Shown here: positions 1 to 64,000 of the stretch, piece by piece | Position numbering within the stretch: position 1 is the stretch's first letter | Layout of the letters: each line of letters opens with the position of its first letter | Assembly (NCBI RefSeq): GCF_002914585.1 | Contig: NZ_PDDM01000005.1 | Coordinates: 124,001-188,000 of the forward strand | DNA length: 64,000 nucleotides | Direction: 5' to 3' | DNA from: Pseudanabaena sp. BC1403 | GTDB taxonomy: Bacteria; Cyanobacteriota; Cyanobacteriia; Pseudanabaenales; Pseudanabaenaceae | Notes under the pieces: model-generated | What the model saw: only the letters and a program-made list of their open reading frames with translations | Told to the model about the DNA's origin: nothing | Database searches by the model: none | Position numbers and translations under genes: made by a program

Positions 1-1097
1 TTGGCAGCAATTTCTCGGCAAATGCTCAAGCGATCGATGCCGATCATATTGATATTGACTGGTTTAGCCCCAGTGGCAAGATTCTTTGGACAACTAATGC
101 GAATACGGAGTCATTACAACCCCGTGAGAAAGGAATATTGCAGCCTGTCTATCGCACCGTGCATTTGTCAGAAGTTGAGCCATTGCGACAGATGACTGAA
201 CCGATTGTAATTAATGGCAAATTATTAGGATATCTACGAATTAGTCATCCTTGGTTTGAGGTGACTAAGCCTGTCAAGCAATTATTCCTCGATTTAGCGA
301 TCGGCACAACGCTGATGGTATTCGTGGTTCTCCTATGCGGTTGGTGGCTCGCAGGAATCGCTATGGAGCCAGTGCGTGAATCCTATCAGCGCTTAAAACA
401 GTTCACAGCCGATGCTTCCCATGAGCTTCGCAACCCGATCGCAGTCATTCAAACCAATGTCCAAGTTGCCCTTGCCGATCCCAATCCCGATCCCGAATTT
501 CAGCGATCGCAAATGGAAACAATTGAAAGAATTACCAGACGATTAGGAAGATTAATTGATGATTTACTGTTTTTAGCAAGGCATGATGGCGGTATTACTA
601 ATCAGAAGCGTGAATCTTGCAATTTATCGCAAATTTTGCGTGAAGTTGGAGAAGAACAACAGACGATCGCGCATCAAAAACAAATCACCTTGGAAGTCCC
701 CGATCAAGAATCTAAACTAGTCGTATCAGGCGATCGCGATCGCTTAGGGCGATTATTTACAAATCTGATCAGCAATGCGATCGCCTATACGCCCACAGGC
801 GGGAAAGTCCAAATCATCTCCGAGTCAAGCACTTCTCACAATCAAATTCAAGTGCAGATCAAAGATACTGGCATCGGTATTCCTGAAGCAGAACTATCCC
901 AGATTTTTGAACGGTTCTATCGCTATCAACCCCAAAAAAGCAGCAAATCTAGTGCAAAATCTATCAATCCCATGACCAGTGGATCAGGACTGGGACTTGC
1001 GATCGCAAAGGCGATCGCCGAAAGCCATCAGGGACAAATTAATGTCGAGAGCAAAGTCGGACAGGGAACGACTTTTACAGTAGTTTTATCCAATTAA
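1..1097 (+). CDS. Sensor histidine kinase, 5' end outside the window
   Basis: The frame is open from base 3 without a start, so the N-terminus lies upstream. The visible part has the end of an extracytoplasmic sensor region, one membrane segment (about bases 280-360), a phospho-acceptor box HELRNP with the histidine at 420-422, an N box (NLISNAIAYTP), the G1 box DTGIGIP, an F box (FERFYRY) and the G2 box GSGLGLAIAK, ending with a normal stop. This is the complete HisKA plus HATPase_c core of a membrane-bound class I kinase. The H-box neighbourhood (FTADASHELRNP) resembles cyanobacterial RppB/NrsS kinases, but the signal sensed cannot be told. The partner regulator is expected upstream, outside the window. 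An ATG at 138 lies in this frame but would cut off sensor sequence. Confidence 0.93.
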   Translation, partial: GSNFSANAQAIDADHIDIDWFSPSGKILWTTNANTESLQPREKGILQPVYRTVHLSEVEPLRQMTEPIVINGKLLGYLRISHPWFEVTKPVKQLFLDLAIGTTLMVFVVLLCGWWLAGIAMEPVRESYQRLKQFTADASHELRNPIAVIQTNVQVALADPNPDPEFQRSQMETIERITRRLGRLIDDLLFLARHDGGITNQKRESCNLSQILREVGEEQQTIAHQKQITLEVPDQESKLVVSGDRDRLGRLFTNLISNAIAYTPTGGKVQIISESSTSHNQIQVQIKDTGIGIPEAELSQIFERFYRYQPQKSSKSSAKSINPMTSGSGLGLAIAKAIAESHQGQINVESKVGQGTTFTVVLSN

Positions 1098-1140
1098 ATT
1101 GCCTAAAGAAAAGAAAAAAAGATGGCATTTTCCTATATCA

Positions 1141-1171
1141 AAAAAGGCAGTACTCCGTGCTGCCTTTTTTG
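1141..1171 (+). terminator. Hairpin terminator after the histidine kinase
   Basis: An 11-bp stem (AAAAAAGGCAG paired with CTGCCTTTTTT) and a 9-nt loop, about 45 bases after the kinase stop. With A and T runs on both sides it could also serve the convergent gene ending at 1219. Confidence 0.75.
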
Positions 1172-1218
1172 GGAACTAACGCAAAATTTGCATGGCTATA
1201 GAAGCTATGTAGAGATTC

Positions 1219-2487
1219 TCAATTAAACCAAACTACAAAGCCAAATAGATTGCTACCAAAAGCATTTAGCATCTCATTCCAAACACGAGCATCAGTAGTA
1301 GTTCCTTTCTCAAGATAAGGAGTAGCCGCAGTGCCTTGAACCCATGACACTAGGTCAAATGCACGCGGTTCAGTAAAAATTCGAGCAAAATCAATACTCA
1401 ATTTTTCATCTCGCCAGAACGGAATATTCTTTTTGCCATCAAGAATCATCGCAATTTCATCTAGAGATTTTAGCCAAGATTTGACCATTTCATCGGTAAC
1501 ACGAACCTGTGGAATTACTGACAATTGCTTAGGATTAGGAACCCATTCGCGATCGCTATCGGTTTCCGCTAAAATCGATTTCCACGATTCACGACTCAGA
1601 CTAATCACTGACTTCATGTGATTAAGTATTGTGGTCATGCGTTGCGGTTCTTGCAAAGGGAATTTTGCTAGATGCACAGCCGTAACTAAATCAAGAGGAT
1701 CAAAAATGTTGAAGGAATACTCATCAGTCTTCTTGGGGCGTTTCAGTAAAAACTTATGAGGTGTATCCACATTTTGGAAGAATAAATGAGCGCAAGCAGC
1801 AAACAACTCTCGGCTATCATAGGCTCGCAAAAATTCGCCCATCGCACCTAATACATGGGTATAGCCCTGTAGCCACAAAGCATCACCGCGATCAAACGCG
1901 ATTAAAAATTGCTGTGCATCTTTTTCAGTAACCCTTGCGCCCGTCACCGCATTAAAAATCTGCCACAACATTTCTTTGTCATCAGCCTTGCCATTGCCAT
2001 CAAAATCTAAACGGATTAATCCTAAACGTAATGCTAGTTTGAGATTCTGATCTTTGATTGGTTCGAGTGTAGTACGTACAGCAGCTAGATCGTCAATCCA
2101 GCCCTGAAAAACTTGCTGAAGTCCATCGTAAGTTAATGTTTGCGGTTTGGGATTGGTCGGAACAGGTAATCGAAAGAAAGGAATCGAACCACCTGCGGGG
2201 TTTTGGATCATGCCATAGCGATAGAGTGACTGCATTAGTCTCTCAGTACCGCTCATAAATTGGATTACACCTAGCCCAAAACGAGCTTTGTCATCTTTGT
2301 CATTATTTTTTAAATAATCTTTAAAGACTTTTTCCCCTTCAGCAAGTTTTCCTGAGGTGAGATAGGGATCGGGTAATGGCGCGATCACAGCGTTACTAGG
2401 TTGCAAAGCGATCGCTGATATAGAAATCAAACAAGTAATAAGTACAGCGATCAGAGATCGCCATATCCACCGCATTTTTTTTGGCAT
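1219..2487 (-). CDS. Secreted protein with one EF-hand-like loop, function unknown
   Basis: 422 residues from the ATG at 2487, which has AGGA about 10 bases upstream; an in-frame GTG at 2505 would add 6 residues. A signal peptide (basic KKMRWIWR, then a hydrophobic stretch ending near ALQ) predicts export. After it comes a TPR-like stretch (EGEKVFKDYLKNNDKDDKARFGLGV). Around residues 161-172 lies a near-canonical EF-hand calcium loop (DFDGNGKADDKE: acidic or Asn ligands at loop positions 1, 3, 5, 9 and 12, Gly at 6). I do not recognise the rest. A periplasmic calcium-responsive role is inference from this one loop. Confidence 0.85.
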   Translation of the reverse strand: MPKKMRWIWRSLIAVLITCLISISAIALQPSNAVIAPLPDPYLTSGKLAEGEKVFKDYLKNNDKDDKARFGLGVIQFMSGTERLMQSLYRYGMIQNPAGGSIPFFRLPVPTNPKPQTLTYDGLQQVFQGWIDDLAAVRTTLEPIKDQNLKLALRLGLIRLDFDGNGKADDKEMLWQIFNAVTGARVTEKDAQQFLIAFDRGDALWLQGYTHVLGAMGEFLRAYDSRELFAACAHLFFQNVDTPHKFLLKRPKKTDEYSFNIFDPLDLVTAVHLAKFPLQEPQRMTTILNHMKSVISLSRESWKSILAETDSDREWVPNPKQLSVIPQVRVTDEMVKSWLKSLDEIAMILDGKKNIPFWRDEKLSIDFARIFTEPRAFDLVSWVQGTAATPYLEKGTTTDARVWNEMLNAFGSNLFGFVVWFN

Positions 2488-2552
2488 ATCCAAATTCCTA
2501 GACACAAAAAATAAATGACGTAAGCAAAGCTTACATCATTTATTTTTTGTGT

Positions 2553-2619
2553 AATATAAAACCCCAAAGATTTGGAGCGCCCGCGTAGCGGGCGCTCCAA
2601 ATCTTTGGGGTTTTATATT
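2553..2619. repeat. Perfect 67-bp palindrome
   Basis: Arms of 32 bp with a GTA loop at 2585-2587. The tip GCGCCCGC-GTA-GCGGGCGC recurs at 41706-41762 with different outer arms. It lies between two minus-strand genes, just after the stop of the gene ending at 2637, and could end its transcript. Confidence 0.95.
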
Positions 2620-2636
2620 TGATTTTGCTAAGCCAC

Positions 2637-2969
2637 TTAGCAATAGGAGCTAATGTCTTCGCCACAGCGATCAACTAAAAAGCATAGCGCCCGAAATCGC
2701 AGGAAAACAAATTCATCGTAGAGAGGATTGAGCTTACAAAGTGGTGGGATATTGATAATCACATGACCAAGGATTTTAATAGTGCGCTCAAATGGACATT
2801 GAGCTGGAATTAGTTTCGCGATGCGATGAGCCGTCTGCGATTTCTGAATTTCAAAGCTGTCAATTTTCTGGCGCAAAGGTTTTAGTAGATCGAAGGTTTC
2901 TTTGGGTTGAGGTCTGCCGCCGATATATGAGTTTTCCCCGCCAAATTCAGTGCTGTTAATACTTGACAT
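2637..2969 (-). CDS. Mo-dependent nitrogenase C-terminal-domain family protein
   Basis: 110 residues from ATG at 2969; a TTG at 2990 would add 7. The second half (IPAQCPFERTIKI, then IPPLCKLNPLYDE, FLRFRALCFL and CGEDIS) matches the small cyanobacterial family named after the C-terminus of Mo-dependent nitrogenase (PF06967), recognised from memory of its conserved Cys-Pro-Phe-Glu-Arg and Cys-Lys-Leu-Asn-Pro-Leu-Tyr blocks. Several cysteines are conserved. The family occurs in cyanobacteria that do not fix nitrogen, so the name should not be taken as a function. No nif genes are in the window. The exact role is unknown. Confidence 0.8.
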   Translation of the reverse strand: MSSINSTEFGGENSYIGGRPQPKETFDLLKPLRQKIDSFEIQKSQTAHRIAKLIPAQCPFERTIKILGHVIINIPPLCKLNPLYDEFVFLRFRALCFLVDRCGEDISSYC

Positions 2970-3186
2970 GTTTACCAAACGCTCTCTCAAAATAGAGTAT
3001 GTACATTTAAAACATTTACGTTACCAATCTTAACATAATTGCTTTAAATAGAGTTTAGAAAATACATTATTCATTCTTATGTATGAGATTGTATATACAA
3101 AAAGAAAGATAAGAATTTTTCTATGACCTTGATAATTTAGAACATACCCATTTGTCTGTATAGGCGATCGCAAACAACTTATTTAG

Positions 3187-3237
3187 GCCCCAAAAAGGAA
3201 GAGGCGGCGCTTCGCGCCGCCTCTTCCTTTTTGGGGC
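3187..3237. repeat. Perfect 51-bp palindrome
   Basis: 24-bp arms with a TTC loop at 3211-3213 and tip GGCGGCGC-TTC-GCGCCGCC, shared with the palindromes at 40238 and 49117. It begins the spacer just downstream of lpxA (stop at 3246) and may end the lpxA transcript. Confidence 0.95.
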
Positions 3238-3245
3238 TTTAGTCA

Positions 3246-4064
3246 TCAAATACGGCGGGGAATTGGGCCGCGCCGTGCAGAAAGAGTGATCGAGTCATGT
3301 AAAAATTGGCGCAAATGCTGAACATGGGAATTATCGATCAGAGTAGCTAGTTTCTCAAGAGCTTCAACTAGGGTCAGATCCTGATGATATAGCAATCGAA
3401 ATGCTGTCTTCAGTGCCTGTTGAGTTGACGCATCTAGTCCAGCACGATCCATCCCAACGCGATTTAGAGTTCGCACACGAGAAGGATTTCCCTCAACTAG
3501 AGTATAGGGAGGCACATCTCTCTCGATTCGACTCATACCACCAACCATAGACAGCCGCCCAATTCGCACAAACTGATGTACACCCAACACACCACTGATT
3601 CTGGCATGAGGTTCAACATGTACATGTCCTGCTAGAGCTACGCCATTGGCAATAATCACACGATCTTCAATTTCGCAATTATGCCCCACATGGACATACG
3701 CCATTAGCAAGTTCCCGTTACCAACATAAGTAACTTCATCAGCTTCATTAGCACGATTAATCGTGACGTACTCGCGGATGCGATTGTCATTACCGATGCG
3801 GACGAGGCTATCAGCACCCGAATATTTCAAGTCTTGAGAATCTAATCCGATCGCCGCCCCTGGATAAATTTGGTTGCGATCGCCAATTTCAGTTCTCCCT
3901 TCGACAATAGCATGATGTCCAATGACAGAATGAGAACCAATTTTCACCTGTTCACCGATGACAGCATAAGCTCCAACTTTAACAGTCGGATGAAGTTGGG
4001 CATCAGGATGCACTATGGCTGTCGGGTGAATAAATTCAGACACAGGCGCATGAGACACAGGCAT
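3246..4064 (-). CDS. lpxA: LpxA, UDP-N-acetylglucosamine acyltransferase
   Basis: Cytoplasmic first enzyme of lipid A synthesis: it transfers a 3-hydroxyacyl chain from ACP to the 3-OH of UDP-GlcNAc. The 272 residues match the family length (about 260-275). The N-terminal two thirds is a left-handed beta-helix of hexapeptide repeats (IHPTAIVHPDAQLHPTVKVG and onwards). The expected catalytic His lies in AYVHVGHNCEI, and GNPSRVRTLNRVG before the helical C-terminal domain is typical. It is the last gene of bamA-lpxC-fabZ-lpxA. lpxD and lpxB are not in this window. Confidence 0.97.
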   Translation of the reverse strand: MPVSHAPVSEFIHPTAIVHPDAQLHPTVKVGAYAVIGEQVKIGSHSVIGHHAIVEGRTEIGDRNQIYPGAAIGLDSQDLKYSGADSLVRIGNDNRIREYVTINRANEADEVTYVGNGNLLMAYVHVGHNCEIEDRVIIANGVALAGHVHVEPHARISGVLGVHQFVRIGRLSMVGGMSRIERDVPPYTLVEGNPSRVRTLNRVGMDRAGLDASTQQALKTAFRLLYHQDLTLVEALEKLATLIDNSHVQHLRQFLHDSITLSARRGPIPRRI

Positions 4065-4162
4065 AAAAAGTTTGGCTCGCTTGATACTAAGTTAGATCGC
4101 TTGATTTGCGATCGCTTGGATCGCCAGATAACAAATTAAAATTTGAAACTAGAGATAAAAGA

Positions 4163-4669
4163 TTAAAGATTAACTAATGAAAACATCAATTCACCTTCAC
4201 AGGCTAATTGACCATCAACTTCTGCACGCCCATGCATCTTACCAAAACGCTTGCGTGAAACTAATAGCTCAGTAGTAATAGTTAGACGATCACCAGGAAC
4301 TACAGGGCGACGGAATCGGACTTTATCAATTCCTGCAAATAGTGACAGTTGATTTTCCATGCCAGGTAGGTGTCTCAAGACAATACCGCCTACTTGCGCC
4401 ATTGCCTCAACAATTAAGACCCCAGGCATGATCGGACGCTCAGGAAAATGACCTTGAAAAAAGGGTTCGTTAAAGGTGACATTTTTAATTCCTGTAGCGG
4501 ATTTATTCGGTACAAAATTAACAATGCGATCAACTAGCAGGAATGGATAGCGGTGGGGTAATAATTTCTGAATATCTTCGATCATCAAAATCTGACTGGG
4601 GGTACTATTTTCCTCGTCAGTATTAAGCTCAGAACTATCTATGGTGGGTTCTTCGGTCAAAGTTGGCAT
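4163..4669 (-). CDS. fabZ: FabZ, 3-hydroxyacyl-ACP dehydratase
   Basis: Dehydrates 3-hydroxyacyl-ACP to trans-2-enoyl-ACP in fatty acid synthesis and so competes with LpxA for the same acyl-ACP. Hot-dog fold signatures are visible: [13 protein letters not shown] with the catalytic His, and [20 protein letters not shown] with the catalytic Glu. ATG at 4669 gives 168 residues; a TTG at 4699 would add 10. The first 40 or so residues (acidic, [18 protein letters not shown]) extend beyond most FabZ proteins and look disordered. Neither start has a clear ribosome-binding site. It lies between lpxC and lpxA, the usual order. Confidence 0.95.
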
Positions 4670-4727
4670 ATTAACTAATAATTTTGCATAGGAGGTCAAT
4701 GAGTTGTCTGGCTAACGCTTTGTGTGG

Positions 4728-5555
4728 CTATAGCTTTCTCGCTAAGGAGATCGCAAATTCAGCATGAAGGTTATGACTAGCTTTATAAGCAAGAATATGT
4801 GCTCTCGGTAAAAATCCTAGCAAGCTTAGGTCACCAATGAGATCTAAAAGTTTATGACGACATGGTTCATCTTCAAACCTTAGAGGTGGATTGATCCAGC
4901 GATCGCCATCACAAACCATTGCATTTTCAAGACTACCGCCCTTTATCAACCCTGCTGCACGAGCTTGATCAATATATTCAGCAAGCGTAAAAGTTCTGGC
5001 AGGAGCTATTTCTTCAGCAAATTTTTCGCTAAAGTTAGCGATCGCTGGCGACCAACTAAACCACTGCTCACCAATTGCCTTAGTTGGATATTCTATGCCG
5101 TAGGTAAAGCGCAATGTATCTGATGGGATGGCAGTGACAAAGCTATCACCTTTAGTGACTGTAATAGTTTCAGCTAAGGGAATTAGGCGATCTCCTTCTA
5201 TTTGCGTTTTGACACCAACTTTGGCGATCGCCTCAACCCAAGGTAATGCTGAACCATCGAGAATCGGCAGTTCAGACCGATCAAGTTCAATACAGGCATT
5301 ATGCACACCCATACCAAACAAAGCTGATAGCAGATGCTCAACCGTGCGAACACCCGTTCCATTTTGACGTAATTCTGTTGATAGCTGCGAAGCTGAAACT
5401 ACAGTCGTATCGGCAGGTATTCTTGACTCACCGTAAACAAAATAACGACCTGAGTCAATGGGCGCAGGACTAACAGTCACAGAAACTTGCTCGCCACTAT
5501 GCAACCCAATCCCCGACAACGAAAATGGGGCGACGATCGTCTGTTGATAGAGCAT
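4728..5555 (-). CDS. lpxC: LpxC, UDP-3-O-acyl-N-acetylglucosamine deacetylase
   Basis: Zinc amidase that makes the committed step of lipid A synthesis. It has 275 residues, slightly shorter than the E. coli enzyme. Visible motifs are the first zinc His in VRTVEHLLSALFGMGVHNACI, the ILDGSALPWVEAI stretch, and the C-terminal zinc site HKLLDLIGDLSLLG. The start ATG lies 2 bases after the bamA stop (TAG-TC-ATG), with AGGAGAG inside the end of bamA as ribosome-binding site, so the two are probably translationally coupled. Confidence 0.97.
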   Translation of the reverse strand: MLYQQTIVAPFSLSGIGLHSGEQVSVTVSPAPIDSGRYFVYGESRIPADTTVVSASQLSTELRQNGTGVRTVEHLLSALFGMGVHNACIELDRSELPILDGSALPWVEAIAKVGVKTQIEGDRLIPLAETITVTKGDSFVTAIPSDTLRFTYGIEYPTKAIGEQWFSWSPAIANFSEKFAEEIAPARTFTLAEYIDQARAAGLIKGGSLENAMVCDGDRWINPPLRFEDEPCRHKLLDLIGDLSLLGFLPRAHILAYKASHNLHAEFAISLARKL

Positions 5556-5557
5556 GA

Positions 5558-7561
5558 CTAGAATTTCTCTCCTAGACCAAAGCTAAACTGCGTACCGCCA
5601 TTTGAGCCTATACCATAGTCCACTCTGATCGAACCCAGAGGAGATTGTACACGTACCCCAATACCATAACCTGCGCCATTACCTGGTTTATTTCGCGCTC
5701 CAGCAGGATTGCCTGGCACAGATGAGGCTGAGCCTAAATCTGTACCATAGTCGAAGAACAGGACTCCACCGACAATATTAAAGACAGGGAAACGATATTC
5801 AGCTGAGAAAATACCAAAACTACGACCGCTTCCAATTTTGCCTTCATCCCAACCACGGACTGAGTTACTACCACCGAGTTGAAATGCTTCATAGGGAGGT
5901 AAAGTCCCAAACACAGTGCCGCCTTGAATGTTAAAAGCAAGGGTCTGATTACCTTCAGAGAAATTCAAGAACTTAACGGGCATGAAATAACTATAGCTAG
6001 CACGAACCCGATTCAAGAATACGGAGCCTAAACCAATGGGAATTGACTGCTCAGTGGCAATCCGAAATACAGAACCAGAGGATGGCTTAATGGGATTGTC
6101 GCGCTGATCAGTTGCATAGGCAAATTGCAGCAGCAGCAAGTCATCTTGTCCAGTGCCACTAGCAGAGAGAGGGTTACCGAGTGAGTCAGTCGCAGAGATC
6201 GCATTATTGCTGCTATCGGTAATGCTGACTCTTTCAAAGCGCAAGCCCAATGAGGCAGTTGTGGCAGTTCCCAAAGGTCTAGAGAAGCTAAAACCTGTGC
6301 CAAGTCGGTTGATGCGAGGACTATTGTTATTAACTCCAATCCCAATTGGGGTATCAAAAATATAGCTAAACAAACTGCGGTTAAAAATATTAGCTGTGAA
6401 GGAAGTCCGATTCGGGTCACCTGCAAGCCAAGGATCGGTGAAGTTGAGGTCAAATAGTAATTCGCGTTCACCAACTTGAATATCTAAACCAAGCTTTTGG
6501 TTGTTACCACCAAGGTTTTGCTGCTGAAAACTGACTGTACCGAATAAGCCTGTTGATGAACTTAAACCTGCACCTGCGGCAATCGAGCCTGTGTTGCGTT
6601 CTTTGACATTGACAGTCACAATCACTTTGCGTGGATCTGTCCCAGGCGCAAGACCAATGTTGAGATCTTCAAATAAACCGAGAGCAAAGACTTTTTGTAA
6701 GTCACCTTGAACTGTGTTTTTATTGAAGATTTCGCCTTCTTTAATCGTCAGCTCACGGGTAATGATAAAGTCCCGAGTTGTTCCAGTGACTGGTTTGCCT
6801 TCCTTGTCAACGGTTTTGCCATCTTCATTGATAAAGGCAACTTTGATGTCTTCGATCACACCTTCAGAAACAACTAGATTAATATTTCCATCAGGAGTTG
6901 CCTTGATATCAACAATCTGAGCTAGGACATAGCCCTTGTCTTGGTAGTATTTTTCAAGTTCTTTAACTCCAGTTTGGATATCTTTGAGGTTAGTGATTTT
7001 ACCAACCTGAGAACCAAAGATCCGATCAACCACACCTGCTTCTAAGACCTTTGTTCCTTCTGTGTTGACGGACTTGAGTACAGGGTTTGGTAATACAAAG
7101 AACGTTACGCGCACACCAATATCCGTATCTTCAGGCTCAGCTTGCACATTTGAGAAAAAGCCTGTGGCAAATACAGCGTTGATGTCTGATTGGAGTTGAG
7201 TACGAGTTACAGTCCGACCTGGTTTTGTGGCGATCGCATCGTAAATTCTTTGCTCCAGTTCAGGCGGTAATGGAGGTTGCCCTTCTGGAGTTTTAATTGC
7301 AACTTCGCCCACCAGCACTTGAGTTTCAGTTGTAGTTGCGGGAGCAGGCGTGGTAGAGGGTAGCGTAAAAGTTGGGGATGAACTGGGAGGGATTGGCGTG
7401 CTTGGCTCCGCAGGCTTTTCAGATGATGGGGGAGTTGTTGGCTGCGGAGTTGGCGCTTGAGCAATCTCTTGCTTTGCAGGAGCAGCCTGTGCCAGCAAAG
7501 GGCTCGTAAGTAAAGTGCTGGATGCGGCAATGGCTGTGAATAAGAGCAAGTTTATACGCAT
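5558..7561 (-). CDS. bamA: BamA/Omp85 (cyanobacterial Toc75 homologue)
   Basis: Outer-membrane beta-barrel insertase. 667 residues from the ATG at 7561, which has GGAAG 6 bases upstream; a TTG at 7573 would add 4. In order: a signal peptide ending near LAQA, a Pro/Thr/Ser-rich linker (about 30-80), POTRA repeats (about 85-340, e.g. VFATGFFSNVQAEPEDTD, VFALGLFEDLNIGL), then a barrel to the C-terminus. The strand-loop 6 signature SVRGWDEG and a terminal Phe are present. Adjacency to purC is also seen in Synechocystis (slr1226-slr1227, from memory). It heads the lipid A genes, linking protein insertion with outer-membrane lipid synthesis. Confidence 0.97.
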   Translation of the reverse strand: MRINLLLFTAIAASSTLLTSPLLAQAAPAKQEIAQAPTPQPTTPPSSEKPAEPSTPIPPSSSPTFTLPSTTPAPATTTETQVLVGEVAIKTPEGQPPLPPELEQRIYDAIATKPGRTVTRTQLQSDINAVFATGFFSNVQAEPEDTDIGVRVTFFVLPNPVLKSVNTEGTKVLEAGVVDRIFGSQVGKITNLKDIQTGVKELEKYYQDKGYVLAQIVDIKATPDGNINLVVSEGVIEDIKVAFINEDGKTVDKEGKPVTGTTRDFIITRELTIKEGEIFNKNTVQGDLQKVFALGLFEDLNIGLAPGTDPRKVIVTVNVKERNTGSIAAGAGLSSSTGLFGTVSFQQQNLGGNNQKLGLDIQVGERELLFDLNFTDPWLAGDPNRTSFTANIFNRSLFSYIFDTPIGIGVNNNSPRINRLGTGFSFSRPLGTATTASLGLRFERVSITDSSNNAISATDSLGNPLSASGTGQDDLLLLQFAYATDQRDNPIKPSSGSVFRIATEQSIPIGLGSVFLNRVRASYSYFMPVKFLNFSEGNQTLAFNIQGGTVFGTLPPYEAFQLGGSNSVRGWDEGKIGSGRSFGIFSAEYRFPVFNIVGGVLFFDYGTDLGSASSVPGNPAGARNKPGNGAGYGIGVRVQSPLGSIRVDYGIGSNGGTQFSFGLGEKF

Positions 7562-7722
7562 AAAGTCTTCCAAACACCTACAGAATTTATTAACACGAAA
7601 CTATTAACGATCAAATACAAACAGGACATTTATTCAACTAGTAATAAATTACTATAACTTTCAATATCCCCATATTGCTAGAGTCTTATTTTATTTAGTA
7701 TATGCACTGGGCACACCATATG

Positions 7723-7742
7723 TCATCAACAGTTCAGTTGAT
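7723..7742 (-). terminator. Possible weak hairpin after purC
   Basis: A 7-bp stem (CATCAAC/GTTGATG) with a 6-nt loop, about 35 bases after the purC stop. On the minus strand there is no good T run directly after it, so the call is tentative. The rest of 7562-7773 shows nothing recognisable. Confidence 0.3.
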
Positions 7743-7773
7743 GGCGATGCTAAAAAACTCTCAGCCCCAAAAT

Positions 7774-8493
7774 TTAAGCAGCCAAGACTCTTTTCATTAC
7801 CTCTTGATATGCTTCTGCAATATTACCTAAATCTTGACGAAAACGATCTTTGTCCATGATTCGAGCAGTTGGATCAGAGATCGCTTTATCCCAAAGACGA
7901 CATGTATCAGGACTAATTTCATCGGCTAATAGTAAGCGTCCATTGGCATCAACTCCGATTTCCACCTTAAAATCAACAAGAATTAAATTGCAGCGCTCAA
8001 AAAATGTTTGCAGATGCTGATTAATATCTAGAGCTAGCTGTTTGAGCTGGGCAACTTGTTCAGGTGTAGCGAGATCGAGCATAGCAACATGGGCATCGGT
8101 AATCAGAGGATCGCCAAGGTCATCATTTTTATAGAAAAATTCGACAAGGGGCTTTTTGAGAGGTTGACCTTGTTCTAAACCAAGACGTTTACAAATACTT
8201 CCTGCGGCAATATTGCGGACGACAACTTCGATTGGCAATATCTTAACTGCAACAACTTGCATCTCGTTGGGTGAGACTTGCTTAATAAAGTGGGTGGCAA
8301 GCCCTTGGGTTTCCAGATACTGAAAAATATGCGAGGCGATCGCACAGTTCATTTCCCCTTTATTAGTGATCGAGCCTTTCTTAAGAGCATTGAAGGCAGT
8401 TGCGTCGTCTTTGTAGCGCGACAGCAAAATATTAGGATCATCTGTCGTAAACAGGATTTTGGCTTTGCCTTCGTAAAGCTTGGTTCCAATCAT
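7774..8493 (-). CDS. purC: PurC, SAICAR synthetase
   Basis: Joins CAIR and aspartate with ATP to give SAICAR in purine synthesis. 239 residues, the usual length for bacterial short PurC. The N-terminal KLYEGKAKILF ATP-binding strand pair, LPIEVVVRNIAAGS, and the C-terminal DEISPDTCRLWD with DKDRFRQDLG are all characteristic. It starts at ATG 8493, about 70 bases downstream of the stop of the pabB-like gene, with a palindrome between. Confidence 0.98.
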   Translation of the reverse strand: MIGTKLYEGKAKILFTTDDPNILLSRYKDDATAFNALKKGSITNKGEMNCAIASHIFQYLETQGLATHFIKQVSPNEMQVVAVKILPIEVVVRNIAAGSICKRLGLEQGQPLKKPLVEFFYKNDDLGDPLITDAHVAMLDLATPEQVAQLKQLALDINQHLQTFFERCNLILVDFKVEIGVDANGRLLLADEISPDTCRLWDKAISDPTARIMDKDRFRQDLGNIAEAYQEVMKRVLAA

Positions 8494-8536
8494 GGATATA
8501 TTGCGATAGTAGTTGCTTATGTATTCTATAGGATCG

Positions 8537-8591
8537 CAAACCCCACCAAAGATTTGCAGCGCTTAACGTTGCAAATCTTTGATGGGGTTTG
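8537..8591. repeat. 55-bp near-perfect palindrome running into the pabB-like gene
   Basis: Arms of about 22 bp (CAAACCCCACCAAAGATTTG...) with one mismatch and an 11-nt centre. The right arm covers the last codons and stop (8563) of the pabB-like gene, so the protein's last residues are encoded by repeat sequence. Confidence 0.88.
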
Positions 8592-9942
8592 CCAAGCCTA
8601 GGGCTGCTAACTGAGCCTGAGCTTTTTGCAAAGATTCGTACCATTCGCGATCGCTAATACTATCAGCGACAATCCCTGCTCCAACCTGACCCCAGATATG
8701 ATTATCAGTTTTTAGTAAAGTCCGAATTAGAATATTCAGATCTATATTGCCGCGTCGATCAATATAGCCACAGGAACCATAAAACAAACTGCGACGCTGC
8801 GGCTCCAACTTTTCGACGACTTCCATACAGCGCACCTTAGGACAGCCTGTAATTGTCCCTCCAGGGAAAGTGGCGCGAATGAGATCGACAAAGGTGCGAT
8901 CGCTGCATAAAGTCCCCACTACATTACTAACAAGGTGCATAACGTGACTGTATCGTTCGATCGCTAATAATTCATCGACTATTACGCTGCCCCATTCACA
9001 GACTCGCCCTAGGTCATTGCGTTCAAGGTCAACAAGCATAATATGCTCGGCTTGCTCTTTGGTACAGGCCAGTAATTCGCTCTCAAATTCGAGATCTTGC
9101 TGTCGATCTTTCCCACGGGGTCTTGTGCCTGCGATCGGTCGGGTTTCAGCATGGCGATCACGCAAGCTGACTAGGCGCTCAGGGGAAACGCTAATTACTT
9201 CACCCCAAGTTGTCCGCCAATAGCTGGCAAAGGGTGATGGATTAATTTTTTGCAAATGGCGATAAAGTTGCCATCCATCTGATGCCCAAGGGTAGCCAAA
9301 CCTCATTGAGAGATTCGCCTGAAAAATATCACCAGCATAAATATGCTGTTTTGCCTTTTCCACCATTGCTTCATAGCCTTGCTTCTCAGGTGCATAAGTA
9401 ACTTGTATTCCCGACAAGGATGGGAATACAAGTCCCTGTATTTCATTAGATTTAGCTATCTTCTTGTTTAAGCAATCACTTAGTTCAGCTAATTCATGAT
9501 GATCGCTAGCAGCTAGCCAAATATTTTGAGTCTGATGATCGATCACCGCAAAGCTAGATGGTTCGTACCAAAAAGCAACTGGGAATGGCAAAGTATCTGG
9601 CTTGGTATATGGCAATTTCTCAATTTCCCAAGCGAGGTCATAGCCTAACCAACCTAAATATCCGCCTGTGAATGGTAAATGATTGGGTAAATCTTGAGAA
9701 TTTCGAGAAGTCTCCATCTGCGATCGCAATTTTTCAAGACAAGGCAGAATCTCACCTACCTCAGGAGTCCAGACCTGTCGTGGTTTTCCTGCGGCGATCG
9801 AATATCTTGCTAATTTTGAAGGGACTGTGACTGGGCTTTCTAGTAGAACTGTAATCGGTTCGTCAGCATAGAGCAATTCCCATATATCTGCACCTGTCAT
9901 ATTTTCAGGTAGCGATCGCTGAAGCCACACCCAATCAGTCAT
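8563..9942 (-). CDS. pabB: PabB-like aminodeoxychorismate synthase component I
   Basis: Chorismate-utilising enzyme, 459 residues. The C-terminal catalytic domain has AGDIFQANLSMRF, RPIAGTRPRG, the Glu-rich LVDLERNDLGRVC, and FPGGTITGCPKVRCMEVVEKLEP with YGSCGYI. PIAGT rather than LIAGT is the usual mark of PabB over TrpE (family knowledge), and the Lys of GCPK fits amino transfer at C4. The N-terminal domain (GGYLGWLGYDLAWEIE) is less conserved. It should act with a PabA glutaminase encoded elsewhere to make 4-aminobenzoate precursor for folate. The last residues, ANPIKDLQR, lie in a palindrome, so the original C-terminus may have been replaced. Confidence 0.88.
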   Translation of the reverse strand: MTDWVWLQRSLPENMTGADIWELLYADEPITVLLESPVTVPSKLARYSIAAGKPRQVWTPEVGEILPCLEKLRSQMETSRNSQDLPNHLPFTGGYLGWLGYDLAWEIEKLPYTKPDTLPFPVAFWYEPSSFAVIDHQTQNIWLAASDHHELAELSDCLNKKIAKSNEIQGLVFPSLSGIQVTYAPEKQGYEAMVEKAKQHIYAGDIFQANLSMRFGYPWASDGWQLYRHLQKINPSPFASYWRTTWGEVISVSPERLVSLRDRHAETRPIAGTRPRGKDRQQDLEFESELLACTKEQAEHIMLVDLERNDLGRVCEWGSVIVDELLAIERYSHVMHLVSNVVGTLCSDRTFVDLIRATFPGGTITGCPKVRCMEVVEKLEPQRRSLFYGSCGYIDRRGNIDLNILIRTLLKTDNHIWGQVGAGIVADSISDREWYESLQKAQAQLAALGLANPIKDLQR

Positions 9943-10015
9943 AAAGAGATTTAATAATTTATTACGGATACATTATAGGGAGACAGTGCTAAGCGCCGCC
10001 TCCCTACTTTTAATG

Positions 10016-10076
10016 TGAGTTCGATATAGCCATTTGCACCATGCTTCGCACGGTGCAAATGGCTATATCGAACTCA
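10016..10076. repeat. 61-bp palindrome in a divergent gap
   Basis: Arms of about 25 bp (TGAGTTCGATATAGCCATTT...) closing near a TTCG-containing centre. It lies between the divergent starts of the pabB-like gene (9942) and the small membrane protein (10139). A decayed second hairpin sits just before it at about 9977-10005. Confidence 0.9.
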
Positions 10077-10138
10077 TGCATTTTTAATGGCATACTGAGA
10101 GACATCACGAAATCTTAGTAAAAACACCAACAAAAGCT

Positions 10139-10324
10139 ATGAATCGCAACCTGTTTATTGGGGTTCTCGTCGTAATTGGTCTAATGGTATTAGCGAGTTC
10201 ACTGCCGAATAGGTTCTATGGTGCTAGCGATCGCAAGTTCATTATTATCACGATTGTCACCAGTATTGTTTCAGTGATCGGCTTAGCAATATTTTTCAGC
10301 ATTCCCTTTTTGACTGCAAACTAA
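10139..10324 (+). CDS. Small two-helix membrane protein, unknown
   Basis: 61 residues with two hydrophobic segments (about 5-22 and 35-58) separated by a short loop SSLPNRFYGASDRK. The protein should be inserted in the cytoplasmic or thylakoid membrane. No family recognised. Length, ATG start and clean spacing from neighbours support a real gene. Its stop codon is inside the left end of the next palindrome. Confidence 0.7.
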   Translation: MNRNLFIGVLVVIGLMVLASSLPNRFYGASDRKFIIITIVTSIVSVIGLAIFFSIPFLTAN

Positions 10325-10379
10325 AACCCACCAAAGTAAAGTGCCTGTGCTGCGGGCGCTTTACTTTGGTGAGTTTTAA
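10322..10379. repeat. 58-bp palindrome with a few mismatches
   Basis: Arms of about 26 bp (TAAAACCCACCAAAGTAAAG...) with two to three mismatches. The left arm begins with the stop codon of the small membrane protein, and it ends 3 bases before the stop of the rhodanese gene, so it sits between convergent genes. Confidence 0.85.
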
Positions 10380-10382
10380 GCC

Positions 10383-10721
10383 TTAGTACTTAGCCATGCT
10401 TGGCTCAACAACATAAGCATAAGCATCAATGCCGCCACCAATATTCTTGACATTAGTAAAGCCTTGATTGACCAACCATTGACACATTTGTGCAGATCTC
10501 ATTCCATGATGGCATAGCACTAATGTTTCTGCATGGGGATCAAACTTTTCTTGGAAATCCGTTGACCATTGGTCATATTCACTAAGTGGGAGAACTGTAA
10601 AATCGGCGATCGCAGCAATTTCCACCTCATCCCGTTCTCGCACATCAATCAGTTGTAAATCTTGACGATCGCTAGCCAAACGTTCGGCTAGCTCTTGGAC
10701 AGTAATTTGTATGATAGACAT
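10383..10721 (-). CDS. Rhodanese-like domain protein
   Basis: 112 residues forming one rhodanese domain, close to the GlpE length. Visible: LQLIDVRERDEVEIA near the start, the active-site loop VLCHHGMRS with the sulfur-accepting Cys, and the ending NIGGGIDAYA. Such proteins move sulfane sulfur from thiosulfate or persulfides to acceptors. The physiological donor and acceptor cannot be read from the neighbourhood. Confidence 0.92.
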   Translation of the reverse strand: MSIIQITVQELAERLASDRQDLQLIDVRERDEVEIAAIADFTVLPLSEYDQWSTDFQEKFDPHAETLVLCHHGMRSAQMCQWLVNQGFTNVKNIGGGIDAYAYVVEPSMAKY

Positions 10722-10898
10722 GCGAGCAAAATATCTCTTAGGTATGAGTTAAAAAACTAACATAAGTCCCGCTTTTAGTTCAAACTTTAGATGATTGAGC
10801 TTTGTCATCAAAGTAAAACCAGATCATGTTTGAATAATTTTGCAAAGCAAGGCTCTTCAAACATTACTTTCTTCCCACCGTAAGAATAGACGTTATAA

Positions 10899-10949
10899 AG
10901 TGAATAATTAGTGGTGCGCAGCTTTGCTGCGCACCACTAATTATTCACT
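10899..10949. repeat. Perfect 51-bp palindrome in a divergent gap
   Basis: 24-bp arms (AGTGAATAATTAGTGGTGCG...) with a TTT loop at 10923-10925. It separates the divergent rhodanese (start 10721) and TPR (start 10994) genes, about 45 bases before the latter's start codon. Confidence 0.95.
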
Positions 10950-10993
10950 AGGAAGTGAGTATTTGCATAATATAAATTTATTTGTCTAGACTA

Positions 10994-11461
10994 ATGAGCC
11001 AGCCTATCGAAGAATTGTTGAGAGACCTCAAAAGTGAAGATGAAGGTATTCGCGATCGCGCCACTCAGGGGTTGTGGGAAATGTGGTTTATGCAGAAGGG
11101 GATGCAGGGTTTGCAGGTCTTGCGACAGAGCCAAATGATGGCAGATAGCGGCAATGTCAGGCAGGCGGAACTGATGTTGACGCAATTAATTCATGCTCAG
11201 CCAGATTTTGTCGAAGCATGGAATCGTCGAGCAGTTTTGTTTTACATGCAGGGGGATTACAAGCGCTCAATTAAGGATTGTTTGAAAGCGATCTCTCTTA
11301 ATCCTTTTCACTTTGGGGCAGTTCACGGTTTGGGTTTATGCTATGCCGCGATCGGTAACTATCACGAGGCGATCGTCACTTTTCGTAGAGCATTAGAAAT
11401 TCAGCCCTACTCTCTCACCAACCAAAAACTAATTCTCGAATGTACTGCCATGCTGAATTAA
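10994..11461 (+). CDS. TPR-repeat protein
   Basis: 155 residues from ATG at 10994; a TTG at 10982 would add 4. The first third is helical (EELLRDLKSEDEGIRDRATQGLWEMWF). Tetratricopeptide units follow: ADSGNVRQAELMLTQLIHAQPDF, VEAWNRRAVLFYMQGDYKRSIKDCLKAISLNP, FGAVHGLGLCYAAIGNYHEAIVTFRRALEIQP. No signal peptide, so probably a cytoplasmic scaffold or adaptor. Partner unknown. Confidence 0.88.
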   Translation: MSQPIEELLRDLKSEDEGIRDRATQGLWEMWFMQKGMQGLQVLRQSQMMADSGNVRQAELMLTQLIHAQPDFVEAWNRRAVLFYMQGDYKRSIKDCLKAISLNPFHFGAVHGLGLCYAAIGNYHEAIVTFRRALEIQPYSLTNQKLILECTAMLN

Positions 11462-11465
11462 AAAA

Positions 11466-11496
11466 GTCAAAAAAATTGCTTAGCAATTTTTTTGAC
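11466..11496. terminator. Bidirectional hairpin between convergent genes
   Basis: 14-bp arms GTCAAAAAAATTGC/GCAATTTTTTTGAC around a TTA loop (11480-11482). It lies 5 bases after the TPR gene and 12 bases before the stop of the convergent membrane protein. A and T runs on both sides fit termination in both directions. Confidence 0.78.
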
Positions 11497-11508
11497 CAGT
11501 AATTTTGA

Positions 11509-12948
11509 CTAGTAATTTGTATTCCAAAGAGGGGTACGACGAACAAAAGCTAGAATACAGGCTCCAATACTGATGCTAAGCCATCCGCAAATGAGCGTTA
11601 ATATCGGTAGTGATTGCGTGAATATGATTAGAGGTGCAGTTTTTGTTGTCGGTTGCGTTGATAGAAATGCGCTAATTAATAAAATTGCCGTGCCGATTTC
11701 CCATGACTGTAAATGATTTTTGCTGTAGCTAGGGCGATCGCTTTGCAAACTATTCGGAGCAACTAGTTGCAAGAAAAATCTTGCGATCGCAGGACTAACT
11801 AGACAAACACCAAGCCAAGCGATCGCACTTTCTGTAGGTAGGCTTGTGGGCAAAGGAAAGAAAAACAAGAGCACCAACCCTAAAACAATAAATGCTGTAC
11901 CTGCTAAAATCCCTGCACCCTGAGGTAGTAATACAGTAGCCATGCCTAAGCTGTCTCGCTCAGTTTCTTGCTTCGCAAGGCGGAACTCCTCACGGATGGC
12001 TTGCCCTAACTCATCGTTTTGATCTGAAGCTTTTTGATTTGTAGCTTCTTTATTGCTAGATGGCAAAATTGTCATCGCTAAAGGGAGCGTGATATCACTA
12101 TTATTTCCCGATAGCTGCATCCAGCTTAGTTCTCCGCCAGCCTCTTGCAATTTGATGACGGATAGGCAGGAGAATGGTTTTATATTAATTACATATTCGG
12201 CAGCAAGTCCCCATAAACCGCTAAACCTTAGGTGTAAAACTTTTTCGGGCGATCGCAACTGGGCTTGCCATGTAAAAAATCCTGTCATTCCCGAAGTGGT
12301 CAAACCGATCGCAGCGATCGCTCTCAGATTGGGAGATAAATCTATCATTGACCAAAAGAAAAAGCCCAACACAATTAACACCAAGCTATTAAACTGTCGT
12401 GGTTGCTGACCAAGTGATGAGGGGCTGACTAAAACTGTTTGATCAGAATAGGTAACTACATTTAGGACATCAGCATTAACTGCTTCTAGGATTTGCTTTT
12501 TATCTGTTGTTTTAGATTTACCTGAGCGCAAAGTGAGCGAACTAGAGATACCGATAAAAATAGCGGCTGGCACAATCCACCAAATCGCCACAAAACCCTT
12601 AATGAAAGTTTCTGAAGCTGAACTAAGCCCTGCGATTAAAATTAACCAATAAGCTGTCATCCCAATTAACTGCGATCGCGAAAATAGATAATCTGAATTT
12701 TGTTGGCATACGTTCACGACTGATTTAGCTAAATATATGCCGATCCCAAAACCTACAAGCAAAGCAAGACTGGCGATAGCTAAAAAAGTTGACTCTCCGA
12801 TCCGCACTAATTGTGCAATCGCCACTACGAGAATCAACAACCCAGCAAAAAAAAAGTTTGCAGAAATAGGCAAAGTCGCCTGTCTCCATCCCCAACCGAC
12901 TTTACCTGATACCAATTGTCGCTGTGAGTGGGATGGCGAAACTTGCAT
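11509..12948 (-). CDS. Polytopic membrane protein, unknown
   Basis: 479 residues with roughly ten hydrophobic segments in three groups: about 28-75 and 92-140 near the start, 185-225 in the middle, and 345-475 at the end. A soluble stretch of about 90 residues lies between (SNNSDITLPLAMTILPS to AIREEFRLAKQETERDS). No transporter or enzyme motif recognised. Its upstream region carries heptanucleotide repeats, and the PIN/TRAM gene lies upstream on the same strand with about 90 bases between, so co-transcription is possible. Confidence 0.78.
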   Translation of the reverse strand: MQVSPSHSQRQLVSGKVGWGWRQATLPISANFFFAGLLILVVAIAQLVRIGESTFLAIASLALLVGFGIGIYLAKSVVNVCQQNSDYLFSRSQLIGMTAYWLILIAGLSSASETFIKGFVAIWWIVPAAIFIGISSSLTLRSGKSKTTDKKQILEAVNADVLNVVTYSDQTVLVSPSSLGQQPRQFNSLVLIVLGFFFWSMIDLSPNLRAIAAIGLTTSGMTGFFTWQAQLRSPEKVLHLRFSGLWGLAAEYVINIKPFSCLSVIKLQEAGGELSWMQLSGNNSDITLPLAMTILPSSNKEATNQKASDQNDELGQAIREEFRLAKQETERDSLGMATVLLPQGAGILAGTAFIVLGLVLLFFFPLPTSLPTESAIAWLGVCLVSPAIARFFLQLVAPNSLQSDRPSYSKNHLQSWEIGTAILLISAFLSTQPTTKTAPLIIFTQSLPILTLICGWLSISIGACILAFVRRTPLWNTNY

Positions 12949-12960
12949 AGGTGATTTTGG

Positions 12961-13028
12961 ATTGGTAATTGGTAATTGGGGATTGGTAATTAGAAATTGG
13001 TTTTTCCTTTTTCCTTTTTCCCTTTTCC
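12961..13028. repeat. Heptanucleotide tandem repeats (STRR-like)
   Basis: Six 7-mers of the type ATTGGTA (with variants ATTGGGG, ATTAGAA, ATTGGTT) at 12961-13002, followed almost in phase by four 7-mers TTTTTCC, TTTTTCC, TTTTTCC, CTTTTCC. Short tandemly repeated heptamers are a known class in cyanobacterial genomes (STRR); this consensus is my reading. They lie in the spacer between the PIN/TRAM stop and the membrane-protein start. Confidence 0.85.
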
Positions 13029-13035
13029 TTAAAAG

Positions 13036-14112
13036 CTAGACAGTAGCGATCGCTTCGTGACGTGCAAAAATCATCCGACCTGCTGAAGTTTGCAAAGCAC
13101 TTGTGACAACCACAATAATTTGCTTACCGAGATATTCACGACCCTCTTCAATGACAACCATTGTGCCATCTTCAAGATAGCCGATTCCTTGGGAAGCTTC
13201 TTTTCCTTCCTTAAGCACCTTAATTTCGATTAAGTCGCCTGGCAAATAGGTTGGACGTAAAGCCTGAGCAAGATCGTTAATGTTTAAAACTTCAACTTGT
13301 TGTAAATTTGCAACTTTATTTAGGTTGTAATCATTGGTAATCAAGGTACAGCTTAATTCTTGAGCTAGGCGCACTAATTTAGCATCGACTGTGTGTAAGT
13401 CTTCGTAATCTGCTGAATGAATCGTGATGCGATCGCTAAATTGATCGCGCATGTTATTGAGAATATCTAGACCCCTTCTACCACGGACGCGCTTTTGATC
13501 ATTGGAACTATCAGCGATCGTCTGCAATTCTTGAATCACAAAGTGGGGTATCAATAGTTGCCCCTCTAAAAAGCCAGTTTCCATTAAGGTCTGAATCCGG
13601 CCGTCAATCACCGTGCTAGTATCCAAAACCTTTGCTGTAGCAGTACGCAATGTGCCATCAGCAATCAGGCTGCTTTCGACGTTATTGGGATTAATCAAAC
13701 GTAACAATGCACGTCCGTGAGTATCAGAGAGAGTCATCCCTGAATAGGCAAAGATAATACTCACCAAAATTGCAGTGAGTGGCTTAATAAAGTCAAAGTC
13801 ATTGGGAATTGGTATCAAAAATAATGGCGCTAGCATCAAGTTAGCAACCAGTAATCCAAAGACCAAACCAACAGCCCGACCCAAAATCGTCTCAAGCGGC
13901 ATTGATCGAATATTCGTCTCGACACGGCGATAGGTATTTTGGACAATCAATCCTGCGACTAGGCCGACAACAGATCCAACTCCAAGGGTTACCCAACGTA
14001 AATTTTGGATATTGAGATTGGCGATCGCATCCGATGGTAGGAAATCAATACCGTGGAAGCCAGTACCTGCTCCCGCTAGGATGAATGTAAAGATGATAAT
14101 AGCGTCAATCAT
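13036..14112 (-). CDS. PIN and TRAM domain membrane protein (YacL-like)
   Basis: 358 residues. The first 130 or so hold about four membrane helices. A PIN nuclease domain follows with acidic residues in the expected places: VLDTSTVIDGRI, VIQELQTIAD, TVDAKLVRLA and LITNDYNLNKVA. A C-terminal TRAM/OB-like domain (PTYLPGDLIEIKVLKEGKE to GREYLGKQIIVVVTSAL) may bind RNA. This is the YacL architecture widespread in Firmicutes and cyanobacteria. A membrane-attached ribonuclease is the family expectation; the target is unknown. Confidence 0.92.
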   Translation of the reverse strand: MIDAIIIFTFILAGAGTGFHGIDFLPSDAIANLNIQNLRWVTLGVGSVVGLVAGLIVQNTYRRVETNIRSMPLETILGRAVGLVFGLLVANLMLAPLFLIPIPNDFDFIKPLTAILVSIIFAYSGMTLSDTHGRALLRLINPNNVESSLIADGTLRTATAKVLDTSTVIDGRIQTLMETGFLEGQLLIPHFVIQELQTIADSSNDQKRVRGRRGLDILNNMRDQFSDRITIHSADYEDLHTVDAKLVRLAQELSCTLITNDYNLNKVANLQQVEVLNINDLAQALRPTYLPGDLIEIKVLKEGKEASQGIGYLEDGTMVVIEEGREYLGKQIIVVVTSALQTSAGRMIFARHEAIATV

Positions 14113-14263
14113 AGGGCGGAACTCCGCTTGGACGAATAAATATAAGGACGTGAGATCAACTCAAATAATCTCTAGCCTAAAGCTTTAATTGAGTTTAGTT
14201 AATACTTTTCCAACTTTCTCAAGCCTTTGCATACAATTCTACACAAATACAATAGAGAATTGT

Positions 14264-14665
14264 CTATTTTGGAGCTTTAGGGCAGCCTTCGCTTGATTTT
14301 TGTCCATCGGGCATGATTGCTCCACAGAAATTAGTTTCGGACATATAAGCACTTGTCAAATCTGCACCTGTGAGATCTGCTCCTCTTAAATCGGCTTTAT
14401 CAAGGATCGCGCCAACTAGGTTGGCATCTCGTAAATCAGCAAGTTTAAGATCAGCAGAAAACAGATTTGCATAGCGTAAGTTGGCATTTCTCAGATTTGA
14501 AAAACTAAGTTTTGTGCGCGAAAGATCGCAACCTTGGCAATCTCTAGTTTGTAAAACTTGACGAACTTGGTTGGGATCAGCAAAGGCTGAGTCTGTCCAG
14601 CTAATTGAGGCGATCGCGCCAGTTAATCCTAAAACCACCAAACAAGAGTTAATTAGAGTCTTCAT
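14264..14665 (-). CDS. Exported pentapeptide-repeat protein
   Basis: 133 residues: a signal peptide (hydrophobic core to about residue 22, cleavage near AFA), a CQGCDLSRTKLSFSNL lead-in with two Cys, then about nine A(D/N)LxX repeats (NLRYANLFSADLKLADLRD and so on) forming a right-handed beta-helix. The end has two Cys (NFCGAI, SEGCPK) that could pair with the first two in the periplasm or thylakoid lumen. Cyanobacteria have many such proteins, including lumenal ones; no activity can be inferred. Confidence 0.9.
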   Translation of the reverse strand: MKTLINSCLVVLGLTGAIASISWTDSAFADPNQVRQVLQTRDCQGCDLSRTKLSFSNLRNANLRYANLFSADLKLADLRDANLVGAILDKADLRGADLTGADLTSAYMSETNFCGAIMPDGQKSSEGCPKAPK

Positions 14666-14708
14666 TTTTTAGTTCTTAGCTGTTTAGTCTATTGTCAGTA
14701 TAAAACCT

Positions 14709-14744
14709 AAAAAGTAAAGGCGACGCTAAGCCGCCTTTACTTTT
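14709..14744. repeat. Imperfect palindrome
   Basis: AAAAGTAAAGGCG and CCGCCTTTACTTTT flank an 8-nt centre. It resembles a partly decayed member of the palindrome family and lies between the divergent genes starting at 14665 and 14977. Confidence 0.75.
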
Positions 14745-14976
14745 CACTATAGGTTGCGATCGCAATCACAAGGGTAGATATCTGATGTCACTGGCAACTA
14801 TTGAATAAAGCTTGATGATGTTGTTATTGAGTTAATCACTCATGAATCGAGTTCACCCAGTCGGTTGAGTTGATAGCAGGAAGTAGCGATCGCTACTTTT
14901 GTTAGAAAATTAAATTATAGAAATTTAGTTTTCTAACTTGTTGGAAGCAATTCGAGAAAGCAGAGTAGAGGCAGTC

Positions 14977-15327
14977 ATGAGAAATACAATCGTAGCAACA
15001 TTTTTAGCCATTTCGGGTTTCGTCATTTCAGGTTTCGGGATCGCTGCACCAGTAAATGCCCAAGAAGCGATCATCGCCGCCCTTTATCAAAGTCCTACTG
15101 CTCCTCAAACTGAAGTTCGTTATGAAAATGCTGACATTAACCGCAATCAAATTATCCTTGCGGTTAATACCACTCCTGAAGTAATAGCGATCGCAGACAA
15201 TCTACTCTCTGGTCATAGTTACGATCGCATTGTAACCATGAGCCATCAAGATAAACTCGCTTGTTTAGTTAGTGGCAAAGGTTCTATCGATGGTGCAGTC
15301 ATGTGCGGATTCATCGACCACGAATAA
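14977..15327 (+). CDS. Small exported protein, unknown
   Basis: 116 residues from the ATG at 14977, chosen because AGAGG lies 6 bases upstream and a clear signal peptide (RNTIVATFLAISGFVISGFG, cleavage near VNAQ) follows directly; a TTG at 14938 would add 13. The mature part of about 80 residues has two Cys (LACLVS, VMCGF) that could form a disulfide. No family recognised. It is followed by a strong terminator. Confidence 0.75.
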   Translation: MRNTIVATFLAISGFVISGFGIAAPVNAQEAIIAALYQSPTAPQTEVRYENADINRNQIILAVNTTPEVIAIADNLLSGHSYDRIVTMSHQDKLACLVSGKGSIDGAVMCGFIDHE

Positions 15328-15340
15328 AAATCGATCACGA

Positions 15341-15377
15341 ATAAAAAAAGAGAACGCAAAGCGTTCTCTTTTTTTAT
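15341..15377. terminator. Bidirectional hairpin terminator
   Basis: Perfect 17-bp arms ATAAAAAAAGAGAACGC/GCGTTCTCTTTTTTTAT with an AAA loop, between the convergent genes ending at 15327 and 15411. The T runs fit intrinsic termination in both directions. Confidence 0.9.
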
Positions 15378-15410
15378 AATTAGGTAGCATGTTGCGCTGC
15401 CTATGATGTT

Positions 15411-15914
15411 TTAAGCAATATTGGCATTATTTTTCAGTTCGTTGAGCTTTTGCAGCCCAAACTGAGCGCGTTTAATTTGTTTCTCGCATAATTCTTCAAT
15501 ATCCGTACGCACAATTTCGATACCATTTTGCGTATCTGTTGCCCGATCAAAAAATACGATGCTATCTACCTGTTTCATGCCAATTAGCCGAAACAGCATA
15601 TCAATTACATTGTATTCCCCACATTCGAGATGCTCATCATTTAGCCTAAACCTGTCAATATTGGCAGGAGTGCGATCGCAATAGGCGTAGATCGTCGTCT
15701 TTTCGATTTCAGGATTATCGTGATTGCTAAGTGGTGTCAGTAACCAGCCACCTTCAATATCTTGAATCACGAAATAGATCGTATATTTAAGATTTTGAGC
15801 GATCGCCTTTAGTACCGATGCAATCAAACTAACTGCACTGGCAGTCTCTGCATCAGGAGTACCCTGAACTAGTAAGGCAACTTGGCGATCGAGAATTTGA
15901 TCTTTAGTGAGCAT
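15411..15914 (-). CDS. Conserved-looking soluble protein, unknown
   Basis: 167 residues without signal peptide or membrane segments. The N-terminal 50 residues are helical (DRQVALLVQGTPDAETASAVSLIASVLKAIAQ), then an alpha/beta part (YTIYFVIQDIEGGWLLTPLSN) and a C-terminal helix (EELCEKQIKRAQFGLQKLNEL). I do not recognise the family. ATG start, neighbours and composition fit a real gene. Confidence 0.75.
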   Translation of the reverse strand: MLTKDQILDRQVALLVQGTPDAETASAVSLIASVLKAIAQNLKYTIYFVIQDIEGGWLLTPLSNHDNPEIEKTTIYAYCDRTPANIDRFRLNDEHLECGEYNVIDMLFRLIGMKQVDSIVFFDRATDTQNGIEIVRTDIEELCEKQIKRAQFGLQKLNELKNNANIA

Positions 15915-15978
15915 GAATCTTTAGTAAACATCTCCTTTAGAGCAATGTTTTTTGGAGCGCTGAGCGTCACAAATAACA

Positions 15979-16713
15979 TCAGTTAATATGGGTAGCTGAA
16001 GCTGATCGTTTTAGTGCAGGTTTGTCAGTAATCGATTGCAAAGATTCTAGAGTTTCAAAGATTGCTTCTTGCATGGTTGTCTCTGTTTCCCGATTAAGCA
16101 ATATCTGACAATAATCAGCGATCGCTCTTTCTTGAGCTACAGGTAGCCGATTGTTTTGCACATATTGATTGATCTGCTTAATCGCAATTAGTCGCGCCAG
16201 ATCATCATTTACTGAAAGCTGAGCAATGAGCTGGTCAAAATTATCTTGTTGACGTTGCAACCATTGTTTAAAAGCTTGACGAACTAGCAGTACCAAAATT
16301 CCTAAAGTTGCGCCTAGCTGCAAAATGTTAGCTGATGCTAACCAATGATTTTCTTGATTTGACCATACTGCTAATACAGTATAGGTCAGAAAAACTGTCA
16401 CCGTCCCACTAGCAACCGATAGGGGCAAATGTCGATAGGGGCTTTGCAAAAACTTCTGAATTCGCCATAGAACTACATTCCAGTTCCAGTCCTGCATCAC
16501 ATAGACCGCAGTCATAGCGAATATCCCTGCACTAGTTGCTGCAATTAGTTGCCAATTCCACAGCAGCAGCAGCACAAGAAAAATTGCCAACAAAGCCCAA
16601 ACTGGTAAACCCTGTTTGCGAGCTAGCCCAAACCAAAGCGATCGCATTACCTGATGAGCTTGCGATGTTGATGTTGTTGATTCTTGATCTTGATGATGTG
16701 AGGTTTTGACCAC
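15979..16713 (-). CDS. Membrane protein with a helical tail, unknown
   Basis: 244 residues from GTG at 16713. A polar His/Gln/Ser/Thr-rich start is followed by a hydrophobic hairpin (about 38-75: VWALLAIFLVLLLLWNW, IAATSAGIFAMTAVYVM), then two more segments (about 100-118 and 130-145). A cytoplasmic helical tail (ARLIAIKQINQYVQ to FETLESLQSI) looks armadillo-like. Family not recognised. The gene upstream on the same strand ends at 16810 with a hairpin between, so joint transcription is uncertain. Confidence 0.75.
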   Translation of the reverse strand: MVKTSHHQDQESTTSTSQAHQVMRSLWFGLARKQGLPVWALLAIFLVLLLLWNWQLIAATSAGIFAMTAVYVMQDWNWNVVLWRIQKFLQSPYRHLPLSVASGTVTVFLTYTVLAVWSNQENHWLASANILQLGATLGILVLLVRQAFKQWLQRQQDNFDQLIAQLSVNDDLARLIAIKQINQYVQNNRLPVAQERAIADYCQILLNRETETTMQEAIFETLESLQSITDKPALKRSASATHIN

Positions 16714-16769
16714 TGGTTGACCACTTTTATCCCTAAGGACTTGTAATAGCTACTTTACAGGATTTTAGA

Positions 16770-16809
16770 TCAAAAAGGTGAAGGGACACTTCGCACGAAT
16801 TCACCTTTT
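16770..16809 (-). terminator. Imperfect hairpin after the EamA transporter gene
   Basis: AAAAAGGTGAA and TTCACCTTTTT flank an interrupted centre. It directly adjoins the stop at 16810, so it probably ends the transporter transcript on the minus strand. Confidence 0.6.
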
Positions 16810-18564
16810 TCATTTAGCAGGCTTCTTGTAAATATTTTGCAAACTGAGTAAACCTACTCCACCCGTAACCAGAAACACCCCAAATATCTGCATCGGATCT
16901 AGTTTGTCACCCAAAATTGTGAATGCTAAAAATGTAGTAAATACAGGGCCACTAGCACTAATAATCGATGCTTGGGCAGCACCCATGAGCTTTGTACCAA
17001 AACTGGTTAATAGATAACCACCCAAAGTGGTCATAGAAATCAAGAAGCACATGAATACTAGCGAACCATTGAGAGAAATTGAAGCTAATGTGAAGGGTAG
17101 TGTACCTAGGCAAAGCAACAAGATGATAGCGAAGTTAATAGACGTAAATGAAACAGGATTTAGTTGTTTGAAACAAGCCTGTGAGGTAATGATATAGCCT
17201 GCAAAAGCTACACCTGAAGATACTGCCGAAATTACGCCCCATGTTTCAGGCTTAATGCCCCCCAAAATATTATTGGTCAGCATGATGCCCAAATAGATTA
17301 CGCCAATGATAAACCAGCGCTCCTTACTAGGGCGATCGCCAAATAGGAACCAAGCCATCAAAACGGTAACGGTTGGGAAAATAAAGAATAGTGTTACAGC
17401 CAGACTTGGCTTCAAAATGCCTAGAGCAAGGTAAATAAATGCAAAGGAAGCAAATTGTAATAAAGCACTAAAGGAAACCCGCCAGAATAATAATCTGCGG
17501 TTAGGGGTAAGTAGTTGCTGAAAGTCTCGTAATACATCTACCCGAAAAATGAACTTAGCAACCATCCACATAATCGGTGTAGCAAACAACATTCGCAACA
17601 GCAACAAAATGAAGGAGTTGGGGATGCTTGGTTTAATCAATCCACCAAAGCTAAATATTCCCAAAATATTGGAGTTCGAGAAAATTACTCTTACCAAAAT
17701 ATTCTGCAATGACAAAACCACCGAAGCCCCCAAGACCAATATAAATCCAACCCACCAATCATTAAGACGTTTAGTTGGCTGAACTATGGGAGGTTCTGAC
17801 TCTAAAGAGTTAAATGGTTCAGTAGGATCACCTGTATAGGGGTGCGTGTCATTTTGGTCATATTGCCTAAATTGACTGCTGTGAAATGTGGGAATCTGAA
17901 TCTGATTGTAATTACCATTGCCGTTAGGAGCAGTAGGGGCTGTGCTGTTGCCATTAGTACCAATCGCCCCCGCAAAACCAGATGTCCCAGTGAAGTTGAT
18001 TGGTGGATTTCCAGCTATATATCCCCCACCAGAGCGATCGCCCGAAGATCGCCGTAAATATTCATCAATTCTTTCAACAAGAGCCGAGAGCATTAGCTCG
18101 CCTTGCTGTCTCTGCGTGTACATGCGCTGCATCTGATCATCAAGATCTCGCTGATAGGTATCCACATCCCGTTGCAAGGACTGGAATGTGGCACGAATAG
18201 CACCATCAAGATTTAGCATTAACTGCTCAAAATTTTCGGAGTGATCGCTAAGCACCTTTGAGTTTGTAACGATCACATCATTCTTAAGATGAAAAGTAAT
18301 CGCTTGGGCAAGTTGCTCAATCCATTGCTGACGTTGGATTTCTTGTTGATTCATCCCTTGCTGTGCAACAGTTAAGACCTCTAGTTCTTTGCGTTGAGAC
18401 TGGAGGCGCTGAATGTCATCAGTTAGGGCATTTTTTTGAGCTTGTAAAATCAAAATTTCACGGCTGAGCTTGCCCAAGATATTTGCCCGCAGATCTGACA
18501 AGTCCTTGGTGACTCCCGCGAGGGTCTGCTCGTAAGAACTATTACGAATATTATTGTTCTCCAT
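16810..18564 (-). CDS. EamA/DMT transporter with an N-terminal coiled-coil domain
   Basis: 584 residues, about twice a normal EamA transporter. Residues 1-175 are a long charged coiled coil (KLSREILILQAQKNALTDDIQRLQ, further heptads to about QGELMLSALVERIDEYL). Residues 180-265 are a Gly/Asn/Pro-rich linker. Ten membrane helices with two EamA repeats follow from about 272 to the end (second repeat at FAGYIITSQACF to GGVGLLSLQN). The start has a strong GAGGTGAT upstream. Drug/metabolite superfamily proteins export small metabolites; the substrate is unknown. The front end could oligomerise or dock the carrier. Confidence 0.9.
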   Translation of the reverse strand: MENNNIRNSSYEQTLAGVTKDLSDLRANILGKLSREILILQAQKNALTDDIQRLQSQRKELEVLTVAQQGMNQQEIQRQQWIEQLAQAITFHLKNDVIVTNSKVLSDHSENFEQLMLNLDGAIRATFQSLQRDVDTYQRDLDDQMQRMYTQRQQGELMLSALVERIDEYLRRSSGDRSGGGYIAGNPPINFTGTSGFAGAIGTNGNSTAPTAPNGNGNYNQIQIPTFHSSQFRQYDQNDTHPYTGDPTEPFNSLESEPPIVQPTKRLNDWWVGFILVLGASVVLSLQNILVRVIFSNSNILGIFSFGGLIKPSIPNSFILLLLRMLFATPIMWMVAKFIFRVDVLRDFQQLLTPNRRLLFWRVSFSALLQFASFAFIYLALGILKPSLAVTLFFIFPTVTVLMAWFLFGDRPSKERWFIIGVIYLGIMLTNNILGGIKPETWGVISAVSSGVAFAGYIITSQACFKQLNPVSFTSINFAIILLLCLGTLPFTLASISLNGSLVFMCFLISMTTLGGYLLTSFGTKLMGAAQASIISASGPVFTTFLAFTILGDKLDPMQIFGVFLVTGGVGLLSLQNIYKKPAK

Positions 18565-18712
18565 TTTAAGAAATCACCTCGTAACAATGCCATCTGGAAT
18601 AACGTTAGGGACTAAGTTTGGCACTAATTTTTTTAATTGGCTTAATTGGTTGCGTCTAGTTTGCGAACTTTATAACACTAATTTGAGCATATGACATATT
18701 TTGTTTTTTGGT

Positions 18713-18763
18713 AAAACCCAAAAATGGGAAAGCTGCAAAGCAGCTTTCCCATTTTTGGGTTTT
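18713..18763. repeat. Perfect 51-bp palindrome in a divergent gap
   Basis: 24-bp arms (AAAACCCAAAAATGGGAAAG...) with an AAA loop at 18737-18739. It lies 43 bases before the start of the plus-strand aldo/keto reductase and about 150 bases before the divergent transporter gene, a place where a terminator is not expected. Confidence 0.95.
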
Positions 18764-18805
18764 GGATAGTATTGTTATGTTTGCGGTATATATGTAGCTT
18801 TAACC

Positions 18806-19858
18806 ATGCAATACAATAGACTTGGCTCAAGTGAACTCTTGGTGTCCGAAATTTGCTTAGGGACAATGACCTATGGTCAGCAAAACACGATCGCTGAAGC
18901 CCATGAGCAACTAGATTATGCGATCGCACAGGGAATAAACTTTATTGATACTGCGGAAATGTATCCAGTCCCACCCAAGGCTGAGACTCAAGGTAGGACA
19001 GAAAAATATATTGGTGAATGGTTAGCCCAACCGCATATTAAGCAACAACGCGACAAGTTAATTATTGCGACCAAAATTATTGGAACAGGACGCAATTACA
19101 AGTGGTTACGGGATGATGCGATCGCAGCACTTAGTCGCAAAAATATTTTGCAAGCCGTAGATGACAGCTTGAAGCGATTACAAACAGACTATATTGATCT
19201 TTATCAAATTCATTGGCCAGATCGCAACGTACCGATGTTTGGTCAAGTTGCCTTCGATCCTCAGCAAGAGCGAGAAATAGTCACTATTGCTGAACAACTA
19301 GAAACCTTTGCTGAATTAATTCAAGTAGGTAAAATTCGCCATTTAGGAGTCAGCAATGAGACTGCGTGGGGGATCTGTGAATTTAGCCATGCTGCAAAAC
19401 AGCTTGGTTTACCAAAGATTTTATCGATCCAAAATGCTTACAACTTGATCAATCGCACCTTTGATAGCCACCTTGCTGAAGCTTGTTATCGGGAGCAAGT
19501 GAGTTTGCTAGCTTATAGTCCACTTGGATTTGGGTATTTGTCTGGCAAGTATGTTCAAGGTTCGGCAACAAATACTCGTATAAATCTATTTCCTAACTTT
19601 GGGCAGCGCTATAACAAGGTGAATGTTAAGTCAGCAACAGCAGAGTATGCTGCGATCGCCAAAAAATATGATTTGCCATTGTCCCAATTAGCGCTAGCAT
19701 TTGTTCGAGGTCGTTGGTTTACAGCTAGTACGATTATTGGTGCAACGACGATGGAACAACTCAAGGAAAATATCGACAGTGCTAGTATTCAGTTAAATAA
19801 TGAGATTTTGGCTGAAATAGACACCGTTCACGCACAATATTTTAATCCTGCGCCTTAA
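18806..19858 (+). CDS. Aldo/keto reductase, Tas-like
   Basis: 350 residues, an NADPH-dependent (alpha/beta)8 barrel oxidoreductase. The catalytic tetrad is visible: Asp and Tyr in FIDTAEMYP, Lys in LIIATKI, His in YQIHWPD. GRTEKYIGEWL and the C-terminal IIGATTMEQLKENIDSA cofactor-binding stretch match the Tas/YajO branch. Family members reduce aldehydes and ketones; the natural substrate is not evident. It is a single-gene unit with its own terminator. Confidence 0.93.
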   Translation: MQYNRLGSSELLVSEICLGTMTYGQQNTIAEAHEQLDYAIAQGINFIDTAEMYPVPPKAETQGRTEKYIGEWLAQPHIKQQRDKLIIATKIIGTGRNYKWLRDDAIAALSRKNILQAVDDSLKRLQTDYIDLYQIHWPDRNVPMFGQVAFDPQQEREIVTIAEQLETFAELIQVGKIRHLGVSNETAWGICEFSHAAKQLGLPKILSIQNAYNLINRTFDSHLAEACYREQVSLLAYSPLGFGYLSGKYVQGSATNTRINLFPNFGQRYNKVNVKSATAEYAAIAKKYDLPLSQLALAFVRGRWFTASTIIGATTMEQLKENIDSASIQLNNEILAEIDTVHAQYFNPAP

Positions 19859-19866
19859 GCTATCCC

Positions 19867-19905
19867 TGAAAAATATTGAGCCACGAAGTGGCTCAATATT
19901 TTTCA
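19867..19905. terminator. Perfect hairpin after the aldo/keto reductase
   Basis: 18-bp arms TGAAAAATATTGAGCCAC and complement, GAA loop, 8 bases after the stop codon, with a short T run. Confidence 0.85.
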
Positions 19906-19926
19906 AATTAATCCTCGTTTAGCACT

Positions 19927-21738
19927 ATGACCATGACATATCGTAAAACGCTAATTCCCTTTCTTGTTGCTGTTAGCTGCCAATTTCTAATTGCTGACAG
20001 CGCCCCCTCGGCGACCATACCCGATAGTGGAACTGTAATTCAATTAAATGGACAGCCTTGGTCAGGGCGTTGGATCAGGAGAGTAGAACAAGGGCAGCAA
20101 AGCCTGTTTGTGCAGGAGGACTGGCTGACAGGTGGTTTAGGGGTGCAGATGATGGATTCGGATAAAGCCGATCGCCAAAGATTGCGATGGTTTTCTACCC
20201 CCACATTTTCGCAGGTTGCTTTCGACAATACAGGGCAATTTCGTTATCTCGATCTTGCGCCTTTCGCAGAGCAATGGCGGACGGAAATCGCGGGAAATGC
20301 TCTGAATATTTACACCCCTGATGCTGCAATGCAAGCTGTCCGACGCAGTAAGCAGTCTTGGGGCGATCGCATTGTAATTGATCTAAATCGCCGCACTCCT
20401 TGGCGCGTTACTCAGCAAGGCAATGTGATTACGGTATTTGTATCCGCTGAAGTAGCATCTGGGTTGCCCATTGGCTTGAATGCGATCGCAGGGAATTTAG
20501 TGAAGTCGGTTAATGTGCAGCCACAAGGTAAATTAACCCAGATTCAGATTCAAATGAATGAATCTATTAATCCTGCGATCGAGATGCTGAGTAGTCCGAC
20601 ACCCAAGATTGTGATTGATTTACGGCGCGACTATATTCCACCGAGCTTAACGGTACAATGGGCGGAAGGGTTGCGAAGGATTGAGCGAGTTGTAGAAATT
20701 CCCACCAAACCGAAAACAGATAAAGATCCTAAAACAATTAAGTTTTCAGTTACAGCTTTAGAAGTTGATTTGAAATCACCACGATTAAAATTACGTCCAA
20801 TTTGGAGTAATCCTGATGGATCGCCAAATGGAATCTTAGGTCTAATGCCTCTTCCGCAAATGGTGCAACAAGCGCAAGCAGTGGGAGCAATTAATGGCGG
20901 ATTTTTTAATCGGATTCGGAAATTGCCCGTTGGCGCAATTCGGGAAGGCAATCGCTGGTTAGCAGGAACCGCATTGGTTAGAGGGGCGATCGCTTGGAAT
21001 GAGAAAGGAGAAACCCTTGTTGATCGACTCAATTTCAAAGAAGAGATTAGCACAGCAAGTCAAGAAACCATCGCACTTACTAATCTCAATAGTGGCTATG
21101 TGCAAAGAGGCATTGCTCGCTACACTCCTAATTGGGGCAGTGTATACTCTCCACTTACCGAAAATGAGCTTTTAATCGTGGTGCGTGGTGAACGGGTTGT
21201 TGCCCAATATCAAGGCAATGCAGTTGGAGTTGGAGAGATAGCCATCCCCAGCGATGGCTATATTTTAGTGGCGCGACAAACTCCTGAAGCAGCCAAAAAA
21301 TTACCTGTAGGGATGACTGTTCGCGGTCGTCAAGCTTTTATCCCTGATAAGTTTGCCAGTTTCGCCAATTTGATTGGAGCAGGGCCGTTGCTCCTCAAAA
21401 ATGGCAGTCTATCTCTAGATGGAAAATTAGAACAATTCCAAGCGGGATTTGATACTCAAGCAGCTAATCGCAGTGCGATCGCTACTACTAAAGAGAAGGG
21501 TAAACTAATTCTTGCTACTGTCCAAGCAGCCCCAGAAGGAATTGCCCCAAATCTTTTGCAAACTGCGGAAGTTCTCAAAAAGATGGGAGCAGTTGATGCT
21601 CTTAATCTTGATGGCGGTAGTTCTTCGAGCCTATTTCTTGGCGGTGAGATTCTCAATCGTCCTATAACTGAGATTGCACCTGTACATAATGCGATCGCTA
21701 TTTTTATCACTCCACAGCCAACTAAACCACAATTTTAA
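19927..21738 (+). CDS. Exported phosphodiester glycosidase family protein (NAGPA domain)
   Basis: 603 residues. Signal peptide at residues 1-26 (cleavage near SAPSA), then a beta-rich N-terminal half that looks AMIN-like (IVIDLNRRTPWRV, VKSVNVQPQGKLTQIQIQM). From about residue 270 comes the NAGPA/DUF2233 domain: GAINGGFFNR, LPVGAIREG, the ANRSAIATTKEKGKLIL strand and VDALNLDGGSSSSLFLGG. The family is named after the human uncovering enzyme for N-acetylglucosamine-1-phosphodiesters; bacterial members act on the cell envelope. AMIN domains often target proteins to peptidoglycan, so a periplasmic glycan substrate is plausible. ATGs at 19927 and 19933 are both possible. Confidence 0.9.
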   Translation: MTMTYRKTLIPFLVAVSCQFLIADSAPSATIPDSGTVIQLNGQPWSGRWIRRVEQGQQSLFVQEDWLTGGLGVQMMDSDKADRQRLRWFSTPTFSQVAFDNTGQFRYLDLAPFAEQWRTEIAGNALNIYTPDAAMQAVRRSKQSWGDRIVIDLNRRTPWRVTQQGNVITVFVSAEVASGLPIGLNAIAGNLVKSVNVQPQGKLTQIQIQMNESINPAIEMLSSPTPKIVIDLRRDYIPPSLTVQWAEGLRRIERVVEIPTKPKTDKDPKTIKFSVTALEVDLKSPRLKLRPIWSNPDGSPNGILGLMPLPQMVQQAQAVGAINGGFFNRIRKLPVGAIREGNRWLAGTALVRGAIAWNEKGETLVDRLNFKEEISTASQETIALTNLNSGYVQRGIARYTPNWGSVYSPLTENELLIVVRGERVVAQYQGNAVGVGEIAIPSDGYILVARQTPEAAKKLPVGMTVRGRQAFIPDKFASFANLIGAGPLLLKNGSLSLDGKLEQFQAGFDTQAANRSAIATTKEKGKLILATVQAAPEGIAPNLLQTAEVLKKMGAVDALNLDGGSSSSLFLGGEILNRPITEIAPVHNAIAIFITPQPTKPQF

Positions 21739-21781
21739 AGAGCTAAAGCCCTCTTACTATCATAGAGATTCCCCCTACCCT

Positions 21782-21834
21782 AATTCCAAAATAGTAATGG
21801 CGGCGCAAAGCGCCGCCATTACTATTTTGGAATT
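21782..21834. repeat. Perfect 53-bp palindrome
   Basis: 25-bp arms (AATTCCAAAATAGTAATGGC...) with tip GGCGGCGC-AAA-GCGCCGCC, 43 bases after the glycosidase stop, between convergent genes. Confidence 0.95.
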
Positions 21835-21867
21835 TTATTTATCCTAACTAACTCAATCATTGCCATA

Positions 21868-21965
21868 ATACCAATTCACAAAAGTGTGACAACACTTCTG
21901 TAAATTAAAAACCATGTAAGGGTTTGAAAAACACAAAATGGCTGCGCCACTTTGTGTTTTGGTAT
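21868..21965 (+). repeat. Three-hairpin dispersed element, copy A
   Basis: 98 bp bounded by ATACCAA and TTGGTAT. It contains hairpin 1 (CACAAAAGTGT...ACACTTCTGT), a shortened middle hairpin, and hairpin 3 (AAAACACAAA...TTTGTGTTTT) with loop GGCTGCGCC. Further copies lie at 55049 and, reversed, at 58956. Confidence 0.92.
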
Positions 21966-21976
21966 AACTTCAGATT

Positions 21977-24040
21977 TTAGAACAATCTAGAAGTTAATAG
22001 TAAAAGAGATAAACCCATCAAAACTAGAATTGAACTGCCGATATTGTTCCAGAACTGGTGATAACTGGTAAGAGAGGCGCGTTGCTTGGGGCGATCCTCC
22101 ATGATTGGTTGCAACGTTGATAGATCAATAATTGGGAACTTACCACGTCGAAACCAGCCTGTCGCAATTACGGAGCGATCGCAGAGGATTTCTAGATTCT
22201 TGATTGTATTAGAAGGATCGATAATCCATTGACGGAAATTGGGAATGTAGTTAATAAAAGCCAAACCGCCTTGATCTTCCAACCGCATCGAATAGCCAAT
22301 ATAAAATTCATCAGTGCCATAGCCTAGTAATTCGCCTGGGATTTGCACAGGAATGCCTTGGACATAGCTGGCATAGGGATCGATCAGTAAGCTCACCAGA
22401 TCGGTGTCGGCAACTTTGCGAAAATCTGGATAGCGTAAACTGCCTTGCAGCATAAAACCTAAACCTAAACCAATCATTGATAGGCTGAGTAATAACCATC
22501 GGTTAAATAATTGTGATAACAGCATCGCAGCAATGATTGCGATCGCAACACCGACAACTGGGGAGACTTGAATTAATAAATCGCGCCAAAAATTTCGATA
22601 TAAAAGCTTTTTATTAAGTTTCTTCTCTTCCTTTAATAGTTCCGCAAAATCATATTCTGTTAACAGCCCCAATTGTTTGGAATATCCAGCCAAAAATTTC
22701 ATTCTTTTTCCAACCAATGGATGAGTAGAATGAATTTCTAGCCAACGCCGCCAAGGATTAAAGAGTTCCCAGAGAAATACTCGATAGGGATCTTGATCGG
22801 TCTGTCCTGAATGGGCAATTTCCATCGCTAGCCCGATCGCAGTCATGGTTTGGCGATCGCAGATGCCAATTGCTCTTGTCGATTCTAAAAGCCGATTGGT
22901 GGGCATGGCAGGCTGATTGTAAGGCAACATCTGCCGCGCCATTTTTGGGAGCGCCCTTGCCAGTGCATTGGGATTCCCAGTTAGCTCTGCGGCAAAGCGA
23001 TCGCTGACAATCGTACTCGCATGAGAAAGCCAAACCAACAAATAATTACTAAGAGAGTAAAGAATATTGGCAAAGGTAGCAACGACTTGCCAGACTTGCT
23101 TAGCACTTTTAGCACGATAGCTTTGGCGGCTAAGGAGGACATAGATGTAATAGAGAACTTGAACGGGCGCAGAAACAAAAGTCAAAACTGCAAAACTCTT
23201 GTTCCGAATCCGACCGAGCTGATAGGCATAAACCGCTGCAATTTCGTCATCATCTAGACACTCAAATAACCCACGACTGACCACTATTCTAGCTGAGTTG
23301 GATATTACGCCATAGGTAAAAGCCACAGGAGCATCATCTTCAATCCATCCCAGTCGTGGCACAAAAATATTGTACTTTTCACAAAAGTTCTCAATGATTT
23401 CCACAGATTCAGGACTTTTTTCATCTAGATCGGCAAGCGTAATCCATTGAATACGATGATATTGCTTTTGTGTAATGTCGATAATCCAAGGCGACATAAA
23501 GAACAGCAAAATACTGAATATCGTTGTAATAATCGCCGTTGTTGTTAGCCAAGCTTCAGAGAAAAAATCTGTAAAAATTCGCGAAATTCCATAACCAATT
23601 AAAAATTGCAAACCGATAATTGCAAGGATCGTCAACACGATCGCCGCAATCAGAAAATATGTATAACGAGAGGGAAGCGATAAGGTAACGTCTTTTTTGC
23701 GATAACGACGAGGATCTGATTTGATGACCGAGGCGACATCTTCATTCCGCTTGATCCGATCATCAGTTGGAGCATCAAGCGCCTTCTGAAGTGTAATTAA
23801 GGATTTTTGCGCCCATTTTTGCAACTGTGGGTCAGAAGTTGTTGCTAATTGCTCACAAATAGCGATCGCTTTATCGGCACGCCCCGTTTTTTTGTATGCT
23901 GAAACTAGCCATATTTGGGCTTGTATATAGTCTTTAGAGCTTAGATCGGTACTCTCTTGGCTATATTCAGTCAAGATGGCGATCGCCTCAGTGTAGTGCT
24001 TTCGCAATAAAGCCTCTTTGCCAGCTTTTAGTGACATCAT
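21977..24040 (-). CDS. Membrane protein of M48 peptidase fold with lost active site
   Basis: 687 residues. N-terminal TPR-like helices (1-95), two membrane helices (about 130-155 and 163-187), an M48-like domain, a further hydrophobic pair (about 495-530), a cytoplasmic part and a final membrane helix. The peptidase region aligns by eye with HtpX-type M48 proteins: VSRGLFECLDDDEIAAVYAYQLGRIRN. Where active enzymes have HELGH this has YQLGR, so both His and the Glu are replaced. The later EADxxA segment reads VSDRFAAELTG, without the third ligand. STHPLVGKRM at the end of the fold is kept. I infer a non-catalytic role, for example as a membrane chaperone or scaffold. Confidence 0.82.
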   Translation of the reverse strand: MMSLKAGKEALLRKHYTEAIAILTEYSQESTDLSSKDYIQAQIWLVSAYKKTGRADKAIAICEQLATTSDPQLQKWAQKSLITLQKALDAPTDDRIKRNEDVASVIKSDPRRYRKKDVTLSLPSRYTYFLIAAIVLTILAIIGLQFLIGYGISRIFTDFFSEAWLTTTAIITTIFSILLFFMSPWIIDITQKQYHRIQWITLADLDEKSPESVEIIENFCEKYNIFVPRLGWIEDDAPVAFTYGVISNSARIVVSRGLFECLDDDEIAAVYAYQLGRIRNKSFAVLTFVSAPVQVLYYIYVLLSRQSYRAKSAKQVWQVVATFANILYSLSNYLLVWLSHASTIVSDRFAAELTGNPNALARALPKMARQMLPYNQPAMPTNRLLESTRAIGICDRQTMTAIGLAMEIAHSGQTDQDPYRVFLWELFNPWRRWLEIHSTHPLVGKRMKFLAGYSKQLGLLTEYDFAELLKEEKKLNKKLLYRNFWRDLLIQVSPVVGVAIAIIAAMLLSQLFNRWLLLSLSMIGLGLGFMLQGSLRYPDFRKVADTDLVSLLIDPYASYVQGIPVQIPGELLGYGTDEFYIGYSMRLEDQGGLAFINYIPNFRQWIIDPSNTIKNLEILCDRSVIATGWFRRGKFPIIDLSTLQPIMEDRPKQRASLTSYHQFWNNIGSSILVLMGLSLLLLTSRLF

Positions 24041-24121
24041 TTCGCCTCAATCTCGCAACTTTAAAAACTATTTTGACACTTACCACACTAAATAATTTTA
24101 AAATAGCAATTTTCATTTTAA

Positions 24122-24216
24122 AAATTGTTTTTTAGAAAGTCTGCATACAGCGGACTTTCTAAAAAACAATTTGAGGGATTCCAGCGTCGGAGGCGCTGGA
24201 ATCCCTCAAATTGTTT
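24122..24216. repeat. Two overlapping palindromes sharing one arm
   Basis: First hairpin at 24122-24172: arms AAATTGTTTTTTAGAAAGTC and complement around TGCATACAGCG. Second hairpin at about 24164-24216: arms AAACAATTTGAGGGATTCCA... and complement around TCGGAG. The segment AAACAATTT can pair with either side, so the DNA could switch between folds. It lies between divergent genes, upstream of pcyA. Confidence 0.88.
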
Positions 24217-24321
24217 TTTATCAGGAGTGCTGATTTTAAAAAACTTTACTTTGCAAAGCTTTTTATTTCTTGTAGAGTTTTTACGATCGCCGTTCTATAC
24301 TCAAATAGAAACGTATATCGA

Positions 24322-25059
24322 ATGTTTATGCCAGCATCATTGCGAAACCGCCAACATGCTTTAATTTGCCAGTTAGCTGAATGCATCGAAAAAGTATGGC
24401 AAACCAATCTAGAGCTATCCCCCTATAGAGTCCCAGAGGGACTTGGCTATATTGAGGGTCATCTGGAAGGAGAAAAGCTGGTGATCGAAAATCTTTGCTA
24501 TCAAGCGCCCCAATTTCGTAAGCTGCATCTCGAACTAGCTCAAGTTGGCAACGGGCTGGATATTTTGCATTGTGTGATGTTTCCTAATCCCGAATATGCT
24601 TTGCCCATATTTGGAGCTGATATTGTTGGTGGTCGTGGTGGAGCAATTAGTGCTGCGATCGCTGATCTTTCGCCTGTAAATACCGAGCGATCGCTCCCAG
24701 TTGTATACAATCTAGCCTTGTCTGCATTACCTGATCTCAACTTCTCGCAGCCCCGTGCTTTGCCAGAATGGGCAGATATTTTCTCGGAATTTTGTTTGTT
24801 TGTGCGTCCAATGGGTGCACTGGAAGAGCAAGCATTTTTGCAACGAGTGGGAGACTTTTTGACGATCCATTGCCAAATAGCCAGTGCAACCAAGCCTCTG
24901 ACTTCTGATCTTGAAGTGGCAAGCTCGATCGCTGGTCAGCAATATTATTGCGAAAAGCAACAACAAAACGACAAAACTCGTCGGGTGCTAGAAAAATCCT
25001 TTGGCACAGAATGGGCTGATCGCTACATGACCACGATGTTATTTGATTCGGTTGCATAA
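24322..25059 (+). CDS. pcyA: PcyA, phycocyanobilin:ferredoxin oxidoreductase
   Basis: Reduces biliverdin IXa by four electrons from ferredoxin to phycocyanobilin, the phycobilisome and phytochrome chromophore. ATG at 24322 gives 245 residues, the family length; the frame stays open upstream to 24211 but that part runs next to palindromes and is not PcyA-like. Catalytic residues are seen: His in LDILHCVMFP and Asp in IFGADIVGGRGGAISAAI. It converges on a phycobiliprotein-like gene, with a shared terminator. Heme oxygenase, the supplier of biliverdin, lies at 41768. Confidence 0.97.
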   Translation: MFMPASLRNRQHALICQLAECIEKVWQTNLELSPYRVPEGLGYIEGHLEGEKLVIENLCYQAPQFRKLHLELAQVGNGLDILHCVMFPNPEYALPIFGADIVGGRGGAISAAIADLSPVNTERSLPVVYNLALSALPDLNFSQPRALPEWADIFSEFCLFVRPMGALEEQAFLQRVGDFLTIHCQIASATKPLTSDLEVASSIAGQQYYCEKQQQNDKTRRVLEKSFGTEWADRYMTTMLFDSVA

Positions 25060-25098
25060 AGTATTTGCCGCTTTTTTCACGGCAAATACTTTATGCAA
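25052..25098. terminator. Palindrome enclosing the stop codons of two convergent genes
   Basis: Perfect 19-bp arms (TTGCATAAAGTATTTGCCG) with a 9-nt loop containing TTTTTT. The plus-strand stop (25057-25059) is in the left arm and the minus-strand stop (25091-25093) is in the right arm, so each gene supplies one arm. Confidence 0.92.
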
Positions 25099-25672
25099 AC
25101 ATTTTTAGCTGATCGATCAAGCAATCAAAATATGGAGCTAATTCAGATTTTTGTTCTGATTCCAAACGTTTTAAACTTGCAGTCTTAATCCCCTCTAAAC
25201 CCACAACCATAGCATCTAGCGGTACTTGTAACTCTTGATACAACAGGTTCATATATTGCAAACCCTCTGCACTTAGATAGTCAGTACGCTGTTCGGCGAT
25301 GCCGTAAGTAATGCACCGCAAAAAATGCCAGAAATCTCGCCAGCAAGCATTTGCTCTCTCAGCAGGATATAACCCGCCGCCTTCTTGGGTGATTTTGGGA
25401 AATGCCTGTAAAACCTCGGCTCTGGCTTCGTCGATGATGTCATTAACGCGATCGCGCAGAAGCTGCACAATAGGAATAAACTTTGCGATCGCTGGAGCAA
25501 GCTCTTGCATCTGTTGTAAATCTTGATCCGTAAGATAGCGACTTTGATCATCGGCAGCTTGCAAGCACTGAATTACTTCAATAGGGTAGGCATCCTGTAA
25601 ATTTGTAAAACTTACTATTCGTGATTTTTTAATTAGCTCGCGAACTTTATCACTCAGTTGAAATTGAGACAT
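25091..25672 (-). CDS. Phycobiliprotein-like (phycobilisome domain) protein
   Basis: 193 residues, slightly longer than phycocyanin or allophycocyanin subunits (about 160-175). The globin-like core is recognisable: LQAADDQSRYLTDQDLQQMQ, EARAEVLQAFPKITQEGGGLYP, and NACWRDFWHFLRCITYG, where Cys110 followed by Trp-Arg-Asp sits where true phycobiliproteins bind bilin (CxRD). LDAMVVGLEGIKTASL replaces the usual subunit ending. This is an auxiliary cyanobacterial family annotated as phycobilisome protein. Bilin binding is plausible but unproven. A neighbouring pcyA and HEAT-repeat protein support a phycobilisome link. Confidence 0.87.
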   Translation of the reverse strand: MSQFQLSDKVRELIKKSRIVSFTNLQDAYPIEVIQCLQAADDQSRYLTDQDLQQMQELAPAIAKFIPIVQLLRDRVNDIIDEARAEVLQAFPKITQEGGGLYPAERANACWRDFWHFLRCITYGIAEQRTDYLSAEGLQYMNLLYQELQVPLDAMVVGLEGIKTASLKRLESEQKSELAPYFDCLIDQLKMFA

Positions 25673-25723
25673 AGTTAAAAGGTTTAATTAAAGTATTGTT
25701 ATCCTATCGAAGTATCTCATCCC

Positions 25724-26383
25724 ATGGATCTCACTCAAATCGAAACCGATCTCCAAAATCCTGATTTTCAATATCGGATTAAAGCGATCGCAACCCTTAA
25801 AGATTATTCAGCAGATATTGCCGTTCCCATCTTAATGGAACAGATAAAAGATCCAGAATTTTTAGTGCGTACCTTTGTTGCTCGTGAACTCGGTAGACAG
25901 AAAACATCAGAATCCTTTGCTGCACTGCTTCAAATCATGCGCTTTGACAATACTCCCAATGTCAGGGCAGAGGCCGCAAACTCGCTATCTCTCTTTGATC
26001 GAATTTCTGCTTCCCATCTAGTTCAAGCTTTTGTCAAGGATGTTCACTGGCTAGTGCGTCGTAGTATCTTAGCGGCCCTAGTAGAAATGGAATGTTATGA
26101 AGAAGTTTTGGAAATTTGTAATCTTGGTCTAGAAGGTGAGGATGCAGGGGTAAAAGAATCTTGTATTGATGGCTTAGGGGCTTTATCTAAATCACGTCAG
26201 TCTGATGCAGCACTCGCAAAACTCTTAAGTTTCAAAGATTCGGAATTGGAATATATTCGAGTCAGACTTGCCTATGCTTTGATGCAGTTTGATACTCCTG
26301 AAGCAAAGGAAGCAATGTCTACTCTCAGACAGGATAGCGACTATCGAGTAGTTGGGGCAGCGATGGAAAATTTACTGCCTTAA
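25724..26383 (+). CDS. HEAT-repeat protein, PBS lyase-like (NblB/CpcE type)
   Basis: 219 residues made of about six HEAT-like repeats (YRIKAIATLKDYSADIAVPI, FLVRTFVARELGRQ, NVRAEAANSLSLFD, HWLVRRSILAALVEM, GVKESCIDGLGALS, EYIRVRLAYALMQF). Size and repeat type match the E/Z family that includes CpcE/F bilin lyases and NblB, which takes part in phycobilisome breakdown. The divergent neighbour is a phycobiliprotein-like gene and the next is pcyA, so attachment or removal of a bilin on that neighbour is a reasonable inference. NblB is the closest in length. Confidence 0.85.
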   Translation: MDLTQIETDLQNPDFQYRIKAIATLKDYSADIAVPILMEQIKDPEFLVRTFVARELGRQKTSESFAALLQIMRFDNTPNVRAEAANSLSLFDRISASHLVQAFVKDVHWLVRRSILAALVEMECYEEVLEICNLGLEGEDAGVKESCIDGLGALSKSRQSDAALAKLLSFKDSELEYIRVRLAYALMQFDTPEAKEAMSTLRQDSDYRVVGAAMENLLP

Positions 26384-26599
26384 GAACCAAAATGAATAGG
26401 TTTCACTTTATGCTGCCTATTTATCTCTCTAGACATAGTTAGACTCGAAGTGTTCACCTATACACTAGTTTGATACTAATGGCTATACCAAAGGTATCGA
26501 TATTTACAGAATTTAATATTGGGATCGCCAAAATTGTGAATAACAACTGGTAGCTCATGCCAATGTTGAGAATTCTGGTTAACATAACAGGAGGAGACC

Positions 26600-26806
26600 A
26601 TGTCTAATATCCCAACTGGCGGTCAAATGCTTTGGAAGCTTGAAGATGGCGAACGTGTCTTACATTTACGTCATAATGCAGCGGAACAATGGCGACACTA
26701 CGAAGATTTCCCCGAGTATGCGATGCAAGACCCAGTCGGCTTTTCTAAAGGTATTGCTACTTTTGTCACATTACTAAAAAAAGATTGGATCGCCATTAAG
26801 TCCTAA
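26600..26806 (+). CDS. Small conserved cyanobacterial protein, unknown
   Basis: 68 residues, acidic and aromatic-rich (KLEDGERVLHLRHNAAEQWR, HYEDFPEYAMQDP), no membrane segment. The start has a near-perfect ribosome-binding site (GGAGGAG, 4 bases before ATG), suggesting strong translation. The wording of the protein looks familiar from other cyanobacteria, but I know no function. The 216 bases upstream hold no other feature I can support. Confidence 0.8.
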   Translation: MSNIPTGGQMLWKLEDGERVLHLRHNAAEQWRHYEDFPEYAMQDPVGFSKGIATFVTLLKKDWIAIKS

Positions 26807-26859
26807 AACAAGAGAATGCGGTGCATTTGACGGTATTCATTCGCCGCATTCTTTTGTTT
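26806..26859. terminator. Imperfect hairpin between convergent genes
   Basis: AAAACAAGAGAATGCGG and CCGCATTCTTTTGTTT pair (one mismatch) around a 21-nt centre. It begins at the stop of the 68-residue gene and reaches the stop of the SulP gene (26858). Confidence 0.7.
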
Positions 26860-28618
26860 ATTCATCCCAATCGTGCCATTCCACTTTATTTACTTCCAAA
26901 TACATATCAACAGCCTGACCAATGGTAGGGAAAAAATCGTCCTTTCCAATTTTAGTGAATAGTCCGTAACGTTTGAGCCGATCTTTGGTGGGACCTTTTA
27001 GCTCCGCAAAACATAATTCTATTCTTGCTTGGCATAGAGTTTTATCAAGTTCAGCGATCGCATCGGCAGCCGTAAGATCGATATCGGTTACAGGTTCTGC
27101 GGCTACTAATACCCACTTTGTGACCGTTGGTGCTGAGGCAACTGCATTCAGCACCCGCTCACAAAAGATTTCGGCATTGGCAAAAAACAGCGGTGCATCC
27201 CAACGAAAGATTACTAACCCAGGAATCTGCCTAGCGTCAGGATGTCTTTGGATATCATGGTAGCCTTTGATGCCATCAATACGACCGAGTACCGCAGAAT
27301 ATGGTCGCCATGCACTCCAAACAAAAGCAAGTAAAGCCAAAACGACTGCACCAAAAATCCCTTGAATTACTCCCAGTATTGCGACTCCACAAAAACAAAC
27401 AATTGACAAAACGAATTCAAATCGTCGCAAATGGAATAGACGCAAAGTTCCGCTAATTTCAAAAATGGCTAGCCCCGCCGAAATTACCACCGCGCTGAGA
27501 GCTGCTTGGGGCAAATTTTGTAGCAACATCGGCGCAAACAACAAAACTAAGGCAATACAAATTGCACCTACTACTCCTGTAATCTGCGTTTTTGATCCTG
27601 CTGCCTCAGCTACGGGTGTTCTCGAAGCACTACTACTCACTGAAAATCCTTGAAATAATCCCGCTGCAATATTGGCAATCCCCAAAGCAATTAACTCTTG
27701 ATTGCGATCGGCTTTATACCCTCCTCTTATCGCAAAAGTCCGCGATAACACACTCAGATCGGCAAAAGATACTAAGGCGATCGCTAAAGCGCTAGAAAAC
27801 AAAGTTTTGAATTCAATAGGAGCGATATTGGGAATTTGGAATGCGGGTAAGCCCTGTGGCAAGGATCCAACCACAACTATTCCCGATCGCTGCGAAAGTT
27901 CAAATATCGAACTAACTACCGTTGCCGCCACCACCGCTACCAAGACCCCTGAAATTTTAGTTGTTAGTCGCTTGAGAATTAGAATCACCAGCAAACAAGA
28001 TAAACCGATCGCCAAGGCGGTAAAGTTTGTCTTGCCATCGTGAACCCCTTGTAGCAAGCCGATCAGTTCTTCCCAAATCGTATTGCCATTCACCGAAAAC
28101 CCAAAGATCTTTGGCAATTGACTGATCAAAACAGTTACAGCGATTCCATTAAGATATCCATACCGAATTGGTTTAGAAAGCAATTCGGTAATAAAGCCAA
28201 ATCTTGCAAGCCCCGCAACAACGCATATGATGCCTGAGAAAATTGCTAACACTCCTGCGATCGAGATCGCCCGCAGTGGAGCACCATTAGCTAGCGGCAG
28301 TACTGTCGCAGAAATTAGGGGAATCAGCGCAGAGTCAGGGCCTAATACCAAAATCCGACTAGGTCCAAAAATGGCATAGGCAATTAGCGGGACGATTGTG
28401 GAATATAGCCCATAAATGGCAGGCAAGCCTGCGGCTTCGGCGTAACCCATGCCTGCGGGAATGAGAATTGCGGTTAACACCAGTCCAGCCCCGATATCCT
28501 GCATTAGCCAAGGGAGCTTATAGTTTTTCAACACAGCGATAATTGGCATCCATCTAGCCAACCCATGAGGACGGGAAGCAAGTTGGAACGGAATAATTGG
28601 TGGGGGCTTTGTCAACAA
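26858..28618 (-). CDS. SulP family anion permease with STAS domain
   Basis: 586 residues. The membrane part (about 35-430) opens with LPWLMQDIGAGLVLTAILIPAGMGYAEAAGLPAIYGLYSTIVP (written here only as the SulP entry signature around residues 33-75) and contains GLFQGFSVSSSASRTPVAEAAGSKTQ in about residues 310-340. A cytoplasmic STAS domain (about 445-570: LVIFRWDAPLFFANAEIF, TDIDLTAADAIAELD) follows. Cyanobacterial members include BicA-type bicarbonate and sulfate carriers; sequence alone does not fix the ion. Start is TTG at 28618 with GAGGTG upstream. Confidence 0.92.
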   Translation of the reverse strand: MLTKPPPIIPFQLASRPHGLARWMPIIAVLKNYKLPWLMQDIGAGLVLTAILIPAGMGYAEAAGLPAIYGLYSTIVPLIAYAIFGPSRILVLGPDSALIPLISATVLPLANGAPLRAISIAGVLAIFSGIICVVAGLARFGFITELLSKPIRYGYLNGIAVTVLISQLPKIFGFSVNGNTIWEELIGLLQGVHDGKTNFTALAIGLSCLLVILILKRLTTKISGVLVAVVAATVVSSIFELSQRSGIVVVGSLPQGLPAFQIPNIAPIEFKTLFSSALAIALVSFADLSVLSRTFAIRGGYKADRNQELIALGIANIAAGLFQGFSVSSSASRTPVAEAAGSKTQITGVVGAICIALVLLFAPMLLQNLPQAALSAVVISAGLAIFEISGTLRLFHLRRFEFVLSIVCFCGVAILGVIQGIFGAVVLALLAFVWSAWRPYSAVLGRIDGIKGYHDIQRHPDARQIPGLVIFRWDAPLFFANAEIFCERVLNAVASAPTVTKWVLVAAEPVTDIDLTAADAIAELDKTLCQARIELCFAELKGPTKDRLKRYGLFTKIGKDDFFPTIGQAVDMYLEVNKVEWHDWDE

Positions 28619-28704
28619 TGCACCTCAATGTAAATTTTTAGATAGATTGTCTAGATTACCTAAAAAATGACACTATGCTTAGCCAAAGTATTGCTGGTAT
28701 AGCT

Positions 28705-28757
28705 AAAACCCAAAAGAGAATTGCGGCGCGAAGCGCCGCAATTCTCTTTTGGGTTTT
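28705..28757. repeat. Perfect 53-bp palindrome in a divergent gap
   Basis: 25-bp arms (AAAACCCAAAAGAGAATTGC...) with tip GCGGCGC-GAA-GCGCCGC, between the divergent SulP (start 28618) and kinase-like (start 28804) genes, 46 bases before the latter. Confidence 0.95.
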
Positions 28758-28803
28758 GTTTTTGTCTTAACATAAGTGTCTATAGCTATATCAATTAAAA
28801 ATT

Positions 28804-29928
28804 ATGGATCAAAACAATCAGTTCGATAAATTTGAGCGATCGCAAATTATGGCGATCGCTCACAAGTTTTCTGCCAAGAGACAAGTTGCTGACATTCAAC
28901 CCTTTGGCAGTGGCAATATTAACGATACTTATTTAGTTTCTTTGCAAGAATCATCAGCTAAGTCTTTTATCTTGCAGCGCATAAATACAAAGGTATTTCG
29001 CGAACCAAAGTTAGTCATGCAGAATATGCAAACCTACGCAAATCATGTGCGCGATCGCATTAAAAACTCGCCACTAGATAGGCGATGGGACGTGCCGCAA
29101 GTATTGCAAACTGATCAAGGTCAAGACTATTGGCAAACTGAAAGTGGAGAGTTCTGGCGATCGCTGAGTTTTATTGCAGATTCTCAATCCTTTGATGTTA
29201 TGGAAAGTATTGAGCAAGTGCGAGAAGTTGGCTATGCTTTGGGAACGTTCCATCATCTGACTAGTGATTTAGCGCCAGAGAGATTAGCGGATACTTTGGA
29301 GGGGTTTCATATTACCCCGTGCTATTTTCGCCAGTATGAGGAAGTTCTTGCTACAGGCAATTTTAATCGATCGCCTGAAGTTGATTATTGTTTGCAATTT
29401 GTACGCGATCGCAAGGGCTTAGCATATATTTTAGAAGATGCGAAAGCGACAGGGAAATTACCATTGCGAACAATGCATGGCGATCCCAAGGTGAATAATA
29501 TTTTGTTTGATCGGCAGACAAAATTATCAGTGAGTGTGATTGATCTCGATACGGTGAAATCTGGATTAGTACATTATGACATCGGTGATTGTTTACGATC
29601 GGGATGTAATCCTGCTGGAGAGGAGACTAATCAATGGGAAGATGTTCAATTTGATACGGAACTCTGTCAAGGGATTTTGCAGGGATATCTTTCAATGGCG
29701 CAATCTTTTCTCACGGAGCATGATTATGCCTATATCTATGATGCAGTTCGTGTGATTACCTTTGAGTTGGGATTACGTTTTTTAACCGATTATTTAGCAG
29801 GAAATATCTATTTTCATGTCAAACATCCTGAACATAATCTATTGCGATCGCTTGTCCAGTTTCGTCTAGTAAAGAGCATCGAATCTCAACAGTCAGTTAT
29901 CAATAAAATTATCAAAGATATAAGATAG
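28804..29928 (+). CDS. Aminoglycoside-phosphotransferase-fold sugar kinase
   Basis: 374 residues of the APH kinase fold: a nucleotide-binding start FGSGNINDTYLV, a Lys-equivalent strand FILQRIN, the catalytic loop MHGDPKVNNILFD (His-x-Asp...Asn) and the metal site VIDLDTV followed by HYDIGDCLRS. The wording is closest to N-acetylhexosamine 1-kinase (NahK) and relatives that phosphorylate amino sugars at C1; this assignment is by memory of the family. The next gene follows after 15 bases on the same strand. Confidence 0.82.
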   Translation: MDQNNQFDKFERSQIMAIAHKFSAKRQVADIQPFGSGNINDTYLVSLQESSAKSFILQRINTKVFREPKLVMQNMQTYANHVRDRIKNSPLDRRWDVPQVLQTDQGQDYWQTESGEFWRSLSFIADSQSFDVMESIEQVREVGYALGTFHHLTSDLAPERLADTLEGFHITPCYFRQYEEVLATGNFNRSPEVDYCLQFVRDRKGLAYILEDAKATGKLPLRTMHGDPKVNNILFDRQTKLSVSVIDLDTVKSGLVHYDIGDCLRSGCNPAGEETNQWEDVQFDTELCQGILQGYLSMAQSFLTEHDYAYIYDAVRVITFELGLRFLTDYLAGNIYFHVKHPEHNLLRSLVQFRLVKSIESQQSVINKIIKDIR

Positions 29929-29943
29929 AGACATTCCTTTGCA

Positions 29944-30597
29944 ATGCCTTCATCGCCGCAAACATATATGGAATCACCACAACAAATTCTAGAATTTCTC
30001 GATCGCCGTTTTGATGCGTTTGATATGCCTTGTTTTGGTAATGTGAATATTGACTATATTTCTTCCAGATTATTGGCGTTTCGAGATGATAACCGATGGC
30101 TAATTCTATTTAACTCGATTGCTTGGTGGCCATCGGGCGAAGGATTAGTGACTATATTGGAATGCGTTGGTAACTGCGTACAAGGAAAACAAGGATTTGA
30201 TAGCGATCGCCACCTCATCACAGGACAAATCAAATATGATGAAATGCCTAATGACTATCATGTAACTGTGCGCGGTAAGCCTATTCCTTTATCAGAGTTG
30301 AAGATTATTTTGCGTCCAGATTTATTTTCTGAGCATGAGCCAAATATTGCGATCGCGTTATTAGAAAACTATCGTGAAGAGTTACTTGCTAATCGAGAAG
30401 AATATGGAACGTTTATTCCCGCTGGATTGACTGAGATTTTATGCCTTGATGAGTGGCATCATCCAGATTGGAATTGTCTACCGAGCCAAACTGAGAGTTT
30501 CCCTCTAATTGCTGAAGTTCTATTTACAGGCAATCCTGATTTGTATAAACCACCAACGAATCCTAATACTGACTGGAGATTTTGGTTCCCCAAGTAA
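29944..30597 (+). CDS. Soluble protein, unknown (possibly DUF7003-like)
   Basis: 217 residues, no membrane segment. ILEFLDRRFDAFDMPCFGNVN, LLAFRDDNRWLILFNSIAWW and the C-terminal EILCLDEWHHPDWN followed by VLFTGNP suggest a small family I recall only vaguely (DUF7003-like), found sporadically in bacteria. Probably co-transcribed with the sugar kinase upstream (gap 15 bases). Its stop codon forms the left end of a hairpin. Confidence 0.7.
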   Translation: MPSSPQTYMESPQQILEFLDRRFDAFDMPCFGNVNIDYISSRLLAFRDDNRWLILFNSIAWWPSGEGLVTILECVGNCVQGKQGFDSDRHLITGQIKYDEMPNDYHVTVRGKPIPLSELKIILRPDLFSEHEPNIAIALLENYREELLANREEYGTFIPAGLTEILCLDEWHHPDWNCLPSQTESFPLIAEVLFTGNPDLYKPPTNPNTDWRFWFPK

Positions 30598-30633
30598 CAA
30601 GAGAGATGGTGCAAAGCACCATCTCTCTTGTTA
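30595..30633. terminator. Palindrome enclosing the stop codons of two convergent genes
   Basis: Perfect 18-bp arms TAACAAGAGAGATGGTGC and complement, AAA loop. The outermost three bases on each side are the stop codons of the genes ending at 30597 (plus) and 30631 (minus). Confidence 0.93.
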
Positions 30634-32322
30634 TTGTTCAGCAATATTATCAATTTTTTCGCGAATTGAGAGCTGGACTAGAGCACGAATTAGTGAAAAT
30701 CCAGAGAAAAAAGAACCTGTAAATGCAGCGATCGCCCAACCAGTGTACGCTGTCGTACCGACTAATAGCACGGCTCCCGCTAGAGCCAAGAAACCAGTTA
30801 AGCAGGCATAAATTAAAGCTTTAACCGCAATGTTAATCCGCTTGAGAGTGCGATCGCTTTCGGAAGATTTGACCTGAATCATCAACTCACCTCGCTCGAT
30901 CCTCTCTTCCAAACGTTCTAGCAAAATCTCCATGCGACTAGGTTTATTGAGTTGATAGACCAGAAAGTCCTTAGCTTGTTGAGCCAAGGCTCCTAAAGTA
31001 TTGCCCCGACCTTTCGTGAGAACGATACTTTTCACAAAGGGTTGGGCAGCTGTAGTGAAGTTATATTCTGGATCGAGAATTCGGGCAATGCCATCAAGGG
31101 TAGTTAGGGACTTGAGCAAATAGGTCATTTTGGGAGGTAAGCGGAAAGGTTGCTTCTCAAAGATGGCGACCACTTCCCCTTTAATCTGCTCAAACTCATA
31201 AATATTGACAGGTCTCTCAGTGAAACGATCCAAAATAAATTTCAACATGCGTTTAATCGGACTCATGTCTGCAACTGGTTCGATGAAACCCATGCTCATC
31301 AATGTGTCAACGACTTCATTGGTGTCTTTACGCAACACAGCAAAGAAGGTTTTCACCATTTGATCTTTTGCCATGGTTTTAACTTCCGACATCATGCCAT
31401 AGTCGTAGAAAATCAAGCTTCCACTAGGGCTAACTGCTAAATTACCAGGGTGCGGATCAGCATGAAAGAATCCATCTTGAAGCAGTTGTTTGAGATAGCA
31501 GCAAATTCCTAATTGATTAATTTCTTTGGGATTTAAGCCACAGGCTTCAAGGGCTTGGCGATCGTCAATTTTAATGCCAGGTACATATTCTAAGGTCAAA
31601 ACCATAGAGGTGGAATAGTCCCAATAAATTTTGGGTACAACTATGCGTGGATAGCCCTCAAAATTTTTGCGAAAGCGATCGGCATTACTTCCCTCGATCG
31701 CATAATCAATTTCTTGATAGAGGATCGCAAAAAATTCTTCAAAAATACCTTCGAGATTATATCTGCGAGTCCAAGCAAAATAGCGATAAAAGACCTTGAG
31801 AAGTTTGCCAACTGTAAGCAAATCTAGATCGAATAGCTTTCTTAATCCTGGGCGTTGCACCTTGACAACAACTTCTTCCCCAGTATGTAGCGTAGCGCGA
31901 TGCACTTGTCCAAGACTGGCTGCTGCTAGCGGAATCTCATCAAAATCTCGGTAGATGGTGTAAAGAGATTTACCAAGTTCGAGTTCGATGATGTCTCTAG
32001 CTTCCTTAATGCTAAAAGCAGGAACTTGATCTTGGAGCTTAGCCAAATTAATAATGTATTCGGGCGGCAATAAATCAACCCTTGTTGACAGTGATTGGCC
32101 AACTTTGATGAATGTTGGGCCCAGCTCAAGCATGTTGCGGACAAGCCATTCTGCTCTTTTGCTGCGTGTACTAGATGTTTCGTTTTGCCAAAACCTATCC
32201 CACCAGATAAAAAACAGAAATGTAAATGAAGCTAAAAACACCTCACGTTGGCGGGCAAACGAAGAGATTTTATTTCTCTGCCAGCGTAGCTTTTTGTATG
32301 GTAATTGGGCGATCGCAGACAT
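30631..32322 (-). CDS. UbiB/ABC1-family atypical kinase
   Basis: 563 residues. Family hallmarks: the KxGQ motif in GPTFIKVGQSLSTRVDLLPPEY (about 75-95), the Ala-rich loop AAASLGQVHRA in place of a Gly-rich loop, the Lys in VVVKVQRPG, the catalytic HADPHPGNLAV and metal site FYDYGMM. Two C-terminal membrane helices (about 500-545) anchor it. UbiB proteins support prenylquinone synthesis and, in plastids, plastoquinone/tocopherol metabolism in plastoglobules (ABC1K). Which quinone is served here is unknown. ATG start. Confidence 0.94.
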   Translation of the reverse strand: MSAIAQLPYKKLRWQRNKISSFARQREVFLASFTFLFFIWWDRFWQNETSSTRSKRAEWLVRNMLELGPTFIKVGQSLSTRVDLLPPEYIINLAKLQDQVPAFSIKEARDIIELELGKSLYTIYRDFDEIPLAAASLGQVHRATLHTGEEVVVKVQRPGLRKLFDLDLLTVGKLLKVFYRYFAWTRRYNLEGIFEEFFAILYQEIDYAIEGSNADRFRKNFEGYPRIVVPKIYWDYSTSMVLTLEYVPGIKIDDRQALEACGLNPKEINQLGICCYLKQLLQDGFFHADPHPGNLAVSPSGSLIFYDYGMMSEVKTMAKDQMVKTFFAVLRKDTNEVVDTLMSMGFIEPVADMSPIKRMLKFILDRFTERPVNIYEFEQIKGEVVAIFEKQPFRLPPKMTYLLKSLTTLDGIARILDPEYNFTTAAQPFVKSIVLTKGRGNTLGALAQQAKDFLVYQLNKPSRMEILLERLEERIERGELMIQVKSSESDRTLKRINIAVKALIYACLTGFLALAGAVLLVGTTAYTGWAIAAFTGSFFSGFSLIRALVQLSIREKIDNIAEQ

Positions 32323-32426
32323 ATTTTGCTAATAGTAGCTATGCCAAATAGCATTGCTTTGTTTATATTACCCAAATTAACGCCGAAAATGTAGAGGGGA
32401 AAGCAAAGCACTCTTTATATATCAAA

Positions 32427-32477
32427 CTCAATTTTGAGAGTTTCAGCACCGTAGTCGCTGGAACTCTCAAAATTGGG
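32427..32477. repeat. Imperfect palindrome in a divergent gap
   Basis: Arms around CTCAATTTTGAGAGTT...AACTCTCAAAATTGGG with two mismatches. It lies between the divergent UbiB (start 32322) and coiled-coil (start 32637) genes. Confidence 0.78.
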
Positions 32478-32636
32478 CTCATGATTAGAATTGCTGGCAC
32501 TCTTCTCAAAACACAGCAAAAATGGCAAGACTTTGCTATGGTTATGTGTATTGGTTATAGCCAAAGACCTGATGCGCATTCACGTCCTTGGGGCGAAAAC
32601 TTTATATCTGTTCAAATCATTCCTAGAGGTAACCTA

Positions 32637-33332
32637 ATGGGTGAAATCACCAGAGATGAGATCCGCGAACGTTTAGGCAATATTGATCAAATTCGCGATA
32701 TCATTTTCGGCGCACATTTGCGCGAATACACAAGTCGGTTAGATAAGGCTGAGTCGGATATTGCAGCTATGCAGCAAGATGTCCGTGATCGCCTTAGCGA
32801 CTTAAAATCAGTTTTAGCAAGTGAGTTACGGGCTGCGGTTGAGTCCATTGATAAGCGACTAAAATCGATTAGTGCATCAACTCAAGAAGAAGCCGCCGAC
32901 CTGCGTCAACAATTTGATCGCATCAACCGCAAGTTTACCAATAGTATTGAAACCCTCGACGAAACTGTTGAAGCTCAACGTGTGGCTTTACGGGATGAAC
33001 TCGCACAAACTAGAGATAATTTACAAAATGATAATCGTGAACTACGAACACTAGTTTTAGAGGAACTAGATCGCCATTTTTCAATTCTTCGGGAAGACAA
33101 GCTTTCTAAAGATGACATGGCGGAGTTGCTATTTGAACTAGGCATGAGACTCAAAGGTTCTGAGTTTGTACCTGAACTGCGCGAGGCAGCTGAAGAAAAG
33201 GTCGAAGAGAAGTACGAGCGAGTCAGTATACTTGATTCGGAGCCAAAATCTGAGCGATCGACTGCATCTAGCCCTGACACTGTAAGTACTTCTGCTAGAA
33301 CCACATCACGATCTACTAAAGCTAAGGCATAG
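32637..33332 (+). CDS. Coiled-coil protein, unknown
   Basis: 231 residues from ATG at 32637, chosen because AGAGG lies 8 bases upstream and the upstream in-frame stretch back to 32481 looks non-coding. Residues about 20-150 are long charged coiled coils (LDKAESDIAAMQQDVRDRL, EEAADLRQQFDRINRKF, ETVEAQRVALRDELAQTRD). A conserved-looking segment follows (DDMAELLFELGMRLKGSEF), then an acidic and Ser/Thr-rich tail. Cytoplasmic. It precedes the membrane protein/GTPase pair on the same strand by about 200 bases, with a palindrome between, so a shared function is possible but unproven. Confidence 0.82.
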   Translation: MGEITRDEIRERLGNIDQIRDIIFGAHLREYTSRLDKAESDIAAMQQDVRDRLSDLKSVLASELRAAVESIDKRLKSISASTQEEAADLRQQFDRINRKFTNSIETLDETVEAQRVALRDELAQTRDNLQNDNRELRTLVLEELDRHFSILREDKLSKDDMAELLFELGMRLKGSEFVPELREAAEEKVEEKYERVSILDSEPKSERSTASSPDTVSTSARTTSRSTKAKA

Positions 33333-33385
33333 ATTCAAAATTACATCACTTTAAGCTGCAACCTAAACCAATAAGTGCTTGTGCA

Positions 33386-33450
33386 AAAATTACCCCAACC
33401 CGTAAAGTTGCGCCCCGCAGGGGCGCAACTTTACGGGTTGGGTAATTTTT
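33386..33450. repeat. 65-bp palindrome with one extra base
   Basis: Arms of about 30 bp (AAAAATTACCCCAACCCGTA...) with one unpaired C, closing at CGCAG. It follows the coiled-coil gene by 54 bases and precedes the large membrane protein gene. Confidence 0.9.
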
Positions 33451-33528
33451 TATTGTAAAGCAAGAGGCTTAAGTCTCTTGTTCCTTCATATTTGCTATAG
33501 TACAAAATATTTCATTACGCCAAATATT

Positions 33529-36327
33529 ATGTCGGAGCGAAAGGGCGATTCTCAAAATAATTCTCTCAGCGACGTTGAGAAGTTTTTGCTCCTGCTCTCT
33601 GATTTAAATATTATTGATTCTGAAAAGCCTAAAACCATCCAGAAACAGCAAAGGATAGATAATTCAAGTCTGTTAAATATTAAAAATAAAGACAATAAAG
33701 ACAATAGTCATGGAGGGATTCAGCCCAGATCTAAATTATTGGAAATCGAACAGAAACTATCGGTTAAACCAAGAAAAAAAACTTCAGACGAAGAAGTTTT
33801 AGATATAGCGCGATCGCCTTCAGTCTATCCTTTCCCTAGTCTGTTAGATGAGCTGCCATTTTTAAGAGATATTCAGCCAGCTAATCTAAATGGGCTTGAT
33901 CAGAATCACGATCAAAATCGATACCATGAAAATTTAAATCGAGCTAATCATAGTGACGATGCAATCTTAGAAAAAATCGAATCTTCAAAAACAGGAGAAA
34001 TAGAGACGGTAAATCTCATCCAAGAGCTTCTGTTGGGTAGTGAAAAGAACCCAATAGCATCGCCACAGATTCCTCAATCAGCATCACTTCCAACTCCTCG
34101 GAAAACACCTCAAGCTATTACTCAATCACCTTCTCAAGCAATTTCTCAGATCCCATCTCCATCTTCTACTCCTTCTATATCCCAATCCCTTTCACCAATC
34201 ACCAATTTAGAAGAATTGACAGAGGATGATGACAAAGCAATTCATATGTTACAGGATATTCTGGTTGTTCCTGAGCTAGAAGATTTGCGAAACTTTAAAA
34301 TTGCGGTTGAGCAAAAGCTGGGAATTGTCGAAAGTCAGGTTAATAATCCTGCAATCATGAATAAAATTGAAGGATTGGAAAGTTTGCTGCAAAATGCTTC
34401 TCGCCGACTTTCAGCAATGGATGATGAACAGAGCAATATCCCCATGGAGATTGACAAGGTTAGCGATCGCGTTGCTCAGTTAGAAAATCAAATTAATGAA
34501 CCAGCAGAATTAGTTCAGCTTTTGTTGCCAATTATTGCTGAGTTGCTCAGCATCAAAGCAGATCAGGCTAGAGAAGAGATGTGTCAGGCGATTACGCCAA
34601 TTATAGCCGAGGTGATTTTTGAGCGATCGCAACTAGATCGAGTGTCAATGAGCCATGCGATCGCTGATCTTTTACCGAATGCGATTAGTGAACAAATTCG
34701 TAATAACCCTGAGCAAATTGCTAAAGCACTTGGACCAGAAGTTGGCGCAGCAATTCGCGAGCAAATTCGACTTGATCGCGATGAAATCGTTGATGCGCTT
34801 GCGCCAGAAATGGGAGCAGCAATTAAGCAACAGATCGTGCTCGAACGTGATGCCATGGTTGACGCGCTCTATCCTGTAATTGGGAATACGATCGCTAAAT
34901 ATTTCGCTGAAGCTATCCGCTCCATCAACCAAAAAGTCGAACAAACATTTAGTGTAGAAGGCGTACAGCGAAAGTTTCGCGCCAAAATGCAAGGTGTTTC
35001 TGAAGCCGAGTTAATCCTCAAAGAATCGGTTCCCTTTGAAATTCAATCCATATTTCTGATCCATAATCTTTCGGGATTAGTAATGATCGACATCCAAAAA
35101 AGTGACCTTGATTCTTTGAGCGATCCTATCGACTCAGATATGCTAGCAGGGATGTTGACGGCAATTCGGAGCTTTGCTAATGAATGTATGTCCAGATCGG
35201 AAAGTACAACGGAACTTGATGCAATTAACTATAGTGGTTCCAAAATATTGCTGGAAGTTGCAGGATATTGCTATCTCGCAGTGATTATTAAGGGAGAACC
35301 TGACGCGGCTTTGGTAAACAAAATTCGCGATGTATTTGGTCGGATTGTGCAAGTTTATGGCGAGGGCTTCAAAGAATTTGATGGCGATCCCAGTACGGTT
35401 CCAATGGAGGCTGAAATTGAACTTAAGAATTTAATGGGATTTGAGCAGGCTAAAGCTTCTAAACAATCACCCAAAGCCTTGCTTTTTATGAGTTTAGCTA
35501 TACTTGCACTGGTTTTTGTGCCCATAGGGATTTTTCAATATCAATCTAATCGCTATCGCCAACTTGAAGCTAAGGTTTTAGAAGCCTTCGCCAGTACGCC
35601 CGAACTTGCCGTTTATCGACTTAATGTTAATGCCGATGGCGATCGCATCAAATTAACAGGTAAATTACCAAATCAATCTTTACGCGATCGTGCCCACCAA
35701 GTAGCGATCGCATCTACAAAATCAGAAATAGCCAACAGTAAAATCAACAATAATATTTATACCGTCAATATACCTCCTGATCCCGAACTCGTAGCGCTCG
35801 AAGTCCAGCGCCTTACTAAAGCCCTAAACTATACTCAGGGTGTCAACATCCAGAGCCAATTTAAAGATGGACAAGTAACAATTACAGGACAGATTGAACA
35901 GCCTAGAATGATCCCAAAAATCACACAGGCATTCACTAAAATCGCGGGTATTACTATGGTTAGTAATGCTGCCACGATATTGACCCCAAAGTTATCAACG
36001 CGAATCTACTTTCCTCTGTGGGTGACAACCCTAGAACCAACCGACACCGAAAAGCTAATAGAAGTTCAGGCTTTTCTAGACCTTTATCCAGATTATAATA
36101 TTAAGGTTCTTGTCAAAAATGATAATATTGGCGATCCCGCCATCAATTATCAACTTGGAATAAAACGCGCCCAAACAGTTCGAGCTGCACTATTACAAAG
36201 AGGTGTAAATGCTAAACGTATCCATATTTCTGGGATAATAGATATATCTATACAGCAGCCCTCTGACCAAATGTTAAGGTGGGTAGAGTTTCAACCGATT
36301 TTAAAGCCAATGTCCGTATCTAATTAA
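33529..36327 (+). CDS. Multidomain envelope protein: helical repeats, roadblock-like region, TM, BON-like repeats, OmpA-like end
   Basis: 932 residues from ATG at 33529 (a TTG at 33478 is open). Residues 1-172 are polar, 173-225 a Pro/Ser/Gln-rich linker, and 240-490 largely helical with 23-residue repeats (AKALGPEVGAAIREQIRLD, VDALAPEMGAAIKQQIVLE). Residues about 496-620 (ESVPFEIQSIFLIHNLSGLVM to IRDVFGRIVQVYGEGF) look like a roadblock/longin-type module. One TM helix follows (about 650-670), then two BON-like repeats (VNADGDRIKLTGKLPN, FKDGQVTITGQIEQP) and an OmpA-like C-terminus (IYFPLWVTTLEP, NYQLGIKRAQTVRAALLQRGV). So the N-terminus should be cytoplasmic and the C-terminus periplasmic, able to hold peptidoglycan. 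A small GTPase starts at the very next base. Confidence 0.85.
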   Translation: MSERKGDSQNNSLSDVEKFLLLLSDLNIIDSEKPKTIQKQQRIDNSSLLNIKNKDNKDNSHGGIQPRSKLLEIEQKLSVKPRKKTSDEEVLDIARSPSVYPFPSLLDELPFLRDIQPANLNGLDQNHDQNRYHENLNRANHSDDAILEKIESSKTGEIETVNLIQELLLGSEKNPIASPQIPQSASLPTPRKTPQAITQSPSQAISQIPSPSSTPSISQSLSPITNLEELTEDDDKAIHMLQDILVVPELEDLRNFKIAVEQKLGIVESQVNNPAIMNKIEGLESLLQNASRRLSAMDDEQSNIPMEIDKVSDRVAQLENQINEPAELVQLLLPIIAELLSIKADQAREEMCQAITPIIAEVIFERSQLDRVSMSHAIADLLPNAISEQIRNNPEQIAKALGPEVGAAIREQIRLDRDEIVDALAPEMGAAIKQQIVLERDAMVDALYPVIGNTIAKYFAEAIRSINQKVEQTFSVEGVQRKFRAKMQGVSEAELILKESVPFEIQSIFLIHNLSGLVMIDIQKSDLDSLSDPIDSDMLAGMLTAIRSFANECMSRSESTTELDAINYSGSKILLEVAGYCYLAVIIKGEPDAALVNKIRDVFGRIVQVYGEGFKEFDGDPSTVPMEAEIELKNLMGFEQAKASKQSPKALLFMSLAILALVFVPIGIFQYQSNRYRQLEAKVLEAFASTPELAVYRLNVNADGDRIKLTGKLPNQSLRDRAHQVAIASTKSEIANSKINNNIYTVNIPPDPELVALEVQRLTKALNYTQGVNIQSQFKDGQVTITGQIEQPRMIPKITQAFTKIAGITMVSNAATILTPKLSTRIYFPLWVTTLEPTDTEKLIEVQAFLDLYPDYNIKVLVKNDNIGDPAINYQLGIKRAQTVRAALLQRGVNAKRIHISGIIDISIQQPSDQMLRWVEFQPILKPMSVSN

Positions 36328-36882
36328 ATGCATTCTCCTGCCAAAGTAATTTCTCAGAAAATATGTCTTATCGGTGATTTTGGTGTTGGCAAAACCAGCC
36401 TAATCCGCCAGTTTGTTGATCGTCAATTTAGTGATAAATACTTGTCAACAGTTGGCGTAAAGATCTCTCGCAAATTAGTGTCTATTAACAGCTTGTCAGA
36501 TGATACTCCAGTAGAATTAAAACAATTACAATTAATTGTCTGGGATATTGAAGGGAGTACAAGATTTAAGGCGATCGCTCCTAGCTATTTGCAGGGTGCC
36601 AAGGGAGCGTTAATTGTTGGAGATGTGACAAGGCAATCCAGTATGCAAAGCCTCAAAGATCATGTGCAACTTTTTCAATCTATTAATCCTACATCTAGTT
36701 CAATTGTTGTCTTAAATAAAGTTGATTTAATAGAAAGTAATGCAAGAGAAACCCTATTGAAATCTATCCCACCTGAATTTATGAACCTTAACATATCTAT
36801 ACATACCACATCAGCTAAAACAGGTGAAGGGGTTGATGAGACATTCCAAAAACTAGCACGGCAAATGCTAATGATAGAATGA
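36328..36882 (+). CDS. Rab/Ras-like small GTPase without the catalytic Gln
   Basis: 184 residues. G1 P-loop GDFGVGKTS (16-24), G2 Thr41 in STVGVKI, G3 WDIEGSTRF (72-80), G4 LNKVDL (129-134) and G5 TSAKTG (161-166) are all present, so GTP binding is secure. In G3 the normal DxAGQE reads DIEGST: the catalytic Gln is Ser77 and the Ala is Glu75. Low intrinsic hydrolysis or a partner-supplied residue is expected from Ras-family knowledge. There is no C-terminal Cys for prenylation. The ATG follows the stop of the OmpA-like gene without a gap, which implies coupled translation and a joint complex. Confidence 0.92.
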   Translation: MHSPAKVISQKICLIGDFGVGKTSLIRQFVDRQFSDKYLSTVGVKISRKLVSINSLSDDTPVELKQLQLIVWDIEGSTRFKAIAPSYLQGAKGALIVGDVTRQSSMQSLKDHVQLFQSINPTSSSIVVLNKVDLIESNARETLLKSIPPEFMNLNISIHTTSAKTGEGVDETFQKLARQMLMIE

Positions 36883-36978
36883 GTTCATCATTACAAGCTT
36901 CCAAACATTAGCAAAACTATAAGCGAAAATATTCTAAGTAAACAACAACTCAGTATCCTTATTATGCGAGGATCTGCC

Positions 36979-39456
36979 ATGAAATATTCACAACTCCTCA
37001 AAAAACTTTTTGCTGCTTCAGAGCGATCATTCATTATGGTTGATCGCCAGTTTATAATCACTGATAGGTCGTTCGGAGCCGAAAGATTTTCTGAATATCC
37101 TTATGATTCCTTGTTAAATAGAGATGTTCGTCATGCATTTCCAGAAATAATTGGATTAGAAGAAGCTTTTAATAATATTTGGCTCAACCAACTCACCAGT
37201 TTTGAAATTAAAGGAGTATCCCGTTCTGCGAGTCATCAACAACCTCTCTATTTTAATTTCTATATAATTGGCACAGATGAACTAGAGGAGAAAGACCAAA
37301 ATATCATGATCTGTATTGAAGATGTGACAGATATGATGATTATGTCTCAGGAGTTAATGCAAAGAGCGAATGAGTCTGAGCTACTAGCTAATGCCTTAAT
37401 AAAGTCAAATGAGTATATTGACAAAATTATTTCTGCAGTGGGAGATGCGTTGATTGTCACTGATGATCAAGGCATAATTAAAACTGTAAATCCTGCGACA
37501 ATTAATTTGTTTGGTTATACCCAAGAAGAGCTAGTTGATAGGTCGATCACTTCACTATTTAAATATCCAAACCAACTAGATTTAATTTATCAAAATTATC
37601 TTGAAGCTCAATCAGATAATCAACAATCTTTAGATAGTGATTACTATTTTACAAACATTGAAATATCATGCCTATCAAAAAAGAAAGAAGAAATTTTGAT
37701 AGAATTTTCTTGCTCAAACATACAGAATCAACAAATCGAATATAGTATTGAACCAAATAACTGCTTTGTTTATGTTGGTCGTGATATTACAGGGCTAAAG
37801 CGTAAAGAGCAAGAGTTGTTAACTGCTAGGCAATTTGCCGAGCAATCAGCCAAAGCTAAAAGCATTTTCTTGGCTAATATGAGTCATGAAATTCGTACTC
37901 CCATGAGTGGCGTTTTGGGGATGACTGACCTGTTACTTGGGACATCTCTAGACGACAATCAGAAGGATTTTGTGGAAAATATTCGACTAAGTGGAAATTT
38001 ATTACTTAGTTTAATTAATCGTATTTTGGATTTATCAAAATTAGAAGAAGGGGAGTTGAGATTAGAAAGTTTACCTTTTAATTTAGAACAATCTATAGAA
38101 GAAATTCTTGAGCTTTTTGCACTACAAGCACATAAGCAGGGATTGGAACTAAATGCTTGTTTTGAAGAAGGTTTACCTAATTTTCTAATGGCAGACGCAG
38201 TTCGATTTCGGCAAATTATGGTGAATTTAATTGGCAATGCTATTAAGTTTACAACCGAAGGTGAGATCATTGTGCGAGTTGAACGCGATCGCGACTTTGA
38301 ACTGACCTTGGCAATACAACCTCAAATCTATTTACGTTTTTCCATTATAGATACAGGTATTGGTATAGATCTCGCCAATCAGGACAAACTTTTTAAGCCT
38401 TTTTCGCAAGTTGATACATCTACAAATCGTCATTTTGGGGGGACTGGATTAGGATTAGCGATCAGTCGCCAGTTAGTGGAGTTAATGCAAGGCGAGATAG
38501 GAGTATCTAGTCCTGTCTCAAATGGAAAAGGTACTTGTTTTTGGTTCAGAATTCCTTTTTCTCTCCAGCCAAACCAATCTCTTGAATCTTTGAGTTATGC
38601 TTCACAAGCTTTAAGTAATCGAAATGTTTTAGTAATTGATGCAAATCAACATTCTCGTTATGCAATTCGTTATTACCTCACTAAACTAGGTGCTGAAACT
38701 TATGAAGCATCTAATATGCTTGAAGCGATCGCTTATTTAGAATCAGACAAGCTAGTTGATGTAGCATTAATCGATTGGAGTTTAACTGGTTTTAATGGCT
38801 CTGAATTTGCTAAACAAATTCATGGGAGAGAGAAATTGGCAGACTTACCCCTTATTGCGATGTTGACCGCAAGTCGCCAAGGTGAAATCAAAACATTAAT
38901 TAATCAGGGCTTTAGTGGATATGTGACAAAACCTTTTAAAGAGCAACGACTATTAAAAGCAGTTGGTTTATCTTTGGGAATTGATCTCCCTACTTTTGCG
39001 AGCGATTCTCTTCCTTCTAGCGCAGCGGTTCCCAATCTTCGTCGTAATCCCAAAGATAATAGTGGCTTGAACAAGTTAAAAAACTCAAAAGTTCTATTGG
39101 CAGAAGATAATATTGTCAATCAGAAAGTTATAATGGCATACTTATCACAACTAGGTTGTCAATCAGACTTAGCGGAGAATGGGGAACAGGTATTACAGTT
39201 AATTAAGACTAAAGATTACGACATTGTTTTGATGGATTGTCAGATGCCATTAATGGATGGATATGAGACTACTGAGACCATCCGCCAACTCGAAGCTACT
39301 GCTGAACTATCTAACCATGTCGTGATCATCGCGATGACCGCTAATGCTTTTACAGAAGATCGCGATCGCTGTTTAGCAGTCGGAATGGATGATTTTCTGA
39401 GTAAACCGATCCGCAGGCAACAACTTAAGGAGACTCTTGAAAATTGGATTAGGTAA
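36979..39456 (+). CDS. Hybrid sensor histidine kinase (PAS-PAS-HisKA-HATPase-REC-REC)
   Basis: 825 residues from ATG at 36979 (GAGGA 7 bases upstream); ATG at 36964 would add 5. No membrane segment, so cytoplasmic. Order: PAS-like region (about 10-125), PAS (about 150-270, ISAVGDALIVTDDQGIIKTVNPA), HisKA with FLANMSHEIRTPMSG, HATPase with NAIKFT, DTGIGI and GTGLGLAISRQL, a first receiver (about 550-675) with acceptor Asp in ALIDWSL but DA instead of DD in the acidic pair (VLVIDAN), and a second complete receiver (LLAEDN, VLMDCQMPLMDG, LSKP). No output domain: signalling goes on through a phosphorelay or partners. It follows the GTPase by about 96 bases. Confidence 0.93.
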   Translation: MKYSQLLKKLFAASERSFIMVDRQFIITDRSFGAERFSEYPYDSLLNRDVRHAFPEIIGLEEAFNNIWLNQLTSFEIKGVSRSASHQQPLYFNFYIIGTDELEEKDQNIMICIEDVTDMMIMSQELMQRANESELLANALIKSNEYIDKIISAVGDALIVTDDQGIIKTVNPATINLFGYTQEELVDRSITSLFKYPNQLDLIYQNYLEAQSDNQQSLDSDYYFTNIEISCLSKKKEEILIEFSCSNIQNQQIEYSIEPNNCFVYVGRDITGLKRKEQELLTARQFAEQSAKAKSIFLANMSHEIRTPMSGVLGMTDLLLGTSLDDNQKDFVENIRLSGNLLLSLINRILDLSKLEEGELRLESLPFNLEQSIEEILELFALQAHKQGLELNACFEEGLPNFLMADAVRFRQIMVNLIGNAIKFTTEGEIIVRVERDRDFELTLAIQPQIYLRFSIIDTGIGIDLANQDKLFKPFSQVDTSTNRHFGGTGLGLAISRQLVELMQGEIGVSSPVSNGKGTCFWFRIPFSLQPNQSLESLSYASQALSNRNVLVIDANQHSRYAIRYYLTKLGAETYEASNMLEAIAYLESDKLVDVALIDWSLTGFNGSEFAKQIHGREKLADLPLIAMLTASRQGEIKTLINQGFSGYVTKPFKEQRLLKAVGLSLGIDLPTFASDSLPSSAAVPNLRRNPKDNSGLNKLKNSKVLLAEDNIVNQKVIMAYLSQLGCQSDLAENGEQVLQLIKTKDYDIVLMDCQMPLMDGYETTETIRQLEATAELSNHVVIIAMTANAFTEDRDRCLAVGMDDFLSKPIRRQQLKETLENWIR

Positions 39457-39468
39457 GCATCGGCTATC

Positions 39469-40236
39469 ATGAAAAAAGTTCTCATTTTAGGTGGCACTGG
39501 TGATGCTGTTAAACTTGCTGCGAAACTGGCAACTATTCCCGAAATAGCAATAATTAGTTCTCTTGCGGGACGCACCAAAACGCCCTCAGCCCTAGTTGGG
39601 GAAGTTCGTATCGGCGGATTTGGAGGAACGGATGGATTAGCTAACTTCTTGAAAGAAAATGCTATAGATTTCCTGATCGATGCAACGCATCCCTGTGCGG
39701 GGCAAATCACCATGAATGGCGCGATCGCAGTTAAAGCTGCTAACATTCCCCATCTCATGCTCGTTCGTCCACAATGGGAGAAAGTATCTGGCGATAATTG
39801 GATTGAAGTGGAAAGTGTGGCAGCGGCAGCCCAAGCTATTCCTGCATCTATAAATCGAGTATTTATTACATCAGGAAGACAACAACTAGAGCCATTTTTA
39901 CAGCGATCGCAATTTCATCCAGAAACTTGGTATTTAATGCGCTCCATCGATCCTCCTGACATTGAATTACCCAATAGTGAAGTACTACTTGATCGAGGGC
40001 CATTTAGTTTAGAACAAGAACGCCATTTATTGCGAAAATATCAGATTCAAGCGATTGTCAGTAAAAATAGTGGTGGTGATGCGACCTATGCCAAAATTAT
40101 CGCCGCGAGAGAATTAGGAATTCCGATTATTATGGTACAGCGTCCTGTAATGCCCGAAGGCGAAAAGGCAACAAGTATTGAAGCAACAATCTCATGGTTG
40201 AATCTAAAAACCTCAAAATTAGGTGGTGCTAAATAG
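39469..40236 (+). CDS. cobK: CobK/CbiJ, precorrin-6A reductase
   Basis: 255 residues. Reduces the macrocycle of precorrin-6A (or the cobalt form) with NADPH in cobalamin synthesis. Motifs: nucleotide-binding GGTGDAVKLA at the start, DATHPCAGQITMNGA, and SKNSGGDATYAKI near the C-terminus, all typical. It starts 12 bases after the hybrid kinase stop, so it is probably transcribed with it even though the functions differ. No other cob genes are in the window. Confidence 0.95.
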   Translation: MKKVLILGGTGDAVKLAAKLATIPEIAIISSLAGRTKTPSALVGEVRIGGFGGTDGLANFLKENAIDFLIDATHPCAGQITMNGAIAVKAANIPHLMLVRPQWEKVSGDNWIEVESVAAAAQAIPASINRVFITSGRQQLEPFLQRSQFHPETWYLMRSIDPPDIELPNSEVLLDRGPFSLEQERHLLRKYQIQAIVSKNSGGDATYAKIIAARELGIPIIMVQRPVMPEGEKATSIEATISWLNLKTSKLGGAK

Positions 40237-40237
40237 T

Positions 40238-40272
40238 TGAGGATGGGCGGCGCTTCGCGCCGCCCATCCTCA
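40238..40272. repeat. Perfect 35-bp palindrome after cobK
   Basis: 16-bp arms TGAGGATGGGCGGCGC and complement with a TTC loop, starting 1 base after the cobK stop. It may act as terminator, though no T run follows. Confidence 0.93.
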
Positions 40273-40555
40273 CGATATAAATCCTTTCCTTTTTAGGACT
40301 AGCCAAAATTAGTCTCATAAATGAGAATTATTAGCTTTTCCCAAAATCAATGCTTACAGCATTTTTCAATCAAAACCGAATCAATAAACCTTTGAAAGCA
40401 TTGCATTGAAACACTTTCAAAAATTTATTGTGGTTCGTCAGCTCGGAAATTGCTGTAATATCTGGATAAAATGGTATAACGTTCCTGACGCTAGCTATAA
40501 TTAGTGAAACTTGATCTTAATGATAAATAAATTTTAAAGGGATATAACGATTGAT
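40273..40555 (+). other. Upstream region of hemH without genes
   Basis: AT-rich and free of reading frames. TATAAT at 40496-40501 could be a -10 box for hemH, but no convincing -35 box stands at the right distance. Nothing else recognised. Confidence 0.35.
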
Positions 40556-41707
40556 ATGGGGCGATTAGGCGTTTTACTTCTGAACCTCGGTGGACCCGAC
40601 AAACTAGAGGATGTCCGCCCATTTTTGTATAACTTATTTTCTGATCCAGAAATTATTCGTTTGCCTTCGCCTTTACTACAAGCACCTTTGGCTTGGCTAA
40701 TCTCGACCCTGCGCTTTAAAAAATCTCAGGAAAACTACAAAAAAATTGGCGGTGGTTCTCCGCTACGGCGCATTACTGAAGCTCAAGGACAAGCATTGCG
40801 ATCGCAGCTTCAGCAAAATGGTCACGATGTTAATGTCTATATCGGAATGCGTTACTGGAATCCTTTCACGGAGGAAGCGATCGCCCAAATCAAACGGGAC
40901 AAAATCGAAGAATTAGTCATTTTGCCTCTGTATCCTCAATTTTCAATTAGTACCACAGGTTCTAGCTTTAGATTACTAAATCGCATTTGGCAACGAGATC
41001 CAGAATTACAAAAAATTAAATATACAGTTGTGCCTTCTTGGTACGACAATTCAGGCTATCTGCAAGCAATGTCAAATCTGATAGCAACCAAGCTTGATCA
41101 AGTTAAAAATCCTAGTGAAGCTTATATATTCTTTAGTGCCCACGGTGTACCTGTCAGCTACATCAAAGAAGCAGGCGATCCTTATCAAAAAGAGATTGAA
41201 ACTTGCGCGGCTCTGATCATGCAAAAACTTAATCGCTCTAATCCCTACAAGCTTGCCTACCAAAGTCGTGTTGGCCCTGTCGAATGGTTACAACCATATA
41301 CTGACGTAGCGATCGTTGAGCTTGCTGAGCAGGGTGTAAAAGAATTGGTAGTAGTGCCCATTAGCTTTGTCTCCGAGCATATCGAAACCCTCGAAGAAAT
41401 CGATATGGAATACCGCGAAATTGCCGAACATGCTGGTATTGAAACCTTTGCGAGAGTTCCTGCTCCTGATACTGACCCCATTTTTATTCAAGCCTTAGCC
41501 GATGTTGTGACAAAAGCTTTAAGCGATCGCCCTATTACCTTTTCGGAAACTATTCAGCCTCAAAAAAATACTAAACTCTATCCTCAAGAGCGTTGGGAAT
41601 GGGGAATGACCCAATCCGCAGAAGTATGGAATGGACGCTTAGCAATGATAGGTTTTCTGATTTTGCTACTAGAGCTATGGCTAGGACGAGGAATGTTGGC
41701 GCAATAG
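40556..41707 (+). CDS. hemH: HemH, type II ferrochelatase with CAB-like tail
   Basis: Inserts Fe2+ into protoporphyrin IX to make heme. 383 residues, longer than the roughly 320 of tail-less enzymes. The core has [28 protein letters not shown], the catalytic His in [10 protein letters not shown], and [13 protein letters not shown]. After a linker the last 35 residues carry a membrane helix with a chlorophyll a/b-binding-type motif ([12 protein letters not shown]), typical of type II ferrochelatases of cyanobacteria and plastids, where it regulates activity and ties it to chlorophyll supply. It converges on heme oxygenase, so producer and consumer of heme are adjacent. Confidence 0.98.
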
Positions 41708-41762
41708 CAAACCCAAAAAGAAAAGCGCCCGCGTAGCGGGCGCTTTTCTTTTTGGGTTTGCT
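41706..41762. repeat. Perfect 57-bp palindrome between hemH and ho1
   Basis: 27-bp arms (AGCAAACCCAAAAAGAAAAG...) with GTA loop and the same tip (GCGCCCGC-GTA-GCGGGCGC) as the palindrome at 2553. It starts inside the hemH stop codon and ends 5 bases before the ho1 stop: a likely two-way terminator. Confidence 0.95.
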
Positions 41763-41767
41763 AAAAG

Positions 41768-42505
41768 CTAACTAGCCGCTTTAGATTCACGACGAGCCGA
41801 ACTGTTTTCTTTGGGCTCACCCTTGATCTTTGTGAGTAGTGAGTTCCAACCGAACTTGGTTAAAGCAACAAACCAGTTACCTTCTAGTTCACGAAACATT
41901 GCCATGTTCATATGGAACGAAGCATTAGCTTCATCAACAATGCGTTCAGCCGTTTCTGAATCTACAGGCAAGGTGTCAAGAGCTTCACGGTAGCGCTTTT
42001 TGAATTCACCATGATTACGAATATCATCAAATTCATAGAATGCAGTGCCCTTGTCGTCCTGTAAACCCATTGCCTCTTTAGCAATTTTCTTCAGGATTTG
42101 ACCACCAGAAAGATCACCCATATAGCGAGTGTAAGCATGAGCAACTAGCAATACAGGGTCATTAGCTGAAATCTCGCGGATACGTGCAAGATATTTTTCA
42201 CAGGCAGGAGTAGGCTTAAACTCTTCGCGCCAATTGGAGCCAAAGTAGAACAGCATATCCAGTTCCAGACTCTTTTCGCGCCATAGTTCGCGATAATAAA
42301 GTTTACTGAGAACTGGATCATTTTTGTGGACTTCAAACTCAGCTTCGATCGCTTTGTAAACAAAGTAAAGGTTTCCAACAAGTCTACTGTAGGAGGTCTT
42401 GTCAACCACGCCTTTTAAAAAGCATTTGATAAAATCGGTACTCTCTGCTGCTGAATGAGATTTTTGTGTACCTACACGCAAAAGCGTTGCTAAACCCTGA
42501 CTCAT
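41768..42505 (-). CDS. ho1: Heme oxygenase (HO-1)
   Basis: 245 residues. Opens heme to biliverdin IXa, CO and iron with ferredoxin electrons, feeding PcyA. The proximal heme ligand His lies in TQKSHSAAESTDFIKCFLKGVV (about residues 14-35), and the distal helix GDLSGGQILKKIA with flexible glycines is intact. Start ATG at 42505 has AGGAGA upstream. Divergent from ndhC over a 390-base gap. Confidence 0.97.
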   Translation of the reverse strand: MSQGLATLLRVGTQKSHSAAESTDFIKCFLKGVVDKTSYSRLVGNLYFVYKAIEAEFEVHKNDPVLSKLYYRELWREKSLELDMLFYFGSNWREEFKPTPACEKYLARIREISANDPVLLVAHAYTRYMGDLSGGQILKKIAKEAMGLQDDKGTAFYEFDDIRNHGEFKKRYREALDTLPVDSETAERIVDEANASFHMNMAMFRELEGNWFVALTKFGWNSLLTKIKGEPKENSSARRESKAAS

Positions 42506-42895
42506 AGGTTCTCCTAAAGTTTTTTAATTATTTTTTTAATTAGCGACAACGTGATTGCTCATGATAGACAGTGCTTTTCACCGCCTAACATAAATTTAAA
42601 ATTAGTAGTAAAAACAGCAATAAAAACGATTAAAGAAATATATGCTGAGACAAATTAATGCAGATAATTGCATGTGAACCAAAAAACTGCGATCGCTGCT
42701 AAAGCCTCAAGATCAACAGCATTTGACATAAGTTTCAATTATATAAGCCAAGCCATAGAAAAATTTCTAGTCTGTAACAAATTTTCATCTACCATCCCTC
42801 CCATATAATGTATCTAGAATCTCCTAATGTGTAGAAGAGCTAAGGTTCATTACAAATTAGATTTTAGTCAAGCTAGCTTGAAGAGGTAATAAATT
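42506..42895. other. Divergent promoter region between ho1 and ndhC
   Basis: No gene recognised in this AT-rich stretch. TATAAT at 42804-42809 is a possible -10 box for ndhC, giving a leader of about 85 bases; no good -35 box is seen. There is no palindrome here, unlike most other divergent gaps in the window. Confidence 0.35.
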
Positions 42896-43255
42896 TTGGT
42901 TTTAAGCGGATACGAATACTTACTGGTATTCATCATCGTTTGTACGCTAGTCCCGCTATCGGGGCTAGGACTTTCTGCTCTGTTAAGCCCAAAACAGTCT
43001 GGAGCCGCAGGTCGTACCACCTACGAATCAGGCTGTGAACCTATTGGGGGAGCTTGGATACAGTTTAATATTCGTTATTATATGTTCGCGCTTGCCTTCG
43101 TTATTTTTGACGTAGAAACGGTATTTTTATACCCTTGGGCAGTTGCATTTAGTAAACTAGGCTTGCTTGCATTTGTGGAAGCACTTATTTTTATTAGCAT
43201 TCTGGTATTAGGTCTAGTCTACGCTTGGAGAAAAGGAGCCTTAGAATGGTCATGA
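42896..43255 (+). CDS. ndhC: NdhC, NDH-1 subunit 3
   Basis: 119 residues with three membrane helices; a core membrane subunit of the photosynthetic NDH-1 complex of the thylakoid, taking part in respiration, cyclic electron flow and CO2 uptake. LSGYEYLL at the start, [21 protein letters not shown] in the first loop (quinone-site region) and [13 protein letters not shown] are diagnostic. The start is TTG at 42896, fitting the family N-terminus (M-VLSGYEY); AGAGG is 9 bases upstream. Overlaps ndhK. Confidence 0.97.
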
Positions 43256-43992
43256 AATCCGAAAATGTTGGCTTGGACTTCAGTATCGAAGAACAAACCC
43301 AACGCCTCATCAATCCTGCGGCAACGCCACAAGTCACCCAAGACTTATCAAATAATGTCGTTTTGACTACCCTCAACGACCTTTATAACTGGTCGAGAAT
43401 GTCCAGCCTATGGCCAATGCTTTATGGCACTAGCTGTTGCTTCATTGAGTTTGCGGCAATGATTGGCTCCAGATTTGACTTCGATCGCTTTGGACTATTG
43501 CCTCGTTCTAGCCCTCGCCAAGCTGACCTGATCATCACCGCAGGGACAGTCACGATGAAAATGGCTCCTGCTCTAGTGCGTCTCTATGAGCAGATGCAAG
43601 AACCGAAATATGTAATTGCCATGGGCGCTTGCACGATTACGGGTGGCATGTTTAGCACTGATTCTTACACGACAGTTCGCGGTGTTGATAAGCTAATCCC
43701 TGTGGATGTGTATATCCCAGGTTGCCCTCCTCGCCCTGAAGCGATTATGGATGCAATTATCAAATTGCGGAAAAAGATCGGTACTGAAGGATTTAACGAA
43801 AGAGCTAACCTCAACCGTACTCATCGGTATTATGCCGTTAAGCATGAAATGAAGGTAGTAAGTCCAATTCTGACTGGACAATATCTAGAAATGCCTAGTC
43901 GAATGGCTCCGCCTAAGGAATTGGTGGAATCTGGCATTCCTTTACCCGCTTTGCAAATGGCTCAGAAGGAGGTAGAAACCGTTGGCAGATAA
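43246..43992 (+). CDS. ndhK: NdhK, NDH-1 iron-sulfur subunit
   Basis: 248 residues from ATG at 43246 (AGGAG 8 bases upstream), overlapping ndhC by 10 bases. It binds the N2 [4Fe-4S] cluster that hands electrons to plastoquinone: the tandem Cys pair is in GTSCCFIEF, the others in [11 protein letters not shown] and [10 protein letters not shown]. The C-terminal extension ([15 protein letters not shown] onwards) is typical of cyanobacteria and plastids. Confidence 0.98.
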
Positions 43993-44518
43993 TCAAGAAA
44001 ATCAAGAAGCAGCCTTAGCTACTACCGAAGTAACTGCGCCAGTTTCGCAATGGTTAACTAGCAATGGCTTTGAACATGAGTTTTTGGGATTGGATAAGCA
44101 AGGTGTACCAATTCTAAAAATTGATCGCCAGTTTCTTCTACCTTTCTCAACAGCGTTGTATGCATATGGCTTTAACTACATGATGTGTCAATGTGGTTAT
44201 GATGCTGGTGCTGGTGACAGTTTGGTGAGTATGTACCACCTAGCTAAGCTGACTGATGATGGAATTGATAAAAGCGATCGCTTTGAAGAAGTCCGCATCA
44301 AAGTATTTCTCCCTCGCACTGATCCACGTTGTCCATCGGTTTACTGGATCTGGAAAACTGCCGATTGGCAAGAGCGCGAAACTTTCGATATGTACGGCAT
44401 CATCTACGAGGGACATCCCAATCTCAAGCGAATTTTGATGCCAGAAGACTGGATCGGCTATCCGATGAGAAAGGATTACGTCACACCAGACTTTTACGAG
44501 TTACAAGACGCATACTAA
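43982..44518 (+). CDS. ndhJ: NdhJ, NDH-1 subunit J
   Basis: 178 residues; hydrophilic connecting-module subunit (30-kDa type) of NDH-1. The signature near the end ([20 protein letters not shown], then [17 protein letters not shown]) is characteristic. Start TTG at 43982 overlaps the end of ndhK by 11 bases and has GGAGG a few bases inside ndhK. Order ndhC-ndhK-ndhJ is conserved in cyanobacteria and plastids. Confidence 0.97.
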
Positions 44519-44551
44519 GTAAAAAAGCACCCATTGGGTGCTTTTTTACTT
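44517..44551 (+). terminator. Hairpin terminator after ndhJ
   Basis: Perfect 16-bp arms AAGTAAAAAAGCACCC and complement, ATT loop, overlapping the ndhJ stop and followed by T-rich sequence. Confidence 0.9.
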
Positions 44552-44584
44552 ATATAGCTGTCGCCAAGTGTACTAGGACAAATC

Positions 44585-44639
44585 AAAACCCAAATTAATC
44601 AAGGCGGAGCAAAGCTCCGCCTTGATTAATTTGGGTTTT
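44585..44639. repeat. Perfect 55-bp palindrome
   Basis: 26-bp arms (AAAACCCAAATTAATCAAGG...) with AAA loop. It stands between two terminator hairpins in the gap between the convergent ndhJ and ComFB genes, so termination alone hardly explains it. Confidence 0.95.
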
Positions 44640-44654
44640 ATGTCCTAACGTCAG

Positions 44655-44695
44655 TTATTAAAAAATCGCACCCACATGGTGCGATTTTTTAATAA
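44655..44695 (-). terminator. Hairpin terminator after the ComFB gene
   Basis: 18-bp arms TTATTAAAAAATCGCACC and complement, 5-nt loop, 24 bases after the minus-strand stop at 44719, with T runs. Confidence 0.85.
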
Positions 44696-44718
44696 TAAGC
44701 ATCCAAAAAAGAGATGAT

Positions 44719-45765
44719 TTACGGAGTGTATGGATAGTTATAATCGCTGCGTTTACGCCATTCCATTTCATTATTGACAACTTTCAGTAGACATTCCTCC
44801 ACAATAAATGGTGCATTGCGCCAATTGATATCATCGCGTTGCAATATCCAACTCAGTTGCTCCAATGATTCTTCTAGCTCCGCTTCAAAACGAGCTAAAG
44901 GCAAGGGGACTTTTTCTAAATTCGGAGCCTCTACGCAAACTGAGATCGCCTCTTTGAGTGCTGCAACTACCTCATTACCATAAACTTCTCGCGCCCTCAG
45001 CCTTAAAGATTTGTAGCCTTTTTCTGAAGTTGCATACATGGGAGGAAGCCGATTTAATACATAGGCAGTTGCTTCACCTAGATCTACTGTTTCTGCGATC
45101 GCAGGATGTAATTTCTGGATTTGATGATAGGCAAGCGATAGTACTAATTTTTCTAATACATTGCTAAATTGATAATTAACATCCACCATGTAAGTCTGAA
45201 AATCTTTAGCTTTTTGCAGATCTCGGCTCGAATTAACTGAGGTTTTAACCTGTCTGCCTTTCCAAGAAATCTCAGGCGGCTTGCGATCAAAAACGGTTTC
45301 ATCCCTTCCAGCATTTGATTCTCTTCTACCCGTAACCAAGTAGGTGTTACTCACAGCACTTTTTAGCTTAACTGTCATTAAGGCATTCTCTAGAGCCGTG
45401 GGAATATCCTTCCAAGATGCATTTTCAGCACCTAAAATTTGTTGGAGTGCGGCAAGAGAACGTGCATGACTGGCGACCTCTTGCGATGGTAGAGGTCTTG
45501 AGTCTCTTAACGCATCAGGCTTAACACTGACTAACGCTCGACGGACTGCGGATTCAATTTGCGATCTCATTTCAGTTGCAGCTTTTTTGCGTTGTCTCAA
45601 CCAACCTAGTTTTGATGTGGCATACATCGGCGGTAGGCGATTTAGCGCATAGGCTGCGACTTCGCTTAAGTTAATCTGATCGCGGCGGTATTGAGGTAAA
45701 TGAGAAATTTGTAAGTCAATTTCTGCGATTACCAATTCCTCTATTGCATTTTTGCAACTTTGCAT
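44719..45765 (-). CDS. Tandem ComFB-domain protein
   Basis: 348 residues from ATG at 45765 (TTG at 45780 would add 5). Two copies of the ComFB fold: first near residues 3-85 (NAIEELVIAEIDLQISHLP, AAYALNRLPPMYATSKLGW), second near 200-290 (NVLEKLVLSLAYHQIQKLHP, TAYVLNRLPPMYATSEKGY). Single-domain cyanobacterial ComFB/CdgR proteins were reported as cyclic-dinucleotide receptors acting in cell size control and natural competence (from memory of recent literature). A fused pair with about 115 residues between is less usual. It is soluble and stands alone; partners unknown. Confidence 0.88.
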   Translation of the reverse strand: MQSCKNAIEELVIAEIDLQISHLPQYRRDQINLSEVAAYALNRLPPMYATSKLGWLRQRKKAATEMRSQIESAVRRALVSVKPDALRDSRPLPSQEVASHARSLAALQQILGAENASWKDIPTALENALMTVKLKSAVSNTYLVTGRRESNAGRDETVFDRKPPEISWKGRQVKTSVNSSRDLQKAKDFQTYMVDVNYQFSNVLEKLVLSLAYHQIQKLHPAIAETVDLGEATAYVLNRLPPMYATSEKGYKSLRLRAREVYGNEVVAALKEAISVCVEAPNLEKVPLPLARFEAELEESLEQLSWILQRDDINWRNAPFIVEECLLKVVNNEMEWRKRSDYNYPYTP

Positions 45766-45900
45766 ATCAAGCCGTCCCAAACCTAATATGAAATTGAAGT
45801 GTTTCTAAGGTTAAAAAAATATCATTTTAGACTAAATTGCAAGTTTTTTGGAATTGCAAAGAAGTCAAAATTAAAATCATTTAGACATTATAGCAATGGA

Positions 45901-46152
45901 CTACTTTGATTTTTTGCTGCGATCAATTCGGTATAGCCATAGCATCAAAGCTAAAACCCCAATCTGCAAGGCAAAGTTTCCTAAATTTGGCTCTAAATCT
46001 CCATTCCCAGCAATTAATCTTGCAAAAAAAATAACCGCGCCAATAAATCCTGATCCAGCAAAAGCAATATATATAAATATGCGGAGACCACGATAGGGTG
46101 ATTTAGCTTCACGTCTAAGACGTTCGTACTGCTCAGGATTTAGTTTAGCCAC
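45901..46152 (-). CDS. DUF3493 membrane protein (LPA3-like)
   Basis: 83 residues with two membrane helices (about 25-48 and 58-75). The start KLNPEQYERLRREAKSPYRGLR is the DUF3493 signature. The plant relative LPA3 helps assemble photosystem II (family knowledge), so a role in photosystem assembly in the thylakoid is possible. A leading ATG and both flanks are clean. Confidence 0.85.
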   Translation of the reverse strand: MAKLNPEQYERLRREAKSPYRGLRIFIYIAFAGSGFIGAVIFFARLIAGNGDLEPNLGNFALQIGVLALMLWLYRIDRSKKSK

Positions 46153-46233
46153 GATTTGTTTTATTTCTATTTAATGAAGATTCGCTTAATTAAAATCGAA
46201 ATAATTAAGGGTGGAACAAATTGCCATTCTTAA

Positions 46234-46944
46234 TTATTTTGATTTCATCGCCGTGCGATCGCATAGCCAGATCGTATTTCCTGTGATCAATCGTGATGGA
46301 TATTGATTAATATCGCCTTTGGGAGCTAACACCGCAGTTAAAGCTTTCGCTTTAGCAGCACCTTCGATCATGAAAATAATCTCTTTGGACTGATTAATCA
46401 AAGGTACAGTCATCGTGATCCGAGGTTGTCCATCTTTTTCGCCGACGGTTACAAGACGATCAATAACTTTGAGCGCCTTAGTATGAGGAAATAACGAAGC
46501 CGTATGCCCATCATCACCCATTCCTAGCAACATCAAATCAAATTGAGGAATTTCTCCTGCACTCACACCAAAAAACTCTTGAATATGCTGCTCGTATTTT
46601 GCTGCCGCGATCGCAGGATCATCAGCATCAGTGGGGACTGCATGAATATTTGATGCAGGAATTGCTACGTGATTAAGCCATGCGGCACGAGTCATACCTT
46701 CATTACTTTGAGGATCGCTAACAGGTACATAGCGCTCATCTCCCCAAAAAACATGTACTTTTGACCAGTCCCATTCTTTATTTGCTAAGAGTTCATACAA
46801 GACGCGAGGTGTGCTGCCACCTGCGGCGACAATAGTAAATCTTTGATTCTTAGCGATCGCTTCATCATAGGCAAGCTGACACAATAACAGCGCTCTTGAG
46901 GCGATTTCAGCGCGATCGTTCCAAATTTCTACCTGTCTAGCCAT
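46234..46944 (-). CDS. pgl: 6-phosphogluconolactonase
   Basis: 236 residues. Hydrolyses 6-phosphogluconolactone in the oxidative pentose phosphate pathway, the main NADPH source in darkness. VAAGGSTPRVLYELLA, VFWGDERYVP, LLGMGDDGHTASLFP and the C-terminal LITGNTIWLCD are diagnostic for the DevB type. Start ATG with AGAGGT upstream. No zwf or opcA nearby. Confidence 0.96.
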   Translation of the reverse strand: MARQVEIWNDRAEIASRALLLCQLAYDEAIAKNQRFTIVAAGGSTPRVLYELLANKEWDWSKVHVFWGDERYVPVSDPQSNEGMTRAAWLNHVAIPASNIHAVPTDADDPAIAAAKYEQHIQEFFGVSAGEIPQFDLMLLGMGDDGHTASLFPHTKALKVIDRLVTVGEKDGQPRITMTVPLINQSKEIIFMIEGAAKAKALTAVLAPKGDINQYPSRLITGNTIWLCDRTAMKSK

Positions 46945-47047
46945 AAAAAATACCTCTGTTGCGAATAGGGAATGAACTAATGTTGCGTTTTGTATGTTTT
47001 TTGATAAATATCGATTTGAGTAATATCAATCAATTGCAGCAATTATG

Positions 47048-47102
47048 AAACAGATTTTGAGGATTTCAGCACCTTAGGTGCTGAAATCCTCAAAATCTGT
47101 TT
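47048..47102. repeat. Perfect 55-bp palindrome in a divergent gap
   Basis: 26-bp arms (AAACAGATTTTGAGGATTTC...) with TTA loop, between the divergent pgl (start 46944) and small protein (start 47225) genes. Confidence 0.95.
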
Positions 47103-47224
47103 TGATGAATCAATCTTGCGAGAGGTGTCTTTTATTTCATTTTGTGTGATTTTTAACAATACTAACGAGCAAATGTACTAACCTATAAAATGTTAGAACA
47201 ATATTAAGGTTAAGGTAAATCGTC

Positions 47225-47434
47225 ATGACACCTGCTATCATACGCCTCTTCTGGGACTCAGTCAGTCAAGCCCAGCCAAATCTACTCCTAAATCTTGATG
47301 ACGACGGTCTCATGAGTTGGTTAGTTGATCAAGTCCAGCAGCGCTCTTCACTCGACTCCCACCAACAAAATGATCTCAGCAACTACATTAGTAATCGCTT
47401 GCCTTTAATTCGAGAAATGGCATATCAGAACTAG
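47225..47434 (+). CDS. Small acidic protein, unknown
   Basis: 69 residues, soluble and helical (IIRLFWDSVSQAQPNLLLNL, DLSNYISNRLPLIREMAYQN), no known motif. ATG start with TAAGGTAA just upstream. Composition resembles neighbours. It stands between two long gaps and may be monocistronic. Confidence 0.68.
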   Translation: MTPAIIRLFWDSVSQAQPNLLLNLDDDGLMSWLVDQVQQRSSLDSHQQNDLSNYISNRLPLIREMAYQN

Positions 47435-47701
47435 GCTGCTCGAAGGCTGAAAGCTTTAAATTTGATTTTAATTTTAATATTTTATTTAGATTTTGACTGT
47501 GCTTTATCATTTTTCAGGTATTACGACTTGATCATTGACGAGGCAAAACTATAAATATTTGGGGAATTTTTCTAGAGGGGAAATAAGGTTTCTGACGATC
47601 CTATGCTCCAAAATGTTAGGATACTTGCCTGAGCTGAGTGATTGCTGATTTCATCGCTCTGCCAACTATTCACAGATATTTCTAGCGATTATTTCTAGCA
47701 T

Positions 47702-49102
47702 ATGGTATCTCCAAGAATTATTGACCTATTGCGTAGTGGTCAAACTAATGACTCATATATTGTTCGTGGTTGGGTACGGACAAAGCGCGAAGGTAAGGGG
47801 ATATCCTTCTTAGAACTTAATGATGGATCGTCTTTACAGGGATTACAAATCGTTTTACCACAGACAATTGATGGCTATGAAACTCTAGTTAAACAGATAA
47901 CAACAGGCACATCGATTGAGGTATCTGGAACTCTAGTTGAGTCTATGGGCAAAGGACAAAGGGTGGAAATGCAAGCGACAGCGATCGCAGTTTTTGGCAC
48001 AGCCGATCCAGAGACTTATCCTTTGCAGAAAAAACGTCACTCCATTGAATTTCTGCGTACGATCGCCCATCTGCGTCCTCGCACCAATATGTTTGGGGCT
48101 GTGTTTCGAGTGCGAAATGCCTGTGCTTTTGCAATTCATAAGTTTTTTCAAGAACGTGGTTTTTTGTGGGTGCATACGCCGATTGTCACAGCTAGTGATT
48201 GTGAAGGTGCAGGCGAAATGTTTGGTGTCACCACTTTTGACTTAAATAAAGTGGCGGCAGCGGGTAAACCCATAGATTTTGCGCAAGACTTTTTTGGAAA
48301 GCCAGCATTTTTGACCGTAAGTGGTCAGCTAGAAGCAGAAATTATGGCGATGGCATTTTCTAATGTCTATACTTTTGGTCCTACTTTTCGAGCGGAAAAC
48401 TCGAATACTTCGCGTCACCTTGCTGAGTTTTGGATGATTGAGCCAGAAGTTGCCTTTTGCGATCTTGAAGGTGATGCTGATCTTGCCGAAGATTTCCTCA
48501 AATATATTTTTAATTATGTTTTGGAAACCTGTCCCGAAGATATGGAGTTTTTCCAAGAACGGGTCAATAATCAAGTGATGACCAATGCTCGTAAAATTGT
48601 CGATGAGCAATTTGAGCGAGTTACCTATACAGAGGCGATCGCCATTCTCGAGAAGTGCAGCAAAACCTTTGAATTTCCTGTGTCATGGGGATTAGATCTG
48701 CAATCGGAGCATGAAAGATTTTTAGCTGAAGAGCATTTCCAAAAGCCAGTAATCGTGATGGATTATCCCCTTGGGATCAAAGCATTTTATATGCGCGTAA
48801 ATGAAAATACATCCAGCGATCGCCAAACTGTACGAGCTATGGATATTCTTGCCCCAGGGGTGGGTGAAATTATTGGTGGTTCACAGAGGGAAGAGCGCCT
48901 TGATGTATTGGAAGCCAGAATTCGCAGTGTTGGTCTAAATCCTGAAGATTATTGGTGGTATCTGGATTTACGTCGTTATGGTACTGTTCCACATGCTGGT
49001 TTTGGACTTGGTTTTGAGCGCTTAGTTCAATTCATCACAGGCATGGGTAACATTCGCGACGTGATTCCATTCCCTCGTTTTCCTCAAAGTGCAGAATTTT
49101 AA
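47702..49102 (+). CDS. asnS: Asparaginyl-tRNA synthetase
   Basis: 466 residues, class IIb synthetase. N-terminal OB anticodon-binding domain ([25 protein letters not shown] in residues about 18-42), then the catalytic domain with motif 2 [21 protein letters not shown] (residues about 229-249) and motif 3 [30 protein letters not shown] is the Asn-type rather than Asp-type signature. Direct charging of tRNA-Asn is therefore expected. Confidence 0.98.
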
Positions 49103-49116
49103 CTCTGTCGGGACAT

Positions 49117-49171
49117 AAAACCCAATAAACAATTGGCGGCGCTTCGCGCCGCCAATTGTTTATTGGGTTTT
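49117..49171. repeat. Perfect 55-bp palindrome between asnS and guaD
   Basis: 26-bp arms (AAAACCCAATAAACAATTGG...) with tip GGCGGCGC-TTC-GCGCCGCC, from 15 bases after asnS to the last base of the guaD stop. Convergent genes; a likely two-way terminator. Confidence 0.95.
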
Positions 49172-50502
49172 TAAAATTCTGCTTTTTCGCCCATGATATA
49201 AGTTGCGGCGATCGCACGATCATCACCCATGATGATTGTGGCAAATAGTTGATCGGAGATTTCGGTAAGTGTAGGTAGATTAGCCGAATCAAATGATTTA
49301 TTTCTTAAAGCCATAATTGGCGTTGAGCGTAAATTTAGCACTACAAAATCGGCTTCTTTACCAACTTCAAAATTCCCTAATTTATCTTCAAGACATAAAG
49401 CTCTTGCACCACCTAAAGTAGCCAAAAATAATGCTTGAATGGCTGAAAGTTTTTGCGATCGCAACTGAGCGACTTGATAGGCAGCGCTAGCGGTGCGTAA
49501 AATCGAGAAACTAGTTCCTGCGCCCACATCCGTTCCCAATCCTACTTTTACAGGTGTTTCTAGAGATTTTGCCTTTTCTATTTTAAAGAGTCCGCTCCCC
49601 AAAAATAGATTAGATGTTGGGCAAAACGCGATCGCAGATTTTGCTTCTGATAATCTCGCAAATTCCTGATCTGTAAGCTGCACTCCATGAGCAAATATTG
49701 ATCTCTCACCAACTAAACCTGCGCGATCATAGACATCTAGATAACCTTCACTTTCTGGAAACGCAGCCGCCACCGCTTCTACTTCTTTCACATTCTCTGA
49801 AAGATGGGTGTGTAAATAAACATCAGGAAATTCCACCAAGAGTTTGCTGATGTTAGTTAATTGCTCTGGTGTCGATGTCAGTGCAAATCTTGGTGTGACT
49901 GCGTAAAGTAGGCGATCGCACTTGTGCCATTTCTCGATTAACTGCTTAGTTTCTACATAGGAAGATACGGCCGTATCCCTCAAAAATTCAGGAGCATTGC
50001 GATCCATCATCACCTTGCCAGCAATCATGCGCAAATTGCGACGCTGTGCCTCTTCAAAAAAAGCATCTGTAGATTGAGGAAATACTGCCGTAAATACTAG
50101 TGCTGTCGTAGTTCCATTTCGCAATAATTCATCAAGAAAAATAGAAGCAATTTCCAATGCATAATTGCGATCGGCAAACTTCCGTTCTGTTGGAAATGTA
50201 TAAGTACTCAGCCATTCTAATAATTGCTCACCATAGGAAGCAATCATCTCCGTCTGCGGAAAATGAATATGAGTATCGATAAATCCTGAAACAATCAGAT
50301 GATCTCGGTAATCAGAGATGAGAATATCTGCATATTTAGTTTGTAACTCTTCATAACTACCTAAGTCTTTAACTTTGCCATTTTCAACTACCAGCAAGCC
50401 ATCGGGAAAATAGCGAACACAATCAGATTCTGGGGCATAAAATGGATCAGCGATCGTGTCTAGAAAACTGGCTCGAAACCCTTTGATAGTTTGATGTGGC
50501 AT
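49171..50502 (-). CDS. guaD: Guanine deaminase
   Basis: 443 residues of the amidohydrolase family; converts guanine to xanthine. Zinc site FIDTHIHFPQTEM, then YLHTHLSENVKEVEA, FAHGVQLT, and LGTDVGAGTSFS with the metal-binding Asp, followed by GNFEVGKEADFVVLNL. Length and SENVKE fit GuaD rather than other cyclic deaminases. Supports purine salvage or use of guanine as nitrogen source. Confidence 0.95.
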   Translation of the reverse strand: MPHQTIKGFRASFLDTIADPFYAPESDCVRYFPDGLLVVENGKVKDLGSYEELQTKYADILISDYRDHLIVSGFIDTHIHFPQTEMIASYGEQLLEWLSTYTFPTERKFADRNYALEIASIFLDELLRNGTTTALVFTAVFPQSTDAFFEEAQRRNLRMIAGKVMMDRNAPEFLRDTAVSSYVETKQLIEKWHKCDRLLYAVTPRFALTSTPEQLTNISKLLVEFPDVYLHTHLSENVKEVEAVAAAFPESEGYLDVYDRAGLVGERSIFAHGVQLTDQEFARLSEAKSAIAFCPTSNLFLGSGLFKIEKAKSLETPVKVGLGTDVGAGTSFSILRTASAAYQVAQLRSQKLSAIQALFLATLGGARALCLEDKLGNFEVGKEADFVVLNLRSTPIMALRNKSFDSANLPTLTEISDQLFATIIMGDDRAIAATYIMGEKAEF

Positions 50503-50615
50503 AGTATAGAAAAATAGGAACGAATCAGTAATAGGTTGAAAAAAGCTTTTTTTTCCAAGATAAACCTATTTTTCGCGTTTTTTGACCTTTACCATAGTCG
50601 CAAAAAGTACAATTC

Positions 50616-50670
50616 AAAACCCAAAAGATGATTGGCAGCGCGAAGCTCCACCAATCATCTTTTGGATTTT
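50616..50670. repeat. Imperfect 55-bp palindrome upstream of guaD
   Basis: Arms AAAACCCAAAAGATGATTGG... with about four mismatches; clearly a decaying family member with GAA loop. It lies upstream of guaD and downstream of the exonuclease gene. Confidence 0.82.
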
Positions 50671-50751
50671 ATGTCCTAAGCAAAACTTGCATTGCTATAA
50701 ATATACAAAATATAAAAAATTGGTTGGTACTAAGAATAGCCTAAATTTTTA

Positions 50752-51375
50752 CTAATGGGCAAAAACATCCGCATAACCTAGTAAATCTAAATAAACAAGT
50801 GTTGGAATATGCGCAAAACAAGCTTTTGCCAAATCGTAGCGATTTTCTCGAATCAGCATATCAATCAATTTGCGATAAACCGTTAATAGATAGCGCACAT
50901 CATTGGCTGCATAGTGTAGCTGGGCTTCTGAGAGAACTTTGACATTCCCCCAATCTGAAGACTGCGAAGTTTTGTCTAATTCAATTTTTTCAAGTTCGCG
51001 CACTAATTCCTTTAAGCCATGCTTGTCTGTGTATGTCCTCGCCAGTTTGCTAGCAATTTTAGTACAAAAAATTGGATGAGTGGCAATGCTGAGATGCGCT
51101 TCCAGCATCGCTACATCAAACCTCGCAAAGTGAAAAACTTTAGTAACGTTGGGTGCTTCAAACAAATACTTAAGGTTGGGTGCATCTTTAATTCCCTGTG
51201 CAAGTCGAACTAAACTTACAGTCTCATCATCATTGCAAATTTGGATTAAGCAAAGGCGATCGCGTCTGGGGATAAGCCCCATAGTTTCAGTATCAACTGC
51301 GATCGCTTCACAGCCAAGATATTCTTGGAGAGTCTCAAAATCAATATCGTTATCAAAGATTTTAAAGGCTGGCAT
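50752..51375 (-). CDS. RNase D-like 3'-5' exonuclease
   Basis: 207 residues, only the DEDD exonuclease domain: exo I AVDTETMGL (Asp and Glu), exo II FHFARFDVAML (Asp), exo III YAANDVRYLLTVY (DEDDy type with Tyr). HRDC domains of full RNase D are absent. Stand-alone proteins of this type occur in cyanobacteria and may trim tRNA or other RNA 3' ends; substrate not evident. Confidence 0.92.
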   Translation of the reverse strand: MPAFKIFDNDIDFETLQEYLGCEAIAVDTETMGLIPRRDRLCLIQICNDDETVSLVRLAQGIKDAPNLKYLFEAPNVTKVFHFARFDVAMLEAHLSIATHPIFCTKIASKLARTYTDKHGLKELVRELEKIELDKTSQSSDWGNVKVLSEAQLHYAANDVRYLLTVYRKLIDMLIRENRYDLAKACFAHIPTLVYLDLLGYADVFAH

Positions 51376-52401
51376 CTTAGTTTTTTGGTTAGATTCGTAA
51401 ATTGTCTCTAGCAGTTATACAGCTTTTACAAAACAAAATTTAGTAATTCTCATTATAAAAGTTAGTTTTGGGATAAAGTCAGTCGGCTGTAAAGTTTAAT
51501 TAAACTCAATTTTTTCCGCAAAAAACTTATGACTATCTACCTTTCAAAATAAGATTTGCTGCCGAAAAGCATTTCTATAGGTAATACTGACAAAATCAGC
51601 TCTTCTTTTTGGATTGCAGAAACCTAAAGATTTTCACTATCCAAAATCATCTTTAGCAAGATAAGGAACTTTTTAAGTACGCTATTTGTAGAATTGACAA
51701 ATTATGGTCTTAAAGTAAGAATAATCATGCTTAATACTAAACTTTTATTTTTAGATTATTTCTATAAATAAATTTAGTGAACAATTCTTAAAATAAGCGT
51801 TTAGTATAATGACTCGACCTTACAAAGCTTATATAATAAACATAGCTCAGATTTATAGTATTGAGTAAAAGCTCTTATTGTCTAAATCAATGTTGATCAG
51901 TGTCTAAAAAACAACACTAAGGCAATAAGGTTTTTAGGCAACTCAGTATCTAAATAATAAAAATCTCATATCCATAACGTGATACTGAGAGTCGCTAAAG
52001 ATTTATGTAGATCTCGCCCAAAAACGTCAGCAGTAGTTATTGAACGAACTCATTACCAAAATAAAGGTAACACTCTAAAGCCCCTCAAAGGGTTTTATAT
52101 TTTTCGCCATAGATGGGTTTGATCGTAAATTACTGCAATTATTCGGATATGGACTTTTTTAGCTGAATTAAAAGTCTACTTATTAGAAAAACTTCTCTGA
52201 AACAATAAGTTGTTTGAAGGAGTCAAACTTAGAATGAATCTTTTGTTAATGGCTTAATTAAATATAATTCTAAAAAAACTGTTCCGTCCGCTCAGCGCTC
52301 ATCATAGTTTTTGAATAAGGTCTTTAATTAAGTCAATGCACTTAGAATCTAGTCAAATTTGAAATTTAAGATTTTTTGCTATTGTTCAAGAAAATATTGA
52401 T
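51376..52401. other. 1-kb AT-rich gap without recognised genes
   Basis: The longest non-coding stretch in the window. No reading frame above about 60 residues, no long palindrome of the type common elsewhere, and no GCGATCGC octamer seen. It may be a long leader of the next gene, hold one or more small RNAs, or be a decayed gene. A weak terminator-like hairpin lies at 52077-52096. Confidence 0.5.
52077..52096 (+). terminator. Weak terminator-like hairpin inside the AT-rich gap
   Basis: AAAGCCC pairs with GGGTTTT (one G-T pair) around a 6-nt loop, followed by ATATTTTT. If real it would end a transcript that starts upstream in the gap. Confidence 0.3.
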
Positions 52402-53769
52402 ATGGCACAGTTTTACAATAAAAATCAATCTCACAGATTTTCTGAACAAGTTACCGATATAACTACAGGTAGCATTGAGAAAGCTCAGCAACATATCTAT
52501 AATTTCTTCTTGGAAATCATAAAGCGTTATGAATCTGAAGTAATTTTAAATCAATTTGAGAAACTATTTATTAAGTATGAAGAAACTGATAATGTTAGTG
52601 CTTATCATGCTCTAGGTGAAATTATATTTCACAACAAAGAAGCTGAGTTTAAATATACTCTTTTACGTTGTTGCTATATTCTCAATAATAACTGGGCAAT
52701 CAATGGAAATATTAGCGCTTGCCAGAGGTTGGTTGACTTCTTCTTAGCAGATTCAATTGGCATTCCTACAAGAATTCACAAATTAAAAAAGCTAAGGCAG
52801 TGGTTACAAAGCTTTGTTCAATCTGAAGAATATAATACTTTGCGATCGCTGTCAGGTAGACCAGGCGTTCGCAAAGCCTATCATAACTGGAGTGAACGAT
52901 TTTCTTCTTATCTATTGATATCAGAATATGCTGATCCAAGAAAACCATTAGAACAACGCCAATACGCGGAGAATTTATCTCGTAAGATAAAAAAGCAATT
53001 TAAGTTTGATCTCGCAATGTATACCGCTCGTATTGATTCAAATTCAGGGGCAAATCCTCAGCGTCAAAATCCAACTAATTTAGGCGATGGGGTATTACTT
53101 CTAATCAAAAGAGTGCTGAATAAACAAGGTAATGAGAACTATCGAAAAGCTGCTAGAAATCTTTACGATCATGCTCAAAATATAACTTTTGTAGAATTTA
53201 AATCCAGATTACTTGGCTATTTAGGCATATCACAAGATGATTTGGAAATATCAGAAGTATTCCGTTTGACGGTTGTACAGAAATTAAAACATTTTCAAGA
53301 ACATCGTAATGATGAATTAATGACTCTTAGCTTATTATATGTAACTTGTAATCGGGTTTTGCAATATCTATTATTAAGTGAGCGGGGGAAGCCGTCTGAA
53401 TTTCTACAATTATCATTAGAATATGATAATTTCCTCAATCCTATAATTTTGTTGCTAAAGATTGTATTAATTCAGCCGCAAATTCGCTTTTATTTAGAAG
53501 GATATGTGGCTGAATTAATCAAGTTTTATAGTGTCTATGAAGAAACTGAATGTCAAGCCTTCATTAATTTTCTTGATGTGTTGAATGTCACGTTAGCAAT
53601 TTTTGATGAGGATACAGACTATAGCTTGATTAAAATGAAAAATATTGAGAATGATTTAACAGATATTAATTTAGATAACTATCGTATTTTTTCACAACTA
53701 AAGAGGCTAGTAGATAGAGGTAAGCAAACAGTTGACAAAGAAGATACGACCGAAACCTTAAATTTTTAG
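52402..53769 (+). CDS. Large helical protein, unknown
   Basis: 455 residues, no signal peptide, no membrane helix, predicted almost fully helical. Segments such as AQQHIYNFFLEIIKRYESEVILNQ (about 28-51) and LKHFQEHRNDELMTLSLLYVTCNRVLQYLL (about 297-326) stand out, with many aromatic and basic residues. I do not recognise a family. It is more AT-rich than its neighbours and preceded by a 1-kb gap. The next feature, a nested palindrome, begins 13 bases after the stop. Confidence 0.8.
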   Translation: MAQFYNKNQSHRFSEQVTDITTGSIEKAQQHIYNFFLEIIKRYESEVILNQFEKLFIKYEETDNVSAYHALGEIIFHNKEAEFKYTLLRCCYILNNNWAINGNISACQRLVDFFLADSIGIPTRIHKLKKLRQWLQSFVQSEEYNTLRSLSGRPGVRKAYHNWSERFSSYLLISEYADPRKPLEQRQYAENLSRKIKKQFKFDLAMYTARIDSNSGANPQRQNPTNLGDGVLLLIKRVLNKQGNENYRKAARNLYDHAQNITFVEFKSRLLGYLGISQDDLEISEVFRLTVVQKLKHFQEHRNDELMTLSLLYVTCNRVLQYLLLSERGKPSEFLQLSLEYDNFLNPIILLLKIVLIQPQIRFYLEGYVAELIKFYSVYEETECQAFINFLDVLNVTLAIFDEDTDYSLIKMKNIENDLTDINLDNYRIFSQLKRLVDRGKQTVDKEDTTETLNF

Positions 53770-53781
53770 TATGCTGACTTA

Positions 53782-53923
53782 AGAAACCATTTAAGAATTG
53801 TCTAGATCCCCCCCAGCCCCCCTTAAAAAGGGGGGAGAATTAAATTCTTCCCCCTTTTTAAGGGGGATTGAGGGGGATCTCTTAGGGCTTTTGACCGCAG
53901 AAAGTAATTCTTAAATGGTTTCT
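53782..53923. repeat. Nested MITE-like palindrome of about 142 bp
   Basis: Outer inverted repeat AGAAACCATTTAAGAATT at 53782-53799 and its exact complement at 53906-53923. Inside is a second large palindrome with C-runs and G-runs (AGATCCCCCCCAGCCCCCCT... to ...GATTGAGGGGGATCT) containing CTTAAAAAGGGGG and its complement. This GATCCCCCxxx-type core is common in cyanobacterial genomes. No transposase inside, so non-autonomous if mobile. Confidence 0.88.
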
Positions 53924-53930
53924 AAGCAAT

Positions 53931-53969
53931 AAGAGCAGACTTGTCCGCAACAATGGCAAGTCTGCTCTT
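53931..53969. terminator. Hairpin before the alpha/beta hydrolase stop
   Basis: 13-bp arms AAGAGCAGACTTG and complement, 13-nt loop, just after the minus-strand stop at 53977. Confidence 0.75.
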
Positions 53970-53976
53970 GTTGCTT

Positions 53977-55020
53977 TTATGCGAATAATTCTATCCATTC
54001 AAAAATGCGATTCCATGCCCACCATCGATCGCGATCGCCATATTGGTTCTGGCATTTTTTGCTACTAACATAGCCAACATGACCACCGTACTGTGTCAGC
54101 ATTAGTTTTATTGCAGGGTTGTCTTGAGCAATTTTTTCTAAGTCTGAAATAATCACTGGATCAAACATCGGATCATCCGCAGCATAAAGAATAAAGGTTG
54201 GCTTTTGCAAATGCGGCATGAAATATAACGGACAACTGGCATCGTAATATTCCTCTACCGAGTCAAAGCCTAATTTGGCGATTGTTAATTCGTTATCAAA
54301 TCCCCAAATGCTGTTAGCTCGTTCTACTGCATCGCGAGCTATCGTGTCAGGATGCATTTTTGCCATGCCACGACCAAGCTTCTTCAATTCACGTGCGATC
54401 GCCTTTTCGAGAAATTTTCCCAGTTCGTCTTTAACTAAATAAGTAAGCGAGCGATTGGAGTCAACACTAGGACAGATTACCGCACCGCCCGCAATATCAG
54501 CGGATGTAATTTCTAGATCGCTCCCCCATTCAGCGATCGATTCTCCCGCCTTAATTCCCCATAAAGCCAATTGCCCTCCGAGGGAATAACCCATTAGCCA
54601 AAAGGGTGCTGGACAGCCTAGTTGTTTAGCAGTATTGGCGATACGAATAAAATCTTCACCTTCATACAGTCCATCGGAGGTCAGTGCTGGCGAAAGCTCG
54701 GCAGTTTTGCCATGTGCTCGCCAATCAAATAAAACTATTGCGTATCCTTTGGCAAAAGCTTTGCGACCCAAAATTTTCAGAAACCATTGATTATCTAAAT
54801 CACCTGTAATTCCATAGGTTCCAACTATTGTGCCCTTAGCATTTTGAGGAATTGCATATTTCCCAAAGATGGGAACGCCCTGTGCACCAATAAATATATG
54901 CTCTTGATAGATGGGTTCTGGTTCTACCGTGAAATTTTCCCACTTTTTACTGATCCGCAGAGCCGTATAAAGAGTCATTAGCAATCCATTTTTTAGATGC
55001 CAAGGCGGAGTGTAGAACAT
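53977..55020 (-). CDS. Alpha/beta hydrolase (YheT-like)
   Basis: 347 residues. The nucleophile elbow GYSLGG, an Asp in AADDPMFDPVI and the terminal His in YGGHVGYVS form the triad; VLFDWRAHGKTAELSP is the usual loop before it. PPWHLKNGLLMTLYTAL at the start resembles YheT/UPF0017 proteins, which carry a hydrophobic N-terminus and may be membrane-attached esterases or lipases. Substrate unknown. Confidence 0.88.
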   Translation of the reverse strand: MFYTPPWHLKNGLLMTLYTALRISKKWENFTVEPEPIYQEHIFIGAQGVPIFGKYAIPQNAKGTIVGTYGITGDLDNQWFLKILGRKAFAKGYAIVLFDWRAHGKTAELSPALTSDGLYEGEDFIRIANTAKQLGCPAPFWLMGYSLGGQLALWGIKAGESIAEWGSDLEITSADIAGGAVICPSVDSNRSLTYLVKDELGKFLEKAIARELKKLGRGMAKMHPDTIARDAVERANSIWGFDNELTIAKLGFDSVEEYYDASCPLYFMPHLQKPTFILYAADDPMFDPVIISDLEKIAQDNPAIKLMLTQYGGHVGYVSSKKCQNQYGDRDRWWAWNRIFEWIELFA

Positions 55021-55048
55021 ACGAAAAATTTCCTATTTGCATTTCTTT

Positions 55049-55151
55049 ATACCAATTCACAAAAGTGTGACAACACTTCTGTGAATTAAAAACCAAACCC
55101 TGTAAGGGTTTTAAAAACACAAAGTGGCGCAGCCACTTTGTGTTTTGGTAT
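55049..55151 (+). repeat. Three-hairpin dispersed element, copy B
   Basis: 103 bp from ATACCAA to TTGGTAT. Hairpin 1 AATTCACA...TGTGAATT, hairpin 2 AAACCCTGTAAGGGTTT, hairpin 3 AAAACACAAAGTGG...CCACTTTGTGTTTT with loop GGCGCAGCC, which is the reverse complement of the copy A loop. Lies upstream of the hydrolase gene. Confidence 0.93.
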
Positions 55152-55208
55152 TACTACTATAGCTGTTGCTATTTTTAACCCTAAGCATGAAGCATTGCTT
55201 CAAAAATA

Positions 55209-55239
55209 AATAGGCTCCCGCATTTAGCAGGAGCCTATT
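55209..55239 (-). terminator. Hairpin after tRNA-Ser
   Basis: 10-bp arms AATAGGCTCC/GGAGCCTATT with an 11-nt loop, 10 bases after the tRNA 3' end on the minus strand, followed there by TTTATTTTTG. Confidence 0.8.
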
Positions 55240-55248
55240 CTATTACTA

Positions 55249-55335
55249 CGGAGAGAGAGGGATTCGAACCCTCGTTAAAGTTACCCCTAAACAGCATTTC
55301 CAGTGCTGCGCCTTCAACCACTCGGCCATCTCTCC
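55249..55335 (-). tRNA. trnS-GGA: tRNA-Ser, anticodon GGA
   Basis: 87 nt. Acceptor stem GGAGAGA pairs with TCTCTCC, followed by discriminator G typical of serine. The anticodon arm CAGCA-CTGGAAA-TGCTG gives anticodon GGA (reads UCC/UCU). A long variable arm and the T loop GGTTCGAATCC are present. The 3' CCA is not encoded. Confidence 0.96.
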
Positions 55336-55435
55336 TCGCTTAACGTGACAAAAAACTCTGTTAAAGTTGTTTGCTTAATCGCGCGGATTTTAATCATACC
55401 AAAACATGACACATATGCAAAAAAAGTTATAAATA

Positions 55436-55490
55436 AAAAACCAAAGGTTGTGAGGTGGTGCTTAGCGCCACCTCACAACCTTTGGTTTTT
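55436..55490. repeat. 55-bp palindrome with one mismatch
   Basis: Arms AAAAACCAAAGGTTGTGAGG... with TTA loop and a single T/G mismatch near the tip, 6 bases from the stop of the HcyBio gene (55497), downstream of it. Confidence 0.92.
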
Positions 55491-55496
55491 ACAAAT

Positions 55497-56663
55497 CTAG
55501 AACCCTCGTACATCTTGCGGTAAAAAGGCGCGATCGCTTGGCAACATTGCTACAGGTTCTGTAAGCGTAAATTCACCTTTCACAATCCAATCCTTCAGCG
55601 TTTTAGCGGCTTCTTCGGATAAATGTAAACTAGCTAAAGGCGCAGTACGAACTGTTGAACCTGCGATCGTAATTTTGCCAGACTTGAGTTGTGCATAGGA
55701 AACAGACCCAAAAATAGGGCGTACACGTCTCGGAATCGAGAAATCAATTACAGGTGCGACTAACTCTTCATCCAAAACAGCCGCTCTTGCCACCACTTCT
55801 TCATTAATTACGGGAAGTGGTACAGCAACTCCCATCATCAAAGACGCACCATAATTACGGAAATAGCAACCACGCACCCAATCAGAAGTCATTTGCTTAG
55901 CATCGCCAATCAGAGCCAGAGTTGCCGCAGGTCCAATGGGAGTACGGTTCTCTAACCGCTTTTGTAATGGGAAGTGTTGCGTTCCTTCCCATGCCACATA
56001 GCCAATGCCACCGCCCATAAAGATACGTGTACCAATGCCAATTAATTGCAGATCAGGATCGTTCCACAATGGCGAAATTGCGCCTGGATTAGAATAAACA
56101 GCATTACCTAAGCGGGGCTGAAGTGGGCCCAGATATGTATAGAGAGTTTCTTCGCCACCATTGACCCCGACAATAAAATTCTGGTAGAGATTACGGGGAT
56201 TAAATAGATAGAATTGATTAATGGATTCTTTAGTAATCGTCGTTTCAAAATTAGCGCGAGGATAGCAATCATTGGGATGTCCGATCGCTTTAAAGCTCAC
56301 AGTCTTTCCTGCAATCAAATCAGCGATCACATGACCACCGCCACGATATTGCGGTGCTTCATCGGTAGGATCAGCTTCTTGAGTTGCTCCTAAATAAATA
56401 TCCACTGCTCCAAATCCTGCATAGGCTGGTACACCATCTATCCAGCAAGTTCTAATCTTAATCGGTGGATCAGTATGTCCTAAATTGAGCACAGCCCCCG
56501 AGGACTCCATCGGCTCGAATGTACCTGTGACGATCACATCTACTTGCTTAGTAGCTTGAGTTACCCCGATATCTACGACAAGGGCTTTGAGTTCGGTAGC
56601 AGTAAGGACTTTAGCCTTGCCAGCTTTGATTTTGGCATTAATATCGGCGATCGTTTGAGGCAT
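55497..56663 (-). CDS. Homocysteine biosynthesis family protein (DUF39/HcyBio)
   Basis: 388 residues. KKVDVIVTGTFEPMESSGA-type start (here TKQVDVIVTGTFEPMESSGA), AVDIYLGATQE, GGGHVIADLIAG, GIGTRIFMGGGIGYVAWEGTQH and the conserved Cys in PNDCYPR match HcyBio proteins, which make homocysteine from aspartate semialdehyde in methanogens and some bacteria. The accessory domains some homologues carry at the C-terminus are lacking. metK lies nearby on the other strand, which fits methionine metabolism. ATG start. Confidence 0.9.
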   Translation of the reverse strand: MPQTIADINAKIKAGKAKVLTATELKALVVDIGVTQATKQVDVIVTGTFEPMESSGAVLNLGHTDPPIKIRTCWIDGVPAYAGFGAVDIYLGATQEADPTDEAPQYRGGGHVIADLIAGKTVSFKAIGHPNDCYPRANFETTITKESINQFYLFNPRNLYQNFIVGVNGGEETLYTYLGPLQPRLGNAVYSNPGAISPLWNDPDLQLIGIGTRIFMGGGIGYVAWEGTQHFPLQKRLENRTPIGPAATLALIGDAKQMTSDWVRGCYFRNYGASLMMGVAVPLPVINEEVVARAAVLDEELVAPVIDFSIPRRVRPIFGSVSYAQLKSGKITIAGSTVRTAPLASLHLSEEAAKTLKDWIVKGEFTLTEPVAMLPSDRAFLPQDVRGF

Positions 56664-56708
56664 AGGACTTTGCTAAATTGCAGTTGAGTAGCTACGCACA
56701 ATTAAATA

Positions 56709-56770
56709 TAAAACCCCAAAATCTGTACCGCCCACTTAGCGAGCGGTACAGATTTTGGCTCTGGGTTTTT
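56709..56770. repeat. 62-bp imperfect palindrome upstream of the HcyBio gene
   Basis: Core arms CCAAAATCTGTACCG and complement; outer AAAACCC/GGGTTTT ends are offset by a CTCT insertion on the right. Centre TTAGC. Confidence 0.85.
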
Positions 56771-56814
56771 AATTATGCCAAGGTGCTTATCTAGAATATA
56801 GCGCTTTGCGCTCT

Positions 56815-56859
56815 CATAAAAAGCAAAGGGGGCACTTAGTGCCCCCTTTGCTTTTTATG
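56815..56859. repeat. Perfect 45-bp palindrome at the end of the YbjN-like gene
   Basis: 21-bp arms (CATAAAAAGCAAAGGGGGCA...) with TTA loop; its right end overlaps the stop codon region of the gene ending at 56855. Probable terminator. Confidence 0.93.
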
Positions 56860-57346
56860 GTGACCAGCCATTACTTGATAATGTGCCTGCATGAATACGA
56901 TCTAAGGCGCGTTTGCCACCCCAGCGATCGACAATTTTGTCATCATATTCGTCAGCAATTTCCATCACTGCTTTAACTGAGGCTTCTAGCTCTTTCATGT
57001 CACAAGTCGAGCCAACGATTGAATGTTCAAACAGAATTTCACTGTCTGGCGATATGCCAAAGGCTCCAAAAATCATCTTGGCATTTTCTTCAAGTAAATA
57101 TCGCATCAGGTCTGGCTTTAATTCTGCACCAACTACCACATACGATCGCGTATTAATAATTGCATCATCTCCATCCCAAGGAAAAACCAATACTTCTACT
57201 AACGCTGAACCCATAAATATGCCTAATCCTGGAATATCTTGGCGAGCGCAGGGACATTTACTAAATATCTCTTGCATCCACGTTACTACTTTTTCATAAC
57301 AGGCTTCTTGAGCAGTAGTTTGAAATTTCAAGTTATTTGCCTCCAT
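56855..57346 (-). CDS. YbjN-like (type III chaperone-like fold) protein
   Basis: 163 residues from ATG at 57346; TTG at 57358 and TTG at 57331 (with GGAGG 8 bases upstream) are alternatives. Alternating alpha/beta sequence with LGIFMGSALVEVLVFPW, SYVVVGAELKPDLMRYLLEEN and EILFEHSIVGSTCDMKELEASVKAVM suggests the YbjN/DUF1821 fold, whose plant relatives take part in plastid complex assembly. That call is moderate. No catalytic residues visible. Confidence 0.75.
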   Translation of the reverse strand: MEANNLKFQTTAQEACYEKVVTWMQEIFSKCPCARQDIPGLGIFMGSALVEVLVFPWDGDDAIINTRSYVVVGAELKPDLMRYLLEENAKMIFGAFGISPDSEILFEHSIVGSTCDMKELEASVKAVMEIADEYDDKIVDRWGGKRALDRIHAGTLSSNGWSP

Positions 57347-57429
57347 AGGTTTAGACAACTTTTTGATTTTGGCAATCAGATATTAGTACTTAGATTAATC
57401 AGACTATACCTATATACAGGTACATTTTA

Positions 57430-57492
57430 AAATGAAACCCTAAAAATAGGATGGGGCGCAAAGCGCCCCATCCTATTTTTAGGGTTTCATTT
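57430..57492. repeat. Perfect 63-bp palindrome in front of metK
   Basis: 30-bp arms (AAATGAAACCCTAAAAATAG...) with tip GGGGCGC-AAA-GCGCCCC. It lies between the divergent YbjN-like gene (start 57346) and metK (start 57575); its right end abuts TTGACC (57491-57496), a possible -35 box. Confidence 0.95.
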
Positions 57493-57574
57493 GACCCCTT
57501 GTACTATGATGGATAAATCTTAAGAGATACCAAAAATTTGCCTTATTACTTCTTACGTTTAGGAGGAAACATAG

Positions 57575-58813
57575 TTGGCTAGTCGCTTCTTATTTACATC
57601 TGAATCAGTTACGGAAGGTCACCCCGACAAAATTTGTGATCAAATTTCCGATACGATTCTTGATACCTTACTGGCTCAAGATCCACGATCGCGTGTTGCA
57701 GCTGAGGTTGTGGTCAACACGGGTTTGGTCTTGATCACGGGGGAAATCACCACCAAAGCGAATGTCAACTACGTCGATATTGCTCGTAAAAAAATTGCAG
57801 AAATTGGATATACCAATGCTGATAATGGCTTTTCAGCAAATAGCTGCGCGGTGATGGTAGCCCTTGACGAACAGTCTCCAGACATTGCTCAAGGGGTGAA
57901 TGTTGCCCATGAAGTCCGCACTGGTGCGGAAGAAGAAGCGGATATCGAAGCCGTAGGTGCTGGCGATCAAGGCATTATGTTTGGGTTTGCTTGCGACGAA
58001 ACACCCGAGTTTATGCCGATGCCGATCGCGATCGCCCACCGCTTAGCCCGTCAGTTATCAGTGGTTCGTAAAAATGGTACATTGCCATATTTACGTCCTG
58101 ATGGCAAAACTCAGGTCACTGTAGTTTATGAAAACGATAAACCTGTTGCGATCGACACGATCCTAATTTCGACACAGCATGATGCGGCAATCGATGGCAT
58201 TAGTGACGAAGCCAAAGTGCAAGAACGCATTAAAGCTGATCTCTGGACACATGTAGTTTTACCAAGCTTTGCCGATACATCAGTCAAGCCTAATGATCAA
58301 ACCCGCTATTTGGTTAATCCAACAGGTAAGTTTGTGATCGGCGGGCCCCAAGGTGACTCAGGGCTAACGGGGCGTAAAATTATTGTTGATACTTACGGTG
58401 GCTATGCTCGTCATGGCGGTGGTGCTTTTTCGGGCAAAGATCCGACAAAGGTCGATCGCAGCGCTGCATATGCTGCTCGTCATGCTGCTAAAAATATTGT
58501 GGCAGCAGGTTTGGCTAGCAAATGCGAGTTACAAATTAGTTATGCGATCGGTGTGGCTCGTCCAACCAGTATGCATATCGATACTTTTGGTACGGGTAAG
58601 GTTGATGAAGAGACTTTGCTCCGCTTAGTCAAGGATCATTTTGATTTGCGCCCTGCGGCAATTATCAAGAATTTTGATTTGCAAAATTTACCCAGTGCTC
58701 GAAAGGGGCGTTTCTATCAAGATGTCGCTGCCTATGGTCACATGGGACGCAATGATTTAGACCTTCCTTGGGAACTTCTAGACAAAGTGGAACTCTTGAA
58801 AAAGAACGCTTAA
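57575..58813 (+). CDS. metK: MetK, S-adenosylmethionine synthetase
   Basis: Makes SAM from methionine and ATP. 412 residues. [20 protein letters not shown] at the start, [12 protein letters not shown], the P-loop-like [18 protein letters not shown] and the C-terminal DLRP are diagnostic. TTG start at 57575 with AGGAGG 8 bases upstream; the residue order ([11 protein letters not shown]) fits the family. No SAM riboswitch is recognisable in the short leader. Confidence 0.98.
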
Positions 58814-58850
58814 GATTAAAAAGGCTCGCTTAGCGAGCCTTTTTAATCTT
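58812..58850 (+). terminator. Hairpin terminator after metK
   Basis: Perfect 18-bp arms AAGATTAAAAAGGCTCGC and complement, TTA loop, starting within the metK stop codon. Confidence 0.88.
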
Positions 58851-58955
58851 GGGATTTGAATTTCATTATTGAGTAAAAAATCGTATCGCAGGAATTCAGC
58901 CTAAAAATAAAAAAATGATCGCGTAAAAGATATACAAACTGACTAAATCATGTTT

Positions 58956-59058
58956 ATCCCAAAACACAAAATGGCGTAACCGTTTTGTGTTTTTAAAACC
59001 ATTACTGGGTTTGGTTTTTAATTCGCAAAAGCGTGACAACACTGTTGTGAATTGGTAT
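58956..59058 (-). repeat. Three-hairpin dispersed element, copy C (reversed)
   Basis: 103 bp, reverse orientation to copies A and B. The order of hairpins is reversed as expected, but the tips of hairpins 1 and 3 read the same way on the plus strand as in copy B (GTGACAACAC; GGCGTAACC versus GGCGCAGCC), so the tips are flipped relative to the frame. It lies next to the larB stop. Confidence 0.92.
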
Positions 59059-59066
59059 TAAAAGCA

Positions 59067-59831
59067 TTAAAGATCTTGCCGATCGCTTGCTAAGCGTAAA
59101 ATTTTTCCTGCCAGCATCGCCGCTCCGAAGCCGTTATCGATATTTACCACACCAACACCAGTGGCACAGGAATTGAGCATCGTCAGCAAAGGCGCAAGCC
59201 CATTAAAACTAGCACCATAACCGATACTCGTCGGCACTGCCACAATCGGGCAATCTGCCAAACCTGCAACCACACTTGCCAAAGCCCCTTCCATACCCGC
59301 AACCACAATAATCACATCAGCATCCGCGATCGCATCACGATGACTGAGCAAACGGTGGATACCTGCCACACCCACATCCCAAAGCCGCTTCACTGTAAAT
59401 CCACATAGCTCACCTGTGACAGCCGCTTCCTCTGCGATCGGCAGATCGGCAGTTCCTGCGGTGAGAATTGTCATTGTGCCTTGCTTTTTCATGATTGACT
59501 CACCGAGACAGCAAATTTGGGCGATCGGGTAATAGCGCAAACCGCGTAAAGATGGCTGAATAAGTTCATAAATAGAGGATGAGATTTTGGTAGCCATTAC
59601 CAAGGGATTTTTGGACTCCATTACGCGCATAATCTGGACAATTTGCTCAGGTGTTTTACCTAAGCCAAAAATCACTTCAGGAAATCCTGTTCGTAAAGTG
59701 CGATGGTGATCGATTTTGGCGAAATCTCCAACCGATTCATAATGCATATATTTCAATTCTTCTAAAGCTTTCTCTGGACTAAGTTCTCCTTTCGCTACTG
59801 TTTCCAGAATTTGCTTTAAGTTGTCGTGCAT
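59067..59831 (-). CDS. larB: LarB, nickel-pincer cofactor biosynthesis carboxylase
   Basis: 254 residues from ATG at 59831; an upstream in-frame GTG/TTG extension to 59909 would overlap the FTR1 gene. LarB carboxylates nicotinic acid adenine dinucleotide to start the nickel-pincer nucleotide cofactor. Motifs: DHHRTLRTGFPEVIFG near 65, TAGTADLPIAEEAA, VAGMEGALASVVAGL, PTSIGYGASFNGL and NIDNGFGAAMLA, the latter shared with PurE-type carboxylases. larC/larE are not in the window. The permease gene lies 61 bases upstream on the same strand. Confidence 0.93.
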   Translation of the reverse strand: MHDNLKQILETVAKGELSPEKALEELKYMHYESVGDFAKIDHHRTLRTGFPEVIFGLGKTPEQIVQIMRVMESKNPLVMATKISSSIYELIQPSLRGLRYYPIAQICCLGESIMKKQGTMTILTAGTADLPIAEEAAVTGELCGFTVKRLWDVGVAGIHRLLSHRDAIADADVIIVVAGMEGALASVVAGLADCPIVAVPTSIGYGASFNGLAPLLTMLNSCATGVGVVNIDNGFGAAMLAGKILRLASDRQDL

Positions 59832-59892
59832 AGAGATTAAATTTGCTGATTTAGGGCAAGACTTCGGATAGTGTAATGATTTTACGTTACCG

Positions 59893-60819
59893 TCAATTCT
59901 TCGCCACACTTTTAATAGGCTTATCTGAAAGGCTTTGGAAATATAGCAGTCCCGCAGAGGCTAGGAATGTAAAGTAAGCGATCGCTTGTCCAAAAAATAG
60001 GCGATCGCGAAAGCCAAACAAAGCTTTGAGTAAGATTCCAGGGAATTCATTGTCAGGAAGAATCTCATGCACATCCCAAACTAAACCACCTAGAAGACAA
60101 GAAGTTAATCCAGTTGTTGCATCGGTTGGGAAACAAAGCGAAGCTTGCGAGAGTTCAGCGTAGGCTGCTATGGCTTTGTCAAGATGCCCGATCGCGCTGA
60201 TTACTAAACCTCCAACGATTAGTAATAGAAATATCCCCATCGCTTGAAAAAATACTTTGAGATTGATGCGAATCCCGAACTGAAACAGTGCAATCCCGAT
60301 CGCTACAGCACCAACTAAACCTGCGATCGCACCCAAAATTGGCACAAGTCCACCTTGCAGCTTTGCCGAGATAAAAATCACTACTTCAAAACCTTCGCGC
60401 AAAACTGCAATTAGAATCAGCGTGAAAACTGCCCATCCTGCATTCTTTTCATTCGCGATCGCCTTACCAATTCGCCCCTCGATTTCACCCTTCAGCGCTT
60501 TAGCATTTTCAGTCATCCATACCAACATCCAACTCAGCATGGCGATCGCAGTGATTCCCAAAATGCCTTGCCACAATTGTCCATAAAAAGCTGCTTGGTC
60601 TGGGTCAGTACTTTCGACCTGTTTTAAAAACCAATTCAGTAATATCCCCACCACAAAGCTAGCTAAGATACCTGTACCAATGCCACCAAACACCCAAGGG
60701 TTAAGCGAGCTGCGATCGACTTTTTTGAGATAAGCCATCACGATGCCCACCACAAGGGCGGCTTCAACACCTTCGCGTAAAGTAATCGCAAAAATCGGTA
60801 AGGCTGCACTGAAATCCAT
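59893..60819 (-). CDS. FTR1-type iron permease
   Basis: 308 residues with seven membrane helices. Two REGxE signatures (LREGVEAALVVG at about 14-25 and LREGFEVVIFI near 155) carry the Glu residues that bind iron in Ftr1/EfeU proteins. AAGGAAAC precedes the ATG. Uptake of ferric or ferrous iron across the cytoplasmic membrane is the family role. No EfeO/EfeB partners adjoin; larB follows, and transcription with it seems likely. Confidence 0.92.
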   Translation of the reverse strand: MDFSAALPIFAITLREGVEAALVVGIVMAYLKKVDRSSLNPWVFGGIGTGILASFVVGILLNWFLKQVESTDPDQAAFYGQLWQGILGITAIAMLSWMLVWMTENAKALKGEIEGRIGKAIANEKNAGWAVFTLILIAVLREGFEVVIFISAKLQGGLVPILGAIAGLVGAVAIGIALFQFGIRINLKVFFQAMGIFLLLIVGGLVISAIGHLDKAIAAYAELSQASLCFPTDATTGLTSCLLGGLVWDVHEILPDNEFPGILLKALFGFRDRLFFGQAIAYFTFLASAGLLYFQSLSDKPIKSVAKN

Positions 60820-61167
60820 ATAAGTTTCCTTTAGGTTTTTTTAGTAACTCTCTCTCATCCTTTATCAAAGGTAACCTATACAAACTGCGATCGCCTCTAA
60901 CAACTAGTCAAATTAGGGATTACGCAAATAAACCAAGAACTTAAGTGTGGTCTAAAAGCTCAATTCTGCTTCAGCAGGCTGAAAAATACCTTTAATCAAA
61001 CCGTTTCATTGGGCTTGAGATTTTAGACAACACTTAAGTTCTTGGTTTGTTTTGGACTTTATGGTGACGGCTTTGCGATTTTCAAGCAAGCGAGGTACAG
61101 AGGGTTGAGAAACGCTATATATTAAAATGTGCATGAATAAAAAAATATTTATCGTAGGAATTAGCAA
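60820..61167. other. Gap between the permease and the methyltransferase, mostly a palindromic element
   Basis: Divergent starts at 60819 and 61168. The middle third is the palindrome listed next. The remainder is AT-rich with no recognised gene or regulator site. Confidence 0.5.
60930..61048. repeat. 119-bp imperfect MITE-like palindrome
   Basis: AAACCAAGAACTTAAGTGT at the left and its exact complement at the right, extended inward by GGTCTAAAAGCTCAA versus TTGAGATTTTAGACA. The centre carries a small hairpin (CTGCTTCAGCAG). No coding content. Confidence 0.88.
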
Positions 61168-61950
61168 TTGCTCACCAGTACAAAAAATCCATTAGTTAAG
61201 CAACTGAGATCGCTTGGTGAGAATGCTAAAGATCGGAAAGAGCAAGGACTGTTTTTAGTAGAAGGAACTCATGCCCTAATAGAAGCGATCGCCACAGCTT
61301 ATCCACTTTCAGTAGTCTGCTGTACCGAAAAATGGATCGCAGTGAATCCCTATTTGTATGAACAGATTGCAGCCATTGATACGATCGAAAGATTAGAAAT
61401 TGTCTCTGAAGAAGTGATTCAGGCGATCGCTACGACCAAAAATCCTGATGGGGCGATCGCAGCAGCATTTATGCCATCTCGCAAAGTCGCCAAGATCAAG
61501 TCATTGGGTTTAGCTTTAGAAACAATTCAAGATCCAGGTAATATTGGAGCGATCGTGCGATCGGCAGTTGCCGTGGGGATTGATGGTATGTTGGTAAGTA
61601 GCGATAGTGTCGATTTGACTAATCCCAAAATTATTCGGGCTACCGCAGGACAATGGTTTCGCTGTGCGATGCAAACATCCACACATATCGCCGATGATAT
61701 TCGCAAATTGCAAGCACAGGGCGTAAAAGTAATCGCCACATTAGCAAATGCACCCAAAACCTATTGGGATTATGACTTTACGCAACCGACTTTGATTTTG
61801 CTGGGTAATGAAGGCAATGGACTATCTCAAGAATTAATTGAACTTGCGGATGAAACTGTATCGATTCCACAAAGCGATCACGTAGAATCCTTAAATGTGG
61901 CTATTTGTGCGGCATTACTGCTCTATGAAGCAAAACGTCAGCGATCGTAG
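61168..61950 (+). CDS. TrmH/SpoU family RNA 2'-O-methyltransferase
   Basis: 260 residues. N-terminal substrate-binding domain (LTSTKNPLVKQLRSL, GLFLVEGTHAL) followed by the SPOUT domain with its three motifs: IQDPGNIGAIVRSA, LLGNEGNGLSQE and IPQSDHVESLNVAICAALLLYE. These form the knotted SAM-binding site. The N-terminal domain suggests an rRNA target (RlmB/TsnR-like) over tRNA. TTG start with TAGGAA upstream. Flanked on both sides by palindromic elements. Confidence 0.94.
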   Translation: MLTSTKNPLVKQLRSLGENAKDRKEQGLFLVEGTHALIEAIATAYPLSVVCCTEKWIAVNPYLYEQIAAIDTIERLEIVSEEVIQAIATTKNPDGAIAAAFMPSRKVAKIKSLGLALETIQDPGNIGAIVRSAVAVGIDGMLVSSDSVDLTNPKIIRATAGQWFRCAMQTSTHIADDIRKLQAQGVKVIATLANAPKTYWDYDFTQPTLILLGNEGNGLSQELIELADETVSIPQSDHVESLNVAICAALLLYEAKRQRS

Positions 61951-62044
61951 ATAAGTAACTGTGCAGAATAAATTACCGAAACCCTTAGTGGTTGTCCCCC
62001 TGCGGGTTTAGATTTGCAATTAATTATGCGCAGTTACTTATCTA
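61948..62044. repeat. 97-bp imperfect MITE-like palindrome
   Basis: TAGATAAGTAACTGTGCA...AATAAATT at the left pairs with AATTAATTATGCGCAGTTACTTATCTA at its right (each written in parts). The stop codon of the methyltransferase is the first three bases, so the element begins exactly at the gene's end. Confidence 0.87.
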
Positions 62045-62116
62045 AAACGCTGTAAAAATCTCTTAAAACCCAAAAATCGGTTTACACTTTTTTGAAGCAG
62101 CACATCGGAATCGTGT

Positions 62117-62761
62117 ATGAACCTAAAAAAAATCAACTCACAAGAGCCGCCAATTCACAATCGCTTAAATGTAGTTCCTTTCCAATCGAGTCTGGAAGAT
62201 AAATCGTTACTAATAGCAGCTCAAGCTGCGATCCAGTTACAAACAAATTTACTAAAAAGCTCAATTTCCTATGCTCAGTCCATAAATGGTAGTCTCATTC
62301 TCAAAACTACTCTCAAACATACATTGGAAATTCTTACCCAATATAGTGATACAGCTGAAGGAAGCATCTTTTTGATCGATGAAGATGGAGCGATCGTGGA
62401 GAGCATCTTGGCTCGAAGTCCCGTGAATCGGGATCTCAAAGATTCTGTGATTTCTAAAGTGTTAGATGATGGTTTGGCAGGATGGACTTTGCGCCATCGA
62501 CAGATCGGGCTTATCTATGATGCGACTATCGACGACCGTTGGGTACAATTGCCTAATCAACCATATGACGCTCGCTCAGCTTTGGCCGTCCCTCTAATCT
62601 ATGGCATCGATGTGATCGGAATTATCACATTGACACACCCTAATCCTAACCATTTCGATGAAGAGCTAGCTATGGTGATGCAATATAGCATGGAAATTAT
62701 TACAGGAATAATAGTTAACGCTCAATTACACGCAAAGTATAAACTTTTAGATTTAGTTTAA
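62117..62761 (+). CDS. GAF-domain protein
   Basis: 214 residues. A polar N-terminus of about 65 residues precedes a single GAF domain (about 70-205: LKHTLEILTQYSDTAEGSIFLIDEDG, VLDDGLAGWTLRHRQIGLI, SALAVPLIYGIDVIGIITLTHPNPNHF). No Cys in the usual bilin position was found, so it is probably not a cyanobacteriochrome. No output domain; may regulate by partner binding. Its stop codon overlaps that of the next, convergent gene. Confidence 0.88.
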   Translation: MNLKKINSQEPPIHNRLNVVPFQSSLEDKSLLIAAQAAIQLQTNLLKSSISYAQSINGSLILKTTLKHTLEILTQYSDTAEGSIFLIDEDGAIVESILARSPVNRDLKDSVISKVLDDGLAGWTLRHRQIGLIYDATIDDRWVQLPNQPYDARSALAVPLIYGIDVIGIITLTHPNPNHFDEELAMVMQYSMEIITGIIVNAQLHAKYKLLDLV

Positions 62762-63297
62762 TGCGGAAATGTTAATGCCGTATAAATCGTCCAGCCATCC
62801 ATTAGTAGTAATAACAGAGTAAACACCAGCAAAATTAGATACATCCAAGGTTGAGCCAGAGGACGAACATCTCTCATGTCGATCCCTATGCGTTCTTCAA
62901 CCTGTTTTACTAATCGGGTAAAGCCAACTACTCGCATCGGCAATAAATAAGCTTGCTCTGAGTCTTTACTGACAAAATAATAAACAATGCCGCCTTGTCC
63001 AGTAATTCTTGGTTTGAGAGCCTTGATATTTTGCCAATCCAATGACCAACCCTTACGCAAAAAAGTAGGAAACCAGCGCGGATAGACTAAGCTTATGCCT
63101 TGATTATTTAGAATTAGGCGATCGCTAAGAGCCCCATACAAAAATATAAAACCGATCGCTAAGCCAACACTTAGCCAAGAGGCAGGAATAGCAGCATGGG
63201 TAAAGTTACTCAAAAATGGTAAAGGAGCAGTGAGAGCTACATATAACAGCAGTAATGTAACCCGAATCAGTGGTGAAACTTTAAAGACTTCGGTCAT
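62758..63297 (-). CDS. Membrane protein with PH-like middle part, unknown
   Basis: 179 residues from ATG at 63297 (GTG at 63303 would add 2). Two N-terminal membrane helices (about 12-30 and 40-58), a soluble beta-rich middle of about 90 residues (DRLILNNQGISLVYPRW, YLLPMRVVGFTRLVKQVEER) and a final membrane helix (about 150-172). This resembles small bacterial PH-domain membrane proteins but I cannot name it. Overlaps the GAF gene tail-to-tail. Confidence 0.78.
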   Translation of the reverse strand: MTEVFKVSPLIRVTLLLLYVALTAPLPFLSNFTHAAIPASWLSVGLAIGFIFLYGALSDRLILNNQGISLVYPRWFPTFLRKGWSLDWQNIKALKPRITGQGGIVYYFVSKDSEQAYLLPMRVVGFTRLVKQVEERIGIDMRDVRPLAQPWMYLILLVFTLLLLLMDGWTIYTALTFPH

Positions 63298-63425
63298 ATT
63301 CACTAGGGATTTTATGTTTTAGGCGATCGCAATTAACTTAACATTGTTTTTTAGGGGTAATCTGATTCATGATGAATATGATTAAACATCAAAAACATTT
63401 ACATACAGTACGGATGGTGTAAAAC

Positions 63426-63806
63426 GTGGGTTGGCGTGTACGTGGCGTTCGTGGTGCAACAACAGTTGAGGCAAATACATACGAAGCCCTAGAGAGGGCT
63501 GTGTTGGAACTTATGGAGGAGATCGAGGCACAAAATGACATTGATCCGCGCGAAATAGTAAGTGCTACTTTTTCGGCAACAATAGATATTGATGTGGTCT
63601 TTCCTGCCAAAATCGCCCGATCGCGATCGCAATGGGAAAATGTCCCGCTTTTAGATGTGCAACAAATGTATGTTAAGGGTAGTTTAGAGCGTTGTATCAG
63701 GGTATTAATTCATGTGAATACACCACTTGAGCAACATCAAATCAAGCATATTTACCTAAACGGAGCTAGAGATTTACGTCCTGATCTCGTTTACGCTCAA
63801 ATTTGA
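63426..63806 (+). CDS. aroH: Chorismate mutase, AroH type
   Basis: 126 residues. Rearranges chorismate to prephenate for Phe and Tyr. The trimeric AroH class is shown by RVRGVRGATTVEANT (catalytic Arg near the start), ERCIRVLIHVNT (second catalytic Arg) and IYLNGARDLRPDL. GTG start at 63426; the residue order fits B. subtilis AroH. Confidence 0.97.
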   Translation: MGWRVRGVRGATTVEANTYEALERAVLELMEEIEAQNDIDPREIVSATFSATIDIDVVFPAKIARSRSQWENVPLLDVQQMYVKGSLERCIRVLIHVNTPLEQHQIKHIYLNGARDLRPDLVYAQI

Positions 63807-63845
63807 GAAAATATAGGGAGTGCGTCGCACTCCCTATATTTTCTC
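63805..63845. terminator. Perfect 41-bp palindrome after aroH
   Basis: 19-bp arms GAGAAAATATAGGGAGTGC and complement, GTC loop, starting at the aroH stop and ending 34 bases before the next start. Confidence 0.92.
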
Positions 63846-63879
63846 GGTACAATCAGTTCAAACGTAAGATAATACCCCT

Positions 63880-64000
63880 ATGGTCACAAGAATTTTTCTG
63901 TGTAACGAGCAGACAGAGCCAGAGATTCGCGATTTTATTCGTGAAGCGATCGCCGATATCTCTGAGGGGGAGCAGTATATCGTTACGTGGAACTGCGGCA
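63880..64000 (+). CDS. Start of an unknown gene, cut by the window end
   Basis: 40 codons are visible from ATG at 63880: VTRIFLCNEQTEPEIRDFI, then REAIADISEGEQYIVTWNCG, still open at the window end. The stretch looks like a normal soluble protein start. No family can be named from so little. Confidence 0.55.
   Translation, partial: MVTRIFLCNEQTEPEIRDFIREAIADISEGEQYIVTWNCG

Follow-up and report, generated by a model that had tools for sequence, protein, structure and literature searches.

Whether a small GTPase and a large membrane protein whose genes touch end to end act together, and in what kind of system, is the question raised by a locus of Pseudanabaena sp. BC1403, analysed here within a window of 64,000 nucleotides (contig NZ_PDDM01000005.1, positions 124,001 to 188,000, forward strand). 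The TAA stop codon of the 932-residue membrane protein (36325-36327) is directly followed by the ATG of the GTPase at 36328, as the preliminary description had pointed out, and the identical stop/ATG junction occurs at 10 further loci (L037-L041, L043, L077, L079-L081), all of them in genomes of the same genus. The pair belongs to a four-gene signalling unit around the Rab-like GTPase (Table 1), a unit present in Pseudanabaena and previously predicted from its genes.

Table 1 Features of the signalling unit, in positions of the window
Feature	Position	Strand	Basis
Coiled-coil protein, 283 aa as called	32481..33332	+	ORF and homologue alignment
Membrane protein (predicted longin fold, TM, BON, OmpA), 932 aa	33529..36327	+	ORF, Pfam
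Modelled region, residues 480-645; predicted longin-fold core 504-640	34966..35463	+	AlphaFold2, structural matches
Probable transmembrane helix, residues 651-669	35479..35535	+	Best 19-residue hydrophobic window
BON domain, best stretch residues 678-726 (two stretches counted)	35560..35706	+	Pfam
OmpA-like domain, residues 833-902	36025..36234	+	Pfam and motif positions
Rab-like small GTPase, 184 aa	36328..36882	+	Pfam, PDB match, G3 motif
Hybrid histidine kinase (PAS, HisKA, HATPase, two receiver domains)	36964..39456	+	Pfam
N-terminal domain of the output protein, predicted PAS fold (residues 6-145), and following helix with Gln129 and Gln133	36979..37398	+	Alignment, predicted fold

The association of the two genes extends well beyond the window. 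Among 291 genomes drawn from the cyanobacterial class, at least 25 of them from the window's own genus so that the counts include close kin, 64 encode both proteins, 3 the membrane protein alone, 3 the GTPase alone and 221 neither; counted by genus, the membrane protein was found in 33 of 130 (E 1e-8) and the GTPase in 32 of 130 (E 1e-15). In 56 of the 64 genomes with both, the GTPase match follows the membrane-protein gene on the same strand at a distance of less than 1.5 kb; in one genome it lies 3.5 kb away, and in seven it is on another contig, one of these genomes (G200) also having an adjacent pair of the second GTPase subfamily described below. The two genes are conserved neighbours, and neither of the two outcomes that the preliminary description had named as counting against it (genes apart in other genomes, or no roadblock/longin fold at residues 490-625) was obtained. 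A meeting of unrelated genes by chance, with which a junction in one genome alone would be compatible, is extremely improbable given that the gene order is kept across cyanobacterial families and that the unit is also found on a Mesorhizobium plasmid.

The GTPase is a single-domain protein of less than 240 aa (Pfam Ras, 1.1e-28) whose best PDB match is Rab-31 (E 3.8e-21), and nearly all of its best 60 PDB matches carry Rab, Ypt or Sec4 names, which bears out its first description as Rab-like. Its G3 motif, WDIEGSTRF, has Ser at the position that belongs, by Ras residue numbering, to the catalytic Gln. Two subfamilies with different G3 motifs were distinguished: this position is variable in subfamily A and is occupied by Glu in all 17 GTPases of subfamily B. 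In one set of 37 GTPases, 6 do have Gln there.

The coiled-coil and kinase genes also recur beside the pair, as had been supposed. A coiled-coil protein, putative and assigned by homology, occurs together with the membrane protein and the GTPase in 29 of 47 stretches; its gene lies upstream of the pair in both subfamilies (with a match in 13 of 17 subfamily-B stretches) and in Mesorhizobium. An alignment of 47 coiled-coil proteins, read by eye, contains the motif [IV][RK][DE][IL][IL]xG, and most homologues have their start close to Met53 of the protein as called, in MGEITRDEI. As outputs, the analysis identified histidine kinases, one GGDEF-EAL protein and class III cyclases; nothing found points to the role in polarity or motility that had been offered as an example. 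The N-terminus of the output proteins is predicted to adopt a PAS fold, an assignment that looks new. Among the stretches of subfamily A, 31 of 47 yielded a PAS-type N-terminus; the 18 stretches of the survey covering subfamily B yielded none. In the helix that follows this domain, Gln133 is present in 37 and Gln129 in 36 of 39 output proteins (alignment A3 comprises 33 rows, five and then one more having been left out of the 39).

In the membrane protein, a single strong hydrophobic segment begins at residue 651 (mean hydropathy 2.74 over the best 19-residue window) and is followed by two BON stretches (8.4e-11) and a weak OmpA match (3.1e-6, with 27.9 bits where the cut-off is 27.2), so that one transmembrane helix, BON repeats and an OmpA-like end are all recovered as previously read. 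The OmpA motif contains an Asp and an Arg that act in wall binding, and Asp865 and Arg880 occupy these positions; Arg880 is present in 66 of 66 aligned rows and Asp865 in 49 of 66, while the strict motif pattern was found in 22 of the 66 proteins.

Taken together, these features place the locus among the Group 1 Rup signalling units. Of all prokaryotic GTPases, Rup proteins are described as standing nearest to Rab/Ras/Rho (PMC4316618, PMC4915359). The Group 1 neighbourhood was defined in 2014 by Wuichet and Sogaard-Andersen, by prediction without experiment, no Rup protein having been characterised at that date (PMC4316618). Its traits are a single-domain GTPase of less than 240 aa, close to Rab/Ras/Rho and without the conserved G3 Gln; a coiled-coil neighbour; a membrane protein with one domain left unassigned, followed by TM and OmpA; and an output kinase or GGDEF/EAL protein whose N-terminal region bears an invariant Gln (PMC4316618). 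The order domain, TM helix, OmpA domain is confirmed here, and the region of Gln129 and Gln133 probably corresponds to the Gln-bearing N-terminal region in the figure of that paper. The proposal that the locus is an undescribed system is therefore rejected, because this neighbourhood was already published in 2014 (PMC4316618).

For the domain left unassigned in 2014, structure prediction gives a longin fold, familiar chiefly from regulators of eukaryotic Rab GTPases, and this appears to be new. AlphaFold2 modelling of residues 480-645 with 57 sequences (pLDDT 82.1, pTM 0.77) gave a helix, two strands, a helix, three strands and two helices, the helix before the first strand being less certain (block pLDDT 65, model residues 11-20); model residues 25-161, equivalent to residues 504-640 of the protein, form the longin-fold core. 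Following PMC10933270, the longin fold is distinguished from the roadblock fold by an order of two strands, a helix, three strands and two C-terminal helices, which is the order of the model. The top structural match of this model in the PDB is Sec22b (Z 13.6, rmsd 2.7, 126 aligned), followed by Ykt6 and Vamp7 (both Z 13.1) and a TRAPP longin (Z 12.8), and the longin matches span the domain from its first strand through its last helix. Alignment A1 comprised 56 of 65 rows plus the window protein, nine near-identical rows having been dropped, and retained the degenerate L100 (G028, 376 aa, without a GTPase), which was excluded from subfamily B; alignment A2 used 20 of 30 loci.

At the sequence level, weak and roughly collinear matches to Pfam Fuz_longin_1 (PF19036; FUZ, MON1, HPS1) were found in 5 of 57 family members, the best (E 3.5e-5; 24.5 bits, below the curated cut-off of 26.1) in a homologue, the paralogue L069. 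In the window protein itself this region matches no Pfam family, longin or other; a search of the longin alignment against PDB sequences returned no longin and only unrelated matches (E 0.84 or worse), and a phmmer search of the L069 domain against PDB sequences gave no match. A Fuz_longin_1 scan matched 4 of the 291 genomes at E 0.01, where chance alone would give about 3; a family member ranked first, and three of the four matches carry internal stops. Among the open-licence papers searched, titles and the opening parts of abstracts showed no report of a bacterial longin, or of a longin with OmpA, cyanobacteria or Rup.

The preliminary description had read this region as roadblock- or longin-like and linked it to MglB; structure prediction places a fold of that superfamily where it was expected, and the MglB link did not hold. 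Roadblock and longin domains belong to the same superfamily, roadblock structures occur among the Foldseek matches (MglB 3t12, E 2.2e-3) and 2 of 57 members match Robl_LC7 (best E 0.08), so that a diverged MglB roadblock acting as a GAP, in a pair of MglA/MglB type, can be entertained. It is improbable, however: hhalign against 20 cyanobacterial Robl_LC7 sequences gave a probability of 0.6 per cent over 45 columns, a result on which an MglB relative was ruled out as the identity of the domain; the longin matches cover the whole domain; and the GTPase is Rab-like. The absence of MglB chains from the best 50 structural matches, a list that stops at Z 9.7, carries no weight either way. The window genome has two Robl_LC7 matches elsewhere (contig C22, the unit being on C5), in roadblock genes that adjoin another GTPase match, and in the 2014 study no Rup gene was reported as coupled to MglB (PMC4316618).

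Clathrin-adaptor sigma and SNARE domains are also among the structural matches, and no GTPase is encoded in the stretches examined around the long paralogues L068 and L069. Both observations would also fit a module for dimerisation or scaffolding that makes no contact with the GTPase; the partner would then be the coiled-coil protein or the PAS-fold domain, and the operon would only gather the pathway. We consider this rather unlikely in view of the near-perfect co-occurrence and tight adjacency of the two genes, and of the origin of the matched TRAPP, Mon1-Ccz1 and Fuzzy-Inturned longins in complexes with Rab or Ypt GTPases. Mon1-Ccz1, Fuzzy-Inturned and HPS1 have Rab-GEF functions, and by this analogy the longin protein is likely to load or scaffold the GTPase.

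From the computed gene content, neighbourhood, co-occurrence, predicted folds and missing G3 Gln, we infer, as the probable arrangement, a Group 1 Rup unit in which a wall-anchored longin protein controls or holds a GTPase that gates the output. The membrane protein would cross the inner membrane once. On the periplasmic side its BON and OmpA domains would rest on peptidoglycan; its longin-fold domain would face the cytoplasm. There, as in the longin domains of eukaryotic Rab regulators, this domain may bind the Rab-like GTPase and control its nucleotide state, possibly by exchange, or hold it at the membrane. The loaded GTPase would engage the output protein, in this locus the hybrid histidine kinase, at its PAS-fold N-terminus, and the near-invariant Gln of the following helix may supply in trans the catalytic residue missing from the GTPase, an idea of the 2014 authors; the coiled-coil protein would act as a scaffold. 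In this way the GTPase would gate kinase, c-di-GMP or cyclase output, which suggests how kinase, c-di-GMP and cyclic-nucleotide signalling could come under the control of the cell wall, if the wall is sensed.

The predicted longin-fold domain in a conserved membrane partner is a concrete candidate regulator of a Rup GTPase, which makes the Rup system open to ordinary biochemistry, and it bears on the origin of the eukaryotic Rab-longin partnership. More tentatively, and with considerable doubt, the protein could be a genuine, wall-anchored Mon1/Fuz/HPS1-like longin serving Rup as exchange factor or platform. If true, a Rab-longin pairing would have existed in bacteria, among those prokaryotic GTPases that are reported to be nearest to Rab/Ras/Rho, and could have entered, or been shared with, eukaryotes.

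Among known systems, the actinobacterial conservon (CvnA-D) likewise gathers a kinase, a small GTPase and a roadblock-superfamily protein in one cluster, but by description its gene families and layout differ (PMC4316618). MglA/MglB also sets a GTPase beside a roadblock/longin-superfamily domain, whereas here the domain has no cyanobacterial Robl_LC7 profile similarity, lies within a wall-binding protein and accompanies a Rab-like GTPase. With Mon1-Ccz1, Fuzzy-Inturned and TRAPP the unit shares a predicted longin fold with a Rab-like GTPase as candidate partner, but here the fold belongs to a membrane protein of bacteria that also carries BON and OmpA domains, and its sequence score is under the Pfam cut-off. 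Group 1 Rup itself has the same GTPase without the conserved G3 Gln, the coiled coil, the domain-TM-OmpA protein and the Gln-bearing output N-terminus, to which the present analysis adds a predicted longin fold, a predicted PAS fold at the output N-terminus, class III cyclases among the outputs and two G3 subfamilies.

The membrane protein and the GTPase are encoded back to back, in the coordinates and, from residue 480 of the membrane protein onward, with the features that the preliminary description had given them. The smaller product belongs to the Ras/Rab GTPases (Pfam Ras, 1.1e-28), with Rab-31, RABF2b and Rab14 as its best solved relatives; the larger carries BON and OmpA matches at its C-terminus (Pfam) and, at residue 651, a strongly hydrophobic segment. 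The DNA separating the coiled-coil gene from the membrane-protein gene contains a near-perfect palindrome. This is a dispersed repeat, found at 10 distinct sites of the genome with at most three mismatches, and looks like a REP-type element inside the unit.

Positions in the window of the gene pair and its neighbouring features
Feature	Position	Strand	Details
Coiled-coil gene	32481-33332	+	
Palindrome	33400-33436		
Membrane-protein ORF	33529-36327	+	932 aa; stop TAA at 36325-36327
GTPase ORF	36328-36882	+	184 aa; ATG at 36328
Output-protein ORF (hybrid histidine kinase)	36964-39456	+	

Although put forward as an undescribed system, this arrangement corresponds to a neighbourhood defined in 2014. 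Group 1 Rup GTPases, as defined by Wuichet and Sogaard-Andersen, lack the G3 glutamine and are described there as neighbours of a coiled-coil protein, of a protein in which a domain of unknown function is joined to a TM helix and an OmpA domain, and of an output kinase or diguanylate cyclase/phosphodiesterase with an invariant glutamine in its N-terminal region (PMC4316618). Each of these features that was tested is present in the window, including a G3 motif (WDIEGSTRF) without the glutamine, and the locus is therefore a member of the described system, unexplored according to the same paper, whose authors state that no Rup had been characterised and whose table gives 0 MglB-coupled Rup genes (PMC4316618). 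Rup has been placed as the group nearest to Rab/Rho/Ras/Ran (PMC4915359).

What appears to be new is the assignment of a longin fold to the membrane protein and of a PAS fold to the N-terminus of the output protein; no publication making either assignment was found in the open-licence literature, judged by titles and abstract openings. The AlphaFold2 model of residues 480-645 of the membrane protein, built from an alignment of 57 sequences (A1), has a mean pLDDT of 82.1 and a pTM of 0.77, with the element order helix, two strands, helix, three strands and two helices. The best 50 Foldseek matches in the PDB were mostly roadblock, longin and adaptor-sigma entries (15 at E 0.001 or better), and the top ranks in VIA-align 2 were longins (Sec22b, Z 13.6, rmsd 2.7, 126 aligned; Ykt6 and Vamp7, both Z 13.1; a TRAPP subunit, Z 12.8); further matches listed included Fuzzy-Inturned, Mon1-Ccz1 and a Lokiarchaeal longin. 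Longins are distinguished from roadblock domains by the lack of an N-terminal helix and by an extra C-terminal helix (PMC10933270); the longin match covers the model from its first strand through its final helix, although ahead of that strand the model has a helix of lower confidence. A longin fold is thus predicted as the likely state of this domain. Pfam Fuz_longin_1 matched 5 of the 57 members (best E 3.5e-5, 24.5 bits against a curated cut-off of 26.1), with a similar alignment offset in the three whose rows were inspected; the best score came from a paralogue of ~1200 aa (L069, genome G277). The window protein had no Fuz_longin_1 match, PDB sequence searches with the longin region found nothing relevant, and in a Fuz_longin_1 scan of 291 genomes the matches, one family member excepted, were no more than expected by chance.

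The region had been called roadblock- or longin-looking; the longin half of that reading is borne out by the predicted fold, but homology to MglB is not. Profile comparison against 20 cyanobacterial Robl_LC7 sequences gave a probability of 0.6 per cent, and the separate roadblock genes of this genome stand near another GTPase match on a different contig; the reading as an MglB homologue is rejected. That other locus (G000:C22:32996-35175; L005, L102 and L103), with its GTPase match beside two equal-scoring Robl_LC7 matches ~1.36 kb apart, is probably a locus of MglA/MglB type in which the roadblock gene has been duplicated; pairs of equal score also occur in genomes G088 and G077. Two further loci of the window's genome, L001 (G000:C19) and L003 (G000:C1), show Roc-type GTPase matches in large open frames of 942 and 1183 aa.

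The two genes recur as neighbours, as the proposal of a pair had supposed. Among 291 genomes of the class, whose counts are non-independent because at least 25 belong to the window's genus, the membrane protein (E 1e-8) and the GTPase (E 1e-15) were each found in 67 and together in 64; by genus, the figures are 33/130 and 32/130. Named loci closest to the window in sequence come mostly from Pseudanabaena contigs, the genus to which the window is assigned. The membrane protein occurs alone in G003 (a match to its periplasmic part only), G028 and G086, and the GTPase alone in G061, G251 and G254. Where both are present, the GTPase match starts, in the same orientation, <1.5 kb downstream in 56/64 genomes, lies 3.5 kb away in one (G211) and is on a different contig in seven; in one of these seven, G200, an adjacent pair of subfamily B is present as well. 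In 47 fetched stretches (L037-L083), some stopping at contig ends, a GTPase match was present in 36, and coiled-coil, membrane-protein and GTPase matches together in 29. Around two membrane-protein paralogues of ~1200 aa (L068 in G123, and L069) the stretch has no GTPase match, and an unassigned ORF of 559-602 aa lies downstream (L045, L047) or upstream (L070, L071) of the membrane protein in four stretches from genomes with the GTPase match on another contig.

A diverged second subfamily, in which membrane protein and GTPase are likewise adjacent, accounts for 17 of the 18 stretches L084-L101; the other, L100, is a short member with no GTPase. A coiled-coil match was found in 13 of these 17, the one membrane protein scanned (L096) has an OmpA domain, and some ORFs next along resemble, by eye, kinase or GGDEF-EAL outputs. 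A Mesorhizobium plasmid carries the same gene set, its products bearing the annotations hypothetical protein, OmpA family protein, Rab family GTPase and adenylate/guanylate cyclase domain protein.

Residues 6-145 of the output protein have no Pfam match and are predicted as a PAS domain (pLDDT 84.8, pTM 0.74), with structural matches to PAS and LOV domains (Z up to 10.8). Ten output N-terminal regions or short outputs scanned against Pfam gave nothing over the cut-off and one weak PAS match (E 0.19). The PAS-fold region contains an FPExxGxE motif and is followed by a helix with conserved glutamines (Gln133 in 37/39, Gln129 in 36/39); a profile of the region found 38 proteins, spread over 31 of the 47 stretches, and none in the 18 stretches L084-L101. 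The outputs that Pfam identifies are histidine kinases, one GGDEF-EAL protein and class III cyclases. In the OmpA motif, Arg880 is present in 66/66 aligned rows, Asp865 in 49/66 and the strict pattern in 22/66, so that, from sequence, wall binding is plausible here though not uniform. The coiled-coil proteins have the motif [IV][RK][DE][IL][IL]xG in common (47 sequences, by eye).

With the topology that we infer for the membrane protein, its predicted longin domain would bind the GTPase and alter its nucleotide state, an effect that wall binding might modulate. The GTPase would in turn act on the PAS-bearing output protein, a glutamine perhaps being supplied in trans during this action, as the 2014 authors proposed. 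Longins have been proposed as descendants of prokaryotic roadblock domains (PMC3521125), and the question of longin origin would become sharper if a bacterium does pair a longin with a neighbouring Rab-like GTPase.
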